Assembly (NCBI GenBank): GCA_022508285.1
Contig: JAFLVN010000001.1
Coordinates: 62,001 to 126,000 of the forward strand
Direction of reading: 5' to 3'
From: Clostridiales bacterium
GTDB lineage: Bacteria > Bacillota > Clostridia > Christensenellales > Borkfalkiaceae
Length of the DNA stretch: 64,000 nt
Shown: piece after piece, positions 1-64,000 of the stretch
How the letters are laid out: each line of letters opens with the position of its first letter
Numbering within the stretch: position 1 is the first letter of the stretch
Notes under the pieces: model-generated
The model's database searches: none
Seen by the model: the letters and a program-made list of their open reading frames with translations, nothing else
Told to the model about the DNA's origin: nothing
Program-made: the position numbers and the translations under genes

Positions 1-1
1 A

Positions 2-439
2 AAGCTGTCGGCAAAAAAGCGGGAACAGCTTGCAAAAGAGATACAAAAAACTGCGATTGCCTGCCATATATCACTTATCGAACCGAAAATAATCGACGAA
101 ATCAATATTTTAGAGGCCACAAAGCTGTGTATGAAAAATGCGGTGGAGGGGCTAAATATAAAGCCCGACTTTGTAATTACCGACGGCAATATGAAGCTCG
201 ACATAGCTTTTCCGCAGATGAGCATAGTAAAGGGCGATGCAAAGAGCTATACCATAGGCTGTGCCTCTATCGTTGCCAAAGTATTCAGGGACAGCCTTAT
301 GGACGAGCTTGCCGTAACTTATCCGCAGTACGATTTTTCGAGCAACAAGGGCTACGGCACGTCAAAGCATATTGAGGGAATAAAGGCGCACGGCCTGACC
401 CCGATACACAGAAGAAGTTTCACCAAGAACTTTGTGTAG
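2..439 (+). CDS. rnhB: Ribonuclease HII, C-terminal part (truncated by window start)
   Basis: Frame is open from base 2; protein ...VITDGNMKLDIAFPQMSIVKGDAKSYTIGCASIVAKVFRD...YDFSSNKGYGTSKHIEGIKAHGLTPIHRRSF matches the RNase HII C-terminal motifs. Confidence 0.93.
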   Translation, partial: KLSAKKREQLAKEIQKTAIACHISLIEPKIIDEINILEATKLCMKNAVEGLNIKPDFVITDGNMKLDIAFPQMSIVKGDAKSYTIGCASIVAKVFRDSLMDELAVTYPQYDFSSNKGYGTSKHIEGIKAHGLTPIHRRSFTKNFV

Positions 440-559
440 CCATACCTTATATTATATATAAGTTTGATTTGCTCTAACGCCGGTCAAGTAGAAAAGTCAT
501 AAAGATACTTGGGTCAACGGCACGTTGTGTGAAAATTGCGATACACCCCCTAAAAACAG

Positions 560-588
560 TTGCAATTTAAAAAAGTGTGTGTTATTAT
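560..588 (+). promoter_or_regulatory. Probable sigmaA promoter of rplS (TTGCAA-N17-TATTAT)
   Basis: ttgcaa at 560-565, 17 bp spacer, tattat at 583-588, followed by a ~65 nt leader and SD aaggagg. Confidence 0.55.
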
Positions 589-655
589 AGTCTTCGACTT
601 CGGGCAGTCCTCTACCCCAAAAGGGCAAGAATGTCACGTTTAAGGAGGTAAAGTC

Positions 656-1000
656 ATGAAAGGTTTAGTTGAAGCCATTGAAAGGGAAGGCATGAAAAAG
701 GAAGTTCCCGTATTCAATGTAGGCGACACCGTTAAGGTCGGCTTCAAGGTCATCGAGGGTACAAAAGAGAGAGTACAGAACTTCGAAGGCGTTGTAATCG
801 CTAAAAAGCACGGTGGAATCCGTGAAAGCTTTACGGTAAGAAGATTATCCTTCGGCGTAGGCGTAGAGAGAACGTTCCCTCTGCACTCGCCCAAAATCGC
901 CTATATAACCGTTGTCCGCAAGGGCAAGGTAAGAAGAGCTAAGCTCTACTACCTGCGTGGGCTCACCGGTAAGGCTGCTAAGATTAAGGAAGTGAAATAA
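656..1000 (+). CDS. rplS: 50S ribosomal protein L19
   Basis: 114 aa; [63 protein letters not shown] is typical L19. Confidence 0.97.
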
Positions 1001-1002
1001 TA

Positions 1003-1035
1003 AAAAAGCTCCCACTCTATGTGGGAGCTTTTTTT
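1003..1035 (+). terminator. Rho-independent terminator after rplS
   Basis: aaaaaagctcccac-tctat-gtgggagcttttttt hairpin plus T-run. Confidence 0.9.
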
Positions 1036-1058
1036 ACAAATGAAAATAAGGATTATTT

Positions 1059-2588
1059 ATGTTTTCCAAAATTTTGAGTTATGCGCTGAATGGGCTCGAG
1101 GGCGTTGGCGTTGAAATAGAGACGGATATAAACAAGGGCATGGTTTCCTACGACTTGGTGGGACTGCCCGATGCGGCTGTCAAAGAGAGTAAGGAGCGTG
1201 TGCGCTCGGCAATAAAGAACAGCGCATTTATATTTCCCATCAATAAAATCACAATAAACCTCGCCCCTGCCGACATAAAAAAGGAGGGTTCGCAGTACGA
1301 TTTGCCCATTGCAATCTCCCTTTTAAAGGCGAGCGACCAGCTTCTTTGCGACACGGACGGCATAATATTTTTGGGTGAGCTTGCGCTTGACGGCGCACTC
1401 CGCCCCGTTACGGGGCTGCTGCCCATACTCATTTCGGCAAGAAACAAGGGCTTTAAGCGGTTCGTCATACCTGCGGCAAACGCCAACGAGGCAAGCTATA
1501 TCGAGGGGCTTGAAGTGTATGCGCTGTCCTCTTTAAAGGAAGTGGTTGCTTACGTAAATGGCGAAGCGCAATTTTCCCCCGTCGCCCACCGTGGTTACGC
1601 TGCGGTAAGGGAACTTAAAAATTACGACTACGATTTATCTCTCGTCCGTGGGCAGGCGGTTGCAAGGCGAGCCTTAGAGATTGCCGTTGCGGGCGGTCAC
1701 AACATTCTATTTGTCGGTCCTCCGGGCTCGGGCAAGACGCTGCTTGCAAGGTGTATTCCCACAATCATGCCCGATATGACGTTCGACGAGGCGTTGGAAG
1801 TCACAAAAATTCACTCTGTTGCGGGCGAGCTTTCGGAGGAGGGGATTGTATCGCTCCGACCGTTCAGAACTCCCCACCACACAGCTACAACCGTATCTCT
1901 CTGCGGCGGAGGTAACAATAAAATCCGCCCGGGTGAAATCTCAATGGCGCACAAGGGTGTACTCTTTTTGGACGAGCTTCCCGAGTATTCTCGTCATACG
2001 TTGGAGAGCCTTCGTCAACCGCTTGAAGACAGAAAAATTACAATAACCCGAGCGGGCGGCGCGGTGACCTACCCTGCCGATTTCATGCTCTGTGCGGGCA
2101 TGAACCCATGCCCCTGCGGAAACTACGGTTCGGCGTACCTTCAGTGCACCTGCACTCCGGCGCAGATAAACAAATACAGAACTAAAATTTCAGGTCCTTT
2201 AATGGACAGAATAGATATACAGGTAGAGGTTGACGGCGTTAAGTACGACGAGCTGGCGGGCGATAGCAGCGCTGAGGCAAGCGCAGAAGTAAAAAAGAGA
2301 GTTAACACGGCTCGCACAATCCAGCATGAACGGTTCAGTGGCGAAAAGGAAGGTATGATAAACGCCAATATGGGTGATAAGCAGATTAAAAAATACTGCT
2401 CTCTTTCTCCCGAGTGCGAAAGCGTTTTAAGGGCGGCATACGAAAATCTGCACCTCTCCGCAAGGGCTCGGGCACGGATAATTAAAGTTGCCAGAACTAT
2501 TGCCGATCTCTCATTCTCCGAAGAAATCCTGCCCGAACACATTCTCGAGGCTGCCTCATACAGAAGCTACGAGGCGGGAATAAGATGA
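1059..2588 (+). CDS. comM: YifB/ComM family Mg-chelatase-like AAA ATPase
   Basis: 509 aa; GPPGSGKTLLARCIPTIMP Walker A, ChlI-like domain, MNPCPCGNYG motif. Confidence 0.92.
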   Translation: MFSKILSYALNGLEGVGVEIETDINKGMVSYDLVGLPDAAVKESKERVRSAIKNSAFIFPINKITINLAPADIKKEGSQYDLPIAISLLKASDQLLCDTDGIIFLGELALDGALRPVTGLLPILISARNKGFKRFVIPAANANEASYIEGLEVYALSSLKEVVAYVNGEAQFSPVAHRGYAAVRELKNYDYDLSLVRGQAVARRALEIAVAGGHNILFVGPPGSGKTLLARCIPTIMPDMTFDEALEVTKIHSVAGELSEEGIVSLRPFRTPHHTATTVSLCGGGNNKIRPGEISMAHKGVLFLDELPEYSRHTLESLRQPLEDRKITITRAGGAVTYPADFMLCAGMNPCPCGNYGSAYLQCTCTPAQINKYRTKISGPLMDRIDIQVEVDGVKYDELAGDSSAEASAEVKKRVNTARTIQHERFSGEKEGMINANMGDKQIKKYCSLSPECESVLRAAYENLHLSARARARIIKVARTIADLSFSEEILPEHILEAASYRSYEAGIR

Positions 2589-3646
2589 CCTACACCGATG
2601 CCGAGCAAAACTTAATAGTACTTTCGGCTATTTGCGAAATGAACTATAACGAGAAATACGCCTCTCTTTCCGCTCTGATGAGCTACACTCCCGATTTTAC
2701 GGCTTGTGAAAATTTGCTGATTAAAAGAAGCGGCATCGGCGTATATAATAAAGTGAGGGAAAAGTTTAACGACCCCGCTTTCCGCAAAAAAATATTCGAC
2801 GGATTGGAAAAAAGGGGCGTGGAGTGCGTTACCTACGCCTCGGACGACTACCCCGAGCTTTTAAAACATATACCCACACCGCCCATAGTACTGTATCTTA
2901 AGGGCAAAAGAGAACTTTTAAGACGCCGCTCTCTTTCTATCGTGGGTTCAAGACGCACAACTCCAAATTCTCTCGCACAGTGTAAACGCTTTGCAAACGA
3001 GCTTTCAGAACACTTTTTAATAGTTTCGGGCTCTGCACAGGGTGCCGACAGCGCTGCGCTCGAGGGAGCGCAAGGTTTTGCGGTTTCGGTTATAGCATTC
3101 GGCTTCGACCACCTTAACCCTCAATCGAGTCCGCAGCTGCAAGCTGTGGCGCAAAACGGACTGTTTATCTCGGAATACTATCCTACAGTCGCTCCGCAGA
3201 GCTTTCTGTTCCGCTACCGCAACCGCATAATAGCCGGACTTTCTGCGGGTACGCTGGTTGTGTCTGCGGGAGATAAGAGCGGCGCATTGATTACTGCAAA
3301 TTTTGCCGCCGATTTTGGAAGAGAGGTTTTCGCTTTCCCCTACAATATCGGAGTAAGCTCGGGCGAGGGCTGCAATAATCTTATAAAGCAGGGCGCAAAT
3401 CTCTGCCAAAATCCGCTTGACATTCTCTCGGCTTTCGGGTTAGACTTAAAACCGTCTTTTATCGTCACACTTTCCGACGACGAGAAAGAGGCTTACGCCA
3501 TAATTAAAGAGAGCGGCGAAATTTTTCTGCCGACCCTCTCGCAAAATATGGGCGTTCCGTCCTATAAATTAATCCCCATTCTTTCTTCACTTGAAATTAA
3601 GGGATTGATATGTCGCCTCGGCGGCAACAGATACAGCGTAATTTAA
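2585..3646 (+). CDS. dprA: DNA-processing protein DprA
   Basis: SIVGSRRTTPNSLAQCKRFANELSEHFLIVSGSAQGADSAALEGA Rossmann-like core; follows comM and precedes topA. Confidence 0.93.
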   Translation: MTYTDAEQNLIVLSAICEMNYNEKYASLSALMSYTPDFTACENLLIKRSGIGVYNKVREKFNDPAFRKKIFDGLEKRGVECVTYASDDYPELLKHIPTPPIVLYLKGKRELLRRRSLSIVGSRRTTPNSLAQCKRFANELSEHFLIVSGSAQGADSAALEGAQGFAVSVIAFGFDHLNPQSSPQLQAVAQNGLFISEYYPTVAPQSFLFRYRNRIIAGLSAGTLVVSAGDKSGALITANFAADFGREVFAFPYNIGVSSGEGCNNLIKQGANLCQNPLDILSAFGLDLKPSFIVTLSDDEKEAYAIIKESGEIFLPTLSQNMGVPSYKLIPILSSLEIKGLICRLGGNRYSVI

Positions 3647-3688
3647 ACTGCGTATATACTTCGCTTAACTTTGTTGCACTCCGCAGTA
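3646..3688. repeat. Short intergenic repeat, GTACG-family copy A (abbreviated)
   Basis: ACTGCGtatatacttcgcttaactttgttgcactcCGCAGT; inverted ends; internal sequence resembles the repeats at 7880 and 26521. Confidence 0.5.
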
Positions 3689-3709
3689 ATACAAATATTT
3701 GGGTTTTTT

Positions 3710-6037
3710 ATGGATCTTATAATAGTAGAATCGCCTTCAAAGGCAAAAACAATTTCAAAGTATTTAAAGGGCAAGTACAAGGTGGACGCATCGGGCGGTC
3801 ACGTAAGAGATTTGCCCGAAAAGTCGCTGGGAGTCAGAATTACGTCGGGCTTCGAGCCGAAGTACGAAATTACGGCTTCCAAAAAGGAAGTAATTAAAAG
3901 GCTTTTAAACGAGGCTAAAAGCTGCAACAACGTTTACCTTGCAACCGACCCCGACAGAGAGGGCGAGGCGATAAGCTGGCATCTGCAAACCGTTTTAGGG
4001 TTAGACGAAAACGGATTGAACCGCATCGAGTTCAACGAGATTTCGCCAACTGCCGTAAAAAACGCTTTAAAGAATCCCCGCAAGATTAACTACAACCTTG
4101 TGGACGCTCAGCAGGCTCGCCGGGTTTTGGATAGACTCGTCGGCTACAAGCTTTCTCCCCTTTTGAACAACCGTATTCAAAACGGTCTTTCGGCGGGCAG
4201 AGTTCAGTCGGTTGCCCTCCGCCTTATAGTTGACAGAGAGAGGGAGATTTCCGCCTTCGTGCCCGAAGAATACTGGGTGCTCGGCGCAAATTTACAGGAT
4301 ACCGAGGGCAAGTACGCCCCTTTCAAGGCAACCTATCAGTATAAAAAGAGCGGAAAGAGCATAGGCAAAGAGCTCGCCGACGAAGTAGCGGAAAAGGTTC
4401 GCACGGGACAGTTTGTGGTTACAAAAGTTAAAAAAGGCGTAACAAAACAGCACGCTCCCGCACCTTTCACAACTTCCTCACTTCAACAGGACGCTTCAAA
4501 TAAGTTCGGTATGTCTTCGCCCGAGATAATGCTTGTTGCTCAGCACCTCTACGAGGGTATGGACGTCGGCGGCGACCATATTGCACTCATAACCTATATC
4601 AGAACGGACTCCGTCCGCATAGCCCAAGAGGCGCAGAATAACGCTCTTGAATTTATAAAAAAGACTTACGGACATGAGTATGCGCCCGAAAAGCCCAACT
4701 ACTACGCAACCAAAAAGGGCGCACAGGACGCTCACGAGGCAATCCGTCCGATTAACCTTGACATAACTCCCGCAAGCGTAAAGCCTCACCTCGACAAAAA
4801 GCACTACAATATCTATAAGCTCGTGTACGACCGCTTTATCGCCTCGCAGATGGCGGAAGCGCAGTACAGCTCGATGCAGGTTGAGGCGGAGAGTGCGGGC
4901 TACAGCTTTAAGGCGAGCGGCAAAGCAATGCTCTTTGCAGGCTATACCGCCGCATATCAGGATATTAAGGATAAGGACGAGGACGAGGAGAACGCAAAGC
5001 TTCTTCCTCCCGTAAACGAGGGCGACAGGCTCAATCTTTTAGAGCTTAACATGGAGCAGAAGTTCACTCACCCTCCCTACAGATATACCGACGCCTCACT
5101 CGTAAAGGCAATGGAAGAAAAGGGTATAGGCAGACCTTCAACCTACGCTTCCATAATCTCCGTTTTAACAAAGCGCAAGTACGTCGCAAAAGACGGCAAA
5201 TATATGGTGCCCACCGACGTTGCGTATAAGATAACGGATATGCTCGTAAAGTATTTCACCGACATAATGGACGTCGGCTTCACGGCAAAAATGGAAGACG
5301 ACCTCGATAAAATAGAGGGCGGCGGCGTAGACTGGCACAACATAATCGCAGGCTTCTATCCGGGATTTGCCGAGCAGCTCAAGGCGGCTTCCACAGACGG
5401 CGACGAGGCTACGGAGGAAATCTGCCAAAAGTGCGGCAGCCCCATGATAAGGCGCATGGGCAAGTACGGCAAATATCTTGCATGCTCCAACTATCCCAAC
5501 TGCTCCAACATAGTCAGCGAGAGCGAAATTGAAATTTCCGAAATCCGCTGCCCCAAGTGCGGCGCCAACATGGTTGTAAAGAGCGGCAAGTTCGGCAAAT
5601 TCCTCGCCTGCCCCAACTATCCCGACTGCTCGTCGATTCTGCCCTTCGATGCGCAGATTACGGCAGAGGTCTGCGGGGAGTGCGGCGGCGCAATGGTGTT
5701 AAAGCGGGGCAAGTACGGCAACTACCTCGAATGTGGAAAATGCGGCGCTAAAAAGCCGCAAACAGCCCCCGACGGCAACGCTCGGGAGGGCGAGCGCACA
5801 GACGGCAAGTGCCCCGACTGCGGCAAGCCTATGCGGCGCATGCGCTCCAAGTCGGGCAAGATATACTTCGGCTGCACGGGTTATCCCGACTGCAAGTTCT
5901 TGAGTTGGGACGTTCCCACGGGCGACAAGTGCCCCAAGTGCGGCAAATTTTTAATACGTAAGGGCAAAAAAATAAAGTGCTCCTCCAAGGAGTGCGACTA
6001 TTCGGAGTCCATTCCCGAAACGGAAAATGACGGTTAA
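3710..6037 (+). CDS. topA: DNA topoisomerase I, with C-terminal 4-Cys zinc ribbons
   Basis: MDLIIVESPSKAKTISKYLKGKYKV start; IGRPSTYASIISVLTKRKYV; repeated CPKCG...C zinc ribbons. Start chosen at 3710 rather than the ORF start 3671. Confidence 0.97.
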   Translation: MDLIIVESPSKAKTISKYLKGKYKVDASGGHVRDLPEKSLGVRITSGFEPKYEITASKKEVIKRLLNEAKSCNNVYLATDPDREGEAISWHLQTVLGLDENGLNRIEFNEISPTAVKNALKNPRKINYNLVDAQQARRVLDRLVGYKLSPLLNNRIQNGLSAGRVQSVALRLIVDREREISAFVPEEYWVLGANLQDTEGKYAPFKATYQYKKSGKSIGKELADEVAEKVRTGQFVVTKVKKGVTKQHAPAPFTTSSLQQDASNKFGMSSPEIMLVAQHLYEGMDVGGDHIALITYIRTDSVRIAQEAQNNALEFIKKTYGHEYAPEKPNYYATKKGAQDAHEAIRPINLDITPASVKPHLDKKHYNIYKLVYDRFIASQMAEAQYSSMQVEAESAGYSFKASGKAMLFAGYTAAYQDIKDKDEDEENAKLLPPVNEGDRLNLLELNMEQKFTHPPYRYTDASLVKAMEEKGIGRPSTYASIISVLTKRKYVAKDGKYMVPTDVAYKITDMLVKYFTDIMDVGFTAKMEDDLDKIEGGGVDWHNIIAGFYPGFAEQLKAASTDGDEATEEICQKCGSPMIRRMGKYGKYLACSNYPNCSNIVSESEIEISEIRCPKCGANMVVKSGKFGKFLACPNYPDCSSILPFDAQITAEVCGECGGAMVLKRGKYGNYLECGKCGAKKPQTAPDGNAREGERTDGKCPDCGKPMRRMRSKSGKIYFGCTGYPDCKFLSWDVPTGDKCPKCGKFLIRKGKKIKCSSKECDYSESIPETENDG

Positions 6038-7328
6038 GATAATAGGTGCGGGACTTGCTGGTTCGGAAGCGGCGTATTATCTCGCCGAGCACGGTATAGA
6101 GGTGGAGCTGTACGACATTAAGCCGCAGTCCTTCACTCCTGCCCACAAAAATTCAAACTTCGGCGAGCTCGTGTGTTCAAATTCCTTAAAGGGCAAGGAC
6201 GCATATTCCAACGCTTGCGGACTTCTTAAAGAAGAGATGCGTATTTTGGGTTCGCTGACAATGCAAGCGGCAGCGGCGGCTGAAGTGCCCGCAGGCGGAG
6301 CGCTTGCGGTCGACAGAGACAAATTCGCAGCATATATCACGCAAAAACTTAAGAATCATAAAAATATAAAGGTAATCTGCAAAGAGGTTACGGTTATTCC
6401 AGAAGGTTGGTGCATAGTCGCCACGGGACCGCTCACAACCGATAGTCTTTCAGCCGATATTTCGAGCATATGCGGGGGGCAATTACACTTTTACGACGCT
6501 TCCGCACCCATAGTTTCCCGGCAAAGCCTTGACTTTTCCAAGTGCTTTTTCGGCGACAGGTACGGCAAGGGCGGCGACGACTACATAAATTGCCCGCTTA
6601 CAAAAGAGGAATACGAAAACTTCGTTACCGAGCTTTTGAACGCCGAAAGGGCTGAATTGCATAACTTTGAAAAGCGTGAAATTTTCGAGGGTTGTATGCC
6701 CGTAGAAGTGATGGCGGCCCGAGGCAGGGATAGCTTACGCTTTGCAATGCTCAAGCCCGTGGGTCTGAAAGATAAAGACGGCAACCGCTTTTACGCAATA
6801 TTGCAGCTCCGCAAGGAGAACGCCGAGGGCGAGGCGTACAACCTTGTGGGCTTTCAGACGAACCTGAAATTCCACGAGCAGAAGCGCATATTCTCTATGA
6901 TACCCGCTCTGAAAAACGCAGAGTTCCTGCGCTACGGAGTTATGCACCGCAACACATTTATAAATTCGCCACAGTGCCTCAACGCCGACTTTTCGCACAA
7001 GGACAACCCCAAGCTTTTCTTTGCGGGTCAGATAACGGGCGTAGAGGGCTACGTCGAGAGTGCCGCAAGCGGTATTTTGGCGGCGATACACTTATACGAA
7101 AAGCTGGGCGGCAGAGTGCCGCAAATTCCAGATAACACTACTGTTTCGGGAGCTTTGTCGTCACATATATCTGGGGTAAATGCGGATTTCCAGCCCATGA
7201 ATGCCAACTTCGGAATACTTCGCAGCCCAGAAAAAGTTATCAGAAATAAAAAAGAGCGTTACGCCTATTTGGCGGAACGTGCGCTTACAAATATTAAAGA
7301 GTACAAAGAAAAACTCAACACGCATTGA
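6027..7328 (+). CDS. trmFO: Methylenetetrahydrofolate-tRNA-(uracil-5-)-methyltransferase TrmFO
   Basis: MTVKIIGAGLAGSEAAYYLAEHGIEVELYD...FGELVCSNSLKGKDAYSNACGLLKEEMRILGSL. Confidence 0.96.
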   Translation: MTVKIIGAGLAGSEAAYYLAEHGIEVELYDIKPQSFTPAHKNSNFGELVCSNSLKGKDAYSNACGLLKEEMRILGSLTMQAAAAAEVPAGGALAVDRDKFAAYITQKLKNHKNIKVICKEVTVIPEGWCIVATGPLTTDSLSADISSICGGQLHFYDASAPIVSRQSLDFSKCFFGDRYGKGGDDYINCPLTKEEYENFVTELLNAERAELHNFEKREIFEGCMPVEVMAARGRDSLRFAMLKPVGLKDKDGNRFYAILQLRKENAEGEAYNLVGFQTNLKFHEQKRIFSMIPALKNAEFLRYGVMHRNTFINSPQCLNADFSHKDNPKLFFAGQITGVEGYVESAASGILAAIHLYEKLGGRVPQIPDNTTVSGALSSHISGVNADFQPMNANFGILRSPEKVIRNKKERYAYLAERALTNIKEYKEKLNTH

Positions 7329-7344
7329 GTTTTAAGGAGTAAAT

Positions 7345-7881
7345 ATGACGGAATTTCACGCTACGACAATATGCGCCGTAAAAAAGAACGGCACAACGGC
7401 AATCGCAGGCGACGGACAAGTTACCATGGGCGAGAGCGTAATATTCAAAAACAGTGCGCAAAAGGTACGCAGAATTTACGGCGGCAAAGTTATTTTGGGC
7501 TTTGCGGGCTCCGTTTCAGACGCATTCTCGCTCTCCGAAAAGTTTGAGGGCATGCTCAATAAGTTTTCGGGCAACCTCATGCGTTCTGCGGTTGAGCTCG
7601 CCGAGCTCTGGCGTTCGGATAAGGCGGTAAGAAAGCTTGAAGCCTTGATGATAGTTGCCGATAAAGACACCCTTTTAATCGTTTCGGGCACGGGCGAAGT
7701 AATCGAGCCCGACGACGGAATTGCTTCAATAGGCAGCGGCGGCAACTACGCCTTAGCGGCGGCACGTGCTCTATATCAGAACACCGACTATACCGCCGAA
7801 GAAATTGCAAAAAAGTCACTCAAAATCGCAAGTGAAATCTGCGTATTCACCAACGACAACATAAAGTGTGAGGTGATTTAA
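7345..7881 (+). CDS. hslV: ATP-dependent protease subunit HslV (ClpQ)
   Basis: [55 protein letters not shown]; Thr protease. Confidence 0.96.
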
Positions 7882-8004
7882 AAATTGCATATATACTTCG
7901 CAATACTGTGTTGCGCTCCGCTTTTGTTCAGGTCACGTACGTTTTAGTACGCTCCCTTCCAAAATGCTCGCGCGCCTTGTCTTGCTCGCATCTCTGCAAT
8001 TTTT
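7880..8004. repeat. Intergenic structured repeat, GTACG-family copy B
   Basis: Perfect 10 bp terminal inverted repeat AAAAATTGCA/TGCAATTTTT, internal CGTACGTTTTAGTACG hairpin; aligned along its length with 26521-26642. Confidence 0.75.
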
Positions 8005-8034
8005 AGCGCTCTGTATGAGCAAAGGAGATTATAA

Positions 8035-9345
8035 ATGGATTTATCCCCCAAACAAATTGTTCACGAATTAAACAGACATATAATCGGTCAGGACGAGGCT
8101 AAAAAGGCGGTGGCAATAGCCCTCAGAAACCGCTATCGCCGCAGTCAGCTCTCGCCCGAGCTTCAAGACGAAATCACGCCAAAAAATATTATAATGAAAG
8201 GTCCCACGGGCGTAGGTAAAACGGAAATCGCCCGCCGCCTTGCCCGCCTCGTAAAAGCGCCCTTCCTCAAGGTAGAGGCAACAAAGTACACCGAGGTCGG
8301 CTACGTCGGTCGTGACGTCGAGTCAATGGTGCGTGACCTCGCTGAGTGCGCAATCCGCCTTGTAAAGGAGGAAAAAACGCAGGAGGTCAGCTACAAGGCT
8401 ACAGCCGTCGCCGAGCGCAAAATCGCAAAGGTGCTCGTTGAAACGAAAAAGGATGAGCGTGGCGAGACGGCAAAGGAAGTTTTCGAGCAGCAGATTGTGG
8501 AGGGCATACACTCGGGCAAGTACGACAACACGATAATCGAAATCGAAGTTGCCGATATGCCCAAGCCTTTGGAGCTCTCCCCCGGCAGCGGTGCGGCAAT
8601 CGACCTGGGTTCGGTTTTCGGCGGACTCATGCCCAAAAAGACCAAAAAGCGCAAGATATCCGTTAAAGAAGCCAAAAATCTCTTAATTGCCGAGGAAGCC
8701 GATAAACTCATCGACAACGACGCTGTAAACGCCGAGGCAATACGCCGTGCAGAGAACGACGGCATAATATTCATTGACGAAATAGATAAAATCGCCGGCA
8801 AGGGCAACCACGGCGCAGACGTCTCGAGAGAGGGCGTTCAGCGCGACATTCTTCCCATTGTCGAGGGCTGCACGGTAATGACAAAGTACGGTCCGGTTAA
8901 AACCGACTACATTCTGTTCATTGCGGCGGGCGCATTCCACGTATCGAAGGTGGAAGACTTAATCCCCGAGCTTCAGGGCAGATTCCCCATACAGGTGGAG
9001 TTAAAGAGCCTTACCAAGCAGGATTTTATCAGCATTTTAACCCAGCCCGAAACGTCAATCACAAGGCAGTACGCAGCTCTCCTTTCGGTGGATAATATCG
9101 ACTTAAAATTCACTTCGGACGCAATAGAAAAGATTGCCGAAATTTCCGAGGATATAAACAACACGTCCGAGGATATCGGCGCAAGGCGTTTGCACACGGT
9201 CATGGAATATCTTCTTGAAGATATCTCTTACAACGCCGGCGGCAACGACTATCCCGTAATCCCAGTCGAAGTCAACGCAAAGTACGTTGAAGAACACCTC
9301 GCAAATATAGTTAAAAATCGCGACCTTAAAAAGTACGTTTTATAA
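8035..9345 (+). CDS. hslU: ATP-dependent protease ATPase subunit HslU (ClpY)
   Basis: LSPKQIVHELNRHIIGQDEAKKAVAIALRNRYRR...KGPTGVGKTEIARRLA; GIIFIDEIDKIA. Confidence 0.97.
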   Translation: MDLSPKQIVHELNRHIIGQDEAKKAVAIALRNRYRRSQLSPELQDEITPKNIIMKGPTGVGKTEIARRLARLVKAPFLKVEATKYTEVGYVGRDVESMVRDLAECAIRLVKEEKTQEVSYKATAVAERKIAKVLVETKKDERGETAKEVFEQQIVEGIHSGKYDNTIIEIEVADMPKPLELSPGSGAAIDLGSVFGGLMPKKTKKRKISVKEAKNLLIAEEADKLIDNDAVNAEAIRRAENDGIIFIDEIDKIAGKGNHGADVSREGVQRDILPIVEGCTVMTKYGPVKTDYILFIAAGAFHVSKVEDLIPELQGRFPIQVELKSLTKQDFISILTQPETSITRQYAALLSVDNIDLKFTSDAIEKIAEISEDINNTSEDIGARRLHTVMEYLLEDISYNAGGNDYPVIPVEVNAKYVEEHLANIVKNRDLKKYVL

Positions 9346-9355
9346 AGGATTTTTT

Positions 9356-10615
9356 ATGATTAACATTCCGAAGGGTACGAAGGACGTTTTGCCGTCCCAA
9401 AGCTATAAGTGGCAATATATCGAGCAAACCGCAAAAGAGGTTGCGCGCGTGTTTAATATAAAGGAAATACGCACGCCCGTTTTCGAGCATACCGAGCTCT
9501 TCCGCCGCGGAGTGGGCGAAACCACCGACGTCGTCGGCAAGGAAATGTACACCTTCGAGGACAAGGGCGGCCGCTCGATAACCTTAAAGCCCGAAGGCAC
9601 TGCAGGTGCGGTAAGACTGTTTGTTGAAAACGGTCTGTCATCTACTCCCATGCCCGTAAAAACCTGGTATATGACCCCTGCTTTCCGCTACGAGCGCCCT
9701 CAGGCAGGCAGGCTCAGGGAATTTCACCAGTTCGGCATAGAGGTGTTCGGCTCTAAGTCTGCCGAAACGGATGCGGAAGTAATTTTCGCCGCATCGTCAT
9801 TCCTTGATAAACTCGGTATCAAAAAAGTGAAGCTCGAAATAAATTCAATCGGCTGCAAGAGCTGCCGTGCCGACTACAACAGGGCGTTAAAGGAATATTT
9901 TAAGTCCCGCCTTTCCGAAATGTGCGAAACCTGCCGCACCCGCTTCGATACCAATCCTTTGCGTATGCTCGACTGCAAAGAGGAAAGGTGCAAGGAAATC
10001 GGCGTAAACGCCCCCGAGATTTTAGACTATCTCTGCGACGACTGCAAAACCCACTTCGAAAAGGTCAAGAGCATGCTTAAAGAGCAGGGCGTGGAGTATA
10101 CGGTTAATCCCCGCATAGTGCGTGGACTCGACTACTATTCCCGCACGGTGTTCGAGTTTGTGTCAAACGAGATAGGCGCACAGGGCACTGTCTGCGGCGG
10201 TGGCAGGTACGACGGCCTGGTTGCCGAGCTCGGCGGTCCCGAAACCCCCGCAATAGGCTTTGCGGCCGGAATAGAGCGGCTTATGTTGCTTATGGATAAC
10301 ACGGGAGTTGAGTACCCCCAAGAACCAAAGCCCGTAATTTATATTGCCGGAATGGACGAAAAATCCCGTGCCGAAGCCTTCAAAATTGCGCAGGCATTAC
10401 GAAACTCCGGCATTTCCGCAGAAATCGACCACATGGAGCGTTCGGTCAAGGCACAGCTCAAATATGCGGACAAGTTGGGAGCAAGGTTCGTTGCCGTAAT
10501 CGGCGAAAGCGAGCTACAGTCGGGCGAAGTCAATATAAAAAATATGTCGGACGGTTCTTCGGAGGCGGTTAAAATAAGCGACATATACTCATACTTAAAG
10601 CAAAAGGAGAACTGA
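9356..10615 (+). CDS. hisS: Histidine-tRNA ligase
   Basis: IPKGTKDVLPSQSYKWQYIEQTA; RGLDYYSRTVFEFVS; GGGRYDGLVAELGG. Confidence 0.97.
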   Translation: MINIPKGTKDVLPSQSYKWQYIEQTAKEVARVFNIKEIRTPVFEHTELFRRGVGETTDVVGKEMYTFEDKGGRSITLKPEGTAGAVRLFVENGLSSTPMPVKTWYMTPAFRYERPQAGRLREFHQFGIEVFGSKSAETDAEVIFAASSFLDKLGIKKVKLEINSIGCKSCRADYNRALKEYFKSRLSEMCETCRTRFDTNPLRMLDCKEERCKEIGVNAPEILDYLCDDCKTHFEKVKSMLKEQGVEYTVNPRIVRGLDYYSRTVFEFVSNEIGAQGTVCGGGRYDGLVAELGGPETPAIGFAAGIERLMLLMDNTGVEYPQEPKPVIYIAGMDEKSRAEAFKIAQALRNSGISAEIDHMERSVKAQLKYADKLGARFVAVIGESELQSGEVNIKNMSDGSSEAVKISDIYSYLKQKEN

Positions 10616-10616
10616 A

Positions 10617-10928
10617 ATGACAGAATTGAACACCGAAAAATTCGACGAGTTTATAAAGGGTGAAAAGCCCGTTGTTTGCGACTTCTTCGCAACCTGGTGC
10701 GGTCCCTGCAAAATGCTTGCGCCCGTAATGGAAAAAATGGAAGAGGAGTTCGGCGACAAAGCCGAGTTTATAAAAGTTGATATCGACGAAAATATGGAGC
10801 TTTCCGCCCGCTACGGCATAATGAGCATTCCCCTTGTAGCCGTATTCAAAAAGGGCGAAATGAGCGCAAAGTCTTTGGGATATGTGTCAAAGAGCGAAAT
10901 GTCGGAATTTTTAAATAAAAGTCTTTAA
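10617..10928 (+). CDS. trxA: Thioredoxin
   Basis: FFATWCGPCKMLAPVMEKM active site. Confidence 0.96.
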   Translation: MTELNTEKFDEFIKGEKPVVCDFFATWCGPCKMLAPVMEKMEEEFGDKAEFIKVDIDENMELSARYGIMSIPLVAVFKKGEMSAKSLGYVSKSEMSEFLNKSL

Positions 10929-10970
10929 TTAAAAACGAAAATAAAATACATGGTTAATCAGAACGTTTAC

Positions 10971-11005
10971 GGCGGCGAAACATTATGTTTCGCCGCCGCT
11001 TTTTT
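10971..11005. terminator. Terminator between trxA and the convergent HTH gene
   Basis: ggcggcgaaacat-tat-gtttcgccgcc plus T-run. Confidence 0.85.
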
Positions 11006-11299
11006 CTATTTATTATAAATATGGTTATACAGTTCGCTGACCCGCCTTGCAAATTCCAAATCCCTTGCCACATCTTCGGGACTTTTTTTAATTTCAAGCA
11101 GTTCATCGCAACTCACACCGAAAATCTCCGCAATACGCTTTAACTGAAACAAATCAGGCTGTTGCACGTCACGCTCAATCTTGCTGTAATTTGACTGATT
11201 CATTGGAATAAGCGCAGCAACCTGGCTTTGCGACATATCCCTGTCCTCACGCAAATCTTTTATTTTGTTCCCGAATGACTTTTTAAAATAGTTAATCAT
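11006..11299 (-). CDS. XRE-family HTH transcriptional regulator
   Basis: FGNKIKDLREDRDMSQSQVAALIPMNQSNYSKIERDVQQPDLFQLKRIAEIFGVSCDELL. Start ambiguous (ATG at 11299 or 11308; the ORF-track start at 11317 is TTG). Confidence 0.88.
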   Translation of the reverse strand: MINYFKKSFGNKIKDLREDRDMSQSQVAALIPMNQSNYSKIERDVQQPDLFQLKRIAEIFGVSCDELLEIKKSPEDVARDLEFARRVSELYNHIYNK

Positions 11300-11333
11300 A
11301 GCTAACATTTTAGCCAAAATTAACTAAAAATAC

Positions 11334-11362
11334 TTGACATTTAGTTAATTTTAACCTAATAT
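11334..11362 (+). promoter_or_regulatory. Promoter TTGACA-N17-TAATAT of the lipoprotein gene, with TTTAGTTAA/TTAACTAAA operator-like repeats
   Basis: ttgaca 11334-11339, taatat 11357-11362; ttaactaaa, tttagttaa and tttaactaaag copies within and around it. Confidence 0.75.
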
Positions 11363-11401
11363 ATATTCACTATTTAACTAAAGATTCAGGAGGTAAACAA
11401 A

Positions 11402-12433
11402 ATGAAAATCAAAAAAGCACTTATGGCGCTTGCATTGAGCGCAACAATGACGCTCGGCGTTGTGGGCTTTGCTGCCTGTAGTTCGGGTGAGAACGGTAAC
11501 GACGGTAAATCGGCTTATGAAATTGCAGTGGAACACGGCTTTGAGGGCACCGAGGCAGAGTGGCTGGAAAGCTTAAAGGGCGCCGACGGCAAGAATGGCG
11601 TTGACGGTATCAACGGAACAAACGGCACAAATGGAACCAACGGAGAAAACGGTACCAACGGCAACGGCTGGCACTACGGCTACGGTGAGCCCGCCGAAGA
11701 AGTAGGCATGGTTGGTGATTTGTACCTTAACCTTGAAAACGGCGACGTATGGACAAAGGAAGAAGACGGCTGGACTGTGAGCGAACTCAACATCGTAACG
11801 GGCGAAAGAGATAATTCAGTTAAAAACTTCGGCGAAGTAACAATTTCGGCAGGCGGTACATACGACTTGGACCTTACCGACGTTGAACCGGGTGCATACT
11901 ATCTTGTGGCAACCACTTCCGAAACCCCTGCAAGCGGCGTTTTAACTGCTAAGACCGATGGAAATAACTATGATATGTATACATTTATCAATGGTGAATA
12001 TAAAAGCGTTGTAATCGTAAAAGAAGGAACTACAACAAAAACAACTCTTTCAAATGCTTCCGAGGCAGACTTAACTGTAAGCGTAAAGCTTGTTGAATAC
12101 GTTGCGCCTGTTATAGTTGCAGGAAAAGATATAGATGTCCCTGCAATGGCTTTAAATAAAGAGGTCCCCATAACCATTGATTCATCTTTAGCAGGCAAAA
12201 AAGTAAAAATATATGTAAAAAATTGGGTTAACCCTATTTCTAAAAGACCTGGTATCCTTGACAATACGGATAAACATAACACATTGTTGGCTTTTGCTAC
12301 TGCGGATAAAGTAGAAGATGGTGTTTATGCAAAGGAATATGAAATTCCCGCAGATTTAACAGAAATATGTTTCAGAGATACCGGTACAAGTAAGAGTAGT
12401 AATATAACAGTTTATTTTGAAATAGTAGAATAA
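11402..12433 (+). CDS. Secreted lipoprotein with collagen-like (Gly-X-X) N-terminal repeat
   Basis: Signal peptide plus lipobox GFAAC; GADGKNGVDGINGTNGTNGTNGENGTNGNG; C-terminal region similar to the protein at 39612-40961. Confidence 0.8.
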   Translation: MKIKKALMALALSATMTLGVVGFAACSSGENGNDGKSAYEIAVEHGFEGTEAEWLESLKGADGKNGVDGINGTNGTNGTNGENGTNGNGWHYGYGEPAEEVGMVGDLYLNLENGDVWTKEEDGWTVSELNIVTGERDNSVKNFGEVTISAGGTYDLDLTDVEPGAYYLVATTSETPASGVLTAKTDGNNYDMYTFINGEYKSVVIVKEGTTTKTTLSNASEADLTVSVKLVEYVAPVIVAGKDIDVPAMALNKEVPITIDSSLAGKKVKIYVKNWVNPISKRPGILDNTDKHNTLLAFATADKVEDGVYAKEYEIPADLTEICFRDTGTSKSSNITVYFEIVE

Positions 12434-12481
12434 TTAAAATACACTTAAATTATAACCGACACGGTTATAACTTCTCCTAAA

Positions 12482-12525
12482 AATTACGGCGGGGCAAAAT
12501 ATTTTGCCCCGCCGTAATTTTTTAT
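12482..12525. terminator. Terminator
   Basis: aattacggcggggcaaaat-attttgccccgccgtaatttttt. Confidence 0.88.
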
Positions 12526-12606
12526 TTCTACCGCTTGAAAATTGTAATTATATATGATACAATTAAAATACCATAATATGGGTATAACAAATATTGGGAG
12601 ATAACC

Positions 12607-13857
12607 ATGATAGACATTTCTTTAATCGAAAAAACAGACCCCGAAATTGCCGAGGCAATGAAGCTTGAACTTAACCGTCAGCAGAACAATATCGAGCTCA
12701 TCGCAAGCGAAAACTTCGTTTCGCCCGCAGTGCTTGCCGCAGCAGGCTCGCACCTTACCAATAAGTATGCCGAAGGCTATCCCGAGCACCGCTATTACGG
12801 CGGCTGCCAGTTCGTGGATATTGCCGAGGATTTGGCGAGAAACCGCTTGAAGGAGATTTTCGGCTGCGAATACTGCAACGTACAGCCTCACTCGGGTGCA
12901 AGCGCAAACCTTGCGGTGCTTTTTGCAACCTGCCAGCCAGGCGACACCGTAATGGGTATGAACCTTGCCCACGGCGGTCACTTATCGCACGGCTCGCCCG
13001 TAAATATTTCGGGTAAATACTTCAATATCGTGCCCTACGGCGTAAAAGAGGGCGAAGAAGTTATCGACTACGACGAAATGGAAAAAATCGCCTTGGAGTG
13101 CAAGCCTAAACTTGTAATTTGCGGCGCAAGCGCATATCCCAGAGTTCTCGATTTCAAGCGTATGCGCGAAATCTGCGACAAGGTAGGCGCACTCATGATG
13201 GTAGATATCGCCCACATAGCAGGTCTTGTTGCGGCAGGACTTCACCCCTCGCCCGTACCCTATGCAGACTTTGTAACTACGACCACCCACAAAACTCTGC
13301 GCGGACCCCGTGGCGGCGCAATCATGTGCAAGGAAGAGTGGGGCAAGGCTATCGACAAGGCTGTGTTCCCCGGCTTGCAGGGCGGTCCTTTAATGCACAT
13401 TATTGCGGCAAAGGCAGTTGCTTTCAAAGAGGCGCTGACCCCCGAATTTAAAGAATATCAAAAGCAGATTGTCAAAAACGCCGCAGCCATGGCAGACGAG
13501 TTCAAAAAGCTCGGCGTTAAAATGGTTTCGGGCGGCACGGACAATCACTTAATCCTTTTAAACCTCACCGACAAGGGCATAACCGGCAAGGAGCTTGAAA
13601 AGCTTTTGGACGAGGTGCATATCACCGTCAATAAAAACGCAATCCCCTTCGACCCTCAAAAGCCCTTCGTAACCTCGGGTATCCGTGTCGGCACCCCTGC
13701 AATGACTTCCCGTGGCATGAAAGAGCCCGAAGCACGCAAAATAGCTCAGCTCATCGCAAAGGTTATCGACGAGAAGGAAGCGGCATTCGACTATGTCAAC
13801 AAAGAAGTTGCGGCTCTTTGCAAAAAATTCCCGCTCTATGCTAAATGTGTTAAATAA
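12607..13857 (+). CDS. glyA: Serine hydroxymethyltransferase
   Basis: [59 protein letters not shown]. Confidence 0.98.
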
Positions 13858-13872
13858 ATAACCGACAAAATA

Positions 13873-13902
13873 GGCGGCGGCGCAATACTTGCGCCGCCGC
13901 TC
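13873..13902. terminator. Terminator-like hairpin after glyA
   Basis: ggcggcggcgcaatacttgcgccgccgctc; weak T-run. Confidence 0.6.
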
Positions 13903-13997
13903 TTGGTTTACAGATTTTTTCTGTAATTTAGAATTTTTTCTTGAAATCGGCGTTTTGGGGTGCTATAATGTTTATAAATAATAAGTTGGGTGGCGTT

Positions 13998-14843
13998 ATG
14001 AAAATCAAGATTACTGCCGATTCTACTTGCGATTTAAGCCCCGAGCTGGTTAAAAAATATAATCTCGGTATATTCCCTCTGCACGTAATTTTGGGGGACA
14101 AGACCTACAGCGACGGCGTCGATATTACCCCTAAGGACATTTTTGATTACGTAAGCAAAACGGACATGCTTCCCAAAACCGCCGCACACTCGTCGGAGGA
14201 ATACGAGGAGTTCTTTAAAAGGGAGTTAGAGGGCTACGACGCTCTCATTCACTTTAACATTTCGTCAAAGGCTTCGGCTTCGTACGATAATGCTACGCTC
14301 GCTTCAAAAAAATTCGACGGCAAGGTATATGCGGTGGATTCTCTTGCCCTTTCCACGGGGCAAGGTTTGCTCGTGTTAAAGGCGTGCGACCTTGTAGCTT
14401 CAGGTAAAACTTTCGACGAGATTGTAAAGACAGTCGAGGGGCTCCGCCCCAAACTCAATACCTCGTTCGTACCCGACGTACTTGACTATCTGCACAAGGG
14501 CGGCAGGTGCTCGCTTGCAGCGCTTATCGGCGCAAAGGTTTTAAAGTTACACCCCCTGATATCCATGAAGGAAGGGCAGATGTACGCAAAAAAGAAGTAC
14601 ATGGGCGGGCTTGAAGCATGCCTTAAAAAATATATCAAGGATCTTGCCGAAGAGTACCGCTGTTACGATAAAACCCGCTGTTTTATAACGCACTCAAGCT
14701 GTGAGAGAGAAGTGGTTGAAAAGGCACGTGCGCAGGTTAAGGAAATTTTTGACTTCAAAGAGATTTTAGAAACGACCGCCGGCTCGGTGGTAACTTCCCA
14801 CTGCGGCAAAAACACTCTCGGAGTTTTATTTATAGCCGAATAA
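13998..14843 (+). CDS. DegV family fatty-acid-binding protein
   Basis: MKIKITADSTCDLSPELVKKYNLGIFPLHVILGDKTYSDGVDITPKDIF; start revised from 13941 to 13998. Confidence 0.92.
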   Translation: MKIKITADSTCDLSPELVKKYNLGIFPLHVILGDKTYSDGVDITPKDIFDYVSKTDMLPKTAAHSSEEYEEFFKRELEGYDALIHFNISSKASASYDNATLASKKFDGKVYAVDSLALSTGQGLLVLKACDLVASGKTFDEIVKTVEGLRPKLNTSFVPDVLDYLHKGGRCSLAALIGAKVLKLHPLISMKEGQMYAKKKYMGGLEACLKKYIKDLAEEYRCYDKTRCFITHSSCEREVVEKARAQVKEIFDFKEILETTAGSVVTSHCGKNTLGVLFIAE

Positions 14844-14852
14844 AAAATTTCG

Positions 14853-14890
14853 CTCAAAGCGTTGACACGTCAAGCTTTGAGTAATATAAT
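14853..14890 (+). promoter_or_regulatory. Palindrome plus consensus promoter TTGACA-N17-TATAAT upstream of the TAGCCACAC element and FMN riboswitch
   Basis: CTCAAAGC...GCTTTGAG (14853-14881) encloses ttgaca (14862-14867); tataat at 14885-14890. Confidence 0.75.
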
Positions 14891-14891
14891 A

Positions 14892-15170
14892 TAGCCACAC
14901 GAGAATCGAACAGCACAAGGTTTTGGGGCGTTAAATGTCTTGATACGGCAGAACCCTCACTTGAAGTACGTCCTGTACGTCTGCGTTCGATTTCTTTGTC
15001 TCAATCCATTTTCCACTCCCAAAACTGCGAAGCATCTAAAAGTGCGCATTTTTTGGAGGTTTCAAGCGGAGAGAGCGCAGGCGTACTCGGCGGTACGACA
15101 AACGAACGGAGCGCAGAAAGAACAAAAAAGGCGCCTTTTAGACTTATGTTGTTCGATTCTCGTGTGGCTA
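14892..15170. repeat. TAGCCACAC element, copy 1 (279 bp, 21 bp perfect complementary ends, two nested sub-hairpins)
   Basis: TAGCCACACGAGAATCGAACA (14892-14912) versus TGTTCGATTCTCGTGTGGCTA (15150-15170); nested inverted repeats 14920-15025 and 15035-15142. Confidence 0.8.
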
Positions 15171-15184
15171 ACTACAATTCAAGG

Positions 15185-15307
15185 TTTTTCTTTGGGGCGG
15201 GGTGCAATTCCCCACCGGCAGTAAAGTCTGCGAAGCGCCGCAAGTTGCGGTGCCCGAACGGGTGCAATTCCCGTACCGACGGTATAGTCCGGATAGGAAA
15301 AGAAAAA
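15185..15307 (+). ncRNA. FMN riboswitch (RFN element)
   Basis: tttggggcggggtgcaattccccaccggcagtaaagtctgcgaagc...gcccgaacgggtgcaattcccgtaccgacggtatagtccggatagg matches the RFN consensus; upstream of ribU. Confidence 0.96.
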
Positions 15308-15347
15308 TGCACACATATATTGAATTTTGTGCTATTTTGATTTATTT

Positions 15348-15372
15348 CCGCCCCCAAAGGGCGGATTTTTTT
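15348..15372 (+). terminator. Riboswitch expression-platform terminator
   Basis: ccgcccccaaagggcggattttttt between the RFN aptamer and the ribU start codon. Confidence 0.8.
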
Positions 15373-15417
15373 ATACAAAGAACGACTTTGAAAAATAAAT
15401 TTTTAAGGAGTTTTTGT

Positions 15418-16107
15418 ATGAAAGAGCAACAAATTGAAAACGCCGCAGACGGCGTTGAAGAAGAGCTGAACACAGCAGTGCAAAAGCGCACGGCAAAACA
15501 GGTATTCGCGGAATATTTTACCGCAACACGGATAGCTTACATAGCTATATTTACGGCATTGTCTTATGCGTTGCGTTTTTTGGAGTTTTCGCTGTTGCCC
15601 GGAACGCCGATAGCTTTTCTTAAACTGGATTTCTCAAATATATTCCCGCTTTTGGGCGGCTTTGCTCTCGGTCCTGTTGCAGGTATTGTCATAGGTGTAT
15701 TAAAGGAATTGCTTTGGATATTCTTTTCATCAACCTTCGGCGTGGGAGAAATTGCAAATATAATAGTTATGTTGCCGTTTGTGCTTATACCGACCATTGC
15801 CTATAAATACCGCAAGGGCATTAAAAGCGTTCTTTTGTTTACTTCAATAGGTTGCGTAGCTCAGGTTATTTGGTCTTTCCCTGTCAATTGGCTTTTAAAT
15901 TTCCCCGTGTTTGTGGGTTTTAACTGGAAGTTCGGCATGTCTTTCTTTATGGGCAACTATGTATGGGGCTGGGTAATGCTGTTTAACCTTATAAAAGCCG
16001 TCGCAATTGCCGTTATCGTTTTGCTGATTTATAAATCCGTTTCACAGCTAATCAAACTGACAAACGAAAAGTTTACAAAAAAGTCAAAAAAGAAAAAAGA
16101 GAATTAA
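15418..16107 (+). CDS. ribU: ECF transporter S component, riboflavin-specific (RibU-like)
   Basis: Multi-pass membrane protein, FLEFSLLPGTPIAFLKLDFSNIFPLLGGFALGPVAGIVIGVLKELL; downstream of FMN riboswitch; SD aaggag, ATG 15418. Confidence 0.92.
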   Translation: MKEQQIENAADGVEEELNTAVQKRTAKQVFAEYFTATRIAYIAIFTALSYALRFLEFSLLPGTPIAFLKLDFSNIFPLLGGFALGPVAGIVIGVLKELLWIFFSSTFGVGEIANIIVMLPFVLIPTIAYKYRKGIKSVLLFTSIGCVAQVIWSFPVNWLLNFPVFVGFNWKFGMSFFMGNYVWGWVMLFNLIKAVAIAVIVLLIYKSVSQLIKLTNEKFTKKSKKKKEN

Positions 16108-16147
16108 TACTTGCAAATTGCCGCCATACGGGGTATAATATCTCCGT

Positions 16148-16552
16148 ATGGCGGTATTTTTATCTGAAAGCGTCGAGGATACACTTTCCTTCGGCACACA
16201 ATACGCAAAAACGCTGAAATCGGGCGATATAGTCCTTTTAAAGGGGGATATGGGCGCAGGTAAAACGGTGTTTTGTAAGGGCGTTGCAAAGGGGTTGGGC
16301 ATAACTGACGAGGTATTGAGCCCCACATATGCGTATATGAACGATTACTCGGGCAAGCTATACCACTATGATTGTTACCGCCTGGAAAGCGGAGAGATGG
16401 CAGAGGCACTGGGGCTGTGCGACTACTTCTATTCGGACGGCGTATGCCTCATCGAGTGGGCGGAAAATATAGCCGACGTCCTGCCTGAAAACTGCAAAAC
16501 GGTGATTATAAAAAAGACGGCTGAAAACAAAAGGCGCATAATATATGAGTAA
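16148..16552 (+). CDS. tsaE: tRNA threonylcarbamoyladenosine biosynthesis ATPase TsaE
   Basis: LLKGDMGAGKTVFCKGVAKGLGITDEVLSPTYAYMNDY; linked to tsaB. Confidence 0.93.
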   Translation: MAVFLSESVEDTLSFGTQYAKTLKSGDIVLLKGDMGAGKTVFCKGVAKGLGITDEVLSPTYAYMNDYSGKLYHYDCYRLESGEMAEALGLCDYFYSDGVCLIEWAENIADVLPENCKTVIIKKTAENKRRIIYE

Positions 16553-17138
16553 TTATCTGGCGGTGGACGCATCATCACGGTATTTGACCGTGGTTGCAAA
16601 GAAGGATGAAAATTTAATAGTAAGACACCTTGCCGACTGCGCCATGAAGCACTCGGTTATTATCATGGACGAGGTGGACGCAGCGTTCGGGCAAGCGGGA
16701 TTAACGCCCGCCGAGTGCGACTTTTTCTGTGCCGTCACCGGACCCGGTTCGTTTACGGGTATCCGCATAGGCATTTCCACTGTAAAGGGGCTTGCGCTCG
16801 GCACAAAAAAACCGCTTTTGGGAATAACCTCTTTCGACCTTGTCGCATATAATGTCAACAGCAAAAATTTTTGTGTGGTCATCGATGCGGCTCACTCGCA
16901 CTTCTACGTAAAGGGCTACGGCGAAAAAGCCTTTGCTTCCGCCTATCTCAGTCTTGACGAGGTGGAAAAACTCGGCTGTCCCCTATACGGTTTTGAAGAT
17001 CTTCCCTTAAAAAACTATACAAAACTTGAAATTAAGGATTGTCTGCCCGTTGCAATAGAAAGATCGGAGGGCAATTTTTCCGAGGATATCACCGCACTGT
17101 ACGTGAGAAAGTCGCAGGCGGAGGAGGGGAGAAAATGA
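16545..17138 (+). CDS. tsaB: tRNA threonylcarbamoyladenosine biosynthesis protein TsaB
   Basis: LAVDASSRYLTVVAKKDE...GPGSFTGIRIGISTVKGLALGTKKPLLGI. Confidence 0.93.
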   Translation: MSNYLAVDASSRYLTVVAKKDENLIVRHLADCAMKHSVIIMDEVDAAFGQAGLTPAECDFFCAVTGPGSFTGIRIGISTVKGLALGTKKPLLGITSFDLVAYNVNSKNFCVVIDAAHSHFYVKGYGEKAFASAYLSLDEVEKLGCPLYGFEDLPLKNYTKLEIKDCLPVAIERSEGNFSEDITALYVRKSQAEEGRK

Positions 17139-17569
17139 AGCTACGCACGTGGAAATATGCCGATATATTGCGCATTGCCGAACTTGAAAAGGAGTGCTTC
17201 CCCGACGAACCCTGGTCATTTCAGATGCTGGTTTCGAGCTTTGAGAGCGACACGTTTCACGGCGTGTTAGCCGAGGACGGCGGCGAGATTATAGGCTACG
17301 GCGGCATTACCGTTTCCTGCGACACGGCGGATATTGCAAACGTTGCCGTAACCGAGGCGTTCAGGCACAGCGGTGTGGGGAGCAGTATTTTATCGGAGCT
17401 TCTATCCGTCGCAAAGTCGCAGGGTGCGCAAAAAGTCTTTTTAGAGGTCCGTGTTTCCAACGCCACAGCCATGTCGCTGTACTTAAAAAACGGCTTCAAA
17501 GGGGTACACGCACGCACACGCTACTACTCTAACGGCGAGGACTGCATCGTCATGGCAAAGGAGCTTTAA
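17135..17569 (+). CDS. rimI: Ribosomal-protein-alanine N-acetyltransferase RimI (GNAT)
   Basis: MKLRTWKYADILRIAELEKECFPDEPWS...LEVRVSNATAMSLYLKNGFKGVHARTRYYSNGEDCIVM; ATGA overlap with tsaB. Confidence 0.93.
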   Translation: MKLRTWKYADILRIAELEKECFPDEPWSFQMLVSSFESDTFHGVLAEDGGEIIGYGGITVSCDTADIANVAVTEAFRHSGVGSSILSELLSVAKSQGAQKVFLEVRVSNATAMSLYLKNGFKGVHARTRYYSNGEDCIVMAKEL

Positions 17570-18292
17570 ATATTAGTTGACGGCAAATTCGTCTCCTGCA
17601 TACGCTGTGGGAGGGGTGAAAAGGTCGTGCTTCTGCACGGCTATCTCTCCAAAAAAGAGAGCTTTTACTATCAGATAGAATTTTTGTCAAAGTATTTCGA
17701 GGTTATCGCGCCCGACTTCCCCGGTTTCGGCGCAAGTGCACCCTTGAACGAGGCGTGGTCGGTTCAAGACTATGCGGAGTGGCTTGTGCGCTTTTTAAAG
17801 GCGCAAAACGTGGCACGGGTGCATATTTTAGCTCATTCGTTCGGTGCAAGGGTGGCGTTCAAGGCGTTATCAGCCCGCCCCGATATTGCAGATAGCCTGA
17901 TAGTCACAGGCGGAGCGGGGCTTGTAAAACCACGCTCGCCCGAGTACATAAAAAAGGTAAATGCGTACAGGCGTATTAAAAAAATTTTCCCCAAGTTTGC
18001 CGAAAAGCATTTCGGAAGCAGCGAATACCGTACCCTTCCGCCCGTAATGCGGGAGAGCTATAAAAAGATAGTCAACGAGGACTTGTCCGACTGTGCGGCG
18101 AAAGTAAAGTGCAAAACGTATCTGCTCTACGGCAAAGCCGATACCGTAACGCCTCCTTCGGAGGAGGGTCAAACTTTCCACAACCTTATTGCAGACAGCC
18201 GCTTTGAAATAATGGAGGGCGGACACTTCTGCTTTTCGGAATATCCCGACCTTTTCAATTCAAAAATTTTTAACTTCCTTTCGGTGAAGTGA
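17570..18292 (+). CDS. Alpha/beta hydrolase
   Basis: VVLLHGYLSKKES...PDFPGFGAS...LAHSFGARVA...GGHFCF. Open frame begins at ATA 17570 right after the rimI stop (ILVDGKFVSCIRCGRGEKVV); the ORF track begins at GTG 17627. Confidence 0.8.
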   Translation: MLVDGKFVSCIRCGRGEKVVLLHGYLSKKESFYYQIEFLSKYFEVIAPDFPGFGASAPLNEAWSVQDYAEWLVRFLKAQNVARVHILAHSFGARVAFKALSARPDIADSLIVTGGAGLVKPRSPEYIKKVNAYRRIKKIFPKFAEKHFGSSEYRTLPPVMRESYKKIVNEDLSDCAAKVKCKTYLLYGKADTVTPPSEEGQTFHNLIADSRFEIMEGGHFCFSEYPDLFNSKIFNFLSVK

Positions 18293-19890
18293 TGGGTATA
18301 TTTATATCTTTACAAATTACAATCGAATGTGTGGTCGTCGCCCTGCTCTTTTCGGCGGCTTTAAGCGCCACGTATTGCAAACTTTTGGGCATTTTGCAGT
18401 CCTCGGGGTACAGCAATAAAAAGCTGTTTTCGTGGGCGGGCAAAAAGGGCAACGCCGCCGTGCCTCGGCAGGTGTTGCTGTTTATGCTGTGCGCTCTCTC
18501 GTATGCGGTGATTGCGCTCTGTTTCTCGTTTGCGGGCGTATGGGCTGCGGTTGTTGCGCTTTCGGCATATCTGCTGTTTTTAATATTGTACGTGGTTGCC
18601 GATAAGCGCAAGGCGCTCCGCTCGCCCGTGTCGTTCACGCCGAGGCTCAAACGGCTGTACGTAGTCACGTTCTTCGTTACGGCTGTGCTCGTTTACTTTA
18701 CAATCACTCTTTTAAACTTTGCAGATTTTTTGTGGCAAAACAATATTTTCAATCTTTTAAGATATCTGCCCCTTTCGTTATTTCCGCTTTTATCGCTACC
18801 GATAATCGCTCTTTCCAACCTGATTGCCAAAATCTACGAGGTTCCGCACAACAAGTCGTTTGTGCGTGCGGCAAAAAAGAAATTGGCGGGCGCAAAAATC
18901 ACCGTTGTTGGAATTACGGGTAGCTACGGCAAAACGAGCACCAAGCAGATTTTAAACGGAATACTATCAAAAAAATTCCGTGTGCTATCCACGCCACGCT
19001 CGCACAACACGCCGCTCGGGCTGGCGCTCTCAATAAACTCCAACGACCTTAATAACTACGATATATTCATAGCCGAAATGGGCGCCCGTCACCTCGGCGA
19101 TATAGCCGAGCTCTGCGAGTTCTGTCCGCCCGACTACTCGGTTATTACGGGCATATGTCCCCAGCATCTCGAAAGTTTTAAGACGGAAGAAAATATCGTC
19201 AAGGCTAAGGGCGAAATTCTTCTCGGCACAAAAATCAAGGCAGTCATTGCCCCCGACTGCTACGAAAGATTTGCAGACTATTCCTGCCAGAAGGCATCGG
19301 CTGACTGCGTTTCGAATATTGCATGCACGAGCAGCGGAACGGAATTTGTGCTCACGCTCGGCGGCAAGAAAAAGAAGGTTAAAACCAAGCTTTTGGGCGA
19401 ACATTCTGCTCACAATATAGCACTTGCCGCACGTCTTGCGTTTGAGCTCGGCATGAGCTTAACCGAGATTGCGGAGGCGGTGGAGGGGCTCGAATATATA
19501 GAGCACCGCCTGCAACTCATTAAAAATAACGGCGTCAACATTCTGGACGACGGCTATAACTCCAACGTAAAGGGCGCGGCGGCGGCGCTTGACGTGCTTC
19601 GCACTTTCGAAGGCAGAAAGATTGCCGTAACCCCGGGGCTTGTGGAGCTCGGAATACTTGAAGAGAGCGAAAACTACGCCCTCGGCAAAAAGCTTGTGGG
19701 GCTCGACGAGGTCATTTTAGTCGGCGATACGTTGATTACGCCCGTGCGCAAAGGCTACCTTGAAAACGGCGGTGAGCAGTCAAAATTACACACCGTCCCC
19801 ACGCTGTTTGCGGCGCAGGATATGCTTAAAGGGATACTGCAAAGCGGCGACACCGTGTTATTTTTAAACGATTTACCCGACATTTACTAG
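18289..19890 (+). CDS. murF: UDP-N-acetylmuramoyl-tripeptide-D-alanyl-D-alanine ligase (MurF-like) with N-terminal membrane region
   Basis: VVGITGSYGKTSTKQILNGIL...HNTPLGLALSIN...AEMGARHLGDIAELC...LDDGYNSNVKGAAAALDVL; followed by ddl. Confidence 0.85.
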   Translation: MMGIFISLQITIECVVVALLFSAALSATYCKLLGILQSSGYSNKKLFSWAGKKGNAAVPRQVLLFMLCALSYAVIALCFSFAGVWAAVVALSAYLLFLILYVVADKRKALRSPVSFTPRLKRLYVVTFFVTAVLVYFTITLLNFADFLWQNNIFNLLRYLPLSLFPLLSLPIIALSNLIAKIYEVPHNKSFVRAAKKKLAGAKITVVGITGSYGKTSTKQILNGILSKKFRVLSTPRSHNTPLGLALSINSNDLNNYDIFIAEMGARHLGDIAELCEFCPPDYSVITGICPQHLESFKTEENIVKAKGEILLGTKIKAVIAPDCYERFADYSCQKASADCVSNIACTSSGTEFVLTLGGKKKKVKTKLLGEHSAHNIALAARLAFELGMSLTEIAEAVEGLEYIEHRLQLIKNNGVNILDDGYNSNVKGAAAALDVLRTFEGRKIAVTPGLVELGILEESENYALGKKLVGLDEVILVGDTLITPVRKGYLENGGEQSKLHTVPTLFAAQDMLKGILQSGDTVLFLNDLPDIY

Positions 19891-19898
19891 ATGATTAA

Positions 19899-19995
19899 TG
19901 CCGAAAAACGTAGCGCGGATTGATTTCGCGCGTTAAGCGTTTTACGACAAAAGCAACCTCGCGACAAGTCGCGCTACTGCACGACTTGCGCGAAA
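19899..19995. repeat. Intergenic structured repeat, GATTGATTT family copy 1
   Basis: gcgcGGATTGATTTcgcgcGTTAAG and TCGCGACAAGTCGCGCTACTGCACGACTTGCGCGA; 35 bp hairpin identical in 28877-28997. Confidence 0.75.
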
Positions 19996-20046
19996 TATTA
20001 TATCACCAAAGCTGAAATTATTAAGTAAAGTGGAGGTGATTTTTTT

Positions 20047-21135
20047 ATGACTAAAAATATAATAGTCGTTTTAGGCGGGGTGTCCAACGAAAACGAAATA
20101 TCCGTAATTACGGGCACAATGGCTGCCAACGTATTAAAGAACGGCGGTATGGGTGTAATACCCGTGTACATATCGCAGAGCGGCGAATTTTTTTCGGGCG
20201 AAGAATTGCTTGACGTCGCCACGTTCAAGCAATCCGACTTTAAAAATTGCAGTAAAGCGGTAATCGCAGACGGCGGCATATACCTTTTCAATAGACGGGG
20301 AAAGCTTAAAAAGCACGTCAAAGCAGACTGCGTTTTAAACTGCTGTCACGGCGGCTGGGGCGAGGGCGGAGGACTGAACGGCGTATGCGCCGCTGCGGGA
20401 CTGCCGCTTGCGGGCGCTGATATATTTTCTTCGTCGGCGTTTATGGATAAGTATCTCACTAAAATCGTGCTTTCGGGGCTTGGCGTAAGGACTGCACTTT
20501 ACAGATATATCACACCCGATTGCGCCGACATGAGCGGTTTGCAGTACCCTATGATTGTTAAGCCCGCAACTCTCGGCTCGAGCATAGGCATACAAAAAGT
20601 TTCCGACGGCGACGAGCTGAAAACTGCGCTCGACTGCGCATTTATCTATGACGGGGCGGCAATCGTGGAAAAATATCTCGAGCCCCGCAGGGAGATAAAT
20701 TGCGCCGCATACCGTGCGGGTGACAAGGTGATTGTATCCGAGTGTGAAGAGGCGGTGACTTCGGGTGATATTTTAAGCTTCGAGGATAAATATCAGGGCG
20801 GTGGAAGGTCGGTTATCCCCGCAGATATCTCGGCGAAAGACTCAGCGTATATCCGTCAGACCACACGCATGGTCTATGAAAAGCTGAATATGCGGGGTAT
20901 AGTGCGTTTTGACTACATAATTTCGGACGAGGTGTACTTAAGCGAGGTAAACACCGTGCCCGGCTCGCTCGCCTATTACCTGTTTTCTAAAAGCTTTAAA
21001 GACTTTTTCAGCGTGCTTGACGGCGTAATATCTCAGGCTGAATTAGATTTTGCCCGCTCACATAAACAGCTTTTAACTACGGGTATACTTAAAAATATCC
21101 CCGAAAAAAATGCCGCAAAAATGGGACGTAAATAA
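20047..21135 (+). CDS. ddl: D-alanine-D-alanine ligase
   Basis: VVLGGVSNENEISVITGTMAANVL; NCCHGGWGEGGGLNGVCAAAGLPLAGADIFSSSAFMDKYLTK; EVNTVPGSLAYYLF. Confidence 0.95.
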   Translation: MTKNIIVVLGGVSNENEISVITGTMAANVLKNGGMGVIPVYISQSGEFFSGEELLDVATFKQSDFKNCSKAVIADGGIYLFNRRGKLKKHVKADCVLNCCHGGWGEGGGLNGVCAAAGLPLAGADIFSSSAFMDKYLTKIVLSGLGVRTALYRYITPDCADMSGLQYPMIVKPATLGSSIGIQKVSDGDELKTALDCAFIYDGAAIVEKYLEPRREINCAAYRAGDKVIVSECEEAVTSGDILSFEDKYQGGGRSVIPADISAKDSAYIRQTTRMVYEKLNMRGIVRFDYIISDEVYLSEVNTVPGSLAYYLFSKSFKDFFSVLDGVISQAELDFARSHKQLLTTGILKNIPEKNAAKMGRK

Positions 21136-21175
21136 AATAAGAGTGGCGCACCTTTTAAGGTGCGCCACTCTTATT
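21136..21175. terminator. Bidirectional terminator between ddl and the kinase gene
   Basis: aataagagtggcgcaccttttaaggtgcgccactcttatt. Confidence 0.9.
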
Positions 21176-21187
21176 TAATCAAAGAAA

Positions 21188-21994
21188 TTATTTATTATTG
21201 AGAACGTGTTCAAAATTCACTCCGTAGAAGTGAGATTTTTTATCGGTTTTTTTAATGCAATCCGCAACGAACTTTCCCGCCGCAAGGCAGCAGTCCGTAA
21301 GGCTTGCGCCCGACAGATAATTTGCGGTGAACACCGAAGCAAATATATCGCCCGTGCCGTGATACTTTTCGGGCAGCTTTTCAAGGAACACATATTCGTA
21401 TTTGCCGTTTGCGTAAATAACTTCGCCTATCTTTCCGCCAAGCTCTATTCCGGTAATAATTATCGTTCCGTCCGTAATTTTTGTAAGCGCCTGCACCATA
21501 TTCTCTACGTATGCCTTGTCGTAAACTTCCCTGTATTCAACTCCCGTTAAAAAGCTTGCCTCCGTCATGTTGGGAAGAATTATGTCCGCCCTTTTAAGAA
21601 GCTTGGCCATAGCCTTTACATACTCTGTGTCAAATCCGCCGTATAATTTGCCGTTATCGGCAAAAACGGGATCGATTATAACCTTGCTTCCGTCTTTTGC
21701 AAACTTATCAAAACACTCCTCGGCAACGTCCATAAGTTGCTTTTTGCCGAGATACCCCAATAAAAATCCGTCAAATTTAAACCCGTTATTTTCCCATTCT
21801 TTAAAAATATTTGAAATTTCGTTTGTCAAGTCAAAATAGCTCCAACTCTTGAACATCGTATGGTTTGAAAGTACTGCGGTAGGCAGAACGCAGGTCTCCA
21901 CGCCGTACGCCGATAGAATGGGCAGAGCAACCGTCAGCGAGCACTGCCCTACGCAGGATAAATCCTGCATGGTGAGTAATTTTACGTTTTTCAA
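21188..21994 (-). CDS. Pyridoxal/pyridoxamine kinase family protein
   Basis: TMQDLSCVGQCSLTVALPILSAYGVETCVLPTAVLSNHT...KVIIDPVFADNGKLY...GTGDIFASVFTANYLSG. Confidence 0.88.
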   Translation of the reverse strand: MKNVKLLTMQDLSCVGQCSLTVALPILSAYGVETCVLPTAVLSNHTMFKSWSYFDLTNEISNIFKEWENNGFKFDGFLLGYLGKKQLMDVAEECFDKFAKDGSKVIIDPVFADNGKLYGGFDTEYVKAMAKLLKRADIILPNMTEASFLTGVEYREVYDKAYVENMVQALTKITDGTIIITGIELGGKIGEVIYANGKYEYVFLEKLPEKYHGTGDIFASVFTANYLSGASLTDCCLAAGKFVADCIKKTDKKSHFYGVNFEHVLNNK

Positions 21995-22093
21995 ATTTAT
22001 TCTCCTTAGAATGTATTACAGTTGACTATTATACTCGGCTGTGATATTATTTAAATAATCAAAATAATAAAATTTTTTAATACCAGAGAATTT

Positions 22094-23458
22094 ATGCCCA
22101 TCTACGAAATCACAGGTAAAAATAAATATTACACGCTGTATAAGGACGTGCGGGAAGATATCCTTAGAGGGAAGTTCAAATCGGGCGAAAAGCTACCCGC
22201 AAAGCGTGCGCTTGCCGCAGAGCTCGGGGTGAGCGTGGTTACAGTGCAGCTTGCGTACGAGCAACTGCTTGCCGAGGGATACGTTTCCAGCCGTGAACGA
22301 AGCGGATATTTTGTGGAAAACGTCAACGTGCAACAACCCGCAGCAGATGGAAATTTTTCGCACAGAATGCCCGAATACGGCGGTAAAACTGAATATTCAA
22401 TCGACTTCGTAAAGGGTTCAACGCCCGCTTCGCTATTCCCGTTTTCAGTGTGGGCAAAGCTTATGCGGGGGGTGCTTGCCGATTGTGGAGAGCATCTTTT
22501 GGAGCGTGTTCCGTGCGACGGCGACGGTGATTTAAAGAGGGAAATTGCCGCATATCTATACCGTTCCCGCGGCATAGACGTTGACCCGCAGTACATAGTA
22601 ATCGGCGCAGGCGCAGAATATCTTTACGGCGTTATAGTACAGCTCTTGGGCAGGGACAAGCTGTTTGCGGTGGAAAATCCCGGATATCGAACGATATCGG
22701 GAGCATATGCTTTAAACGGTGCTAAAACAGTGCCCGTGGCGGTGATTGGTACGGGAATATCCATTGACGAACTGCATAAATCCAACGCAGATGTACTGCA
22801 TATTTCGCCCGCCCACCAATTTCCTACGGGGGTTATTACGCCCGCTGCTACGCGCTCGCAGATAATCGAATGGGCAAGAGAGAGGGGGAGATATATTATA
22901 GAGGACGACTACGACAGCGAGTTCCGCCTGTCGGGCAAGCCGTTACACAGTCTTTACAGCCTCTGCCCCGAAAAGGTGATATATATGAACACCTTTTCAA
23001 AGAGTCTTGCGCCCTCAATGCGCATGGGCTATATGATTTTGCCGCCTGCGCTGTACGCAAAGTTTATCGGAATTTTTTCGTCGAGCGCAAACATAGTGCC
23101 GCTGTTCGAGCAGAAGACTCTTGCGGCAATGCTGGGCGGCGGATACTTCGAGCGGCACATAAACCGCCTTAAAAATCACTATCGGGAAATACGCCGTGCC
23201 GTAGCGGAAACGCTTGAAAAACTCAACACGGGTTGCGAACTTTACGATACGGGCGGCGGTTTGCATATGCTCGTTAAATTCAAAGGAATATCGGACGATA
23301 CCATAAAAGAATACGCCTCCGCACACGGTATACGCATAAGGTGTTTATCGGACTATATGTTTGCGCCGCTTGACGGCGTGGAGGGGTGCGCCGTAATCAA
23401 CTATTCGGGAGTAACCCTGTCTCAGCTTAAAGAGCTTGCGGAAAAATTTAAACGTTAA
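22094..23458 (+). CDS. MocR/PdxR-like regulator (GntR HTH fused to aminotransferase fold)
   Basis: N-term LPAKRALAAELGVSVVTVQLAYEQLLAEGYV wHTH; C-term IIEDDYDSEFR...MNTFSKSLAPSMRMGYMILPP aminotransferase. Confidence 0.92.
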   Translation: MPIYEITGKNKYYTLYKDVREDILRGKFKSGEKLPAKRALAAELGVSVVTVQLAYEQLLAEGYVSSRERSGYFVENVNVQQPAADGNFSHRMPEYGGKTEYSIDFVKGSTPASLFPFSVWAKLMRGVLADCGEHLLERVPCDGDGDLKREIAAYLYRSRGIDVDPQYIVIGAGAEYLYGVIVQLLGRDKLFAVENPGYRTISGAYALNGAKTVPVAVIGTGISIDELHKSNADVLHISPAHQFPTGVITPAATRSQIIEWARERGRYIIEDDYDSEFRLSGKPLHSLYSLCPEKVIYMNTFSKSLAPSMRMGYMILPPALYAKFIGIFSSSANIVPLFEQKTLAAMLGGGYFERHINRLKNHYREIRRAVAETLEKLNTGCELYDTGGGLHMLVKFKGISDDTIKEYASAHGIRIRCLSDYMFAPLDGVEGCAVINYSGVTLSQLKELAEKFKR

Positions 23459-23461
23459 AGT

Positions 23462-23504
23462 AAAGTGCGTCTGCGGAAATGTTTCCGCAGGCGCACTTTT
23501 TATT
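23462..23504. terminator. Bidirectional terminator
   Basis: aaagtgcgtctgcggaaat-gtttccgcaggcgcacttttta. Confidence 0.88.
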
Positions 23505-23529
23505 TTAATAGGGGTGTCTGAATAATATT

Positions 23530-24195
23530 TTATTTTGTAGTCAGGTTGAGGTAGTCGTCGGGGTCAACAATTTCGTTAGCCTTGTATACCTCAAAGTGCA
23601 GGTGTTCGCCGTCAGCGTTCTCTCTGCCAGAGGCTGCTGCAACCGTTCCAATAACCTGTCCGCGGTTGACCTTCTGTCCCGCCTTTAAATTGCTGTCGGG
23701 GTCGATGAATTTGTATACGGTTTTAAGGTCGTTGGCGTGCGAAATTTCTACAATGGCGTAGTCGAGATAATCGTCAACTACAACGGATACTATCGTTCCG
23801 TCCACCGCCGCTAAAACGGGCGTGCCTGCTTCCGCACCGAAGTCCATTGCCTGATGCAACCTGTACCAGTCCATCGTCTTGTCGTAACCGAACTCGTGCG
23901 TCTTGATAAGGCTTACGTGCTCTATGGGCGAAATAAATTCGTACTGAGATGAAGTGTCTACCGAGTCGCCGTTATTATCGTCGCCGTCGTCGGGGGGATT
24001 CTGTCCCTGATCGTCCTTATTGTCGTCGCCCTGGTTGGTTGAGTTGTCAATTGTCAGGTTCTGCCTTACGCCACGTGTTCCGAATACAATTCCTACTACA
24101 ATAGCGGCAATTATAAGTAGGCACGCAGCAAGGGTAAGCCAAAACAACAGCTTTGTCTTTTTAGTGGATTTGGTTTTGGTTTTGTTTTCCTTCAT
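23530..24195 (-). CDS. Membrane-anchored M23 peptidase (SpoIIQ-like)
   Basis: N-term TM, D/N-rich linker, HQAMDFGAEAGTPVLAAVDGTIVSV...GEHLHFEVY LytM motifs. Confidence 0.85.
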   Translation of the reverse strand: MKENKTKTKSTKKTKLLFWLTLAACLLIIAAIVVGIVFGTRGVRQNLTIDNSTNQGDDNKDDQGQNPPDDGDDNNGDSVDTSSQYEFISPIEHVSLIKTHEFGYDKTMDWYRLHQAMDFGAEAGTPVLAAVDGTIVSVVVDDYLDYAIVEISHANDLKTVYKFIDPDSNLKAGQKVNRGQVIGTVAAASGRENADGEHLHFEVYKANEIVDPDDYLNLTTK

Positions 24196-24243
24196 AATTT
24201 AACTCCTTGTCTTTTTGATATTGCCGAAGCTTTCGATATTTAT

Positions 24244-24660
24244 TCAGTAACCGCCGAAAATTATCGGCGAAGCCACTTTAACACCGTCTTCCCGCACGCA
24301 TACGTGCAGGTTTATTTTATATCCGCCTATATCCACCGAGTAGGGTAAATCTGCCGTGCAGTAGTAATTTACCGAGTCGGACAGCTCTTCGGTGAACATA
24401 ATTTTGCCGTTCACTTTTTTTAAATAAGCTTTAAGGTCAAAGTTTTTATACTCAACGCTTTCGCCGCACACGTCGGCAAGAAACAATCTTTCGATTTCGG
24501 CGTTGAAGGTGGGGCGCACTTCTTTGCAGTCGGCGGAGCTTGTCCCGCAGTAAAAGGTGTAGTTTTCGCCGCCCTCAAAGCACACGCGGGATGGGAACAC
24601 GGCTATCGCCAAAACGATAAGCGCCGCACAAAAAAGCGTAAGTATTCCAGCATACCGCAT
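24244..24660 (-). CDS. Exported hypothetical protein
   Basis: Start revised to ATG 24660 (MRYAGILTLFCAALIVLAIAVFPSR signal segment). Confidence 0.6.
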   Translation of the reverse strand: MRYAGILTLFCAALIVLAIAVFPSRVCFEGGENYTFYCGTSSADCKEVRPTFNAEIERLFLADVCGESVEYKNFDLKAYLKKVNGKIMFTEELSDSVNYYCTADLPYSVDIGGYKINLHVCVREDGVKVASPIIFGGY

Positions 24661-24862
24661 AATCCGCACCCCCTTAAATACGTTTACTTGCAAAGTTATT
24701 GCCGCAAATTTATAATTTAAACCTGCGATTATAAAAAAATTAAAAGCCCATTTACAAAATAAAATATTATTGCCTAAGTCCCTCCTCGGGGCTTGATTTT
24801 TTTGCAAATTATTGATATAATGTTATAACTTAAAATTTCGGATTTTTTGAGGTGCGCAAAGT

Positions 24863-25738
24863 ATGTACAGTATGACCGGCTACGGCAGAGGGGAATATAA
24901 GAAGGGCGGAGTTGAGCTCACCGTGGAAATTAAAACGGTGAACAACCGCTATCTGGATGCGGTTATTAAGGCGCCCAGAATTTTTGCCGCACACGAGGAA
25001 AATATCCGCGGGATTATCCGTGAAAAGCTCACACGAGGTCATGCCGACGTATTCATTTCATTTTCCGATAAGCGGGAGCGTGAAAAGGTATTAAATCTCG
25101 ATGAAAACGCAGCCCGCTCCTACGTTGCCGCCGCAGACAAAATTTCTGCGCTCTTCCCCGAAATTACAAACGACTTAACGGTGACTTCCGTTTTGCGCTA
25201 TCCCGAAGTTTTAAAGAGCGAAGATGCCGCAGCAGCCGACGACGAAATAATTGCGGCAATGGTTGAGGCTTTAAAATCTTCGCTTGAAAAACTCAACGCG
25301 ATGCGCAAAATCGAGGGCGAAAAGCTCAAGTGCGATATGCTCTCCCGAATGAATACAATCGAAAAACTTGTGTCCGAAGTGGAGGTTCGGGCTCCCCTTG
25401 TGGTTGAAGGCTACAGGGCAAAACTCGAAGCCAAAATGAAAAAGATTTTGGATAACACAGAGGTCGATGAGTCCCGCCTTTTAACCGAAGCGGCGCTGTT
25501 TGCAGATAAGAGCAACATAGACGAGGAGCTCACCCGCCTGCACTCGCACATTTCACAGTTCCGTGAAATATGTGAAGAAGAACTGGTCGGCAGAAAGCTG
25601 GATTTCCTGGTTCAGGAATTTAACAGGGAAACCAATACAATCTGCTCCAAATCCAACGATATAGAAATTACCCGCTTAGGACTTGCACTCAAAAACGAAA
25701 TCGAAAAGGTTCGGGAGCAAGTTCAGAACGTGGAGTAA
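24863..25738 (+). CDS. YicC/YloC family endoribonuclease
   Basis: MYSMTGYGRGEYKKGGVELTVEIKTVNNRYLD...FREICEEELVGRKLDFLVQEFNRETNTICSKSND. Confidence 0.95.
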   Translation: MYSMTGYGRGEYKKGGVELTVEIKTVNNRYLDAVIKAPRIFAAHEENIRGIIREKLTRGHADVFISFSDKREREKVLNLDENAARSYVAAADKISALFPEITNDLTVTSVLRYPEVLKSEDAAAADDEIIAAMVEALKSSLEKLNAMRKIEGEKLKCDMLSRMNTIEKLVSEVEVRAPLVVEGYRAKLEAKMKKILDNTEVDESRLLTEAALFADKSNIDEELTRLHSHISQFREICEEELVGRKLDFLVQEFNRETNTICSKSNDIEITRLGLALKNEIEKVREQVQNVE

Positions 25739-25740
25739 AT

Positions 25741-26304
25741 ATGAAAAATCTTTTAATCGTTCTATCGGGTCCCTCGGGCGTGGGTAAGGGCACGATAGTA
25801 AAAAGGCTTATCGAAAAAGGCGGTTATGCGCTTTCTATATCCTGCACCACCCGTGAGCCACGCAGGGGAGAGAAGGACGGCAGGGAGTATTTTTTCATAA
25901 CTAAGGAAAAATTTTTAAACATGATAGGTGGCGGCGGGTTTTTGGAGTATTCCAACCACTTCGAAAACTACTACGGCACTCCCAAAGAGTTTGTGGAGGA
26001 GAAGCTTAAAACGTGCAACGTTCTGCTTGAAATAGACGTTGACGGCGGGTTGCAGGTAAAAAAATCATACCCCCAAGCTCTGCTCATAATGATAGCCCCG
26101 CCCAACAAAGAGGAGCTTAAACGCAGGCTTTTAGGTCGAGGTTCGGAAAGCGCTGAAAAAATAGAAAAAAGACTTTCCCGCATGGAGTACGAGCTTGCGC
26201 AATCGGGAAAATATGATTACACGGTAATAAACGACGACTTGAACGCCGCCGTAGTCCAAATAGAAAATTTAATAAAACGCAAAAAGGAGCAGATATATGA
26301 TTAA
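25741..26304 (+). CDS. gmk: Guanylate kinase
   Basis: LIVLSGPSGVGKGTIVKRL; SISCTTREPRRGEKDGREYFFI. Confidence 0.97.
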   Translation: MKNLLIVLSGPSGVGKGTIVKRLIEKGGYALSISCTTREPRRGEKDGREYFFITKEKFLNMIGGGGFLEYSNHFENYYGTPKEFVEEKLKTCNVLLEIDVDGGLQVKKSYPQALLIMIAPPNKEELKRRLLGRGSESAEKIEKRLSRMEYELAQSGKYDYTVINDDLNAAVVQIENLIKRKKEQIYD

Positions 26305-26515
26305 TTCACCCTCGGTAGATTGCTTAATCGAACAACTCGGCACGGACGGACAGCCGCTTTCCCGCTATGCGCTCTGCGTGGTGGTTGCAAAGCGTGCCCG
26401 CCAGATTATAGAGGCAACGAGCGGCACTTCGACTTCCAGCACGGAAGTTATAAAGGAGCTTGCTATCGCAAGTCAGGAGATAGCCGCCGGTAAGATTAAA
26501 TGCGTTAAAGACTAA
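26297..26515 (+). CDS. rpoZ: RNA polymerase omega subunit
   Basis: SRYALCVVVAKRARQIIE...VIKELAIASQEIAAGKIKC; follows gmk. Confidence 0.9.
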   Translation: MINSPSVDCLIEQLGTDGQPLSRYALCVVVAKRARQIIEATSGTSTSSTEVIKELAIASQEIAAGKIKCVKD

Positions 26516-26520
26516 AGCAT

Positions 26521-26642
26521 AAACCGCATATATGCGTCGCAATACTGTGTCGCCTTTGCGTTTTGCTTGGGTCATGTGCTTCTGTGTACACTCCCCGTCG
26601 CAAATCCGCAGGCTCTTTGTCTTGTTCGCATCTCTGCGGTTT
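26521..26642. repeat. Intergenic structured repeat, GTACG-family copy C
   Basis: Perfect 8 bp terminal arms AAACCGCA/TGCGGTTT; internal region collinear with 7880-8004 (GTCGCAATACTGTGT..., TCTTGTTCGCATCTCTGC). Confidence 0.75.
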
Positions 26643-26683
26643 TTTAATTGCTGTTATACAATTTTTATTCAACACAAAGTTTT

Positions 26684-28855
26684 ATGTACGCACAGGTAAT
26701 CGTAGACATAGCCCACAGTCAAGTGGACAAAATATTCGAGTACTCCTGCCCCGCAAGTCTTCAGGTTGGCAGTCGGGTAAAAGTGCCGTTCGGCGGCAGG
26801 GTAATCGACGGGTTCGTAATAGGAATATCCGATACGTGTTCTGTTCCGCCCGAAAAAATCAAGCCCGTGTACTCGGTTTTCGACGAGCTTCCCGCTCTCG
26901 TTCCCGAATGTTTTACGCTTATGGAGCGCATATCTATGCGCTACCGTGTGCCCCAAGCGGCGTCACTGAGGCTGTTTGTTCCGTCCGAAATGCGGCTCGG
27001 CAAGGTGCGAGAGGCGTACAAAAATTACGTGGTTTTAAAGGACGGCGGAATTTCGCTTTCCAAATCGGCAAAAAAACAGGCGGAAGCTCTTGAGTTTTTA
27101 AATAAAGTACACGAAGCGGAGCTTTCTGAGCTCGCCGAAAAGTTCGGCAGGGGCGCAGTGAACGCTCTCGCCGAAAAGGGTGCGGTGGAAATTGAAAAGC
27201 GGCAGATAAAGCGCAATCCTTTCCCCGAAATGGATAGGGAGGAGCTCCCCAAAAATCTTACGCCCGCCCAAATATCGGCTATACAGTCCATAGAAAATTC
27301 AAAAAATATCGTTCAGCTTATTCACGGCGTCACAGGTAGCGGTAAAACCGAGATTTACCTTCAGATTATCGCACGGGAAATTGCCAAGGGCAAAACGGCA
27401 ATATTTTTAGTGCCGGAAATTTCTTTAACTCCGCAGATGCTATCTCAGCTTAGAGCCCGCTTTAAAGGTGAGGCGGCAATTCTTCACTCGGGACTATCCG
27501 CAGGCGAACGCTTCGACGAGTGGTGGCGGCTTCGCTCGGGCGAGGCTAAAATTGCGATAGGCGCACGCAGCGCAATCTTTGCTCCCCTCGAAAATATCGG
27601 TGCAATCATCATAGACGAGGAACACGACTCATCGTATATCTCCGAATCCGCACCCCGCTACTCCACAACCGACATAGCAAAGTGGAGGGCGGAATACAAC
27701 GGTTGTAAACTTATTTTGGGCAGTGCAACGCCGTCGGTGGAAAGCTATTTAAAGGCGGCGGACGGTGAGTACAATCTGATCACCATGCCCGAGCGCATAA
27801 ATCAAAAGCCCCTTCCCGAAATAATAATCGCCGACATGCGCAGGGAAGTGAAGAGGGGCAACAACTCGGCTTTTTCGCTCGCTTTCCGGGAGGAGCTTAA
27901 AAACACTCTCGATAGCGGCAATCAGGCGATAATATTTTTAAACAGGCGGGGTTACTCGCAGACGGTAATCTGCCGAGACTGCGGCTACGTTGCAAAATGC
28001 GAACACTGCGACGTATCCTTAACCTACCACAGCGAGGACAACTGCTTAAAGTGCCACTACTGCGGCACACGCTATAAAATGCTGGAGGCCTGCCCCGAAT
28101 GCGGTGGGCGGCACGTGCGCTACAGCGGCACGGGCACGCAGCGTGTAGTTGCCGATTTAAAGGAGCTGTTCCCCAAGGCACGGATTTTAAGAATGGATAA
28201 CGACACCGTTTCCGGCAAAGACGGTCACTATAAAATACTTTCGAAATTTGCTTCGCACGAGGCGGATATTCTCGTCGGAACGCAGATGATAGCAAAGGGT
28301 CACGACTTCCCTTCGGTAACGCTTGTGGGTATTCTCGACGCCGACATGAGCCTGCACTTTTCCGACTATCGCAGCGGCGAGCGCACCTTTCAATTAATAA
28401 CTCAGGTTTCGGGCAGAAGCGGACGGGCAGGGAGCCCGGGCAAGGTCGTTTTGCAGACCTATTGCCCCGAAAATTACATACTCCGCTTTGCAACTGCCTA
28501 CGACTATGCGGGATTTTTTGCAAACGAAAGGGAAATAAGAAAGGCAACTGCCTTTCCGCCTTATTCGCTTATTTGCAGAGTTATGGTCACGGGCGAGGAT
28601 GACAAGCAGGCGCTTGCGGCTTTAAAGGAAGTGTATTTTGCCACTGAGGAGCTCAAAAGTGCGTACCCCGAAGAATTTCTGTTTTTAAACCGTATGCACT
28701 CGCCCATAAAGCGCATACAGGGCAAGCACCGCTATCAGGTTTTGATGAGGCTGCAAAGCGACAAGCTTCTTTCAAAAATTTACGATATAGCGGTTTCTAA
28801 TACGAATGGCAGTGTACTCTGCTACGTCGAAGAAAACCCGACGAATTTATCTTAA
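26684..28855 (+). CDS. priA: Primosomal protein N' (PriA helicase)
   Basis: MYAQVIVDIAHSQVDKIFEYSCP; GVTGSGKTEIYLQII; zinc-binding CRDCGYVAKCEHCDVSLTYH. Confidence 0.97.
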   Translation: MYAQVIVDIAHSQVDKIFEYSCPASLQVGSRVKVPFGGRVIDGFVIGISDTCSVPPEKIKPVYSVFDELPALVPECFTLMERISMRYRVPQAASLRLFVPSEMRLGKVREAYKNYVVLKDGGISLSKSAKKQAEALEFLNKVHEAELSELAEKFGRGAVNALAEKGAVEIEKRQIKRNPFPEMDREELPKNLTPAQISAIQSIENSKNIVQLIHGVTGSGKTEIYLQIIAREIAKGKTAIFLVPEISLTPQMLSQLRARFKGEAAILHSGLSAGERFDEWWRLRSGEAKIAIGARSAIFAPLENIGAIIIDEEHDSSYISESAPRYSTTDIAKWRAEYNGCKLILGSATPSVESYLKAADGEYNLITMPERINQKPLPEIIIADMRREVKRGNNSAFSLAFREELKNTLDSGNQAIIFLNRRGYSQTVICRDCGYVAKCEHCDVSLTYHSEDNCLKCHYCGTRYKMLEACPECGGRHVRYSGTGTQRVVADLKELFPKARILRMDNDTVSGKDGHYKILSKFASHEADILVGTQMIAKGHDFPSVTLVGILDADMSLHFSDYRSGERTFQLITQVSGRSGRAGSPGKVVLQTYCPENYILRFATAYDYAGFFANEREIRKATAFPPYSLICRVMVTGEDDKQALAALKEVYFATEELKSAYPEEFLFLNRMHSPIKRIQGKHRYQVLMRLQSDKLLSKIYDIAVSNTNGSVLCYVEENPTNLS

Positions 28856-28876
28856 CAATATATAATAAAATAATAA

Positions 28877-28997
28877 ACGCCGAAATTTTCAAGGGCGGAT
28901 TGATTTCGCCCGTTAAGAAAATTACGTCGTATCGACGGCGTAAGCCGTACAACAGCAATCTCGCGACAAGTCGCGCTACTGCACGACTTGCGCGAAA
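28877..28997. repeat. Intergenic structured repeat, GATTGATTT family copy 2
   Basis: gggcGGATTGATTTcgcccGTTAAG and identical 35 bp TCGCGACAAGTCGCGCTACTGCACGACTTGCGCGA (28961-28995). Confidence 0.75.
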
Positions 28998-29009
28998 CAA
29001 GAGGATATT

Positions 29010-29474
29010 ATGGCTCAAAGATATGTAGTACAAGTAGGAGAGGCGGTTCTGCGTGAAAAGTGCGCCCCCGTAAAGGCGTTCAATCACGAACTTAATGCGC
29101 TTCTGGATGATATGAAAACCACCGTCCGTGCCGAAAACGGCGCAGGTCTTGCCGCACCGCAGATAGGCGTTCCGATCCGTGCGGTCGTAATAGACGTGCA
29201 GGAGGGATATTTCGAGCTAATCAATCCCGAAATAATCACCGTAAAGGGCGAGCAAACGGGTCCCGAGGGCTGCCTTTCGGTTAAAGGCAAGCAGGGCACG
29301 GTCACCCGCCCGAATAAGGTAAAGGTGGAGTACCGTGACCGCAACGGCAAAAAGCACAAGCTCACTGCCGAGGGCTTTTTTGCCCGTGCAGTCTGCCACG
29401 AGCTCGACCACCTCGACGGAATTTTATATACCGACATAGCGGAGGAGTTGTACGACCTCCCGCCAGAGGAGTGA
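29010..29474 (+). CDS. def: Peptide deformylase
   Basis: GAGLAAPQIGVPIRAVVID; EGCLSVKG; AVCHELDHLDGILYTD. Confidence 0.97.
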   Translation: MAQRYVVQVGEAVLREKCAPVKAFNHELNALLDDMKTTVRAENGAGLAAPQIGVPIRAVVIDVQEGYFELINPEIITVKGEQTGPEGCLSVKGKQGTVTRPNKVKVEYRDRNGKKHKLTAEGFFARAVCHELDHLDGILYTDIAEELYDLPPEE

Positions 29475-29475
29475 T

Positions 29476-30393
29476 ATGAAGATAGTTTATGCAGGCTCGC
29501 CAGATTTTTCCGTGCCGGCTCTCAAAGCGCTTTGCAATGCCGAGAACTGCGAGGTTATAGCCGTAATCACCCAGCCGGACAAGCCCGTGGGCAGAAAACA
29601 GATATTAACGCCAACGCCCGTAAAGGCTTTTGCCGCAGAAAGAGGGATACAGGTATACGATTTTAAAAAAATATGCGAGCATGTAGAAGAGATTAAAGCC
29701 CTCGGCGCAGATATCATGATAACCTGCGCCTACGGTCAGATTTTAACGCAGGAAGTGCTCGACTGTTTCCCCAAGGGCGTGTGGAATCTGCACGCTTCCC
29801 TTCTGCCGAAATTCAGAGGAGCATCACCCATTCAATCGGCAATACTTACGGGGCAATCGCATACGGGAATCACCGTAATGAAGACGGAACTCGCCCTCGA
29901 CTCGGGAGACATTCTGCTTGTAAAAAGGTGCGAAATAGGGGGTAAGACATGCGGAGAGCTCTCGGCAGAACTATCGGCACTTGCGGCGGATGCCGCCGTG
30001 GATGCGGTAAAATACCTGAATGAGGGCGGCGTACAGCTTCTTATGCAGGACGAGACGGGCGTTTCATTCTGCAAAAAGATACAGAAATCCGACTGCAAAA
30101 TAAATTTTTCAAAAACCGCCGAAGAGGTGTTAAGGGTGATAAAAGCTTTTAGCCCCTCGCCTGCGGCGTACTGCAATTTTAACAATTCTATATTGAATAT
30201 TCTTAACGCCGACATGGCCGAAGGCAGCGGAAAGTGCGGCGAGGTCATAGCTTGCGACAAATTCGGGATTACCGTTGCTTGCGGCAATAACGCCATACGT
30301 ATCACGCTTTTACAGCCCGCAGGCGGCAAAGTTATGTCCGCTCGTGACTTTGTGAACGGCAGAAAAATAAAGGCGGGAGACATTCTTGACTAA
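29476..30393 (+). CDS. fmt: Methionyl-tRNA formyltransferase
   Basis: MKIVYAGSPDFSVPALKALC; NLHASLLPKFRGASPIQSAIL. Confidence 0.97.
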   Translation: MKIVYAGSPDFSVPALKALCNAENCEVIAVITQPDKPVGRKQILTPTPVKAFAAERGIQVYDFKKICEHVEEIKALGADIMITCAYGQILTQEVLDCFPKGVWNLHASLLPKFRGASPIQSAILTGQSHTGITVMKTELALDSGDILLVKRCEIGGKTCGELSAELSALAADAAVDAVKYLNEGGVQLLMQDETGVSFCKKIQKSDCKINFSKTAEEVLRVIKAFSPSPAAYCNFNNSILNILNADMAEGSGKCGEVIACDKFGITVACGNNAIRITLLQPAGGKVMSARDFVNGRKIKAGDILD

Positions 30394-31606
30394 TCCTTTA
30401 ACCGATCCCTATCTTATACTCTCAAAGGTATACAAAGAGGGCTCGTACTTAAAACAGGCGATAGCCTCAACACCCGTCGAGCCGCTTAACAAGGCAAGGA
30501 CGGTGAAAATCTGCTACGGCGTAATGGAAAAAGATTTATATCTCGACGCCGTAATTGCGTTCAATGCGCAAAAACCGCCCAAGCAGACGGTAAAAATAAT
30601 ATTAAAAATAGCAATATACATGCTCGAATATATGGGCAAGCACGACTATATGGTCGTGGACTACGCCGTCCAGCTCACAAAAAAATTGGGCAAGGAGGGC
30701 ACGGCGGGCTTTGTGAACGCCTTTCTGCGCTCGTATAAACTGCCCGACACCCCCGAGCGTGCCGACGAGAAACTGTCGCTTGAATGCAGTGCGCCGCTGT
30801 GGCTTGTGAAAAAGCTCAGGCGTAGCTATAAGAGCGAGGCTGAAAACATATTAAAGGCTGAAAGCCTCGGAATTAGCGTACGCTTTGAGCGCGGCGCAGA
30901 AAAATATCTCGATAAACCGCACACCGTGACGCCCTTTGAAGGCGTATATATCTTTAAAAATTTTGTAAGGGACGAGGGCTTTTTTGCAGGCGACTACACA
31001 TTTCAATCGGTGGGTTCGGTTGCGATTGCCTCGGCAATATCCCCTTGTGAACGCCTTTTAGACGCCTGTGCAGCGCCCGGCGGCAAGTCGGTGTTGCTCG
31101 CAAAAAAGTGTAAAGAAGTCACTTCGTGCGAGCTTCACACTCACAGAGTGGAGCTGATAAACTCCTACGCACAGCGGATGGGCGTTGAAAATATCACGGC
31201 AATGCAGGCGGACAGCGCAGAGTTTATCCCCGAGTTCGAAGGCAAGTTCGACGCCGTATTGGTTGACGCCCCTTGTTCGGGCACGGGCGTTATCAACGAA
31301 AACCCCGACATTAAACTGTTCAGAAAAGAGAGCGATATAGCTGAGCTCTCTGAAGTTCAACTCAAAATTCTCAGTAACTGCGCAAGGTACGTTAAAAGCG
31401 GCGGTTTTCTGTATTATTCAACATGCTCAGTTCTGCCCGAGGAAAACGATTCGGTTGCGCACGCATTTTTAGAGAAAAATCCGCAGTACGGATTGAGTTT
31501 GCCCGACTCGCCTTTGCCGCACATAACTACAAAATACGGCTTACAGTTCCTGCCGCACATCTCGCTCGGCGCAGGCTTTTATTTAACAAAGTTCACTAAA
31601 AAATGA
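30386..31606 (+). CDS. rsmB: 16S rRNA (cytosine-967-C5)-methyltransferase RsmB
   Basis: LLDACAAPGGKSVLLA; VDAPCSGTGVINENPDIK; NusB-like N-term. Confidence 0.94.
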   Translation: MTNPLTDPYLILSKVYKEGSYLKQAIASTPVEPLNKARTVKICYGVMEKDLYLDAVIAFNAQKPPKQTVKIILKIAIYMLEYMGKHDYMVVDYAVQLTKKLGKEGTAGFVNAFLRSYKLPDTPERADEKLSLECSAPLWLVKKLRRSYKSEAENILKAESLGISVRFERGAEKYLDKPHTVTPFEGVYIFKNFVRDEGFFAGDYTFQSVGSVAIASAISPCERLLDACAAPGGKSVLLAKKCKEVTSCELHTHRVELINSYAQRMGVENITAMQADSAEFIPEFEGKFDAVLVDAPCSGTGVINENPDIKLFRKESDIAELSEVQLKILSNCARYVKSGGFLYYSTCSVLPEENDSVAHAFLEKNPQYGLSLPDSPLPHITTKYGLQFLPHISLGAGFYLTKFTKK

Positions 31607-32643
31607 AAGACATATTGCAGGATTTATCCTTTGAACAACTTAAAAATCTTGTCGTGGAGCTCGGCGAAAAGCCCTTCCGTGCAAAACAGCTCTATGAGGG
31701 GCTCATGCGTGGCAAGCGGATTTCGGATATCAACGTAAATCCCGAGCTCAGGCAAAAACTGCTTGAGCGGTACGAGGACGAGCCCGTAAAGATAGAAAAG
31801 ACATTTTTCTCTTCCGACGGTACGGAAAAATATCTCTTCCGCCTTGCCGACGGCAACATAATCGAGGGTGTATTGATGAAATACAAGTACGGCAACACCC
31901 AGTGCGTTTCCACGCAGGTCGGCTGCCGTATGGGCTGTAAATTCTGTGCAAGCACCTTGGGCGGGCTTGTCCGCAATCTAACCTCGGGCGAAATTCTTTG
32001 TCAGGTGCTCGTAGTCAACGCTATGTATGCTTCGGGCAAGGAAAGGGGAGTCACCAACGTAGTTTTAATGGGCAGCGGCGAACCGCTGGATAATTACGAC
32101 TGCGTTTTAGCCTTTTTAAAAAACGTAACGGCGGAGGGCGGAATAAATATTTCCCCCCGCAATATATCCCTTTCAACGTGCGGGCTCGTGCCAAAAATTT
32201 ACGAGCTTGCCGACCAAAACATGCCCGTAAATTTAACAATTTCCCTGCACCAGACCACGGACGAGGGCAGGCGGCGCACTATGCCGATTGCCAACAAATA
32301 CACCATAGCCGAAATTTTAAAGGCGTGTGAATATTACTTTAAAAAGACGGGCAGGCGGTACATATTCGAGTATTCGCTGATTGCAGGCGAGAACTGCGAC
32401 AAATCTCACGCCGACGAGCTGATACAGCTTTTAAAGGGCAAACCCTGCCATGTAAACCTTATAAGACTGAACGAAGTCAAGGAGCGCAACTTAAAGCCTA
32501 TAACCGAAAAAGAAGCTTACCGCTTTTTGGGGCTCTTGGAAAAGGGCGGACTTTCGGCAACGCTGCGCAGACAAATCGGTTCGGACATTGGCGGTGCCTG
32601 TGGTCAGTTAAGGGCAGGATATATTAAAACTAACGAGGAGTAG
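31603..32643 (+). CDS. rlmN: 23S rRNA (adenine-2503-C2)-methyltransferase RlmN
   Basis: CVSTQVGCRMGCKFCASTLGG radical SAM; GSGEPLDNYD. Confidence 0.97.
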   Translation: MKDILQDLSFEQLKNLVVELGEKPFRAKQLYEGLMRGKRISDINVNPELRQKLLERYEDEPVKIEKTFFSSDGTEKYLFRLADGNIIEGVLMKYKYGNTQCVSTQVGCRMGCKFCASTLGGLVRNLTSGEILCQVLVVNAMYASGKERGVTNVVLMGSGEPLDNYDCVLAFLKNVTAEGGINISPRNISLSTCGLVPKIYELADQNMPVNLTISLHQTTDEGRRRTMPIANKYTIAEILKACEYYFKKTGRRYIFEYSLIAGENCDKSHADELIQLLKGKPCHVNLIRLNEVKERNLKPITEKEAYRFLGLLEKGGLSATLRRQIGSDIGGACGQLRAGYIKTNEE

Positions 32644-32646
32644 ATT

Positions 32647-33312
32647 ATGAAAATAAAAATTGCGCCTTCCATACTTTCGGCGGATTTCTCCGTAATGGGC
32701 GAGGCAATAAAGATGGTAGAGGCGGCGGGCGCCGACTTAATTCACTGCGACGTAATGGACGGTAGCTTTGTTGAGCCTATCACTTTCGGCGGGCAGATGG
32801 TAAAAAATATCCGACCCTTAACAAAGCTTCCGCTCGACTGTCATCTTATGATAGAGCACCCCAAAACGCAGGTTAAATTCTTTGCCGAGGCAGGGGCTGA
32901 CATAATCACCGTGCACTACAAGGCGTGCAAAAAGATTTCGGACACATATTTAAGGGAAACGCTCGAACTTATAAAAAGCTACGGCGTAAAGTGCGGAGCG
33001 GTTGTCAATCCCGACGTGCCCGTAGAGAATATTTTCGACGTGTTCCCCATCTGCGACATGGTGCTTTTGATGTCCGTTTACCCCGGCTACGGCGGTCAGA
33101 AATTCATACCCGAGGTGCTTGATAAAGTTAAAAAAGCCCGTGCGTATGCAATAAAAATCGGTCGCCCCGATATGGATATAGAGATTGACGGCGGCGTTAC
33201 CGAGGAGAACGCCGAAATTATAAGAGCTGCCGGCGCAAACGTGCTTGTTGCAGGTTCGGCTGTCTTCCGCTCGCCCGACCCTGCCAAGACCATTAAGGCG
33301 CTTAAATCATGA
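32647..33312 (+). CDS. rpe: Ribulose-phosphate 3-epimerase
   Basis: IAPSILSADFSVMGEAIKMVEAAGADLIHCDVMDGSFV. Confidence 0.97.
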   Translation: MKIKIAPSILSADFSVMGEAIKMVEAAGADLIHCDVMDGSFVEPITFGGQMVKNIRPLTKLPLDCHLMIEHPKTQVKFFAEAGADIITVHYKACKKISDTYLRETLELIKSYGVKCGAVVNPDVPVENIFDVFPICDMVLLMSVYPGYGGQKFIPEVLDKVKKARAYAIKIGRPDMDIEIDGGVTEENAEIIRAAGANVLVAGSAVFRSPDPAKTIKALKS

Positions 33313-33911
33313 AGGGCATACTGCTTTTAAACGGTGAGCCCTATTCGGGTAAAATTGACGATACGGACGCAATAGTATACTGTTGCGACGGCGCATATAA
33401 CTGGGCGCACGGTAGGGTGCGCATAGATAAAAATATCGGCGATTTCGATAGCATAGTGGGCATTCCCGAGCCCCCGCCCGAGGAAGTATATCCTGCAGAA
33501 AAGGATTATACGGACGGCGAATTGGCGCTAAACAGGCTTATATCGGCGGGCGCAGGCGAAATTGAAATTTACGGCGGCGGCGGTGGCAGAGAGGATCACT
33601 TTTTGGGCAATCTGCAACTTCTGTACCTTGCACATAAGAGCGGAGTAAAGTGCACAATGGTCACCGACCGCTCGTATATATTCCCTGCAAGCGGCGTAAT
33701 TCCCCTCGGCGAATATGCAGGTAAAACGATATCGGTGTTACCTTTCGGCGGAATTCTGCATATAATAGATTTTAAGGGGATGAAGTACGCCTATCCTAAA
33801 ACGTTATCGTACGGCGAGTGCAGGGGAATTTCCAACCAGGTTAAGGAAAACTGCGCATATCTGAACGTGGACGGTGTCGCCCTTATAATTGTGAACAGGG
33901 GGGAAGTATGA
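33309..33911 (+). CDS. thiN: Thiamine pyrophosphokinase
   Basis: CDGAYNWA...IGDFDSI...KDYTDGELAL...GGGGGREDHFLGNLQLL. Confidence 0.92.
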   Translation: MKGILLLNGEPYSGKIDDTDAIVYCCDGAYNWAHGRVRIDKNIGDFDSIVGIPEPPPEEVYPAEKDYTDGELALNRLISAGAGEIEIYGGGGGREDHFLGNLQLLYLAHKSGVKCTMVTDRSYIFPASGVIPLGEYAGKTISVLPFGGILHIIDFKGMKYAYPKTLSYGECRGISNQVKENCAYLNVDGVALIIVNRGEV

Positions 33912-33918
33912 CCATAAT

Positions 33919-34860
33919 ATGCGTAAAACCGCCGAAACCCGTGCGCAAAATTTTAAGGCTTATATGCCGCCGATGACGGCGGATATGCACTGCGACACTC
34001 TCACTTCCTGTACGGAGTTCAACGGGCATATCAAGCTATCGGAAATGATTGCGGAAAAATTTCAGTGTTTTGCCGCATTTACCGAGGACGACAGCGCCGC
34101 AGCGTACGCTGCGGCTAAAACTTTATTTTACAAAACCTTTTCATGCGGCAAATTTGCAACCGTTACCGACTGTTTGGGACTTGCCGCCGCACGCCGTGCA
34201 GGTAAAACTCCGTGTGCTCTCACCTGCGAAAATATAGGCTTCACGGGCGGAAATTACGAGAGCGTGCGCAGTTTAAAGGCGGACGGCGTTATTATGGCTT
34301 CCCTCGTTTGGAATAATGAAAACGCCCTCGCATATCCCAACGTCCGTGCGGACGGCAGGAGGGAGAAGCGGGGGCTAAAAGATTTGGGCAGACAGGCGCT
34401 CAAAGCGCTTGACGATAACAAAATTATCGTGGATATTTCCCACCTTTCGGACGGCGGAGTTTATGAAATTTTAAAAAACCGCAAAATCCCCGCAGTTGCA
34501 AGCCATTCATGTTGTAATACAGTCCATAGAGATTGCCGTAATTTAACGGATAACCAGCTTAAACTAATAGCCGACTGCGGAGGTGCGGTCGGCGTAAATT
34601 TTTATAAAAAGTTTTTGGGAGGCAGCGGCGGCTTTAAAGAGATATCTTCGCACGTAAAGCATATAATTAAAATTTCTGGCGAAGACACTCCGGCTTTCGG
34701 TAGCGATTGGGACGGTGTGCCCGAGGGCGGTATCTCCGTATACCCTTGCGATATGCCAAAATTATTGCAATTTTTAGCCGACGACGGCATCCCCCCAAGG
34801 GTTATAGATAAGCTCGCCTGCAAAAATTTTTTCCGTGTATTCAAAGAGGTCTGCTTATAA
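33919..34860 (+). CDS. Membrane dipeptidase, peptidase M19 family
   Basis: DMHCDTL; GLKDLGRQALKALDDNKIIVDISHLSDGGVYEIL; ASHSCCNTV; GSDWDGV. Confidence 0.9.
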   Translation: MRKTAETRAQNFKAYMPPMTADMHCDTLTSCTEFNGHIKLSEMIAEKFQCFAAFTEDDSAAAYAAAKTLFYKTFSCGKFATVTDCLGLAAARRAGKTPCALTCENIGFTGGNYESVRSLKADGVIMASLVWNNENALAYPNVRADGRREKRGLKDLGRQALKALDDNKIIVDISHLSDGGVYEILKNRKIPAVASHSCCNTVHRDCRNLTDNQLKLIADCGGAVGVNFYKKFLGGSGGFKEISSHVKHIIKISGEDTPAFGSDWDGVPEGGISVYPCDMPKLLQFLADDGIPPRVIDKLACKNFFRVFKEVCL

Positions 34861-34903
34861 TAAATAATTTAATCTATTTCTAAATCTTCGGAGCGGATAA
34901 AAA

Positions 34904-34937
34904 ATAAGCCCGACTGCATAGCAGTCGGGCTTTTTCA
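34904..34937. terminator. Terminator
   Basis: aagcccgactgcatagcagtcgggcttttt. Confidence 0.88.
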
Positions 34938-34952
34938 AAACAAATTAAAATT

Positions 34953-35135
34953 TTATGCTCTTTCTACGGACTTCATGCACCTTGCGCACACATAGCCCGT
35001 GGTTGCCTTGCCGTTTACTACGTAAGAAACCTTTTGAACGTTTGCCTTAAAAGTTCTTCTCGTCCTTCTCTTGGAGTGGCTGACGTTGTTACCGGTGGTC
35101 TGACCCTTGCCGCATACTTCACAAACTCTCGACAT
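34953..35135 (-). CDS. rpmB: 50S ribosomal protein L28
   Basis: [36 protein letters not shown]. Confidence 0.97.
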
Positions 35136-35368
35136 AATATTTATACCTCCGTGGGATAAAATCGTTAAAAATAAAGCCGCTTTAATACGACCTTTCTAAA
35201 TATAACACGGCTTTTAAAAAAAATCAATCAAAAATTGCCGCAAAAAATAACTTTTTGATAATTTTACAAAATAATTTAGAGTGAAACATAATGAAATTCA
35301 GATATTTTACGGCAAACACTTGCAAAATAACTGTAAATGGTATAAAATAACAGCGGACGGTAAAAGTT

Positions 35369-35719
35369 ATGTCAGTAAATACAAGCAACGTATACGGTAA
35401 AATTTCAATATCCGATTCAGCCATCGCCAAGGTGGCTAAAAATGCTACGCTTGAATGCTACGGAATTGTAGACACCGTTTCCCGCAACATTTCCGATTCC
35501 ATCTCCGAACTCTTAAAAAGGAAGACGGACGGCAAGGGCGTTAAGGTTGTAACGAGTGAAGACAGAATTTTTATCGACGTAAACGTGATTATCAAATACG
35601 GCGTTTCCATAAATGCCGTTGCAGAATCGCTTAAAGAGAGCATCAAATACAGAGTTGAACATTTTACGGGTATGATAGTGGACACCGTAAACGTCAACGT
35701 TATCGGCGTTAAGCTGTAA
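35369..35719 (+). CDS. Asp23/Gls24 family envelope stress protein
   Basis: VYGKISISDSAIAKVAKNATLECYGIVD...VIIKYGVSINAVAESLKESIKYRVEHFTG. Confidence 0.92.
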   Translation: MSVNTSNVYGKISISDSAIAKVAKNATLECYGIVDTVSRNISDSISELLKRKTDGKGVKVVTSEDRIFIDVNVIIKYGVSINAVAESLKESIKYRVEHFTGMIVDTVNVNVIGVKL

Positions 35720-35778
35720 TATTCTTCGCACAGTCGGGTAGGGCTGTGCGATATTGCGTTTTAAAATTAAGGAGTACT

Positions 35779-37437
35779 ATGCAAAAAACAGTCAACAGCA
35801 CCGAGTTTCGCAAAATGGTTGCATCCGGTGCCAGAATGCTTGAAATAAACAGGGCAAAAGTAGACGCCCTCAACGTGTTCCCCGTACCCGACGGAGATAC
35901 GGGCACGAACATGTCGCTCACCTTGCAGTCGGCGGTAAAGGAGATGAACGCCTGCACGTCCAACCGTTTTCAGGAGATATGCGACGCAGTTTCAAAGGGC
36001 GCATTAAAGGGTGCAAGAGGCAATTCGGGTGTAATTTCTTCTCAGATTTTCCGTGGTATCTGCTCCGTAATCAGAGACACGCAGGATTCTTTCGATACAA
36101 AGACCTTCGCCAAAGCGATGGAGGCCGGTTCAAAGGTGGCATATAAAGCCGTATCCATCCCCAAGGAAGGTACGATTTTAACGGTAGTAAGGCTGATGAG
36201 CGAGTCGGCGGGCAAGCTTGCAAGCAAGCACAAGGATTTCGTTGAGTTCCTGACCGCACTTATCGCAGTCGGCGACGAGGCGCTTGCAAAGACCCCCGAG
36301 CTTTTGCCCGTATTAAAGAAGGCGGGCGTTGTTGACTCGGGCGGCGTGGGGCTCATGACCATTATGCGAGGCTTCCTCGCTGCGCTCTCGGGCGATACTA
36401 CGGAAATCGGCGAAATTCCCACCGAAGCGACTGCAGACACGCAAAAGAGCGACGAAGACGTATTCGGCGACAATTCCGACATAATAAATCTCGATTTGGG
36501 CGACATAGAGTTTGCATACTGCACCGAGTTTTTCGTAATTAACTTAAAGCAGATGACCACCCTCGCCGATATCGACAGGCTCAAAGAAAAGCTCATGGAG
36601 ATAGGCGACAGCGTAATCTGCATAGGCGACTTGGAGCTTGTTAAAGTTCATGTGCACACCAATACCCCCGGCAGAGCCTTGACATATGCGCTCGAGCTCG
36701 GCGAGCTTGACAGAATTAAGATTGAAAACATGCTCGAGGAGAACCGTGCCCTAAAGGCAAAGCTTGAGGCAGAGAAAAAGGAAATGGGCATGCTCGCCAT
36801 CTGCGCAGGCTCGGGACTTGAAGAAATTTTCAAGGATTTAATGTGCGACAGAGTTATGGAGGGCGGTCAGACTATGAACCCCTCCGCACAGGATATCGCC
36901 GACGCCGTGCAGAAGATAAATGCGGCAAACGTATTCGTATTCCCCAACAACTCCAACGTAATTCTTGCGGCTGAGCAGGCTAAAGCCCTCGTCAACAACC
37001 GCATTATCCACGTAATTCCCACTAAAAACGTGCCCCAAGGCTTTGCGGCGGCGCTTGCCTTCAACCCCGAATCTTCCGTTCCCGAAAACAAGACCAACAT
37101 GACCCATGCAATCGATAACGTGGCTTCCGGTCAGGTCACCTACGCCGTGCGCAACACTACCATGAACGGTTTCAAGCTCAAAGAGGGCGACATTATAGGT
37201 CTCGACAACAAGAGGATTTTAGCCAAGGGCGACAACATAGAGGAAACTGCGTTAAAGCTTGTCCGTGCGTTAAAGCGCGACGAGCACGAAATGATTACCC
37301 TGTACTATGGCGACGGAGTAAAGGAGGAGGACGCCGAGGCTCTTGCCTCAAAGGTCAGCGAGGAATTCCCCGACTGCGACGTAGACTTCCACTTCGGCGG
37401 ACAGCCAGTATACTACTATATGGTTTCACTCGAATAA
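35779..37437 (+). CDS. DAK2 domain / fatty acid kinase FakA-like (YloV)
   Basis: NVFPVPDGDTGTNMSLTLQSA; KGARGNSGVISSQIFRG; start revised to ATG 35779 with SD aaggag. Confidence 0.93.
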   Translation: MQKTVNSTEFRKMVASGARMLEINRAKVDALNVFPVPDGDTGTNMSLTLQSAVKEMNACTSNRFQEICDAVSKGALKGARGNSGVISSQIFRGICSVIRDTQDSFDTKTFAKAMEAGSKVAYKAVSIPKEGTILTVVRLMSESAGKLASKHKDFVEFLTALIAVGDEALAKTPELLPVLKKAGVVDSGGVGLMTIMRGFLAALSGDTTEIGEIPTEATADTQKSDEDVFGDNSDIINLDLGDIEFAYCTEFFVINLKQMTTLADIDRLKEKLMEIGDSVICIGDLELVKVHVHTNTPGRALTYALELGELDRIKIENMLEENRALKAKLEAEKKEMGMLAICAGSGLEEIFKDLMCDRVMEGGQTMNPSAQDIADAVQKINAANVFVFPNNSNVILAAEQAKALVNNRIIHVIPTKNVPQGFAAALAFNPESSVPENKTNMTHAIDNVASGQVTYAVRNTTMNGFKLKEGDIIGLDNKRILAKGDNIEETALKLVRALKRDEHEMITLYYGDGVKEEDAEALASKVSEEFPDCDVDFHFGGQPVYYYMVSLE

Positions 37438-37451
37438 TTCGACGCGAAAAC

Positions 37452-37475
37452 AAAAGGGAGCTTCGGCTCCCTTTA
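37452..37475. terminator. Terminator
   Basis: aaaagggagcttcggctcccttt. Confidence 0.75.
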
Positions 37476-37485
37476 ATATTAGATT

Positions 37486-39492
37486 ATGCAATTAACTTCT
37501 TTAAAGTTCGTTTCGGAAAAGCGTGAAAAGGACTTCAACAAACTCAATATCTACACGGCGGAGGAGCTCGTAAAGCATTTCCCGAGAGACTTTCTCGACC
37601 TTCGGCACGTAACGCCATTAAGTGACGCCTACCACAACGACGTGATTTTAACTGCGTGCGAGGTTTTAAACGTCGAGCAGAACCGCTATTCCAAACGCCC
37701 GTACGTAAAGGCGCTCTGCCAGCAGGGCGGCTATATATTTACGGCTATATGGTTCAATCAGCCGTACGTGGCGCAAAAGCTTATCCCCGGGCAGTACCTG
37801 TTTTACGGCAGAGTGCAAAATAAGTACGGCATGGGCGTGGAGATGGTAAATCCGTCCTTTGAAAAAGCCGAAAAAAGCAGCCGCCTGCAAGGCATAATTC
37901 CCGTATATCCGCTTGCGGGCTCGCTCACTCAGGGAGTGGTGCGCATAGCAGTCCGTCAGGCGCTTGAAAAGCTCAATTGCATCTCATATATACCCCAACC
38001 ATTGCAAATCAAGTACAATTTAACCCCCTTAAAAGAGGCATATAAAAAGGTACATGCGCCGCAGTCCGCCGATGATATAAAAGTAGGTTCCAACCGCATT
38101 GCGCTCGAGGAGTACTTTTTGCTGATTTCGGCGTTTAAAGTAATCAAGGGCGGTCGGGAAGACGCACGTATGAATGCCTATTCGGTGACACGTGACCAGT
38201 TGTCCGAATTTATTTCACGCTTCCCGTTTGAGTTTACGGAAGGTCAAAAAGAGGCGGTAGAGGACATTTTCAAGAGCGTGCACTCTCCCCACAAAATGAA
38301 CAGATTATTGCAGGGCGACGTCGGCAGCGGCAAGACGGCAGTCGCACTCGCAGGCATATATATGGCGGTTAAATCGGGATATCAGGCGGCGATGCTCGCT
38401 CCCACCGAGGTTCTCGCCCGCCAGAATGCGGCGCTTTTGGAGCGCTATTTCCCTGAGTATAACGTGCGCGCGCTCACGGGTTCGATGACCGCCGCCGAAA
38501 AGCGTGAGATAAAAAAGGGGCTTATAAGCGGCGATATCAGCATAGTTTGCGGTACTCATGCGATAATTCAGGACGACGTGGTTTTTAAAAAACTTGCATT
38601 CGTCGTCTGCGACGAGCAGCACCGCTTCGGCGTGGCACAGCGTTCTTCGCTCTCCGAAAAGGGCGACGGCTGCGACGTGCTCGTAATGTCGGCAACGCCC
38701 ATCCCTCGCACGCTGTCGCTCATTTTCTACGGTGATTTAGACGTGACTACAATCAAGGATAAACCCAGTTCGAGGCAGGATATATCTACCTCAATTATCC
38801 CCGAGCGTAAGTATTCCGATATGTACAGATACGTTGCCGAGCAGGCACGAAAAGGTTTGCAGACCTATTTCGTCTGCCCGAAAATTGAGGGCGACGAGGA
38901 GGGCACGGTTATGTCGGTCACCGAACTCTACGAGGAGTTGAAGGCAAAGATGCCCGACGTGCGCATAGCGCTCCTGCACGGCAAAATGCGGGATAAGCAG
39001 AAAAACGAGGTGATGTCGGCGTTCAAAGCAAAGGAGTACGACTGCCTTGTGTCCACCACGGTAATAGAGGTCGGCGTGGACGTGCCCAACGCAACAACTA
39101 TGATAATTTACAACGCCGAGCGGTTCGGGCTCTCGCAGCTTCACCAGCTCAGAGGCAGAGTGGGCAGGGGAGATAAAAAGAGCTACTGTTTTTTATTGAT
39201 GGGTGCAGATACAGACGAGGCTCGGGCACGGCTGAACGTAATAAAAAACAGTGCAGACGGCTTTGAAATTGCCGAAGCCGACTTAAAAATCCGAGGCAGC
39301 GGCGACTTCATGGGCACACGCCAAAGCGGCAGAGTGCTCTCCGAAATCAAAAATTTAAAGTTTCCCGTCGAAACTATATTTGCGGCCAAGGCGCTCTCGG
39401 ACGAAGCCTTTTCGGGAGCGTTCGACGTAAAGCTCCTCTCCCGCATAGCCGCCGAAAAATACGAAAGCTTAAAGGACGTAATTCTCAATTGA
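37486..39492 (+). CDS. recG: ATP-dependent DNA helicase RecG
   Basis: LLQGDVGSGKTAVALAGIYMAV; VMSATPIPRTLSLIFYGDLDVTTI; QLHQLRGRVGRG. Confidence 0.97.
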   Translation: MQLTSLKFVSEKREKDFNKLNIYTAEELVKHFPRDFLDLRHVTPLSDAYHNDVILTACEVLNVEQNRYSKRPYVKALCQQGGYIFTAIWFNQPYVAQKLIPGQYLFYGRVQNKYGMGVEMVNPSFEKAEKSSRLQGIIPVYPLAGSLTQGVVRIAVRQALEKLNCISYIPQPLQIKYNLTPLKEAYKKVHAPQSADDIKVGSNRIALEEYFLLISAFKVIKGGREDARMNAYSVTRDQLSEFISRFPFEFTEGQKEAVEDIFKSVHSPHKMNRLLQGDVGSGKTAVALAGIYMAVKSGYQAAMLAPTEVLARQNAALLERYFPEYNVRALTGSMTAAEKREIKKGLISGDISIVCGTHAIIQDDVVFKKLAFVVCDEQHRFGVAQRSSLSEKGDGCDVLVMSATPIPRTLSLIFYGDLDVTTIKDKPSSRQDISTSIIPERKYSDMYRYVAEQARKGLQTYFVCPKIEGDEEGTVMSVTELYEELKAKMPDVRIALLHGKMRDKQKNEVMSAFKAKEYDCLVSTTVIEVGVDVPNATTMIIYNAERFGLSQLHQLRGRVGRGDKKSYCFLLMGADTDEARARLNVIKNSADGFEIAEADLKIRGSGDFMGTRQSGRVLSEIKNLKFPVETIFAAKALSDEAFSGAFDVKLLSRIAAEKYESLKDVILN

Positions 39493-39506
39493 CTTTATCA
39501 TAAAAA

Positions 39507-39545
39507 TAGCGGCGGCGCGATAATTTATCGCGCCGCCACCATTTT
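39507..39545. terminator. Bidirectional terminator-like hairpin
   Basis: ggcggcgcgataatttatcgcgccgcc. Confidence 0.8.
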
Positions 39546-39611
39546 TGGAGAAGAATTTAACCTTAGAGGTTAAATACAGTGTAGTCCGTCTATGTAGTCA
39601 GTTTAAAAGTT

Positions 39612-40961
39612 TTATTCGGTTACGGGTTCGATTTTAACCGTGATATTGCAATCACTTTTCGACGTTTTTCTGAAGTGCAGACTCTCTACACCGGTAAGAT
39701 CAACCGTGTCTGAATATCCGGTACTTTTCATAATTGTTTTGAAAACCTTAGTTTCATTTAAACTGCTGTAAACGAAAACAGCTACATCCGTGGAATAATT
39801 TATCGTAATATTATAGTTGCCCGTTATGGAAGGGGCGATGGGTATAATGGCTCTGCGGTATTCGGTAAGTGCGGGATATTCGGCGCTGTTTGACGCGGGA
39901 AGATAAATATAGGGTACTACGTACTCCGTTCCGTCAGCCGTCAGCGTAGGCGCCTTGTATTCTTTTATAAAGTAGCTTGCGGATATATCGCTTCCCGTGG
40001 TGTTGGTAAGTGTGATTGCCGTGCTGTCTTCACGCACAAAGAGTACTGCGTAGTAGGTTTCGTTCAGTCCTTCATACATATCGTATACCGAATCTGCCGT
40101 AGTACCGTTGACGTGAGCGGTAAGTCCGCCTTTCACCGCAGTTACACTTTTGTTGAGTTCGAAAGAGAGTTCGTATATGCCTACTTCAAGATCGATTGCA
40201 ATATCCTGCGTACTGTTTGCAGAAATGGAAATGGGGGTACCCGACGGCATATCGTGCCCGCATACGTCGCACTTTTCGTCGTTATTTTCATCTACGTGTA
40301 TGCCTTTGTCCTTTAATTCCGTGGTATCGCCGCAGGTGGGTGCGTGCCAGTGGTTATTTTCATCCGAAGACCATTCCTGGGAATACTTGTGTTTGTGTGG
40401 CATAGGGTATTCGCATACGTCGCACTTTTCGTCGTTATTTTCATCTGCGTGTATGCCTTTGTCCTTTAATTCCGTGGTATCGCCGCAGGTGGGTGCGTGC
40501 CAATGTTCGTTTAAGGTTCTCGTCCATTCCTCGGCATATTGGTGTTCGTGGAACTCGTAACCGCAGATATCGCACTTTTTGTTCTCGTCCTCGTCGATAT
40601 GCTCGGCTCTGTCCTTTACTTCGGAAGTGTGTCCGCAGGTGGAAGCGTACCAATGATAGTTTTCGTCCGATGACCATTGATCGGAGTACTTGTGGTGGTG
40701 GGGAAGCGTGCGGTCGCACACGTCGCATTTTTCGTCGTTGTCCTCGTCTATATGCGCAGCCTTATCCTTTACTATGTCGGTGTGTTCGCAAGTAGCGGCG
40801 TGCCAATGGTTTTCGTCATCGCCCGACCAAGAAGTTGCATATGTATGCTCGTGTGTTTTTTCACCGTCGGAATTATTTCCGCAGGCAGAAAAGCCGACTG
40901 CGCCGAAAGCCATAACAGCGCTTACCGCCAAAGTTAAAAATAGCCTCTTTTTGTTTTTCAT
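39612..40961 (-). CDS. Secreted lipoprotein with four ~51-aa His/Cys-rich tandem repeats
   Basis: Start revised to ATG 40961 (SD ggagg); lipobox GFSAC; repeats HxHxYxxxWxxDxxxHWHAxTC...HxDEDNDEKCDVC; C-terminal similar to 11402-12433 product. Confidence 0.85.
   Translation of the reverse strand: MKNKKRLFLTLAVSAVMAFGAVGFSACGNNSDGEKTHEHTYATSWSGDDENHWHAATCEHTDIVKDKAAHIDEDNDEKCDVCDRTLPHHHKYSDQWSSDENYHWYASTCGHTSEVKDRAEHIDEDENKKCDICGYEFHEHQYAEEWTRTLNEHWHAPTCGDTTELKDKGIHADENNDEKCDVCEYPMPHKHKYSQEWSSDENNHWHAPTCGDTTELKDKGIHVDENNDEKCDVCGHDMPSGTPISISANSTQDIAIDLEVGIYELSFELNKSVTAVKGGLTAHVNGTTADSVYDMYEGLNETYYAVLFVREDSTAITLTNTTGSDISASYFIKEYKAPTLTADGTEYVVPYIYLPASNSAEYPALTEYRRAIIPIAPSITGNYNITINYSTDVAVFVYSSLNETKVFKTIMKSTGYSDTVDLTGVESLHFRKTSKSDCNITVKIEPVTE
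40250..40853 (-). repeat. In-gene tandem repeat, 153 bp period, four copies
   Basis: Copies at 40259-40349 and 40412-40502 are 90/91 identical; offset exactly 153 bp. Confidence 0.85.
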
Positions 40962-41014
40962 TTTGTCCTCCATAATAAATTTAACGTGTTTAGGTAATGC
41001 CTAAATCGTAACCT

Positions 41015-41043
41015 ATTATATTTAAGCGCAACCTAAATGTCAA
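41015..41043 (-). promoter_or_regulatory. Promoter TTGACA-N17-TATAAT (minus) with TTTAGG-type operators
   Basis: tgtcaa 41038-41043 and attata 41015-41020 read on minus; palindromes TTTAGGtaatgCCTAAA (40989-41005) and TTAGGCaatGCCTAA (41051-41065), half-site in spacer. Confidence 0.75.
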
Positions 41044-41077
41044 GCAAAATTTAGGCAATGCCTAATAAAATATTTGT

Positions 41078-41302
41078 ATGATTGATAACAAACTTTCTTA
41101 TCAGATTTCGGAAAATATAAAAAGGGAAATCGAAAATTCGGGTAAAAGCAAAACGGATATTGCAAGAGCGATAGGAGTTTCAAATCCTACCGTTTCGCAA
41201 TATCTGTCGGGGCGTATACAACCTTCAATTGTAACGCTGTCAAAGTTATGCACTTTTTTAGACGTTTCGGCAGACGATATTCTGGGAGTCAAGTTAAAAT
41301 AA
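41078..41302 (+). CDS. XRE-family HTH transcriptional regulator
   Basis: SGKSKTDIARAIGVSNPTVSQYLSGRIQPSIVTLSKLCTFLDVSADDIL. Confidence 0.9.
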   Translation: MIDNKLSYQISENIKREIENSGKSKTDIARAIGVSNPTVSQYLSGRIQPSIVTLSKLCTFLDVSADDILGVKLK

Positions 41303-41306
41303 AATA

Positions 41307-41340
41307 AGGGCGGGGGCGAATTTATTTCGCCCCCGCCCGT
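41307..41340. terminator. Strong hairpin after HTH gene
   Basis: gggcgggggcgaatttatttcgcccccgccc. Confidence 0.65.
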
Positions 41341-41474
41341 TGATGATAAGCGTAAAAAAAGTCGAATTATAAAGCATTAAATAAACGTAACTGCGGCGGC
41401 ATACCGCTGTTGACTTTACTGTATATTTATGGTACAATTTTAAAGATAATTATCCGGCGGGAGGGAATGACCTA

Positions 41475-43544
41475 ATGATTAACAGACAAGCGCTGTTCAG
41501 CGACGAAACCCGCATTTTCAAAACGCCGTACGAGCCCTGCGCAGGCGATAAAGTCACCGTGCGAATCCGTACGCTTGCAAACGACGCTCTGCACGTTTAC
41601 GCCGTCGTAAACGGCGTAAAGCACAAAATGAAGCCGATAACCTCGGCTGGGCTCAGAGAGTTCGACTACTTTGAATACTCTTTCAAGTGCCCCGAAAAGC
41701 AAGTTAAATATTATTTTGAAATATGCGACGAGGACGAAGCGGTATTTTATAACCGCCTTGGGGCTGTGGAAGATATGCAGAAAGAGTACAGTTTTTCCTT
41801 CGTGCCCGGCTTCAAAGTGCCCGACTGGGCAAAGGGTGCGGTGTTCTATCAGATTTTTCCCGACCGCTTTTCAAACGGCAATCCTGATAACGACGTCGAG
41901 GACAACGAATATTATTACACGGGCGGTCACGTGAAGCGCATACGGGATTGGAACAAACTTCCCGACGGGCTGGACGTGCGCTGTTTCTACGGCGGCGACT
42001 TGCAGGGAGTCAGACAAAAGCTGGACTATTTGCAGGATTTGGGCGTCGAGGCGATATATTTCAACCCGCTGTTCGTTTCGCCCTCAAACCATAAGTACGA
42101 CACGCAGGACTACGACTATATCGACCCGCACCTCGCCGTAATCGAGGAGGACGTAGACCACAAAATGGAGCACTGGGAAAAGCACAACGGCTATGCTCCT
42201 AAATATATAAAGCGCACAATAAGCAAAAAAAATCTCGAAAAGAGCAATGAGTATTTTATAGAGCTTGTCGAAGAAATTCACCGCAGAGGAATGAGGGTGG
42301 TGATAGACGGCGTTTTCAACCACTGCGGCTCATTCAACAAATGGATGGACAGAGAGGGCGTATACCTGAATAAAGAAGGCTACGAAAAGGGCGCTTATCA
42401 GTCGGTGAAGAGCCCTTACCGCAGTTATTTTAAATTCAAAAATCCGAACGAGGCGGGCAGTGAGTACGAGGGGTGGTGGAATTATCCCACGCTCCCCAAG
42501 CTCAACTACGAGCACTCCAAAAAGCTTGAAGAATATATTTTATCCACGGGCGGCAAGTGGGTATCCGAGCCCTTCAACGTTGACGGCTGGCGGCTGGACG
42601 TTGCCGCCGACCTCGGTCACAGCGAACGCTATAATCATATATTTTGGAAAAAATTCCGAGAAAGGGTGCGTGAGGTAAACCCCGAGGCGTTCGTGTTCGC
42701 CGAGCACTACGGCTCGCCCGAAAGCTGGTTCGACGGCAAGGAGTGGGACTCGGTGATGAATTACGATGCGTTTATGGAGCCCGTCACCTGGTTTTTAACG
42801 GGTATGGAAAAGCACTCCAAAGAATTTGATGCAAGCAAACTTTGGGACGGCAAACTGTTTTTTGACGCCATGTTCAAAAATATGTCTAAATTACCCCGCC
42901 CTGCTTTGGATTCGGCGTTAAATCAGCTCTCAAACCACGACCACTCACGCTTTTTAACCCGCACTAACCGCAAGGTCGGCACAACCGCCACCCGTGGCGC
43001 ACACGAGGCGGGCGTGGGCGTGGATAAGCGCACTTTGGAGCTTGCCGTTTTAATACAGATGACTTGGGTGGGCTCGCCGGGCATTTACTATGCCGACGAG
43101 GCGGGGCAGGTCGGCTGGACAGACCCCGACAGCCGTAGAACTTATCCCTGGGGCAACGAGGATACAAAGCTTATAGAATTTCATAAACAGGCTATAAATT
43201 TAAGAAAGAGGATAAAGTGCCTTAAAACAGGCAGTATCAAGCGGCTGGATGCGGGCAACGGCTATATTATTTACGGCAGATTCGACGAGCACGAGTGCTG
43301 TGCGGTGATTTTAAACTGTTCGGATAAGAACTACAATTTAAATGCATCCGTATGGGAGCTCGGAGTTCCCAGAGGCGGCGCTAAAATGACCCGCAAATTC
43401 TACTGCGCCGAGCAGGATTTTAATACGAACGAGGTGCAGACCGAAGTTTCAAACGGCAGACTCTTCGTCACACTTCCGCCGCAGTCGGCTTGCGTCTATC
43501 ACTATTCTTTCGACGATAATAAAGATTATATGGAGAGTTTATGA
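41475..43544 (+). CDS. GH13 alpha-glycosidase (neopullulanase/cyclomaltodextrinase-like)
   Basis: VFYQIFPDRFSNG; GVFNHCG; DGWRLDVAADLGH; QLSNHDHSRFLTR. Confidence 0.9.
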   Translation: MINRQALFSDETRIFKTPYEPCAGDKVTVRIRTLANDALHVYAVVNGVKHKMKPITSAGLREFDYFEYSFKCPEKQVKYYFEICDEDEAVFYNRLGAVEDMQKEYSFSFVPGFKVPDWAKGAVFYQIFPDRFSNGNPDNDVEDNEYYYTGGHVKRIRDWNKLPDGLDVRCFYGGDLQGVRQKLDYLQDLGVEAIYFNPLFVSPSNHKYDTQDYDYIDPHLAVIEEDVDHKMEHWEKHNGYAPKYIKRTISKKNLEKSNEYFIELVEEIHRRGMRVVIDGVFNHCGSFNKWMDREGVYLNKEGYEKGAYQSVKSPYRSYFKFKNPNEAGSEYEGWWNYPTLPKLNYEHSKKLEEYILSTGGKWVSEPFNVDGWRLDVAADLGHSERYNHIFWKKFRERVREVNPEAFVFAEHYGSPESWFDGKEWDSVMNYDAFMEPVTWFLTGMEKHSKEFDASKLWDGKLFFDAMFKNMSKLPRPALDSALNQLSNHDHSRFLTRTNRKVGTTATRGAHEAGVGVDKRTLELAVLIQMTWVGSPGIYYADEAGQVGWTDPDSRRTYPWGNEDTKLIEFHKQAINLRKRIKCLKTGSIKRLDAGNGYIIYGRFDEHECCAVILNCSDKNYNLNASVWELGVPRGGAKMTRKFYCAEQDFNTNEVQTEVSNGRLFVTLPPQSACVYHYSFDDNKDYMESL

Positions 43545-45532
43545 ATAGATTTTTCGGCGATCTCGACAGATATCTCTTTCACCACGGCACTCACTACGAG
43601 CTGTATAATAAAATGGGTGCGCACCTTTGCGAGGTGGACGGCGTAAAAGGCGTTCAGTTCGTTTTATGGGCGCCCAACGCCAAAGCCGTTTGCGTGGTCT
43701 CCGACGGCAACGGCTGGACTCCATGGCAGGACAATATGACAAAGACGGACGACAGTATATGGGAGTTGTTCGTCCCCGGCATGTGCGAGGGTGTGAAGTA
43801 TAAATATCTTGTCGTCCGTGCGGACGGCAGCGAGGTCTACAAAATCGACCCGTACGCATTCCGCTCCGAGCTTCGCCCCAACAATGCCTCGATAGTATGC
43901 AATCCCGATAACTACGTTTGGGGAGATAAGGAGTGGAGAAAGGCGAGGCACAACGAAAACTTCCTTGAAAAGCCCATGGCGGTTTACGAGGTGCACCTCG
44001 GCAGCTGGAAAAAGGATTTATCCAAGTGGGACGAGGACCAGTATTTCGACTACCGCACCCTCGCCCACGAGCTTGCCGAGTACGTCAACTATATGGGCTA
44101 TACACATATTGAACTGATGGGTATCTGCGAATACCCCTTCGAGCCTTCGTGGGGGTATCAGGTAACGGGCTACTTTGCGCCGACTGCACGCTACGGTTCG
44201 CCCGAGGACTTTCAATACTTTGTAGACTACATGCACAAGTGCGGAATAGGCGTAATTTTAGACTGGGTGCCGGCGCACTTCCCCAAGGATGACTTCGGGC
44301 TTTCGAACTTCGACGGAACGCCGCTCTACGAATACGCCGACCCCCTGCGTGCCGAATACCCCGAGTGGGGCACTAAGGCGTTCGATTTGGGCAAAAAGGA
44401 AGTTTCTAACTTTTTAATGGCTTCGGCTCTCTTCTGGGTGGATAAATATCACGTAGACGCCCTGCGTGCAGATGCGGTTGCGGCAATGTTATATACGAGC
44501 TTCGGCAGAGAACAGTGGCGACCCAATATCTACGGCGGCAACGAAAATTTGGAGAGCTTCGAGTTTTTCCGTCATCTCAACAGTATTTTAAGACAGCGCA
44601 CGGACGCCTTTTTAATCGCCGAGGACAGCTCCATAATAGAGGGAGTAACAAAGCCAGCAAAAAAGGGCGGCTTCGGTTTCGGATTGAAGTGGAATATGGG
44701 CTGGATGAACGACACTTTGAGTTATATCAAAAAAGACCCGATTTACCGCCCGTGGCATCACTATCTTTTAACGCATACGTTCGAATATATCTTCAACGAA
44801 AACTATATGCTCGTGCTCTCCCACGACGAGGTCGTGTACGGCAAGGGCAGTATGTACAACAAATTCCCCGGCAACAAAATGGATAAGCTGGGCAGTCTTA
44901 AAGCGCTGTACACTATGATGATGGGTCACCCCGGCAAAAAACTTCTTTTTATGGGTCAGGACTTTGCGCAGATTAACGAGTGGAACTTCCGCACGGGGCT
45001 GGACTGGTATCTCGCCGACGACGAGGGACACCGAGACGTTATGAATTGCTACCGTGCGCTTTTGCACCTGTACCGTGAGCGTGCCGTGCTGTATAACGAC
45101 TGCGGCGGACCTAAGACCTTCGAGTGGATTAACAGCGGCGACTATAACCGCAACATATTCAGCTTTATCCGCCGCAATCCATGGAATTATAATAACGCTC
45201 TGATATTCGTAATAAACTTCGCACCCGTAGACAGGTGGGATATGGGCGTCGGCGCACCATTGCCCGGCACATATAAGCGGGTATTCAGCACATATCCCGA
45301 CGGCAATCCGCTCGAAGTGGATACGGTAGAAGAGCTGTGCGACGGCAGACCTTATAAATTAATTTTCGATTTACGCCCCTTTGAGGCGGCTATCTTCGAG
45401 GTGCCTTACATTGAGAGCACGCCCGAGGAGCAGAAAGCTGAAAAAAGTGCAAAATTAAAAATCAAGCGTGCGCACGCTTTGGCAAAGCGTGACAATTCGC
45501 ACGTTCCGCAGATTCCCCCTTTAACGGATTGA
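43541..45532 (+). CDS. glgB: 1,4-alpha-glucan branching enzyme
   Basis: YTHIELMGICEYPFEPSWGYQVTGYFAPTARYG; VDALRADAVAAMLY; LVLSHDEVVYGKGSM. Confidence 0.95.
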   Translation: MNRFFGDLDRYLFHHGTHYELYNKMGAHLCEVDGVKGVQFVLWAPNAKAVCVVSDGNGWTPWQDNMTKTDDSIWELFVPGMCEGVKYKYLVVRADGSEVYKIDPYAFRSELRPNNASIVCNPDNYVWGDKEWRKARHNENFLEKPMAVYEVHLGSWKKDLSKWDEDQYFDYRTLAHELAEYVNYMGYTHIELMGICEYPFEPSWGYQVTGYFAPTARYGSPEDFQYFVDYMHKCGIGVILDWVPAHFPKDDFGLSNFDGTPLYEYADPLRAEYPEWGTKAFDLGKKEVSNFLMASALFWVDKYHVDALRADAVAAMLYTSFGREQWRPNIYGGNENLESFEFFRHLNSILRQRTDAFLIAEDSSIIEGVTKPAKKGGFGFGLKWNMGWMNDTLSYIKKDPIYRPWHHYLLTHTFEYIFNENYMLVLSHDEVVYGKGSMYNKFPGNKMDKLGSLKALYTMMMGHPGKKLLFMGQDFAQINEWNFRTGLDWYLADDEGHRDVMNCYRALLHLYRERAVLYNDCGGPKTFEWINSGDYNRNIFSFIRRNPWNYNNALIFVINFAPVDRWDMGVGAPLPGTYKRVFSTYPDGNPLEVDTVEELCDGRPYKLIFDLRPFEAAIFEVPYIESTPEEQKAEKSAKLKIKRAHALAKRDNSHVPQIPPLTD

Positions 45533-45596
45533 CTGAATTGAAATATTAGTGTATAATTCCTATATGTTTGATAGGCATATATTCGGTAGGTAATTT

Positions 45597-46511
45597 ATGA
45601 TTAAAGATTTACAACAGAAGATTTTAGAACTCAAAAAAGAGAAGGATGTGTGCATTTTGGCGCACAGCTATATGTCGGAAGACGTGTGTGAAGTTGCCGA
45701 CTTCGTGGGCGACAGCTATGCGCTTGCCGTAAAGGCAAAGAGTGCGCCCCAGTCCACCGTTATAATGTGCGGCGTGCGATTTATGGCTGAAACAGTTAAA
45801 ATGCTTTCGCCGCAAAAGAAAGTGTATCTTTCTCACTCCGAGGCGGGCTGCCCCATGGCTGAGCAAATGGATAGGGACGTGATTGCCGAGGTAAAAAAGA
45901 TGTACCCCGACTACGCCGTAGTCGCCTACATAAACACCACGGCGGAGCTTAAAACCATAGCCGATTACTGCGTTACGAGTTCGAGTGCGGTAAAAATATG
46001 CAAGGCTATTCCCGAAAAAAATATTTTATTTATCCCCGATATCAACCTCGGCACGTACGTTAAAAATCAAATTCCCGAAAAGAACTTCAAGCTCCTATCG
46101 GGCGGCTGCCCCACGCATGCCCGCATTGAGAAAAACGAAGTGCTCGCAGCTAAAAAACTGCACTCCGAGGCTCTTGTGCTCGTTCACCCCGAGTGCCGCC
46201 CCGAGGTTGCGGCTCTTGCCGACTATATCGGCTCAACTTCGGGCATAATGGACTATGCCATAAAGTCTGATAAAAAGGAATTTATTATCGGCACTGAAAA
46301 CTCCATCGTTCAGCACCTTCAATTCAAGTGCCCCGATAAAAAGCTTTATGCGCTCTCCAAAAATTTCATCTGCCCCAACATGAAGCTTACAACCCTTCCC
46401 GACGTATACGCCTGCCTTACGGGTAACGGCGGCGAAGAAATTTTCCTTGACGAGCAGACACGGGTTGCGGCAGTTAAGTGCATAGACAAAATGATAGAGT
46501 TGGGCGGTTAG
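45597..46511 (+). CDS. nadA: Quinolinate synthase NadA
   Basis: AHSYMSEDVCEVADFVGDSYALAVKA...CPTHARI...VHPECRPEVAALADYIGSTSGI. Confidence 0.96.
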   Translation: MIKDLQQKILELKKEKDVCILAHSYMSEDVCEVADFVGDSYALAVKAKSAPQSTVIMCGVRFMAETVKMLSPQKKVYLSHSEAGCPMAEQMDRDVIAEVKKMYPDYAVVAYINTTAELKTIADYCVTSSSAVKICKAIPEKNILFIPDINLGTYVKNQIPEKNFKLLSGGCPTHARIEKNEVLAAKKLHSEALVLVHPECRPEVAALADYIGSTSGIMDYAIKSDKKEFIIGTENSIVQHLQFKCPDKKLYALSKNFICPNMKLTTLPDVYACLTGNGGEEIFLDEQTRVAAVKCIDKMIELGG

Positions 46512-46515
46512 TATT

Positions 46516-46914
46516 ATGATGATAACAACAAAGGGCAGGAATGCCCTAAAAGTTATGATAGATTTGGCTCGGCACGAGGGCGAGGGGTACATATCCCTTT
46601 CCGATATCGCCGAGCGGCAGAACGAAAGCCTTAAATATTTAGAGGCTTCGGCAAAACAGCTTTCCACGGCGGGGCTTGTAGTTTCGGCAAGGGGCAAGAG
46701 CGGCGGCTATAAGCTCTCCCGCCCCGCAACAGACTACACCGCCGCCGAAATTCTCTTATCCGGCGAGGGCTCGCTTGCGCCTATAAGCTGTTTGGAGGAG
46801 GGTGCTGTTCCCTGCCACAATGCGGAAAACTGTTGCACGCTTCCTTTGTTTAAGGAATTAGACGACGTTATTATGACTTTTTTAACTTCTAAAAAACTTA
46901 CAGATTTAATTTAA
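46516..46914 (+). CDS. Rrf2 family transcriptional regulator (IscR-like)
   Basis: KGRNALKVMIDLARHEGEGYISLSDIAERQNESLKYLEASAKQLSTAGLV...RGKSGGYKLSRP, three C-terminal Cys. Confidence 0.92.
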   Translation: MMITTKGRNALKVMIDLARHEGEGYISLSDIAERQNESLKYLEASAKQLSTAGLVVSARGKSGGYKLSRPATDYTAAEILLSGEGSLAPISCLEEGAVPCHNAENCCTLPLFKELDDVIMTFLTSKKLTDLI

Positions 46915-46923
46915 ATTTCTGCT

Positions 46924-46960
46924 AATTCCTATTGACAAAATAGGAATTAAATTTTATAAT
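46924..46960 (+). promoter_or_regulatory. 25 bp palindrome plus TTGACA-N17-TATAAT promoter upstream of iscS-iscU
   Basis: AATTCCTAT-TGACAAA-ATAGGAATT (46924-46948); ttgaca 46932-46937; tataat 46955-46960. Confidence 0.8.
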
Positions 46961-46961
46961 G

Positions 46962-47243
46962 TAGCCACACTATAATAAATTAAAACTGCTCAAACGGTGG
47001 CTTTGCGCCGCTTTCCCTCCGCTGCTCCTTCTGCGTACGTCTTTGTACGCCTCAGTCGCCGCGAATATAAATCAATCGCAAATACACTCGTTTGAGTGCT
47101 TCGCAGTTTTGGGATAACGGATTTTGAGATTAGACAAGGAAAAGACCGCAGTTAATCCAAGGACGGATTGACAAGGGCTTTGACAAAGGATAAGCCAAAA
47201 GCCGTATTTCAAAACCACGTTATAATTTATTATAGTGTGGCTT
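46962..47243. repeat. TAGCCACAC element, copy 2 (282 bp, 20 bp perfect complementary ends)
   Basis: AGCCACACTATAATAAATTA (46963-46982) versus TAATTTATTATAGTGTGGCT (47223-47242); internal CTGCGTACGTCTTTGTACGC hairpin. Confidence 0.8.
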
Positions 47244-47270
47244 TCATACTTAATAAGTAGGATATTGACA

Positions 47271-48464
47271 TTGAATAAAATTATCTACGTAGACAATGCG
47301 GCAACGACCGCAATGAGCGATAAGGCTATCGAGGCAATGACTCCCTATTTTAAGGGAGTGTACGGCAATCCTTCGTCGCTGCACACGGTGGGGCAGGTTG
47401 CCAAGGAAGCGCTCGATGAAGCCCGCACAAAAATAGCAAAGTGCTTAAACTGCGAGCCGAGGGAAATTTATCTCACGTCGGGCGGCAGCGAAGCGGATAA
47501 CCAGTGCATACGCTCGGCGGCTCTGCAAGGCGCAAAAAAGGGCAAAAAACACATAATTTCCACGGCGTTCGAGCACCACGCAGTGCTTCATACTCTCAAA
47601 AAATTAGAAAAAGAGGGCTTTGAAGTAGCGTACCTCGACGTGCACTCCAACGGGCTTGTGACGGCGAAAGAAGTTAAGGCGGCTATCCGCCCCGATACGG
47701 CGCTGGTTACGATAATGTATGCAAATAACGAGGTCGGCACAATCCAGCCCATTGCCGAAATCGGCAAGGTCTGCCGTGAGGCGGGCGTAATATTCCACAC
47801 GGATGCGGTGCAGGCTGTCGGGCATATTCCCGTTGACGTAAAGGCTGATAACGTGGATATGCTGTCGCTCTCGGCGCATAAGTTCCACGGACCGAAGGGA
47901 ATGGGTGCGCTCTATTGCAGGAGAGGACTGCCACTTTTGACCTTTATTGAAGGCGGTGCGCAGGAGCGTGGAAAGCGTGCGGGCACAGAAAATTTAGCCG
48001 GTGCTGCGGGCATGGCTGCGGCGCTGGAAGATGCTGTTGCAAATCTTGATGATAACGCAAAAAAATTGACAAGTTTACGCAATAAATTAATAGACGGGCT
48101 GTCGAAAATACCTCATTCCAAGCTCAACGGAGACAGAGATAGCCGGCTCCCCGGCAACGTGAATATGTGCTTTGAGGGAATAGAGGGCGAAAGCCTACTA
48201 CTTCTTCTCGACGCTAAGGGTATCTGCGCTTCGTCGGGCTCTGCCTGCACTTCGGGCTCGCTCGACCCCTCGCACGTACTTCTTGCGCTCGGACTCCCGC
48301 ACGAGGTTGCGCACGGCTCGCTTAGGCTTTCACTTTCCGAGGCAAACACCGAGGCGGATATCGACTATATCGTGGCGGAAGTGCCCAAGGTAGTGGAATA
48401 CCTCCGCAATATTTCCCCCGTTTGGGAAGAACTCGAAAAGGGACAAAGACCACATTTAATATAA
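47271..48464 (+). CDS. iscS: Cysteine desulfurase
   Basis: KIIYVDNAATTAMSDKAIEAMTPYFKGVYGNPSSLH; HKFHGPKGMGALYCRRG; ICASSGSACTSGSLDPSHVL. Likely TTG start at 47271. Confidence 0.95.
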   Translation: MNKIIYVDNAATTAMSDKAIEAMTPYFKGVYGNPSSLHTVGQVAKEALDEARTKIAKCLNCEPREIYLTSGGSEADNQCIRSAALQGAKKGKKHIISTAFEHHAVLHTLKKLEKEGFEVAYLDVHSNGLVTAKEVKAAIRPDTALVTIMYANNEVGTIQPIAEIGKVCREAGVIFHTDAVQAVGHIPVDVKADNVDMLSLSAHKFHGPKGMGALYCRRGLPLLTFIEGGAQERGKRAGTENLAGAAGMAAALEDAVANLDDNAKKLTSLRNKLIDGLSKIPHSKLNGDRDSRLPGNVNMCFEGIEGESLLLLLDAKGICASSGSACTSGSLDPSHVLLALGLPHEVAHGSLRLSLSEANTEADIDYIVAEVPKVVEYLRNISPVWEELEKGQRPHLI

Positions 48465-48493
48465 ATTAACGCACGAAACAAAAGGAGATTATT

Positions 48494-48937
48494 ATGGCTT
48501 TATACAGCGAAAAAGTTATGGACCATTTCACCAATCCCCGCAACATCGGCAAAATCGAGGACGCCGACGGCATAGGCGAGGTCGGCAACGCCAAGTGCGG
48601 CGATATAATGAAGATATATCTTAAAATCGAGAACGATATCATTGTCGACGTAAAATTCAACACGTTCGGCTGCGGCAGCGCAATCGCATCGTCGTCAATG
48701 GCTACCGAGCTCATAAAGGGCAAGCCCATATCCCAGGCTCTTGAGCTCACAAACAAGGCGGTTGCCGAGGCGCTCGACGGTCTGCCTGCACATAAGCTCC
48801 ATTGCTCGGTGCTTGCCGAGGAGGCAATCCGTGCGGCAATCAAGGACTACTACGACAGGCACGGCATCGCTTACGACAAGTCGCAGTTCCCCGACCCGCA
48901 TGACGAGGAAGAGGAACATAACTTCAACGAGGATTGA
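48494..48937 (+). CDS. iscU: Fe-S cluster assembly scaffold IscU/NifU-like
   Basis: YSEKVMDHFTNPRNIGKIEDADGIGEVGNAKCGDIMKIYLKIE...FNTFGCGSAIASSSMATELIKGK; LHCSVLAEEAIRAAIKDY. Confidence 0.95.
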   Translation: MALYSEKVMDHFTNPRNIGKIEDADGIGEVGNAKCGDIMKIYLKIENDIIVDVKFNTFGCGSAIASSSMATELIKGKPISQALELTNKAVAEALDGLPAHKLHCSVLAEEAIRAAIKDYYDRHGIAYDKSQFPDPHDEEEEHNFNED

Positions 48938-48938
48938 T

Positions 48939-50105
48939 ATGTCAAAGCCCAGAGTTTTATTTCCTTTTACAGAAGCCGGCTTGGGGCATATTATACCAAT
49001 GAGAAGTATTGCCGACGAATTCGAGCGGCTTTACGGCGACAAAACGGAGGTTGTCCGCTCAAATTTTTTTACCGAGGCAGGCAATAAAAATCTCGAAATT
49101 TTCGAATACCGTTTGGCTCACGAGGTAGAAAAGCACAACCGCCACACGTCCTACGGCTATTTTGTCACCTTTAACATGGAGTTCTGGCGAATTCATGTTT
49201 CCACGTGGGCAACGATGAAATTTTTAAAGACGGGCGCACGCAAGCCCGCTTACGACTACATGGATAAGCTTGCGCCCGATCTCGTTGTCAGCACGCACTG
49301 GGCTACTAACTATTATGCCAAAAAGTGCAAGTGTAAGCCGCTTACCGTCATGTACTGTCCCGACGCCGAAATCAATCCGCTTTTCAGCTACGATGCGGAT
49401 ATAGTAATGGTTTCCACAAGCACGGGCTACAAGAATGCGAGAAAAAAGCATCCCATCCGTTTCAACGACAAAAACTTGATGCAAGTGCCATTTTTAATAC
49501 GCGATGCGGCGTATAAAGTTGCTACGGACAAGCGTGAGTTGCGCCGAAAATTAGGATTGGACGAGGATAAATTCACAGTAGTTTTGGCAGAGGGCGGCTA
49601 CGGTATAGGCAAAATGGAGGAAATCTGCAAAATTATTTTAGAGAGAGACCTCCCCGTAAACCTCGTGCCCGTGTGCGGCAAAAATAAAGCGCTCTACGAA
49701 AAATTGCAGGGCGTAAAAAGCAAGGGCAATACGACTTTCAAGCCAATGGGTCTCGTGGATAATATGCTCGAAGTAGTTGCGGCGGCTGACGTATTCTGCG
49801 GCAAGAGCGGCGCCAACATGTGCGCGGAGGTATGCTTCTTCGGGCTGCCCATGATAATAACAAAATACGCCACCACGATAGAGCGCAATATCGGCAGGTA
49901 TTATCTCGATACCGTCGGCAACGCCTTAAAGATTTTTAATCCCAAAAAGGTTGTGGATAAAATCGAGAAGTTTATGAAAAATCCTGCGCTCATCGAGCCT
50001 TACAAAAAGGCGGCGGAAGCGCAGCGGAGCAACTACGGCGCAACCGAATGCGCACACCATATATTCGATTTGCTCTGCACAAAATACCCCGAACTTAGAG
50101 GCTGA
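48939..50105 (+). CDS. Glycosyltransferase (MGDG synthase/GT28-like)
   Basis: LFPFTEAGLGHIIPMRSIADEF...VVLAEGGYGIGKMEEICKII...FCGKSGANMCAEVCFFGLPMIIT; start revised to 48939. Confidence 0.75.
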   Translation: MSKPRVLFPFTEAGLGHIIPMRSIADEFERLYGDKTEVVRSNFFTEAGNKNLEIFEYRLAHEVEKHNRHTSYGYFVTFNMEFWRIHVSTWATMKFLKTGARKPAYDYMDKLAPDLVVSTHWATNYYAKKCKCKPLTVMYCPDAEINPLFSYDADIVMVSTSTGYKNARKKHPIRFNDKNLMQVPFLIRDAAYKVATDKRELRRKLGLDEDKFTVVLAEGGYGIGKMEEICKIILERDLPVNLVPVCGKNKALYEKLQGVKSKGNTTFKPMGLVDNMLEVVAAADVFCGKSGANMCAEVCFFGLPMIITKYATTIERNIGRYYLDTVGNALKIFNPKKVVDKIEKFMKNPALIEPYKKAAEAQRSNYGATECAHHIFDLLCTKYPELRG

Positions 50106-50154
50106 AATAACATATTGAAGGACAAACCTGCATACTCTACAAAAGAGGTAGAGT

Positions 50155-52749
50155 ATGCAGAATTTTTGTTTTGAGGAGACTGCGCAGGTTTTAAAGGAGC
50201 TCGGTGTAGACAAGGGCGGCTTGTCCGAGACGGAAGCGGAAAAAAGGCGGCAGGCTTACGGCAAAAACGTAATAGAAAACGGCAAAAAAACAGGCATTGT
50301 CAGGCTGTTTTTTTCTCAGTTTACCGACTTTATGACAATCCTATTAATTGCTGCGGCTGTCGTGTCGGGCATAATTGCCTTTATCTCGGGCGACAAAAGC
50401 GATTTAACGGATACGATTATTATCCTTTCGATAATACTTATCAATTCCGTAGTCGGCACGGTGCAGCAGTTCCGTGCGGATAAGGCAATAGAAAATCTCA
50501 AAAAGCTCTCTGCAAACACTTGCAAAGTGCGGCGGGACGGCGCAGAAAAGGTAATACCGTGCGAAGATCTTACGGTGGGAGACATAGTACTTTTGGAGGA
50601 GGGCGACGTAATCCCCGCCGACTGCCGGATAATCGAGCAGAACGCCTTAAAGTGCGACGAGGCGGCGCTGACAGGCGAGAGCGTGAGTGTGGAAAAAAGT
50701 GCGGAAAGAATCCATGGCAACAAGGTTGCGCTCGGCTCTATGACCAACACTCTGTTCGGCTCTACGTACGTTGTAAGCGGCAACTGCACGGCGGCGGTAA
50801 CTGCCGTCGGCATGGGCACGGAGATGGGCAAAATAGCCGAAATGCTAAAAGGCGAAAAGGCGGCAAAAACTCCGCTTGAAAACAGTCTTGCAAAGCTCGG
50901 AAAAGTAATCACCTGTTGCGTTTTGCTGATTACGGCTGTAATCTTTATAATAGGCTTATTCGTCCGGCAGGACGACCTACTTAAAAACTTTATGACGGCG
51001 GTGGCAATCGCCGTTGCGGCAATCCCCGAGGGGCTTCCCGCCGTAGTCACCATAATTATGGCTATGGGCGTACAGAAAATGAGCGCAAAGCACGTCGTAA
51101 TTCGAAAGCTCAAATCTGTGGAAACCTTGGGCAGTTGTTCGGTGATATGTACAGATAAAACGGGCACTCTCACGCAGAACAAACTCAAGGTCACCGAGAT
51201 GTGGACTTTGCCTTCAAAGCAGGATAGTAGGGTGGCAATCAAAAAGATTTTAGGAGGTATGACCGTCTGCACAACCGTAAAAGGGGAGCAGGGTAAATAC
51301 CTCGGCGACCCTACGGAAGTTGCGCTTGTAAACTACGCCGACGAACAAAACTTTCGACCCGCATATAAAAAACTTGCCGAGCTGCCCTTTACTTCCGAGC
51401 GTAAAATGATGTCCGTTGCGGCGGAAGTAGACGGCGAAAAGCTTGTATTCACAAAGGGTGCGCCCGACTTTTTAATAACGAAATGCGCATACGTATTGGA
51501 TTTTTCGGGCGTACGCCCCATAACTAAGGCAGACAGAGATGCGATTTTTTCGGCAAACGACAGAATGTCCGACGACGCCCTGCGTGTGCTCGGGTTCGCC
51601 TATAAAACCTACGACGGCAAAATAAGCGAGGATAATCTTATCTTTGCCGGGCTCTGCGGAATGTACGACGGCTTGAAGGCAGGGGTTGAGCAGGCGGTTG
51701 CCGACTGCCGCACAGCAGGTATCACAACGGTTATGATAACGGGCGACCACGTCCGCACTGCGCTCTCCATTGCCAAAAAACTCGGCATAGTTCAATCGGT
51801 AGAAGAAGTTGTTACGGGTGAGGAGCTGGATACGCTCAAGGGCATGGAGCGTGAGGAAAAAATCGCAAATTCCCGGGTATTTGCCCGGGTTTCGCCCAAG
51901 CATAAAAATATGATAGTCAAGTGCCTTAAAAAGAGGGGGAAAGTGGTCGCAATGACGGGCGACGGCATAAACGACGCCCCCGGCATAAAGAGCGCCGATA
52001 TCGGCATTGCTATGGGAATATACGGCACCGACGTAACAAAGAGCACCTCGGATATGGTGATAACCGACGACAATTTTGCCACAATCGTCTCCGCCGTGCG
52101 AGAGGGCAGAAGAATTTCTTCAAATATAAAAAAGACTATACAGTTTTTTATTTCAACCAATCTTGCCGAAGTGTTGGCAATATTTATCGCTACGATATTC
52201 TTCTTTAAATTCGATTTTCTGCTCTCTACCCAACTGCTTTGGCTCAATCTCATAACCGACAGCTTTCCCGTGCTTGCCCTCGGTACCGAGCGGGAGGATT
52301 CTGATATTATGCACCGCCCTCCCGAGCGTGCGGAAAAGGCTATATTTTCCAAAACCTCGGTTGCAGGGATAGCCGTCGGCGGAGTTTACATGACGGCGGC
52401 AACCGTGGCTGTGTATGCGCTTTCGCTCGCAGTTTGGGGCAACGCAGTAGCAACTACGACAACCTTTTTAACCATATCCTTTTTGGAACTCTTCCACGCC
52501 TTCAATATCCGCTCGGAGCGTGGCTCGGCGTTTAAGGGAATGCTGTCAAATAAAATCCTGCTTGCGACCGTTGCCGCAGGGATATTGATAAACGTTTTAC
52601 TCTGCGCAACTCCGCTCTCTTCAGCGTTTTCGCTTACGCCCTTGGGGCTTTTACAGTGGGTTTTAGTCTTTGCCGTTGCGCTCTCGATAATTCCCGTATT
52701 TGAAATTTACAAGCTGATTTTACGCACAGCAAATAAAAAGAAATTATAA
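50155..52749 (+). CDS. P-type cation-transporting ATPase, Ca2+-type
   Basis: ICTDKTGTLTQNKLKV; TGDGINDAPGIKSADIGIAMG; PEGLPAVVTI. Confidence 0.94.
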   Translation: MQNFCFEETAQVLKELGVDKGGLSETEAEKRRQAYGKNVIENGKKTGIVRLFFSQFTDFMTILLIAAAVVSGIIAFISGDKSDLTDTIIILSIILINSVVGTVQQFRADKAIENLKKLSANTCKVRRDGAEKVIPCEDLTVGDIVLLEEGDVIPADCRIIEQNALKCDEAALTGESVSVEKSAERIHGNKVALGSMTNTLFGSTYVVSGNCTAAVTAVGMGTEMGKIAEMLKGEKAAKTPLENSLAKLGKVITCCVLLITAVIFIIGLFVRQDDLLKNFMTAVAIAVAAIPEGLPAVVTIIMAMGVQKMSAKHVVIRKLKSVETLGSCSVICTDKTGTLTQNKLKVTEMWTLPSKQDSRVAIKKILGGMTVCTTVKGEQGKYLGDPTEVALVNYADEQNFRPAYKKLAELPFTSERKMMSVAAEVDGEKLVFTKGAPDFLITKCAYVLDFSGVRPITKADRDAIFSANDRMSDDALRVLGFAYKTYDGKISEDNLIFAGLCGMYDGLKAGVEQAVADCRTAGITTVMITGDHVRTALSIAKKLGIVQSVEEVVTGEELDTLKGMEREEKIANSRVFARVSPKHKNMIVKCLKKRGKVVAMTGDGINDAPGIKSADIGIAMGIYGTDVTKSTSDMVITDDNFATIVSAVREGRRISSNIKKTIQFFISTNLAEVLAIFIATIFFFKFDFLLSTQLLWLNLITDSFPVLALGTEREDSDIMHRPPERAEKAIFSKTSVAGIAVGGVYMTAATVAVYALSLAVWGNAVATTTTFLTISFLELFHAFNIRSERGSAFKGMLSNKILLATVAAGILINVLLCATPLSSAFSLTPLGLLQWVLVFAVALSIIPVFEIYKLILRTANKKKL

Positions 52750-52753
52750 AAGA

Positions 52754-52796
52754 GAAAGAAGTCTGAAACGAATTTCCGTTTCAGACTTCTTTTGGT
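52754..52796. terminator. Terminator at the left edge of the candidate island
   Basis: aagaagtctgaaacgaatttccgtttcagacttctttt; sits immediately 3' (on minus) of a tRNA-like 3' end. Confidence 0.85.
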
Positions 52797-52801
52797 GGAG
52801 C
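52792..52801 (-). other. Candidate attachment-site repeat: copy of the tRNA-Ala 3' end (GCTCCACCAA)
   Basis: ttggtggagc identical to 63775-63784, the 3' terminus of tRNA-Ala. Confidence 0.5.
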
Positions 52802-52926
52802 AGTGAATATCTAAATCGAACCGCTTTTAAATCTCCAAACTAAATCTTTCCGCAAATTGTCCATATAATTAAAAACACACTGTTTTTGGATTTGGCGAAT
52901 ACAAGTAGAGCATACTTTGACATTTT

Positions 52927-55095
52927 CTATTTTATTAATCTTTTTTCTTCTTCAATAAAACGCTTGGTTTCACTTTGATATTGTTGAGGAACTATGTCAA
53001 ATTTTCGCACATCAAGAGAATATAAATAGTCATTTTCAATATGATATGTTTCATCGGTATATTTTCTTAATACGTCATTAAAATCTTTAATACGTTTTCG
53101 CACATCCTCGCTTTGCTCAATATATGCCCTCAATATTAAAAGTTTAAAGTAACTATTTTCCTCGTTCTCAAACATTTCAATTAAAGATTTTGTTTGAAAT
53201 TTTTCCAACGCACTTTGATAAGTAAAATCAGTAATAAATTTTTTAATATCATCAATCCCTTTTTGAAATAATGCGTCGGGGATTACCTTTTCACCTTCTG
53301 TATCGTAAGTTGCATATTCTCGTCTGTGTACCAAGCTGGACAAAATATTATAAGCAACACTATCGCTTTTGGGCATAGCAACTGTATGTTCAATATATTT
53401 TCGCAAACAACCAACTCTAACAGGAAGGGGCAATGAAGTATCACATGCTAATTCTTTCATTAAGACTACCATTGATAGCATATCAATATTTTTTTGAATT
53501 TTAGTTTCAGTTACAGTACCATTTCTGTTTTGAAGATAGTGTGCACGAATAGAATCTCCGCTAACTTTACCTCCTACTTGAACATAATCGATTACGGGTT
53601 CAAAATCGTGAGTGAGCATTAAAACAGTTTTTTGATAAAGACTATTTCCTTTACTCCCTGTCTTAAACAAACGATTGATTATTGCATATTTTTTATTGCT
53701 ATCAAAAGAAGATATCGGGTCATCTAATATTATTAAATCAGAATTTTTACTTAGTGCATCAAACATAAACAGCAATAGGGCAAATGCATTACGTTCACCC
53801 CAACTTAAATGTTTATCAGGATTACTTACATCTTGAAATGTCCCGTCGGACAATTTATATTTTAAAAGAGCGTGAGCGCTATCATTACCATCAATAACAA
53901 TCTCGAAAGAGTAATTAAATCCTGCAGTCAATAAAAACTCATCGATGTCTTTTTGTCTATTTTTTACCGTATTTCTTAAATAAGATTGAAACTTTGCAAC
54001 TTCACCTTTTAATTTTCCTATCATTTCAATGACTTTTTTGATTTGCTCATTAAGGGGGGTAATTTCAGCCAAAAAGAGGTCTGTATTAAAGAAATCTAAT
54101 GTTTCATATTTTATTTGCATATCAGCAAATATATCTTCAAATTCTTTCATATTATCTTGATTGATTGAATATCCGTTAAAATTAGCAAGGACAAACAATC
54201 TTTGCGATAAGTAATCAGCCTCAGAACGAAGTTTCACAAGTTGCATTTCTAAAGTACTTCTGTCCGAAGAAGATTTTAAAGAAGTTAACAAATTATCAAG
54301 TTTTCTTTTATCTATATAATCTTTTATTTTTTCTAAATATTCTTTTATTTGATTTGAATAGTTAATACTTGTTTCATCAAAAGACTCTTGAAATATCTTT
54401 GTTTCTGTTTTTGTTTTATCGGTTTCAACACTTGCACAATAAGGGCATAATCCTTTTCCCCCGTATGACGATATACCTTTAAGTTTCCACGATGCCCATT
54501 CAAGTGATTTTTCATCATCAATAAATGGCTTAAATCCACTCAACTCTTCAGGAGGATTGAATAAAGCCCCTTTTTTATCATCAAGAATACTTTTAACGCC
54601 ACCTTTTTTTCTTGATAGTTTAGTATTTTCTTTATTAACAGCAAGAAGTTCGCACAATGCCTTTGTTATTTCTCGTATTACTGTAACATTAGGTTTGTCT
54701 CGGGCAATAGTTTTTATATCTGAAAGTTCTTTATCAATGTCTTCTTTTAGGGCAATATACTCATCACTATAAATCAATACTTCAAAAGTATTTTTTAATA
54801 AGTCGGTTTTTTGATATACATATTGCTTTAAATAATCTTCATCAAAAACAGCCACATTTGAAAAGGAAAGTCCTGTAACACTTGGTTTTATCGTTTTATC
54901 TTTTTTAGCCATTAAATCAAATGGCGTTAATTCGTCTAAGTTTTTCCCCAACGATGACAGTTTGATAGCTTTTGCAATGGTTGATTTTCCTGTTCCATTA
55001 ATTGCGTACTTTATATTTAATTTTTGTTCATCGAGGGAAACTTCACACCTATCTATGTTGTTACATTTTTCAATAACTATATTAGTTGTTGGCAT
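52927..55095 (-). CDS. AAA family ATPase with CxxC zinc-hook-like coiled coil (AAA_13; RloC/PrrC-like)
   Basis: NGTGKSTIAKAI Walker A; GLCPYCASVE; LSWGERNAFALLLFMFD signature; LIILDDPISSFD Walker B. The ORF-track start at 55203 is TTG; ATG 55095 preferred (SD aaggag). Confidence 0.85.
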   Translation of the reverse strand: MPTTNIVIEKCNNIDRCEVSLDEQKLNIKYAINGTGKSTIAKAIKLSSLGKNLDELTPFDLMAKKDKTIKPSVTGLSFSNVAVFDEDYLKQYVYQKTDLLKNTFEVLIYSDEYIALKEDIDKELSDIKTIARDKPNVTVIREITKALCELLAVNKENTKLSRKKGGVKSILDDKKGALFNPPEELSGFKPFIDDEKSLEWASWKLKGISSYGGKGLCPYCASVETDKTKTETKIFQESFDETSINYSNQIKEYLEKIKDYIDKRKLDNLLTSLKSSSDRSTLEMQLVKLRSEADYLSQRLFVLANFNGYSINQDNMKEFEDIFADMQIKYETLDFFNTDLFLAEITPLNEQIKKVIEMIGKLKGEVAKFQSYLRNTVKNRQKDIDEFLLTAGFNYSFEIVIDGNDSAHALLKYKLSDGTFQDVSNPDKHLSWGERNAFALLLFMFDALSKNSDLIILDDPISSFDSNKKYAIINRLFKTGSKGNSLYQKTVLMLTHDFEPVIDYVQVGGKVSGDSIRAHYLQNRNGTVTETKIQKNIDMLSMVVLMKELACDTSLPLPVRVGCLRKYIEHTVAMPKSDSVAYNILSSLVHRREYATYDTEGEKVIPDALFQKGIDDIKKFITDFTYQSALEKFQTKSLIEMFENEENSYFKLLILRAYIEQSEDVRKRIKDFNDVLRKYTDETYHIENDYLYSLDVRKFDIVPQQYQSETKRFIEEEKRLIK

Positions 55096-55162
55096 TTTTA
55101 TCATTTCTCCTTTTTTAGATTTAAAGCTCAAAATCAAGTGTATTAATTTCACTTGCAATCTA

Positions 55163-55444
55163 TTAAATAAAACTAGTAGGTATACAGACAATTTGTATAT
55201 CAAATTTTAACCTTGTTTCAACCTTTGTAAAGGCGTTATGTATACGGAAACTGAATTGCAAACCGCCGTCCATATATACTTCAACCGTATTTGTGCTATT
55301 CGACTTAAAGTTCAAACTAACAATTCGTATAGGTAAAAAAGCACCAGGAATGCTAATTTTGGGCTTTAATACCCTGCTTGTGTTATATCAAATGCCGTGA
55401 AATGTAAAACTAAATTTGAGCTGAATGCTGTCTCCTTTTTCCAT
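55163..55444 (-). pseudogene. C-terminal remnant of a HaeIII-like type II restriction endonuclease (in-frame TGA)
   Basis: Frame reads MEKGDSIQLKFSFTFHGI*YNTSRVLKPKISIPGAFLPIRIVSLNFKSNSTNTVEVYMDGGLQFSFRIHNAFTKVETRLKFDIQIVCIPTSFI*. Confidence 0.65.
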
Positions 55445-55463
55445 TTCAATTCTCTTTAGTAAC

Positions 55464-56831
55464 TTAAACTTTATAAAGTTTGAGAATATCATCAAGAGAA
55501 ATATCTAATCCGATTGCTTTATATTTCGGCGCACAGCGATTATACAAATCTTTTATCATTTGATATTGAACTTCTTTAGTGCCGTAGTGAATTGCTTTAT
55601 GACAAGTAGGGCATAAAGATACAAGGTTTTCAACGCAGTCTATATTAACTTGATATTTATCCCACATTTCTTTCTGAAAACATACGGGTATTAAGTGGTG
55701 CGCTTCCATATACTTTTGCTTAGTCTTCTTAGAGATAAAAGTTTCGTGATTGTAATTCTTTTCACAAGAATAATAAGCTTTTTTGATTGCAATTTTACCA
55801 AGTAAGGGGTTTGTCCTAAAACGTCGTCCAACATCGAATCGGGAAACTGCTACAGGCTCAATTTTATAAGCACCTTCGCCCGCATCCTCATTTATGTTGG
55901 TTTCATTTATACTATCTACTTTCTCAATATAAGTAGTTTCGTCTTCATCTTCTATGAAGGATGAAATGGGAGTAGGCTTAGGTGTAACGACAGCCAATTC
56001 TTCTGCAGTCGGCTCGTCAATTAAATTTATATTAAACCCTTGTACATTGTAAAGGAAGTAAGAATAATCGACATCTCTCAATAGCTGCTCATGCAATTCT
56101 TCAAAATCATACTTGAGGATGAAATTATTATAAAAATAATCATCAAATTTAGGATTTATTGATATATTTTGCGAATCGATATTGAACAGATTGGTATTCT
56201 TTTTAATACATGTAAGAACACGGCTCCTGCTTTTAAAGTCGCTTACATATTCAGATATAGGGGCGTTACTATGGATAAATTCTATTGCCTCGTCAACCTC
56301 ACTATAATTTGTACAGGTCATAACATAGGTATAAAGTTGGTCTATAGTAATTTGCTGAATCCCATATCTTTCTCTAAGTCCCCTAAGAACTTTATATATA
56401 AAAATTACAGGCAAAATATTGTAGTTTTCATTGTTATTTGCCGTGTCGATTATAGCATGAATTTTGAGTTTCAAGACTTGCTCGGTTTTAATTATATTAT
56501 ACTCTTTGCTTTGAGGTGCAACAGATTTAATATAGTCAAAAACGGCGGTAGGATTTTCTGCGTTATAAAAAGCTCCTTTAGCATAAAAAGGAGTTTTTGT
56601 AATTAAACCGAAAAATTGCGGAATCACAAGTATTCTGTGTCTATCCGTTTGTATGCCATAACGACTGTGATTATCAGAAAAGTAAGTTTCTATATTCACA
56701 TTGGCTTTATTTGGAATCTCACTAAATAAGAGAGCTGATTTATATGACTCATCAAAATCAGTTTCTTGCTTAGTAAAAACCCACACGGAATTAGATTTAA
56801 GTTGTTTTAATTTATCAGTTGCAGTTCTCAT
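55464..56831 (-). CDS. HNH endonuclease, putative restriction enzyme of the RM operon
   Basis: C-terminal KYMEAHHLIPVCFQKEMWDKYQVNIDCVENLVSLCPTCHKAIHYG; overlaps the C5 MTase gene by 17 bp. Confidence 0.85.
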   Translation of the reverse strand: MRTATDKLKQLKSNSVWVFTKQETDFDESYKSALLFSEIPNKANVNIETYFSDNHSRYGIQTDRHRILVIPQFFGLITKTPFYAKGAFYNAENPTAVFDYIKSVAPQSKEYNIIKTEQVLKLKIHAIIDTANNNENYNILPVIFIYKVLRGLRERYGIQQITIDQLYTYVMTCTNYSEVDEAIEFIHSNAPISEYVSDFKSRSRVLTCIKKNTNLFNIDSQNISINPKFDDYFYNNFILKYDFEELHEQLLRDVDYSYFLYNVQGFNINLIDEPTAEELAVVTPKPTPISSFIEDEDETTYIEKVDSINETNINEDAGEGAYKIEPVAVSRFDVGRRFRTNPLLGKIAIKKAYYSCEKNYNHETFISKKTKQKYMEAHHLIPVCFQKEMWDKYQVNIDCVENLVSLCPTCHKAIHYGTKEVQYQMIKDLYNRCAPKYKAIGLDISLDDILKLYKV

Positions 56832-57918
56832 TCAATAAACTCCTTGCAGCATTTGCCAAGAAATAAGCTATTTTAGGCGGTACGGCATTACCTATCTGTT
56901 TGCAAATAGAACTTTTTGACCCGTAAAATATGAAGTCATCGGGGAAGCTCTGTATTCTTGCAGCCTCACGAGGTGTTAAAGTCCTGTTTTTATCAGGATG
57001 AATAAACTTCCCACCAGAGGGAGTGTCAAACCTTGTAGTGATAGTTGGTGCTACACCGTCTTTGCTAAGTCTGCCATAAGCGCCGCTATGAACAGAATGG
57101 ATTTCTTCGTTTAATGTAGTCCAATTATCTCCCTGAGCAATTTGACTCATCCTTTTTATTGCTAAATCGCTATGTCTTGTCGCTGTGTTATTATACAATA
57201 AACTATATTCAGAAGACAAATATTTTTGGTATGATGACTGAATAGGCAACTTGGGGCATTCACCGCTAACTGTGGGAGTAGGAATATTCGAAATTGCATC
57301 CCATACAGTAGTTGGCTCAAAGAAATCGAGTATTTGTTTTTTTACAGCGTTTTTTGTTTCTTCAAAAAGTCGTTCTATATCGAAATCTGTATTTTTTACA
57401 CCTATAATAATTACTCGCTCACGGTGTTGGGGAACGCCGAAGTCAAGGGCATTTACAACTTTATAATGCACATAGTACTTATCCCCATTGAAATTATCAG
57501 AATCCGAAAAGAGATTAACAATTTCTTTAAAAATTGCGCCTTTGCTCATTGTCAAAATGCCTTTGACATTTTCTATAATGAAGACTTTGGGTTTGATTAT
57601 TTTGACAATATTAAAATAGTGCTTAAATAAATAATTGCGTGGGTCATCAACAAAACCGCCTCGTATGCGTGCGCCTGCCATAGAAAATCCTTGACAAGGT
57701 GGACCGCCTATAATTACTTCACTTTCATTTTCAACGAAGTTATCGGTATTATCTATTTCGCCAATGTCTGATACAAGTACTTTCGTTTGTAAATGGTTTC
57801 TTTGATATGTATCGGCAATTGTTTTATCAAATTCAACGGCTTTAATTATATCAAATCCAGCTTGTATAAAGCCTGTCGAAAATCCTCCACAACCTGCAAA
57901 TAAATCTATAACTTTCAT
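56815..57918 (-). CDS. DNA (cytosine-5-)-methyltransferase
   Basis: VIDLFAGCGGFSTGF; GGPPCQGFSMAG; ENVKGI; RLSKDGVAPTITTR; LTPREAARIQSFPDDF; QIGNAVPP. Confidence 0.97.
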   Translation of the reverse strand: MKVIDLFAGCGGFSTGFIQAGFDIIKAVEFDKTIADTYQRNHLQTKVLVSDIGEIDNTDNFVENESEVIIGGPPCQGFSMAGARIRGGFVDDPRNYLFKHYFNIVKIIKPKVFIIENVKGILTMSKGAIFKEIVNLFSDSDNFNGDKYYVHYKVVNALDFGVPQHRERVIIIGVKNTDFDIERLFEETKNAVKKQILDFFEPTTVWDAISNIPTPTVSGECPKLPIQSSYQKYLSSEYSLLYNNTATRHSDLAIKRMSQIAQGDNWTTLNEEIHSVHSGAYGRLSKDGVAPTITTRFDTPSGGKFIHPDKNRTLTPREAARIQSFPDDFIFYGSKSSICKQIGNAVPPKIAYFLANAARSLLNENCN

Positions 57919-60026
57919 TCTTCCTCCGAAGCACTGCTGACGCTTAACCTATATTTTTCGTTATAAGTTTGAATATAATCTTTTTCTTCTTCAGTAAACC
58001 CATAAATTTCTGCGACAATATTATTGATTGCAGTTATCTCGTTATAGCAATATCTATGTACATAAATATAGTCAGTCTGCTTGCTATAGATGTATTCTCG
58101 TGTTTCATATAGCCTTTGCTCAAGTTTAGATTCAAGTTCACTTAAAATGTTTTGGTATCTTTGCTCTAAGAAAGTTTCACTAAAGCGCAAGTTGTTTAAA
58201 TCATTTTGAGTAACATGCCAACAATCAGAATAAGTTTCCCACAATAAATAAAATAGCGATGAGTTAATTATGGCTGCAATAGCTTTTTTATTTACCGAAT
58301 CAATTATGCTATATTCTTTATATTCGTTTGAGCTTTCAGGGGAAGTAAAACATTTCGCCCAAAAAGTCATTCGCTGATTAAAAAATATGCTATTGTTCTT
58401 ATTGTCGCTTAAAATATCGTTAAACGAAATGTTATTTTCTGCTACCTTTTTAATGATAGATTGCTTTATCTCATCGCCAACCTTAGCTATGCCATAAGTG
58501 TTTATGAATGACTTGGTTGTTCTGAAATATTTAATTGAATTAAATAAATTTTGCCGTTCACTTTTTGACCAATGATTATAAGTGGAAGTATAGACTTTGC
58601 ACCCATTGGAAGGTTTTGTTTTTTTAATAAAAACAATAGAAAGCTTTTGATGAACACCTGTAAATAGACATGCAGGGCGGTCAGAGAAGTTAGCAATATG
58701 TATGGTTTCGCAAGAATCAAATAGTAATCTTCTTAAAGGCTCCATTCTTTGAGTAGCAGTTATAGAGATGGGGACTATCATACCCATATAGCTATTATCT
58801 TTAAGTAAAGACAGCGCATTTTCAAATATGTGAGCATAAAGGTTACCGCAAGTTTTTGTCTTGTATTCGCCAAACTGTGATAAATTGATTTTAGCTTTTT
58901 GTGTTTCAACATAAGGCGGATTTCCTATAATGCAATCAAATCCACCGTTTTTAAATACTGCCGGAAAATTTTTCTCCCAATTAAAAAAGTCCGTAATATC
59001 ATTTTTATTGCTATGTAAAACGCTTAAAGAATTTCCTTTATAAAACTGAAATTCCATGTTATCAACAACTTTTTTGCTGATACCTAAGTTATATAAATAA
59101 AGTTTGCTACGAAGATGAAATAACGAAATAGCGCTATCCAATATATCTACGCCATATAAGCAGTTTTTAAATAAGTTTACCACATAGTCGTTTAGTGATA
59201 TGTATAGATACATGTTTGTTAATCTATACAGTTGGACTAAAATATCTGCGGCAGCAATAATAAAAGCACCTGTTCCGCATGTGGGGTCAAGGACAGTAAA
59301 TTTTAAAATTTTTCTGAAGATATCATTTTTGTCGTTTTCATCTAAAGCGTTGATAGCAACTGCAAGTTTTTCAACGGGGTTTGAAGAATCGTTCAATACC
59401 CCCGCATTGCTTGTATCATTATACTGTTCATAAAAATGATATGCCAAAGAGGGAGAATTGCATTTGCATAGCAAGGAAAAGACTATACTATATTGCGTAA
59501 TATAATTAGTTGTATCTTTTGGAGTATAATAAGAGCCTGTATCTCGTTGGTTTACAACTTTTTCAATAACTGAGCCTATGATACTCGGCGTTATCGTATT
59601 AGGTTGATTTTCATATTCATTTAAAGACCATGAAAATCTTTCAAGCTCTCCAATTATGATTTTATGCGTTTCTTCACTAATTCCAAGTTGAAGACATGTA
59701 GGAATTGAATTTGTAAAGAATCCCAACAAATAAGAATTAAGCAATTTTACATTTGAATCTTCCGTGTAATTAAGTAGAGATAGGACTTTTGTATATACCC
59801 GAAAGAATTTACTAATTGTATTTATTTTTGAGTCAGATGAGGCGTTTCGAGATTTGCTTTTATTATGCTCTATACCTAAAAGCAAACATTTGCGAATTTT
59901 ATCAGCTCTACTTAATCCTTGAATATATAATTCAATCTGATTTATGAGTTCCTCGTCAATGCGAGTATTTATGACTAATCCGATTTTTTTACGACCTGCA
60001 TTTTCCCTTAAACCGCCACTTGCCAT
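57915..60026 (-). CDS. Eco57I/TaqI-like N6-adenine DNA methyltransferase with RHH-like N-terminus
   Basis: LDPTCGTGAFIIAAADIL (motif I), CIIGNPPYVETQ (motif IV); start ATG 60026 preferred (ORF-track start 60065 is TTG). Confidence 0.92.
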   Translation of the reverse strand: MASGGLRENAGRKKIGLVINTRIDEELINQIELYIQGLSRADKIRKCLLLGIEHNKSKSRNASSDSKINTISKFFRVYTKVLSLLNYTEDSNVKLLNSYLLGFFTNSIPTCLQLGISEETHKIIIGELERFSWSLNEYENQPNTITPSIIGSVIEKVVNQRDTGSYYTPKDTTNYITQYSIVFSLLCKCNSPSLAYHFYEQYNDTSNAGVLNDSSNPVEKLAVAINALDENDKNDIFRKILKFTVLDPTCGTGAFIIAAADILVQLYRLTNMYLYISLNDYVVNLFKNCLYGVDILDSAISLFHLRSKLYLYNLGISKKVVDNMEFQFYKGNSLSVLHSNKNDITDFFNWEKNFPAVFKNGGFDCIIGNPPYVETQKAKINLSQFGEYKTKTCGNLYAHIFENALSLLKDNSYMGMIVPISITATQRMEPLRRLLFDSCETIHIANFSDRPACLFTGVHQKLSIVFIKKTKPSNGCKVYTSTYNHWSKSERQNLFNSIKYFRTTKSFINTYGIAKVGDEIKQSIIKKVAENNISFNDILSDNKNNSIFFNQRMTFWAKCFTSPESSNEYKEYSIIDSVNKKAIAAIINSSLFYLLWETYSDCWHVTQNDLNNLRFSETFLEQRYQNILSELESKLEQRLYETREYIYSKQTDYIYVHRYCYNEITAINNIVAEIYGFTEEEKDYIQTYNEKYRLSVSSASEEE

Positions 60027-60152
60027 AACAAACCCCAAACTTTGAAATTCAATATCGTTTTTCAAATTATATCAATTAAGCTTTAAGAAGTCAACTTTAA
60101 GTCACTAATTTACAACTAAAATTTATTATATCATAGTGTAAAATGGCATTTA

Positions 60153-60308
60153 GGCGTGAGATTGTCTTGACAAGCGCGCGGCTACGCCGCGCGGACAAGC
60201 TCACGCCACAACTGAAAAAACAAAGCTAAAAAACAGAATTTGAACGCCGAGCGGAAGGGCGTTCGCCGCTAAACCGCTTGGCGAATCGCCCTTCACTCGC
60301 TCATCGGC
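60153..60308. repeat. Two large imperfect inverted repeats (60153-60207, 60246-60308)
   Basis: GGCGTGAG...CTCACGCC enclosing CGCGCGGC-tac-GCCGCGCG; GCCGAGCG-GAAGGGCG-TTCGCC...GGCGAA-CGCCCTTC...CGGC. Confidence 0.65.
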
Positions 60309-60703
60309 ACTTTCAAATAGTGTTGTTTTTAGTATCCTTTGCCCCTTTTCAGCGTTGGCGGTGTCGGCTTTTGTCTTTCGGACAGTAGCCCCTGCCTTGT
60401 CAAAACAAACTATTTCCGTACTAAAAAGGCAGTACGGAAAAATTTTTTAAAAAAATATGTGAATATTTGTTTCGTTTTTCTATAATGTGGGTATATAATG
60501 GGTATGCACGCAGAAAGTGCGTGGACAATTTCATATAAGGACTGCGTCAATAGGAAATCTATTGTGCAGCTAAAACAGCATACCAGATATAAAGTTAAGA
60601 GAGCAGAGTAGCGATTGAGCGAAAGCCGGTTCACCCCCAACACAAAGAAAAGGTGCAGAGTTGCGTTTTAATAAGAGAGAAGATAGCACACTCTTATTCT
60701 ACG

Positions 60704-60766
60704 GGCGATGTACAAAGTTTTATGAGATTAGGTTCTCATAGGATTTTGTACATCGCCCTTTTTTCG
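60704..60766 (+). terminator. Long terminator/attenuator hairpin upstream of rep
   Basis: GGGCGATGTACAAA-gttttatgagattaggttctcataggat-TTTGTACATCGCCC followed by TTTTTT. Confidence 0.75.
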
Positions 60767-60797
60767 TGCAAATTTAGTCAATTTGGAGGAACGAAAT

Positions 60798-60986
60798 TTG
60801 CAGGAAATCACAACAAACAAGCAGAAACAGAAAATCGAGGTTAGGCATATCGGGAAACCGAGTATTGAGGCACTAACCGAGAGCGAGCAGGCGGTATTCT
60901 ATACCACCCTTTTGAAACGCATTATAGAGCTTGCAACAAAGGGGGTAAATGAGTATGAATTTAATCGGCGCAAAGGTTTACTATGA
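60798..60986 (+). CDS. Small protein upstream of rep, unknown function
   Basis: Likely TTG start at 60798 with SD ggagga; overlaps the rep start. Confidence 0.5.
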   Translation: MQEITTNKQKQKIEVRHIGKPSIEALTESEQAVFYTTLLKRIIELATKGVNEYEFNRRKGLL

Positions 60987-61837
60987 CGGCTCCCATTGGA
61001 TAGCCATACCCCACACGGAAAGACCGCCAAGACGGAGAAAACCAAAACCGAAAGCAGAGAAAGACGAAACGGTTGAACAGTTTGAAAAGGCGTTCAACAA
61101 AGCACCAAAAGGCAAGAAGTCAAAGAAAAAAGAACGATTGGTAAAAGAGTTTGCACCGCTATTTGAGAGTGAGGCACAAGCAACCGAATTTGTAGAAGAA
61201 CAGTTTGAACGGCTTAACCGTAATCGCATTGAAAGGTACAAGCGTATGAAACGCAAAGCCTATCTACAACAATGGAGCTATTTTTGCACTTTTACTTATG
61301 CGGACGACAAGCAAACGGAAGAAACTTTTAGAAAAAAGCTAATGAACTGCCTATACCATTTAGCTAACCGAAACGGTTGGAAGTACATAGGAGCTTGGGA
61401 GCGAGGCGATAAAACGGAACGCTTACACTTTCACGCTTTGGTATATCCCACCCAACGGAAATGTCGGCGAGTTTGAAGAACTGAACGACTACAACTTCAA
61501 AACTCACAATAGGCAAATCACTACCCAAAACACTTTTTTCAATGAACGGTTTGGGCGTAATGATTTCAACCGAATAGCCCACCAATCGGAAGTTGAAGAT
61601 AGTGTTTACTATATGCTCAAATACATAACCAAAAATGACGAGCGTGTAGTGTATTCGAGAGGACTTAAAAGCTATATCGTAGCGGACATTTTGGACGAGG
61701 ATATAGTTTGCCCTTACGGTGATGAAGAACACGAATACAAGTTTGTACTATCTGACAATTTCACTTGCATATCCTACGGCGAGATTTTGGGAAAGGTCAG
61801 CCCCGAAATTATCGAGTTAATGCCGAAAAGTAATTGA
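60949..61837 (+). pseudogene. Rolling-circle replication-associated protein (Rep, HUH-type), frameshifted
   Basis: Frame 1 to RLHFHALVY (61443), then continues in frame 2 as IPPNGNVGEFEELNDYNFKTHNRQITTQNTFFNERFGRNDF...YYMLKYITK to 61837. Confidence 0.75.
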
Positions 61838-61850
61838 CCGAAAACATTTT

Positions 61851-61997
61851 GTCTATCGTCCGGCGGAGCGTAAACGAAACCGCACTTTTCGTCAAGGGTA
61901 AAGTGAATTGCGTTCGCAACCCTTGACGGAAAGGAAACGGAAAGCCAATGAGCTGAAAGCTCCTGCGCTTCCGTTTGTTTCGCTCCTGTCGAAAGAC
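61851..61997. repeat. Complex multi-arm inverted repeat between rep and recombinase
   Basis: TTTTCGTCAAGGGT...ACCCTTGACGGAAA nested within GGAGCG..AAACGAAA...GTTTCGCTCC and GTCtaTCG...CGAAAGAC. Confidence 0.55.
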
Positions 61998-62028
61998 AAA
62001 TGAAAAACTGAATTAAGGAGTTAAAACT

Positions 62029-63534
62029 ATGAAAACAGCAGTAATTTATGCCCGTTATTCAAGCGACAGTCAAACAGAGCAGTCCATTGAGGGGCAATTG
62101 AGAGTATGTGAGGACTACGCAAGAAACAACGACATACTCATTTTAGATACTTACATAGACCGAGCGATGACGGGAACGAATGACAACCGTCCCGACTTCC
62201 AGCGAATGTTAAAGAACAGCAGTCGCCGTGAATGGAACTATGTTTTAGTTTATAAGTTTGATAGGTTCAGCCGTAACAAATACGAAACGGCAGTACACAA
62301 AAAGACCTTGAAAGACAACGGCACGAAAGTTATATCCGCTACCGAGTTTGTACCCGATACACCCGAAGGCATTATACTTGAAAGTATGCTTGAAGGTTAT
62401 GCGGAATACTATTCGGCAGAGCTTTCTCAAAAGGTTAAGCGTGGTATGAAAGAAACCCGATTAAAAGGTTATTTTCAAGGTGGAACAATACTATACGGTT
62501 ATAAGGTTGAGAACAGAAAGATTGTTATAGATGATTATCAATCCGAAGTCGTAAAATATATGTATGAACAATATTCAATAGGCGTATATGTTAAAGACAT
62601 TATCAAAGATTTAACCTCAAAAGGTATTTACTACTACGGAAAGCCTTTTGTAACCAATACCGTTTATAAAATCTTAAAGAACGAGCGATATTCGGGCGTT
62701 TACCACTACAACGGCGAAACATTCAACAACATTTATCCGCAGATAGTACCGCAGGACATTTTCGATAAGGTTCGTGCAAAGGTGATTAAAAACCAATACG
62801 GAAAGAATTGCGTTGAAACGGTATTCCTATTGCGACATAAAATGAAATGCGGATATTGCGGACAAAGTATAGTTGCCGAGAGCGGAACTTCGCAGAACGG
62901 CGAAAAGAAATACTATTACAAGTGCAGAGGTCGCAAGGCAAGAGTAAACGATTGCAACAAAGCTCCTATCCGTAAAGACCTATTTGAAAATATGGTACTC
63001 GACTTTGTACACGAAGTATTGAGCAGTCCTCAAAAGATAACCGAGATTGTAAACGGCTTAATAAATTTTCAAGAAAAGCTATCGCAGGATAACACGGTTT
63101 TGAATTTACTTATAAGAGAAAAACGCAGTACCGACGCATCTATTCAGAACATAATGTGCGCCATTGAAAAAGGCGTGATTACAAACACCACGACAAAGCG
63201 ATTAAAAGAGCTTGAAGAAATGCAGGAAAATTTAGAGCGGCAGATTATCATTGAAAGAGGTAAGACGGCAATTAAAGTTTCCAAAGAGCAAATACGAGAA
63301 TTCTTTGAACAGGCTTTAACACTCGAACCGCAAATACTCATCAACTACTTAATAAAAGAAATAGTGCTGTTTGACGATAGAATTGACATCTACTTCAACA
63401 GCCCCATAAGAACGAGTCCCGACCACAATGGTCGGGGCTTTTCCTTTTACTCGAAAATTATTAAAATTGCATATAAAGTACCGCAACGCAGGAACTTATA
63501 CAAATTGGATATTACAATAGAGATTAAGATTTAA
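62029..63534 (+). CDS. Large serine recombinase (resolvase, recombinase and zinc-ribbon domains)
   Basis: AVIYARYSSDSQTEQSIEGQL; VLVYKFDRFSRNKYE; CGYCGQSIVAESG...CRGRKARVNDC zinc ribbon. Confidence 0.95.
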   Translation: MKTAVIYARYSSDSQTEQSIEGQLRVCEDYARNNDILILDTYIDRAMTGTNDNRPDFQRMLKNSSRREWNYVLVYKFDRFSRNKYETAVHKKTLKDNGTKVISATEFVPDTPEGIILESMLEGYAEYYSAELSQKVKRGMKETRLKGYFQGGTILYGYKVENRKIVIDDYQSEVVKYMYEQYSIGVYVKDIIKDLTSKGIYYYGKPFVTNTVYKILKNERYSGVYHYNGETFNNIYPQIVPQDIFDKVRAKVIKNQYGKNCVETVFLLRHKMKCGYCGQSIVAESGTSQNGEKKYYYKCRGRKARVNDCNKAPIRKDLFENMVLDFVHEVLSSPQKITEIVNGLINFQEKLSQDNTVLNLLIREKRSTDASIQNIMCAIEKGVITNTTTKRLKELEEMQENLERQIIIERGKTAIKVSKEQIREFFEQALTLEPQILINYLIKEIVLFDDRIDIYFNSPIRTSPDHNGRGFSFYSKIIKIAYKVPQRRNLYKLDITIEIKI

Positions 63535-63557
63535 AAACGGCTAATTTATTCCACAGT

Positions 63558-63683
63558 CCGCTTGACACGAGCCTCTTGGGGGTGTGTTGGCAAGGCAAAG
63601 AGCCAAGCCAATAGCCCACAAGGGGCTTTTATTTTGCCGTTGGCAAGGGGTAGCCTAACACACCCCTATCTCGTGTAAAGCGG
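63558..63683. repeat. Large inverted repeat downstream of the recombinase
   Basis: CCGCTTgACACGAG...GGGGTGTGTT / AACACACCCC...CTCGTGTaAAGCGG. Confidence 0.75.
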
Positions 63684-63727
63684 CTTTTGCGGCATAAAGA
63701 AGCCGTTATTACTGACTTTGAAAGGCA

Positions 63728-63772
63728 AAAAAAGAGAAGAGCCTAAACCGAAAGTAGTTCGATTTAGGTTCT
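63728..63772 (-). terminator. Terminator of tRNA-Ala
   Basis: Minus strand: gaacctaaatcgaactactttcggtttaggctcttctctttttt. Confidence 0.7.
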
Positions 63773-63775
63773 TCT

Positions 63776-63851
63776 TGGTGGAGCTAAGGGGAGTCGAACC
63801 CCTGACCTTTTGAATGCCATTCAAACGCGCTACCAACTGCGCTATAACCCC
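63776..63851 (-). tRNA. tRNA-Ala (anticodon GGC), CCA encoded
   Basis: GGGGTTATAGCGCAGTTGGTAGCGCGTTTGAATGGCATTCAAAAGGTCAGGGGTTCGACTCCCCTTAGCTCCACCA folds as a cloverleaf; loop ATGGCAT. Confidence 0.95.
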
Positions 63852-64000
63852 ATTTTTTTTATATTTCATCTTGCTTTGGAGGTCACAATACGAATGACAT
63901 TGCGCCTTGTCGTAGGAACTCCTCCAAGGCGACTGCAATTTTGCGGACAAGCCGCAAAGCGTCGCTTTTTGCAAAGCTCGCACAAACGTTGCTTGCAACT

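Follow-up and report, generated by a model that had tools for sequence, protein, structure and literature searches.

The foldback that sits between the promoter and the FMN riboswitch of a putative ribU gene, at a TA, in a window of 64,000 nucleotides from a Clostridiales bacterium (the whole stretch of DNA that was analysed), is very probably a TA-inserting, MITE-like, non-autonomous mobile element. It is a piece of DNA of about 280 bp whose ends can pair as a stem, P1, and whose interior can form two long arms, P2 and P3. It entered precisely at a TA, 1 nt 3' of the -10 box that belongs to the ribU promoter, and a TA now stands on either side. Transposition would have carried its family throughout an order of uncultivated Clostridia, the elements presumably being mobilised in trans by a separate enzyme recognising the core motifs, the folded form of the DNA and the TA, and not one fixed terminal sequence. 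Locally the element would be a passenger, adding 279 nt and a strong hairpin to the start of the ribU 5' leader and leaving the aptamer complete, and it may alter the stability of the ribU transcript or its processing by RNase III. The relevant features of the window are as follows.

14862..14890, + strand: host promoter TTGACA-N17-TATAAT of the ribU/FMN-riboswitch leader, outside the element (seen in the sequence; same promoter in element-free relatives)
14892..15170, + strand: element copy 1, with one TA at each end (empty site; dispersed copies)
14892..14912, + strand: 5' terminal arm P1, TAGCCACACGAGAATCGAACA (perfect 21-bp inverted repeat)
about 14919..15028, + strand: inner arm P2 with a GTAC-type tip (alignment A2, both-side changes in 16 of 20 pairs)
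about 15031..15143, + strand: inner arm P3 with a GTAC-type tip (alignment A3, both-side changes in 30 of 34 pairs)
15150..15170, + strand: 3' terminal arm P1', exact complement of TAGCCACACGAGAATCGAACA
15184..15308, + strand: complete FMN riboswitch aptamer, 3' of the element (RF00050, 110 bits)
15419..16107, + strand: putative ribU-like riboflavin transporter subunit, riboswitch-controlled (ORF directly behind the FMN riboswitch)
46932..46960, + strand: promoter TTGACA-N17-TATAAT adjoining copy 2, outside the element (seen in the sequence; same promoter in the iscS leader of genome G026)
46962..47243, - strand (family orientation): element copy 2, of the sister type; it separates iscS from the promoter behind an Rrf2-type gene

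The name ribU-like is taken from the context and from an earlier, sequence-only reading of the window. That reading described a promoter directly before a 279-bp foldback with 21-bp exactly complementary ends (14892-14912 against 15150-15170), and both are present: the promoter is perfect, its -35 box TTGACA occupying 14862-14867 and, after N17, its -10 box TATAAT 14885-14890, with the foldback beginning 1 nt later. Copy 1 measures 279 bp, or 277 bp from its inner A (14893) to its inner T (15169), and the two sub-hairpins noticed earlier correspond to P2 and P3 and are backed by covariation in the family. The 5' arm would also stand at the start of the RNA, as proposed, provided that transcription begins at the overlying promoter, the ribU start being placed from the -10 box. 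The comparison of ribU leaders with and without the element, suggested by the same reading, was made for copy 1 only, with 20 FMN-riboswitch leaders of relatives readable in the forward direction. It spoke against that reading: in 16 of the 20, all without the element, a TTGACA/TATAAT promoter lies 16-22 nt before the conserved aptamer sequence TCTTTGGGGC. In this genome the promoter-to-aptamer distance measures 298 nt as it stands; taking out the element together with one TA shortens it to 21 nt, and the sequence so joined, TATAATATAACTACAATTC, closely resembles those of the relatives, e.g., TATAATCTAACTACAATTT at locus L129. Since element-free relatives carry the same promoter at 16-22 nt, the promoter is the host's own.

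Copy 2 shares the architecture and size of copy 1, as had been stated, and has T, not A, as its final base, but it does not share its orientation: the two copies lie in opposite directions relative to their own promoters (alignment A1: L001 +, L012 -). Promoter coupling, as proposed in the earlier reading, is thus not a property of the element, and many other copies have no adjoining promoter at all. That the foldback acts as a structured or regulatory RNA coupled to a promoter has become very improbable. Such an RNA would account for the strong folds of both window copies (copy 1 folds as RNA at -112.3 kcal/mol and its dinucleotide shuffles at -75.8 +/- 5.0, giving z -7.3 with 0 of 200 as good; z is -7.7 for copy 2), for the covariation in P2 and P3 and for a promoter directly upstream of both window copies, but the promoter predates the element, and neither the strand-specific structure nor the fixed gene orientation of a cis-acting RNA regulator was found. 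Mismatches at well-paired positions are G.T in 41 cases and A.C in 44, with no strand bias and no excess of G.U, and in tandem settings 22 elements have the same orientation and 28 the opposite one (n=50 sites, with a crude ORF caller). Elements lie in 27 divergent against 7 convergent gene gaps, a count made with the same crude caller, and divergent gaps are the longer ones in any case. Promoter boxes adjoin an element end in 12 of 71 cases, where AT-rich TA sites in general give about 9%, and with so weak an excess promoter-targeted insertion was set aside. Rfam 15 covariance models gave no relevant match in copy 1 and seven loci carrying relatives. Strong covariation beside a perfect promoter can therefore be left behind by transposition and need not mark a riboregulator, and it is the empty site that decides. 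The earlier statement that the foldback is no known riboswitch, intron or MITE stands for the first two; its behaviour is MITE-like.

The iscS leader of G026 holds a differently armed relative at another TA than that of copy 2 here: in two species, elements of different types entered this leader independently. The genome of the window (1.47 Mb, 97 contigs) contains 8-9 copies of the element: a full-length copy on contig 10 matches copy 1 at 94%, the sister type of copy 2 has three further copies at 89-91%, the copy on contig 5 is truncated, and those on contigs 2 and 34 are cut by contig ends, perhaps being one copy split between both. Such copy numbers are lower bounds, because assembly contigs break inside elements (the ends of C2 and C34 in G000 and several contig ends in G222, L204-L206 and L213). 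Close copies are patchy across the genus. Joining end matches with core matches yielded 37 full-length relatives, 275-287 bp long and alignable from one end to the other, and a later collection comprised 97 distinct elements, most of them 274-287 bp long; a P2 covariance model matches 57 of 201 family genomes (12 of 18 genera) and, across the order, 41 of 396 (about ten families). These 97 elements with matched arms have what defines a MITE, being short, apparently non-coding, bounded by terminal inverted repeats and present in multiple dispersed copies. Compensated changes along their whole length speak against protein coding.

Recent movement of exactly this unit of about 280 bp is very likely, because genome G629 has four copies that are 99.6-100% identical over 279-281 bp, where the homology stops and unrelated flanks begin. 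T..A flanks are found in 67 of the 97 elements; with about 30% lacking a perfect T..A pair, duplication of the TA cannot be taken as general. Three of the 37 copies interrupt ORFs close to the N-terminal end, and in each the frame continues past the insertion point. Copy 1 and these in-ORF copies are clean insertions, which fit a duplicated TA and entry between its T and its A equally well. By sequence inspection the interrupted ORFs, at L088, L145 and L160, are nitroreductase-like, SDR-like and XRE-HTH-like. A self-splicing intron was considered and set aside, frame continuity across three insertions being equally expected from clean transposition; a tRNA origin, prompted by the tRNA-like ends (GTTCGANTC), was likewise dropped when ARAGORN found none in about 30 of the 97 elements.

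What is unusual is that the terminal arms, though hypervariable, remain complementary to each other. Over the first 18 pairs of P1, pairing reaches 96% in the 37 elements, which have 34 different 5' arms among them, and when arms are swapped between elements the pairing falls to 59% on average. The both-side changes of P2 and P3 exceed all shuffles and slides in the main measures, the P2 pair-type count being reached by 12 of 500 shuffles, and the core columns are more conserved than the terminal ones. As selection on the transcript strand would favour G.U, which is not in excess, the pairing seems to belong to the DNA itself or to a correction process at the DNA level. The latter, in which template switching or hairpin repair copies one arm onto the other with no selection for structure, and gene conversion of the core adds apparent arm swaps, is a possible but unlikely account. 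It agrees with the symmetry of G.T and A.C mismatches, with the 17 transversions among 60 double changes in close pairs, with the higher ratio of double to single changes in P1 than in P2 and P3 of the same pairs, and with elements whose cores are near-identical and whose arms differ (L140/L158 and L079/L088). Correction of this type should, however, erase the internal loops of P2 and P3, positions that remain unpaired across the 37 relatives. Arm rewriting as the cause of the excess of paired changes in P1 was set aside, core gene conversion explaining that excess too. Because correction would explain the matching of the arms and not the mobility of the element, it may act alongside the mobile element preferred here.

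What mobilises the element was sought in the carrier genomes. No mobilising enzyme was found among the two transposase families searched for in draft genomes. An IS630-type DDE_3 transposase, matched in control genomes, is absent from all 22 carrier drafts, some of them recently amplified, and was rejected as mobiliser; a Y1 transposase (PF01797) occurs in 28 of 93 genus genomes and is not associated with the carriers (G019, G020, G026 and G039 carry the element without Y1), so that a REPIN/RAYT-type system was rejected too. Nor was an autonomous element sharing the ends found in the draft of the genome itself or at the loci examined: a single TAGCCACAC-type pair 1.4 kb apart is a chance occurrence enclosing ordinary ORFs, and the partial matches at L176, L232 and L236 proved to be short copies that had lost P3 and kept matched ends. 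Phage and plasmid records gave no match to the element, and the viral_contigs set gave no terminal match and one chance match to the core inside a phage gene. The sequence-only reading had named, as a finding that would count against it, a MITE with transposase-specific terminal repeats and no covariation; the element is indeed MITE-like, but its covariation is strong and the searches above found no transposase with these repeats.

Conservation of the core above the ends is unusual for a MITE and counts against the MITE-like reading. It also counts against the view that these are classical MITE families, each with its own IS630/Tc1-mariner-type transposase reading its terminal repeat, the arms matching since both ends are recognised and the transposases having been lost, missed in drafts or diverged too far. 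We consider this view doubtful. In its favour are the TA ends, the AT-rich intergenic location, the small size, the precedent of RUP, linked to IS630-Spn1 (PMC3049150), and the type A arms common to close copies in several genomes, but DDE_3 is absent even from recently amplified carriers and the several unrelated arm types together in one genome (G242, G019) would need several transposases. Since the matched arms vary freely, the core is conserved and G.T equals A.C among the mismatches, recognition at the DNA level is favoured. The more specific idea that the mobiliser reads a folded, three-armed DNA with two GTAC-tipped arms, the terminal repeats drifting freely as matched pairs, is offered very tentatively and is rather improbable as it stands. 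If a mobiliser does recognise folded DNA, it would represent a tractable transposition mechanism, and the near-identical copies in G629 and G222 point to where it could be sought.

Several known repeats are similar in kind. RUP of Streptococcus pneumoniae (107 bp, with terminal inverted repeats similar to those of IS630-Spn1; PMC3049150) is also a small, non-coding, dispersed repeat with terminal inverted repeats paired in the fold and a target duplication, whereas the element here is about 280 bp long and order-wide, has hypervariable matched arms and is without an IS630-type enzyme in the 22 carriers. Correia/NEMIS and ERIC are intergenic MITEs with stable hairpins that enter mRNAs, and effects of RNase III or RNase E have been reported for them (PMC10969869, PMC3049150), but they differ in sequence and size and are defined by their terminal repeats, the element here by its core. 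The dispersed intergenic repeats bcr1-bcr18 of the Bacillus cereus group, several of them MITE-like, are in many cases transcribed in UTRs, some with conserved structure (PMC3446304), and unlike the present element are confined to one species group. REPIN/RAYT (PMC3116915) shares the inverted pair of hairpin units moving as one unit; the element here is far longer, has TA ends and shows no Y1 transposase association in the genus. A size that hardly changes across an order, arms that are hypervariable and yet matched, and the conservation of its core set it apart from RUP, BOX (also similar in kind), Correia, ERIC and bcr alike. The family is apparently undescribed, a novelty that is provisional insofar as an existing catalogue of structured-RNA candidates from the human microbiome (PMC8040213) lies outside the comparison; it adds to the known repeats one found in about ten families of one order, with arms that vary freely as matched pairs.

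Short deletion derivatives with matched ends kept also occur, at L060 (1501-1566, 66 bp) and L058 (1464-1612, 149 bp). At L257, L265 and L267, which come from distant families within the order, the P2 model recognises each half of the element, the two matches being inverted relative to each other; this suggests that P2 and P3 arose by an ancient inverted duplication. Palindromes accompany both promoters of the window. The one surrounding the ribU -35 box, which the earlier reading had included with the element, is real and near-perfect (CTCAAAGCgTTGACacGTCAAGCTTTGAG, CTCAAAGC..GCTTTGAG, window positions 14853-14881), but it lies outside the element, because the relatives' leaders do not show it; it could be an operator or a terminator-like hairpin of the minus strand. 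The other, AATTCCTATTgacAAAATAGGAATT at 46921-46946, covers the -35 box between the Rrf2-type regulator gene and iscS, is common to G026 (L083/L101) and is a probable Rrf2/IscR-type operator.

Follow-up and report, generated by a model that had tools for sequence, protein, structure and literature searches.

The window, a 64,000-nucleotide stretch of the genome of a Clostridiales bacterium, carries on its forward strand a gene for an Rrf2-family (IscR-like) regulator (46516-46914; Pfam PF02082, E 4e-30). It lies upstream of iscS, which encodes a cysteine desulfurase (47271-48464, forward strand; Pfam Aminotran_5) and is followed by iscU (48494-48937; Pfam NifU_N). The iscS promoter, TTGACA-17-TATAAT (46932-46960, forward strand), matches the consensus at 12 of 12 positions. 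Its -35 hexamer is overlapped by a palindrome without strand preference, TAATTCCTAT...ATAGGAATTA (46923-46949), which is seen in the sequence and in 30 orthologous leaders. Judging from sequence, this palindrome is probably an operator for the Rrf2 regulator. Past the promoter, a TA dinucleotide (46962-46963, forward strand) marks the 5' junction of an element whose 278-bp core (46964-47241, forward strand) belongs to subfamily A and scores 270.6 bits (E 3.5e-72) with model R1, a covariance model built from an alignment of 25 full-length copies from the genus. This TA is identified as the target by the flanks of other copies and by the empty sites of sister species; its 3' partner in the iscS copy has decayed (GGC-TT). 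The core starts and ends with terminal inverted repeats, the left one forming the 5' side of stem P1 (46964-46986) and the right one its 3' side (47219-47241), both delimited from alignment A1 (columns 1-23 for the left repeat). Enclosed between them, again on the forward strand, are the arm I hairpin (approximate limits 46989-47096, from RNAalifold and pair counts), a small conserved hairpin, TGC-NNN-GCA, at the junction (47097-47105, paired in 25 of 25 sequences) and the arm II hairpin with a covarying tip (approximate limits 47106-47215, from tip helix counts and single-sequence folds).

A second copy in the window, copy 1, belongs to subfamily B and lies in reverse orientation (14892-15170, reverse strand; core 14894-15168), with TA on both flanks. 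Its promoter (14862-14890) is likewise TTGACA-17-TATAAT with a 12/12 match, and downstream of it come an FMN riboswitch and the gene for an ECF transporter, assigned at the Rfam and Pfam level. Copy 1 parts this perfect consensus promoter from the FMN riboswitch (14862-15308), and the riboswitch leader is longer by about 280 nt. The first-pass annotation had delimited both copies correctly, the iscS copy (copy 2) at 46962-47243 (282 bp) and copy 1 at 279 bp. Both are indeed bounded by TAGCCACAC/GTGTGGCT, and the window contains 3 occurrences of TAGCCACAC where 0.2 would be expected; the next 12 bp differ between the copies, as had been reported, and the pairing of TATAATAAATTA and of GAGAATCGAACA with its own 3' partner is perfect. 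The 1-nt distance from TATAAT to the element was also read correctly for both copies. The further statement that only TAGCCACAC/GTGTGGCT is conserved was wrong: copy 1 is the same element reversed, GTGCTTCGCAGTTTTGGGA is common to both interiors, and one covariance model spans copy 1 (205 bits) and copy 2 (271 bits) end to end. No open reading frame of at least 90 amino acids lies wholly inside either window copy.

Within its own genome, the iscS copy is accompanied by three further full-length subfamily A copies that are 89-91% identical to it (four full copies in all) and occupy unrelated loci, and copy 1 by one further full subfamily B copy and fragments. In the genus, 37 of 93 genomes (species) contain matches to model R1, a single genome having as many as 18. 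Across the order, matches were obtained in 49 of the 396 genomes sampled, these 49 falling in 16 of 142 genera. End-sequence counts put the copy number at roughly 25-40 in each of three genomes (G287, G219 and G411). Those named records that have the core are assemblies of uncultured Clostridia, and one of them is labelled water-deer colon. There was no match that would indicate phage or plasmid carriage, and no earlier description of the family was found in the open-access literature searched.

The 100 copies that we examined are mostly 272-284 bp long, and the outer 16 pairs of their terminal inverted repeats are 88% Watson-Crick. TA is present on both flanks in 72 of 99 copies. The extreme ends are usually the conserved portion of an insertion sequence; in this family they are highly variable and fall into dozens of end-sequence types (GCCACAC, ACCAGATAATT, GGCAAGCTG, CTGTAAGGGA, AGTTTAGGAG, CGGGTATTC and others). 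Three copies in one genome (G394) are 100% identical and have unrelated flanks, and the element has therefore moved recently there. Larger variants of 318-634 bp hold extra whole hairpins in the arms (L329, L332, L333 and L335 in G287 and G219; L202-L204 in G091 and G035), and in one of them two similar hairpins follow each other in tandem; the element looks as though it grows by hairpin capture. At the other extreme are remnants of about 42-52 bp (L206, L207 and L008), consisting of the two ends only, the interior apparently deleted whole. The end of one locus (L281), ACGGGTTCGAGCCCCGCATGGC, resembles a tRNA T-arm plus acceptor end. A tRNA origin of the ends, considered for the T-arm-like TTCGA of L281 and copy 1, was rejected: ARAGORN called no tRNA at four loci.

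The orthologous iscS leaders were read in 30 genomes, and the promoter, the -35 palindrome and a CATACT stretch are conserved across all of these. In the five species with the highest iscS identity (G076, G080, G074, G066 and G079), the leader is without the element; four are plain and one has a different insert, and an R1 search of these five genomes found no element. Insertion polymorphism, which the first-pass annotation had named as a finding that would refute its reading if it had no effect on iscS expression, is present between species at this leader. The insertion site of the iscS copy reads TATAATG^TA^(T)TCATAC. In another genome (G026), an element with a different type of end lies 12 nt after TATAAT, at CATACTG^TA^AAAATAGG, and the leader of this genome minus the element and minus one TA has the leader length of its relatives. 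On this comparison of sequences, the two iscS-leader elements are independent insertions. Different, unrelated-looking foldable inserts are found downstream of the iscS -10 box in G079 (L227) and G024 (L240), and the iscS leader therefore looks like a recurrent insertion spot. The element had at first been predicted to be a transcribed 5' leader. With a consensus promoter before it and iscS-iscU after it, it is presumably transcribed; its reading as a dedicated iscS regulatory leader is not supported, given the sister species without it.

Overall, we consider the iscS-leader element to be a non-autonomous, MITE-like mobile DNA inserted at a TA just past the iscS -10 box, with a probability of roughly 85%. 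The family is MITE-like in size, against an upper limit of about 600 bp for such elements, and in terminal repeats, target duplication and copy number, and it has no coding capacity. The TA duplication, together with the inverted ends, suggests a DDE transposase of the cut-and-paste type, supplied in trans, which would recognise the ends and cut at TA. The usual TA-type family in bacteria is IS630. Mobilisation by IS630 in the manner of RUP was tried as a candidate and rejected, the DDE_3 domain (PF13358) being found in 0 of 25 carrier or related genomes versus 3 of 14 controls. No autonomous partner, in the form of an inverted end pair 0.7-5 kb apart, appeared among the matches listed for eight genus genomes or for the two high-copy genomes listed in full, all searched as draft assemblies, where long repeats can collapse. 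These two negative results and the variable extreme ends speak against the MITE-like reading.

We then quantified the proximity of the element to promoters, using 187 non-redundant element junctions and exact TATAAT as the motif. The null consisted of 7584 ends of intergenic TA sites in 464 kb of carrier genomes, with coding sequence masked by a simple ORF rule. An inward TATAAT 0-12 nt away was found at 20 of 187 ends (10.7%) compared with 276 of 7584 (3.6%), a 2.9-fold excess (P=3e-5); the two window copies from which the hypothesis arose are counted in the 20, and the figure without them is 18/185. That both window copies stand 1 nt from TATAAT is one instance of this looser 0-12 nt preference. 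Elements lying next to promoters occur in either orientation. Two causes may underlie the excess, a targeting of open promoters or the survival of insertions that do no harm. Survivorship alone, in which insertion elsewhere in a promoter is harmful and insertion just past the -10 box is tolerated, stands at about even odds. Consistent with it, an outward TATAAT (ATTATA) within 0-12 nt, where insertion would split the promoter, tends to depletion (2/187, 1.1%, versus 235/7584, 3.1%; P=0.13). By contrast, there is no excess in the zone of 13-39 nt, which frequently belongs to the 5' UTR as well: 6 were observed, and the near:far ratio of 20:6 differs from the 276:359 of the null (P=0.001). This lack of excess leans towards targeting, without deciding the matter.

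The second question concerns what keeps the stems paired. The element folds with -103 kcal/mol (z -7.3), and the opposite strand has a z of -7.4. In the consensus fold, the terminal stem, two long hairpin arms and the small TGC-NNN-GCA hairpin make a three-way junction. In many copies the opposite strand, too, is matched by model R1, with a lower score, and the layout is therefore nearly symmetric. Covariation of the arms, already proposed in the earlier reading, holds across the aligned related copies: 42 of 52 counted pairs changed on both sides in the 25-sequence alignment, which was made without structure fitting and from which the structure itself was derived. Both-side changes occurred in 19 of 20 pairs of P1, 13 of 17 of arm I and 5 of 7 of the arm II tip helix. 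The proportion of cells pairing was 94% versus 71% when shuffled, and the covariation score was 0.619 versus 0.197 when shuffled and at most 0.094 with partners slid. Selected RNA is expected to tolerate G-U and not A-C. In the outer 16 pairs of P1 in 100 copies, there were 58 G-U and 50 A-C (P=0.5), and taking one copy for each of the 56 end types gave 35 and 33; counts in the arms and interior were mixed. A small and crude tRNA control, with its register chosen to favour pairing, gave 6 G-U versus 0 A-C. The pair signature of an RNA strand, G-U in excess of A-C, was accordingly not found in P1. The near-equality of the two places the constraint at the DNA level, or makes it mutational.

A mutational origin would mean that polymerase template switching between the inverted arms keeps the stems perfect without function, in an element that is still mobile. 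Template switching has been reported for RNA genes, where it creates and mends stems (PMC8794818). In our data it fits the one-sided G-U states, which are far rarer than the many two-sided changes, the strand symmetry of the pair counts, and arms that gain whole extra hairpins or shrink to 42-52 bp hairpins. Nevertheless, we regard it as somewhat unlikely to be the whole explanation: mutation alone would not impose the length of about 280 bp and the three-arm layout that 16 genera have in common, and several arm positions never vary. The constant length and layout suggest some selection. What maintains arm complementarity at the DNA level might be selection for foldable ends, template-switch recopying of one arm, or both.

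A more radical possibility, which strikes us as doubtful, is that the element moves as folded DNA, with an undescribed recombinase that reads the three-way junction and not the end sequence; the ends would then drift, and the element would insert into DNA melted by RNA polymerase. Under such shape recognition, insertion into melted DNA would make the junctions cluster around the -10 box and start site. Finally, it is very improbable that the element is a structured RNA, riboswitch- or T-box-like, that regulates iscS and other genes in cis from their leaders. Strong covariation, a stable fold and the location, at iscS between the promoter and the start codon and in copy 1 ahead of the FMN riboswitch, speak for this, but the element is missing from sister-species iscS leaders, adjoins promoters in either orientation, stands before unrelated genes, has G-U no commoner than A-C (unlike the tRNA control), and gave nothing above the gathering score with Rfam covariance models, no match to a riboswitch or other known RNA family extending across it.

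Under the preferred reading, as a MITE-like insertion, the copy in the iscS operon would be a by-product that gives the mRNA a long structured 5' leader. Transcription would begin about 3 nt into the element, and the RNA would include the 23-bp terminal stem. This stem would be a plausible RNase III target, as with Correia elements (PMC10969869).

If confirmed, these results mean that small mobile elements of one family are abundant across an order of gut Clostridia that are uncultured. The family keeps its layout and length while its paired sequence turns over, which is the opposite of what insertion sequences usually show. The roughly 100 natural copies offer material to ask whether inverted-repeat covariation is selected or template-switched, and they carry the warning that covariation alone is no proof of functional RNA. 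The family also exemplifies repeated insertion at promoter start sites, with the iscS leader hit twice independently.

Several families of small bacterial repeats invite comparison. REP/REPIN sequences, which are associated with RAYT transposases, are hairpin-based non-autonomous repeats, the REPs being 20-40 bp; in contrast, the present family is 280 bp long, with TA flanks and long terminal repeats. The sequence of ERIC/IRU elements is conserved and forms one stem-loop, whereas our family has a three-way junction and sequence turnover in nearly every stem. In other respects these 127-bp elements of enterobacteria are similar, being palindromic and intergenic with TA termini, a stable transcript structure and no known transposase (PMC2229807, PMC10969869). 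RUP of Streptococcus pneumoniae (107 bp, IS630-Spn1) is also small and intergenic, with terminal inverted repeats and a TA target (PMC2229807). It has a likely IS630 donor (PMC2229807), whereas no IS630 domain was found in 25 genomes here; the present family is moreover 2.6 times longer, with a branched fold and ends that turn over. The CIR repeats of Caulobacter and Brucella, intergenic and about 110 bp long, have been described as two arms and a linker, as in our family, but are without a terminal stem and have an unproven target duplication (PMC2229807). The Correia/NEMIS elements of Neisseria (about 105-155 bp) share the TA-flanked inverted repeats, and one copy lies directly downstream of the mtrCDE promoter, its transcript being cut by RNase III (PMC2229807, PMC10969869). 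Correia elements carry their own promoters and an IHF site, whereas the promoter beside the elements described here is host sequence outside the element.
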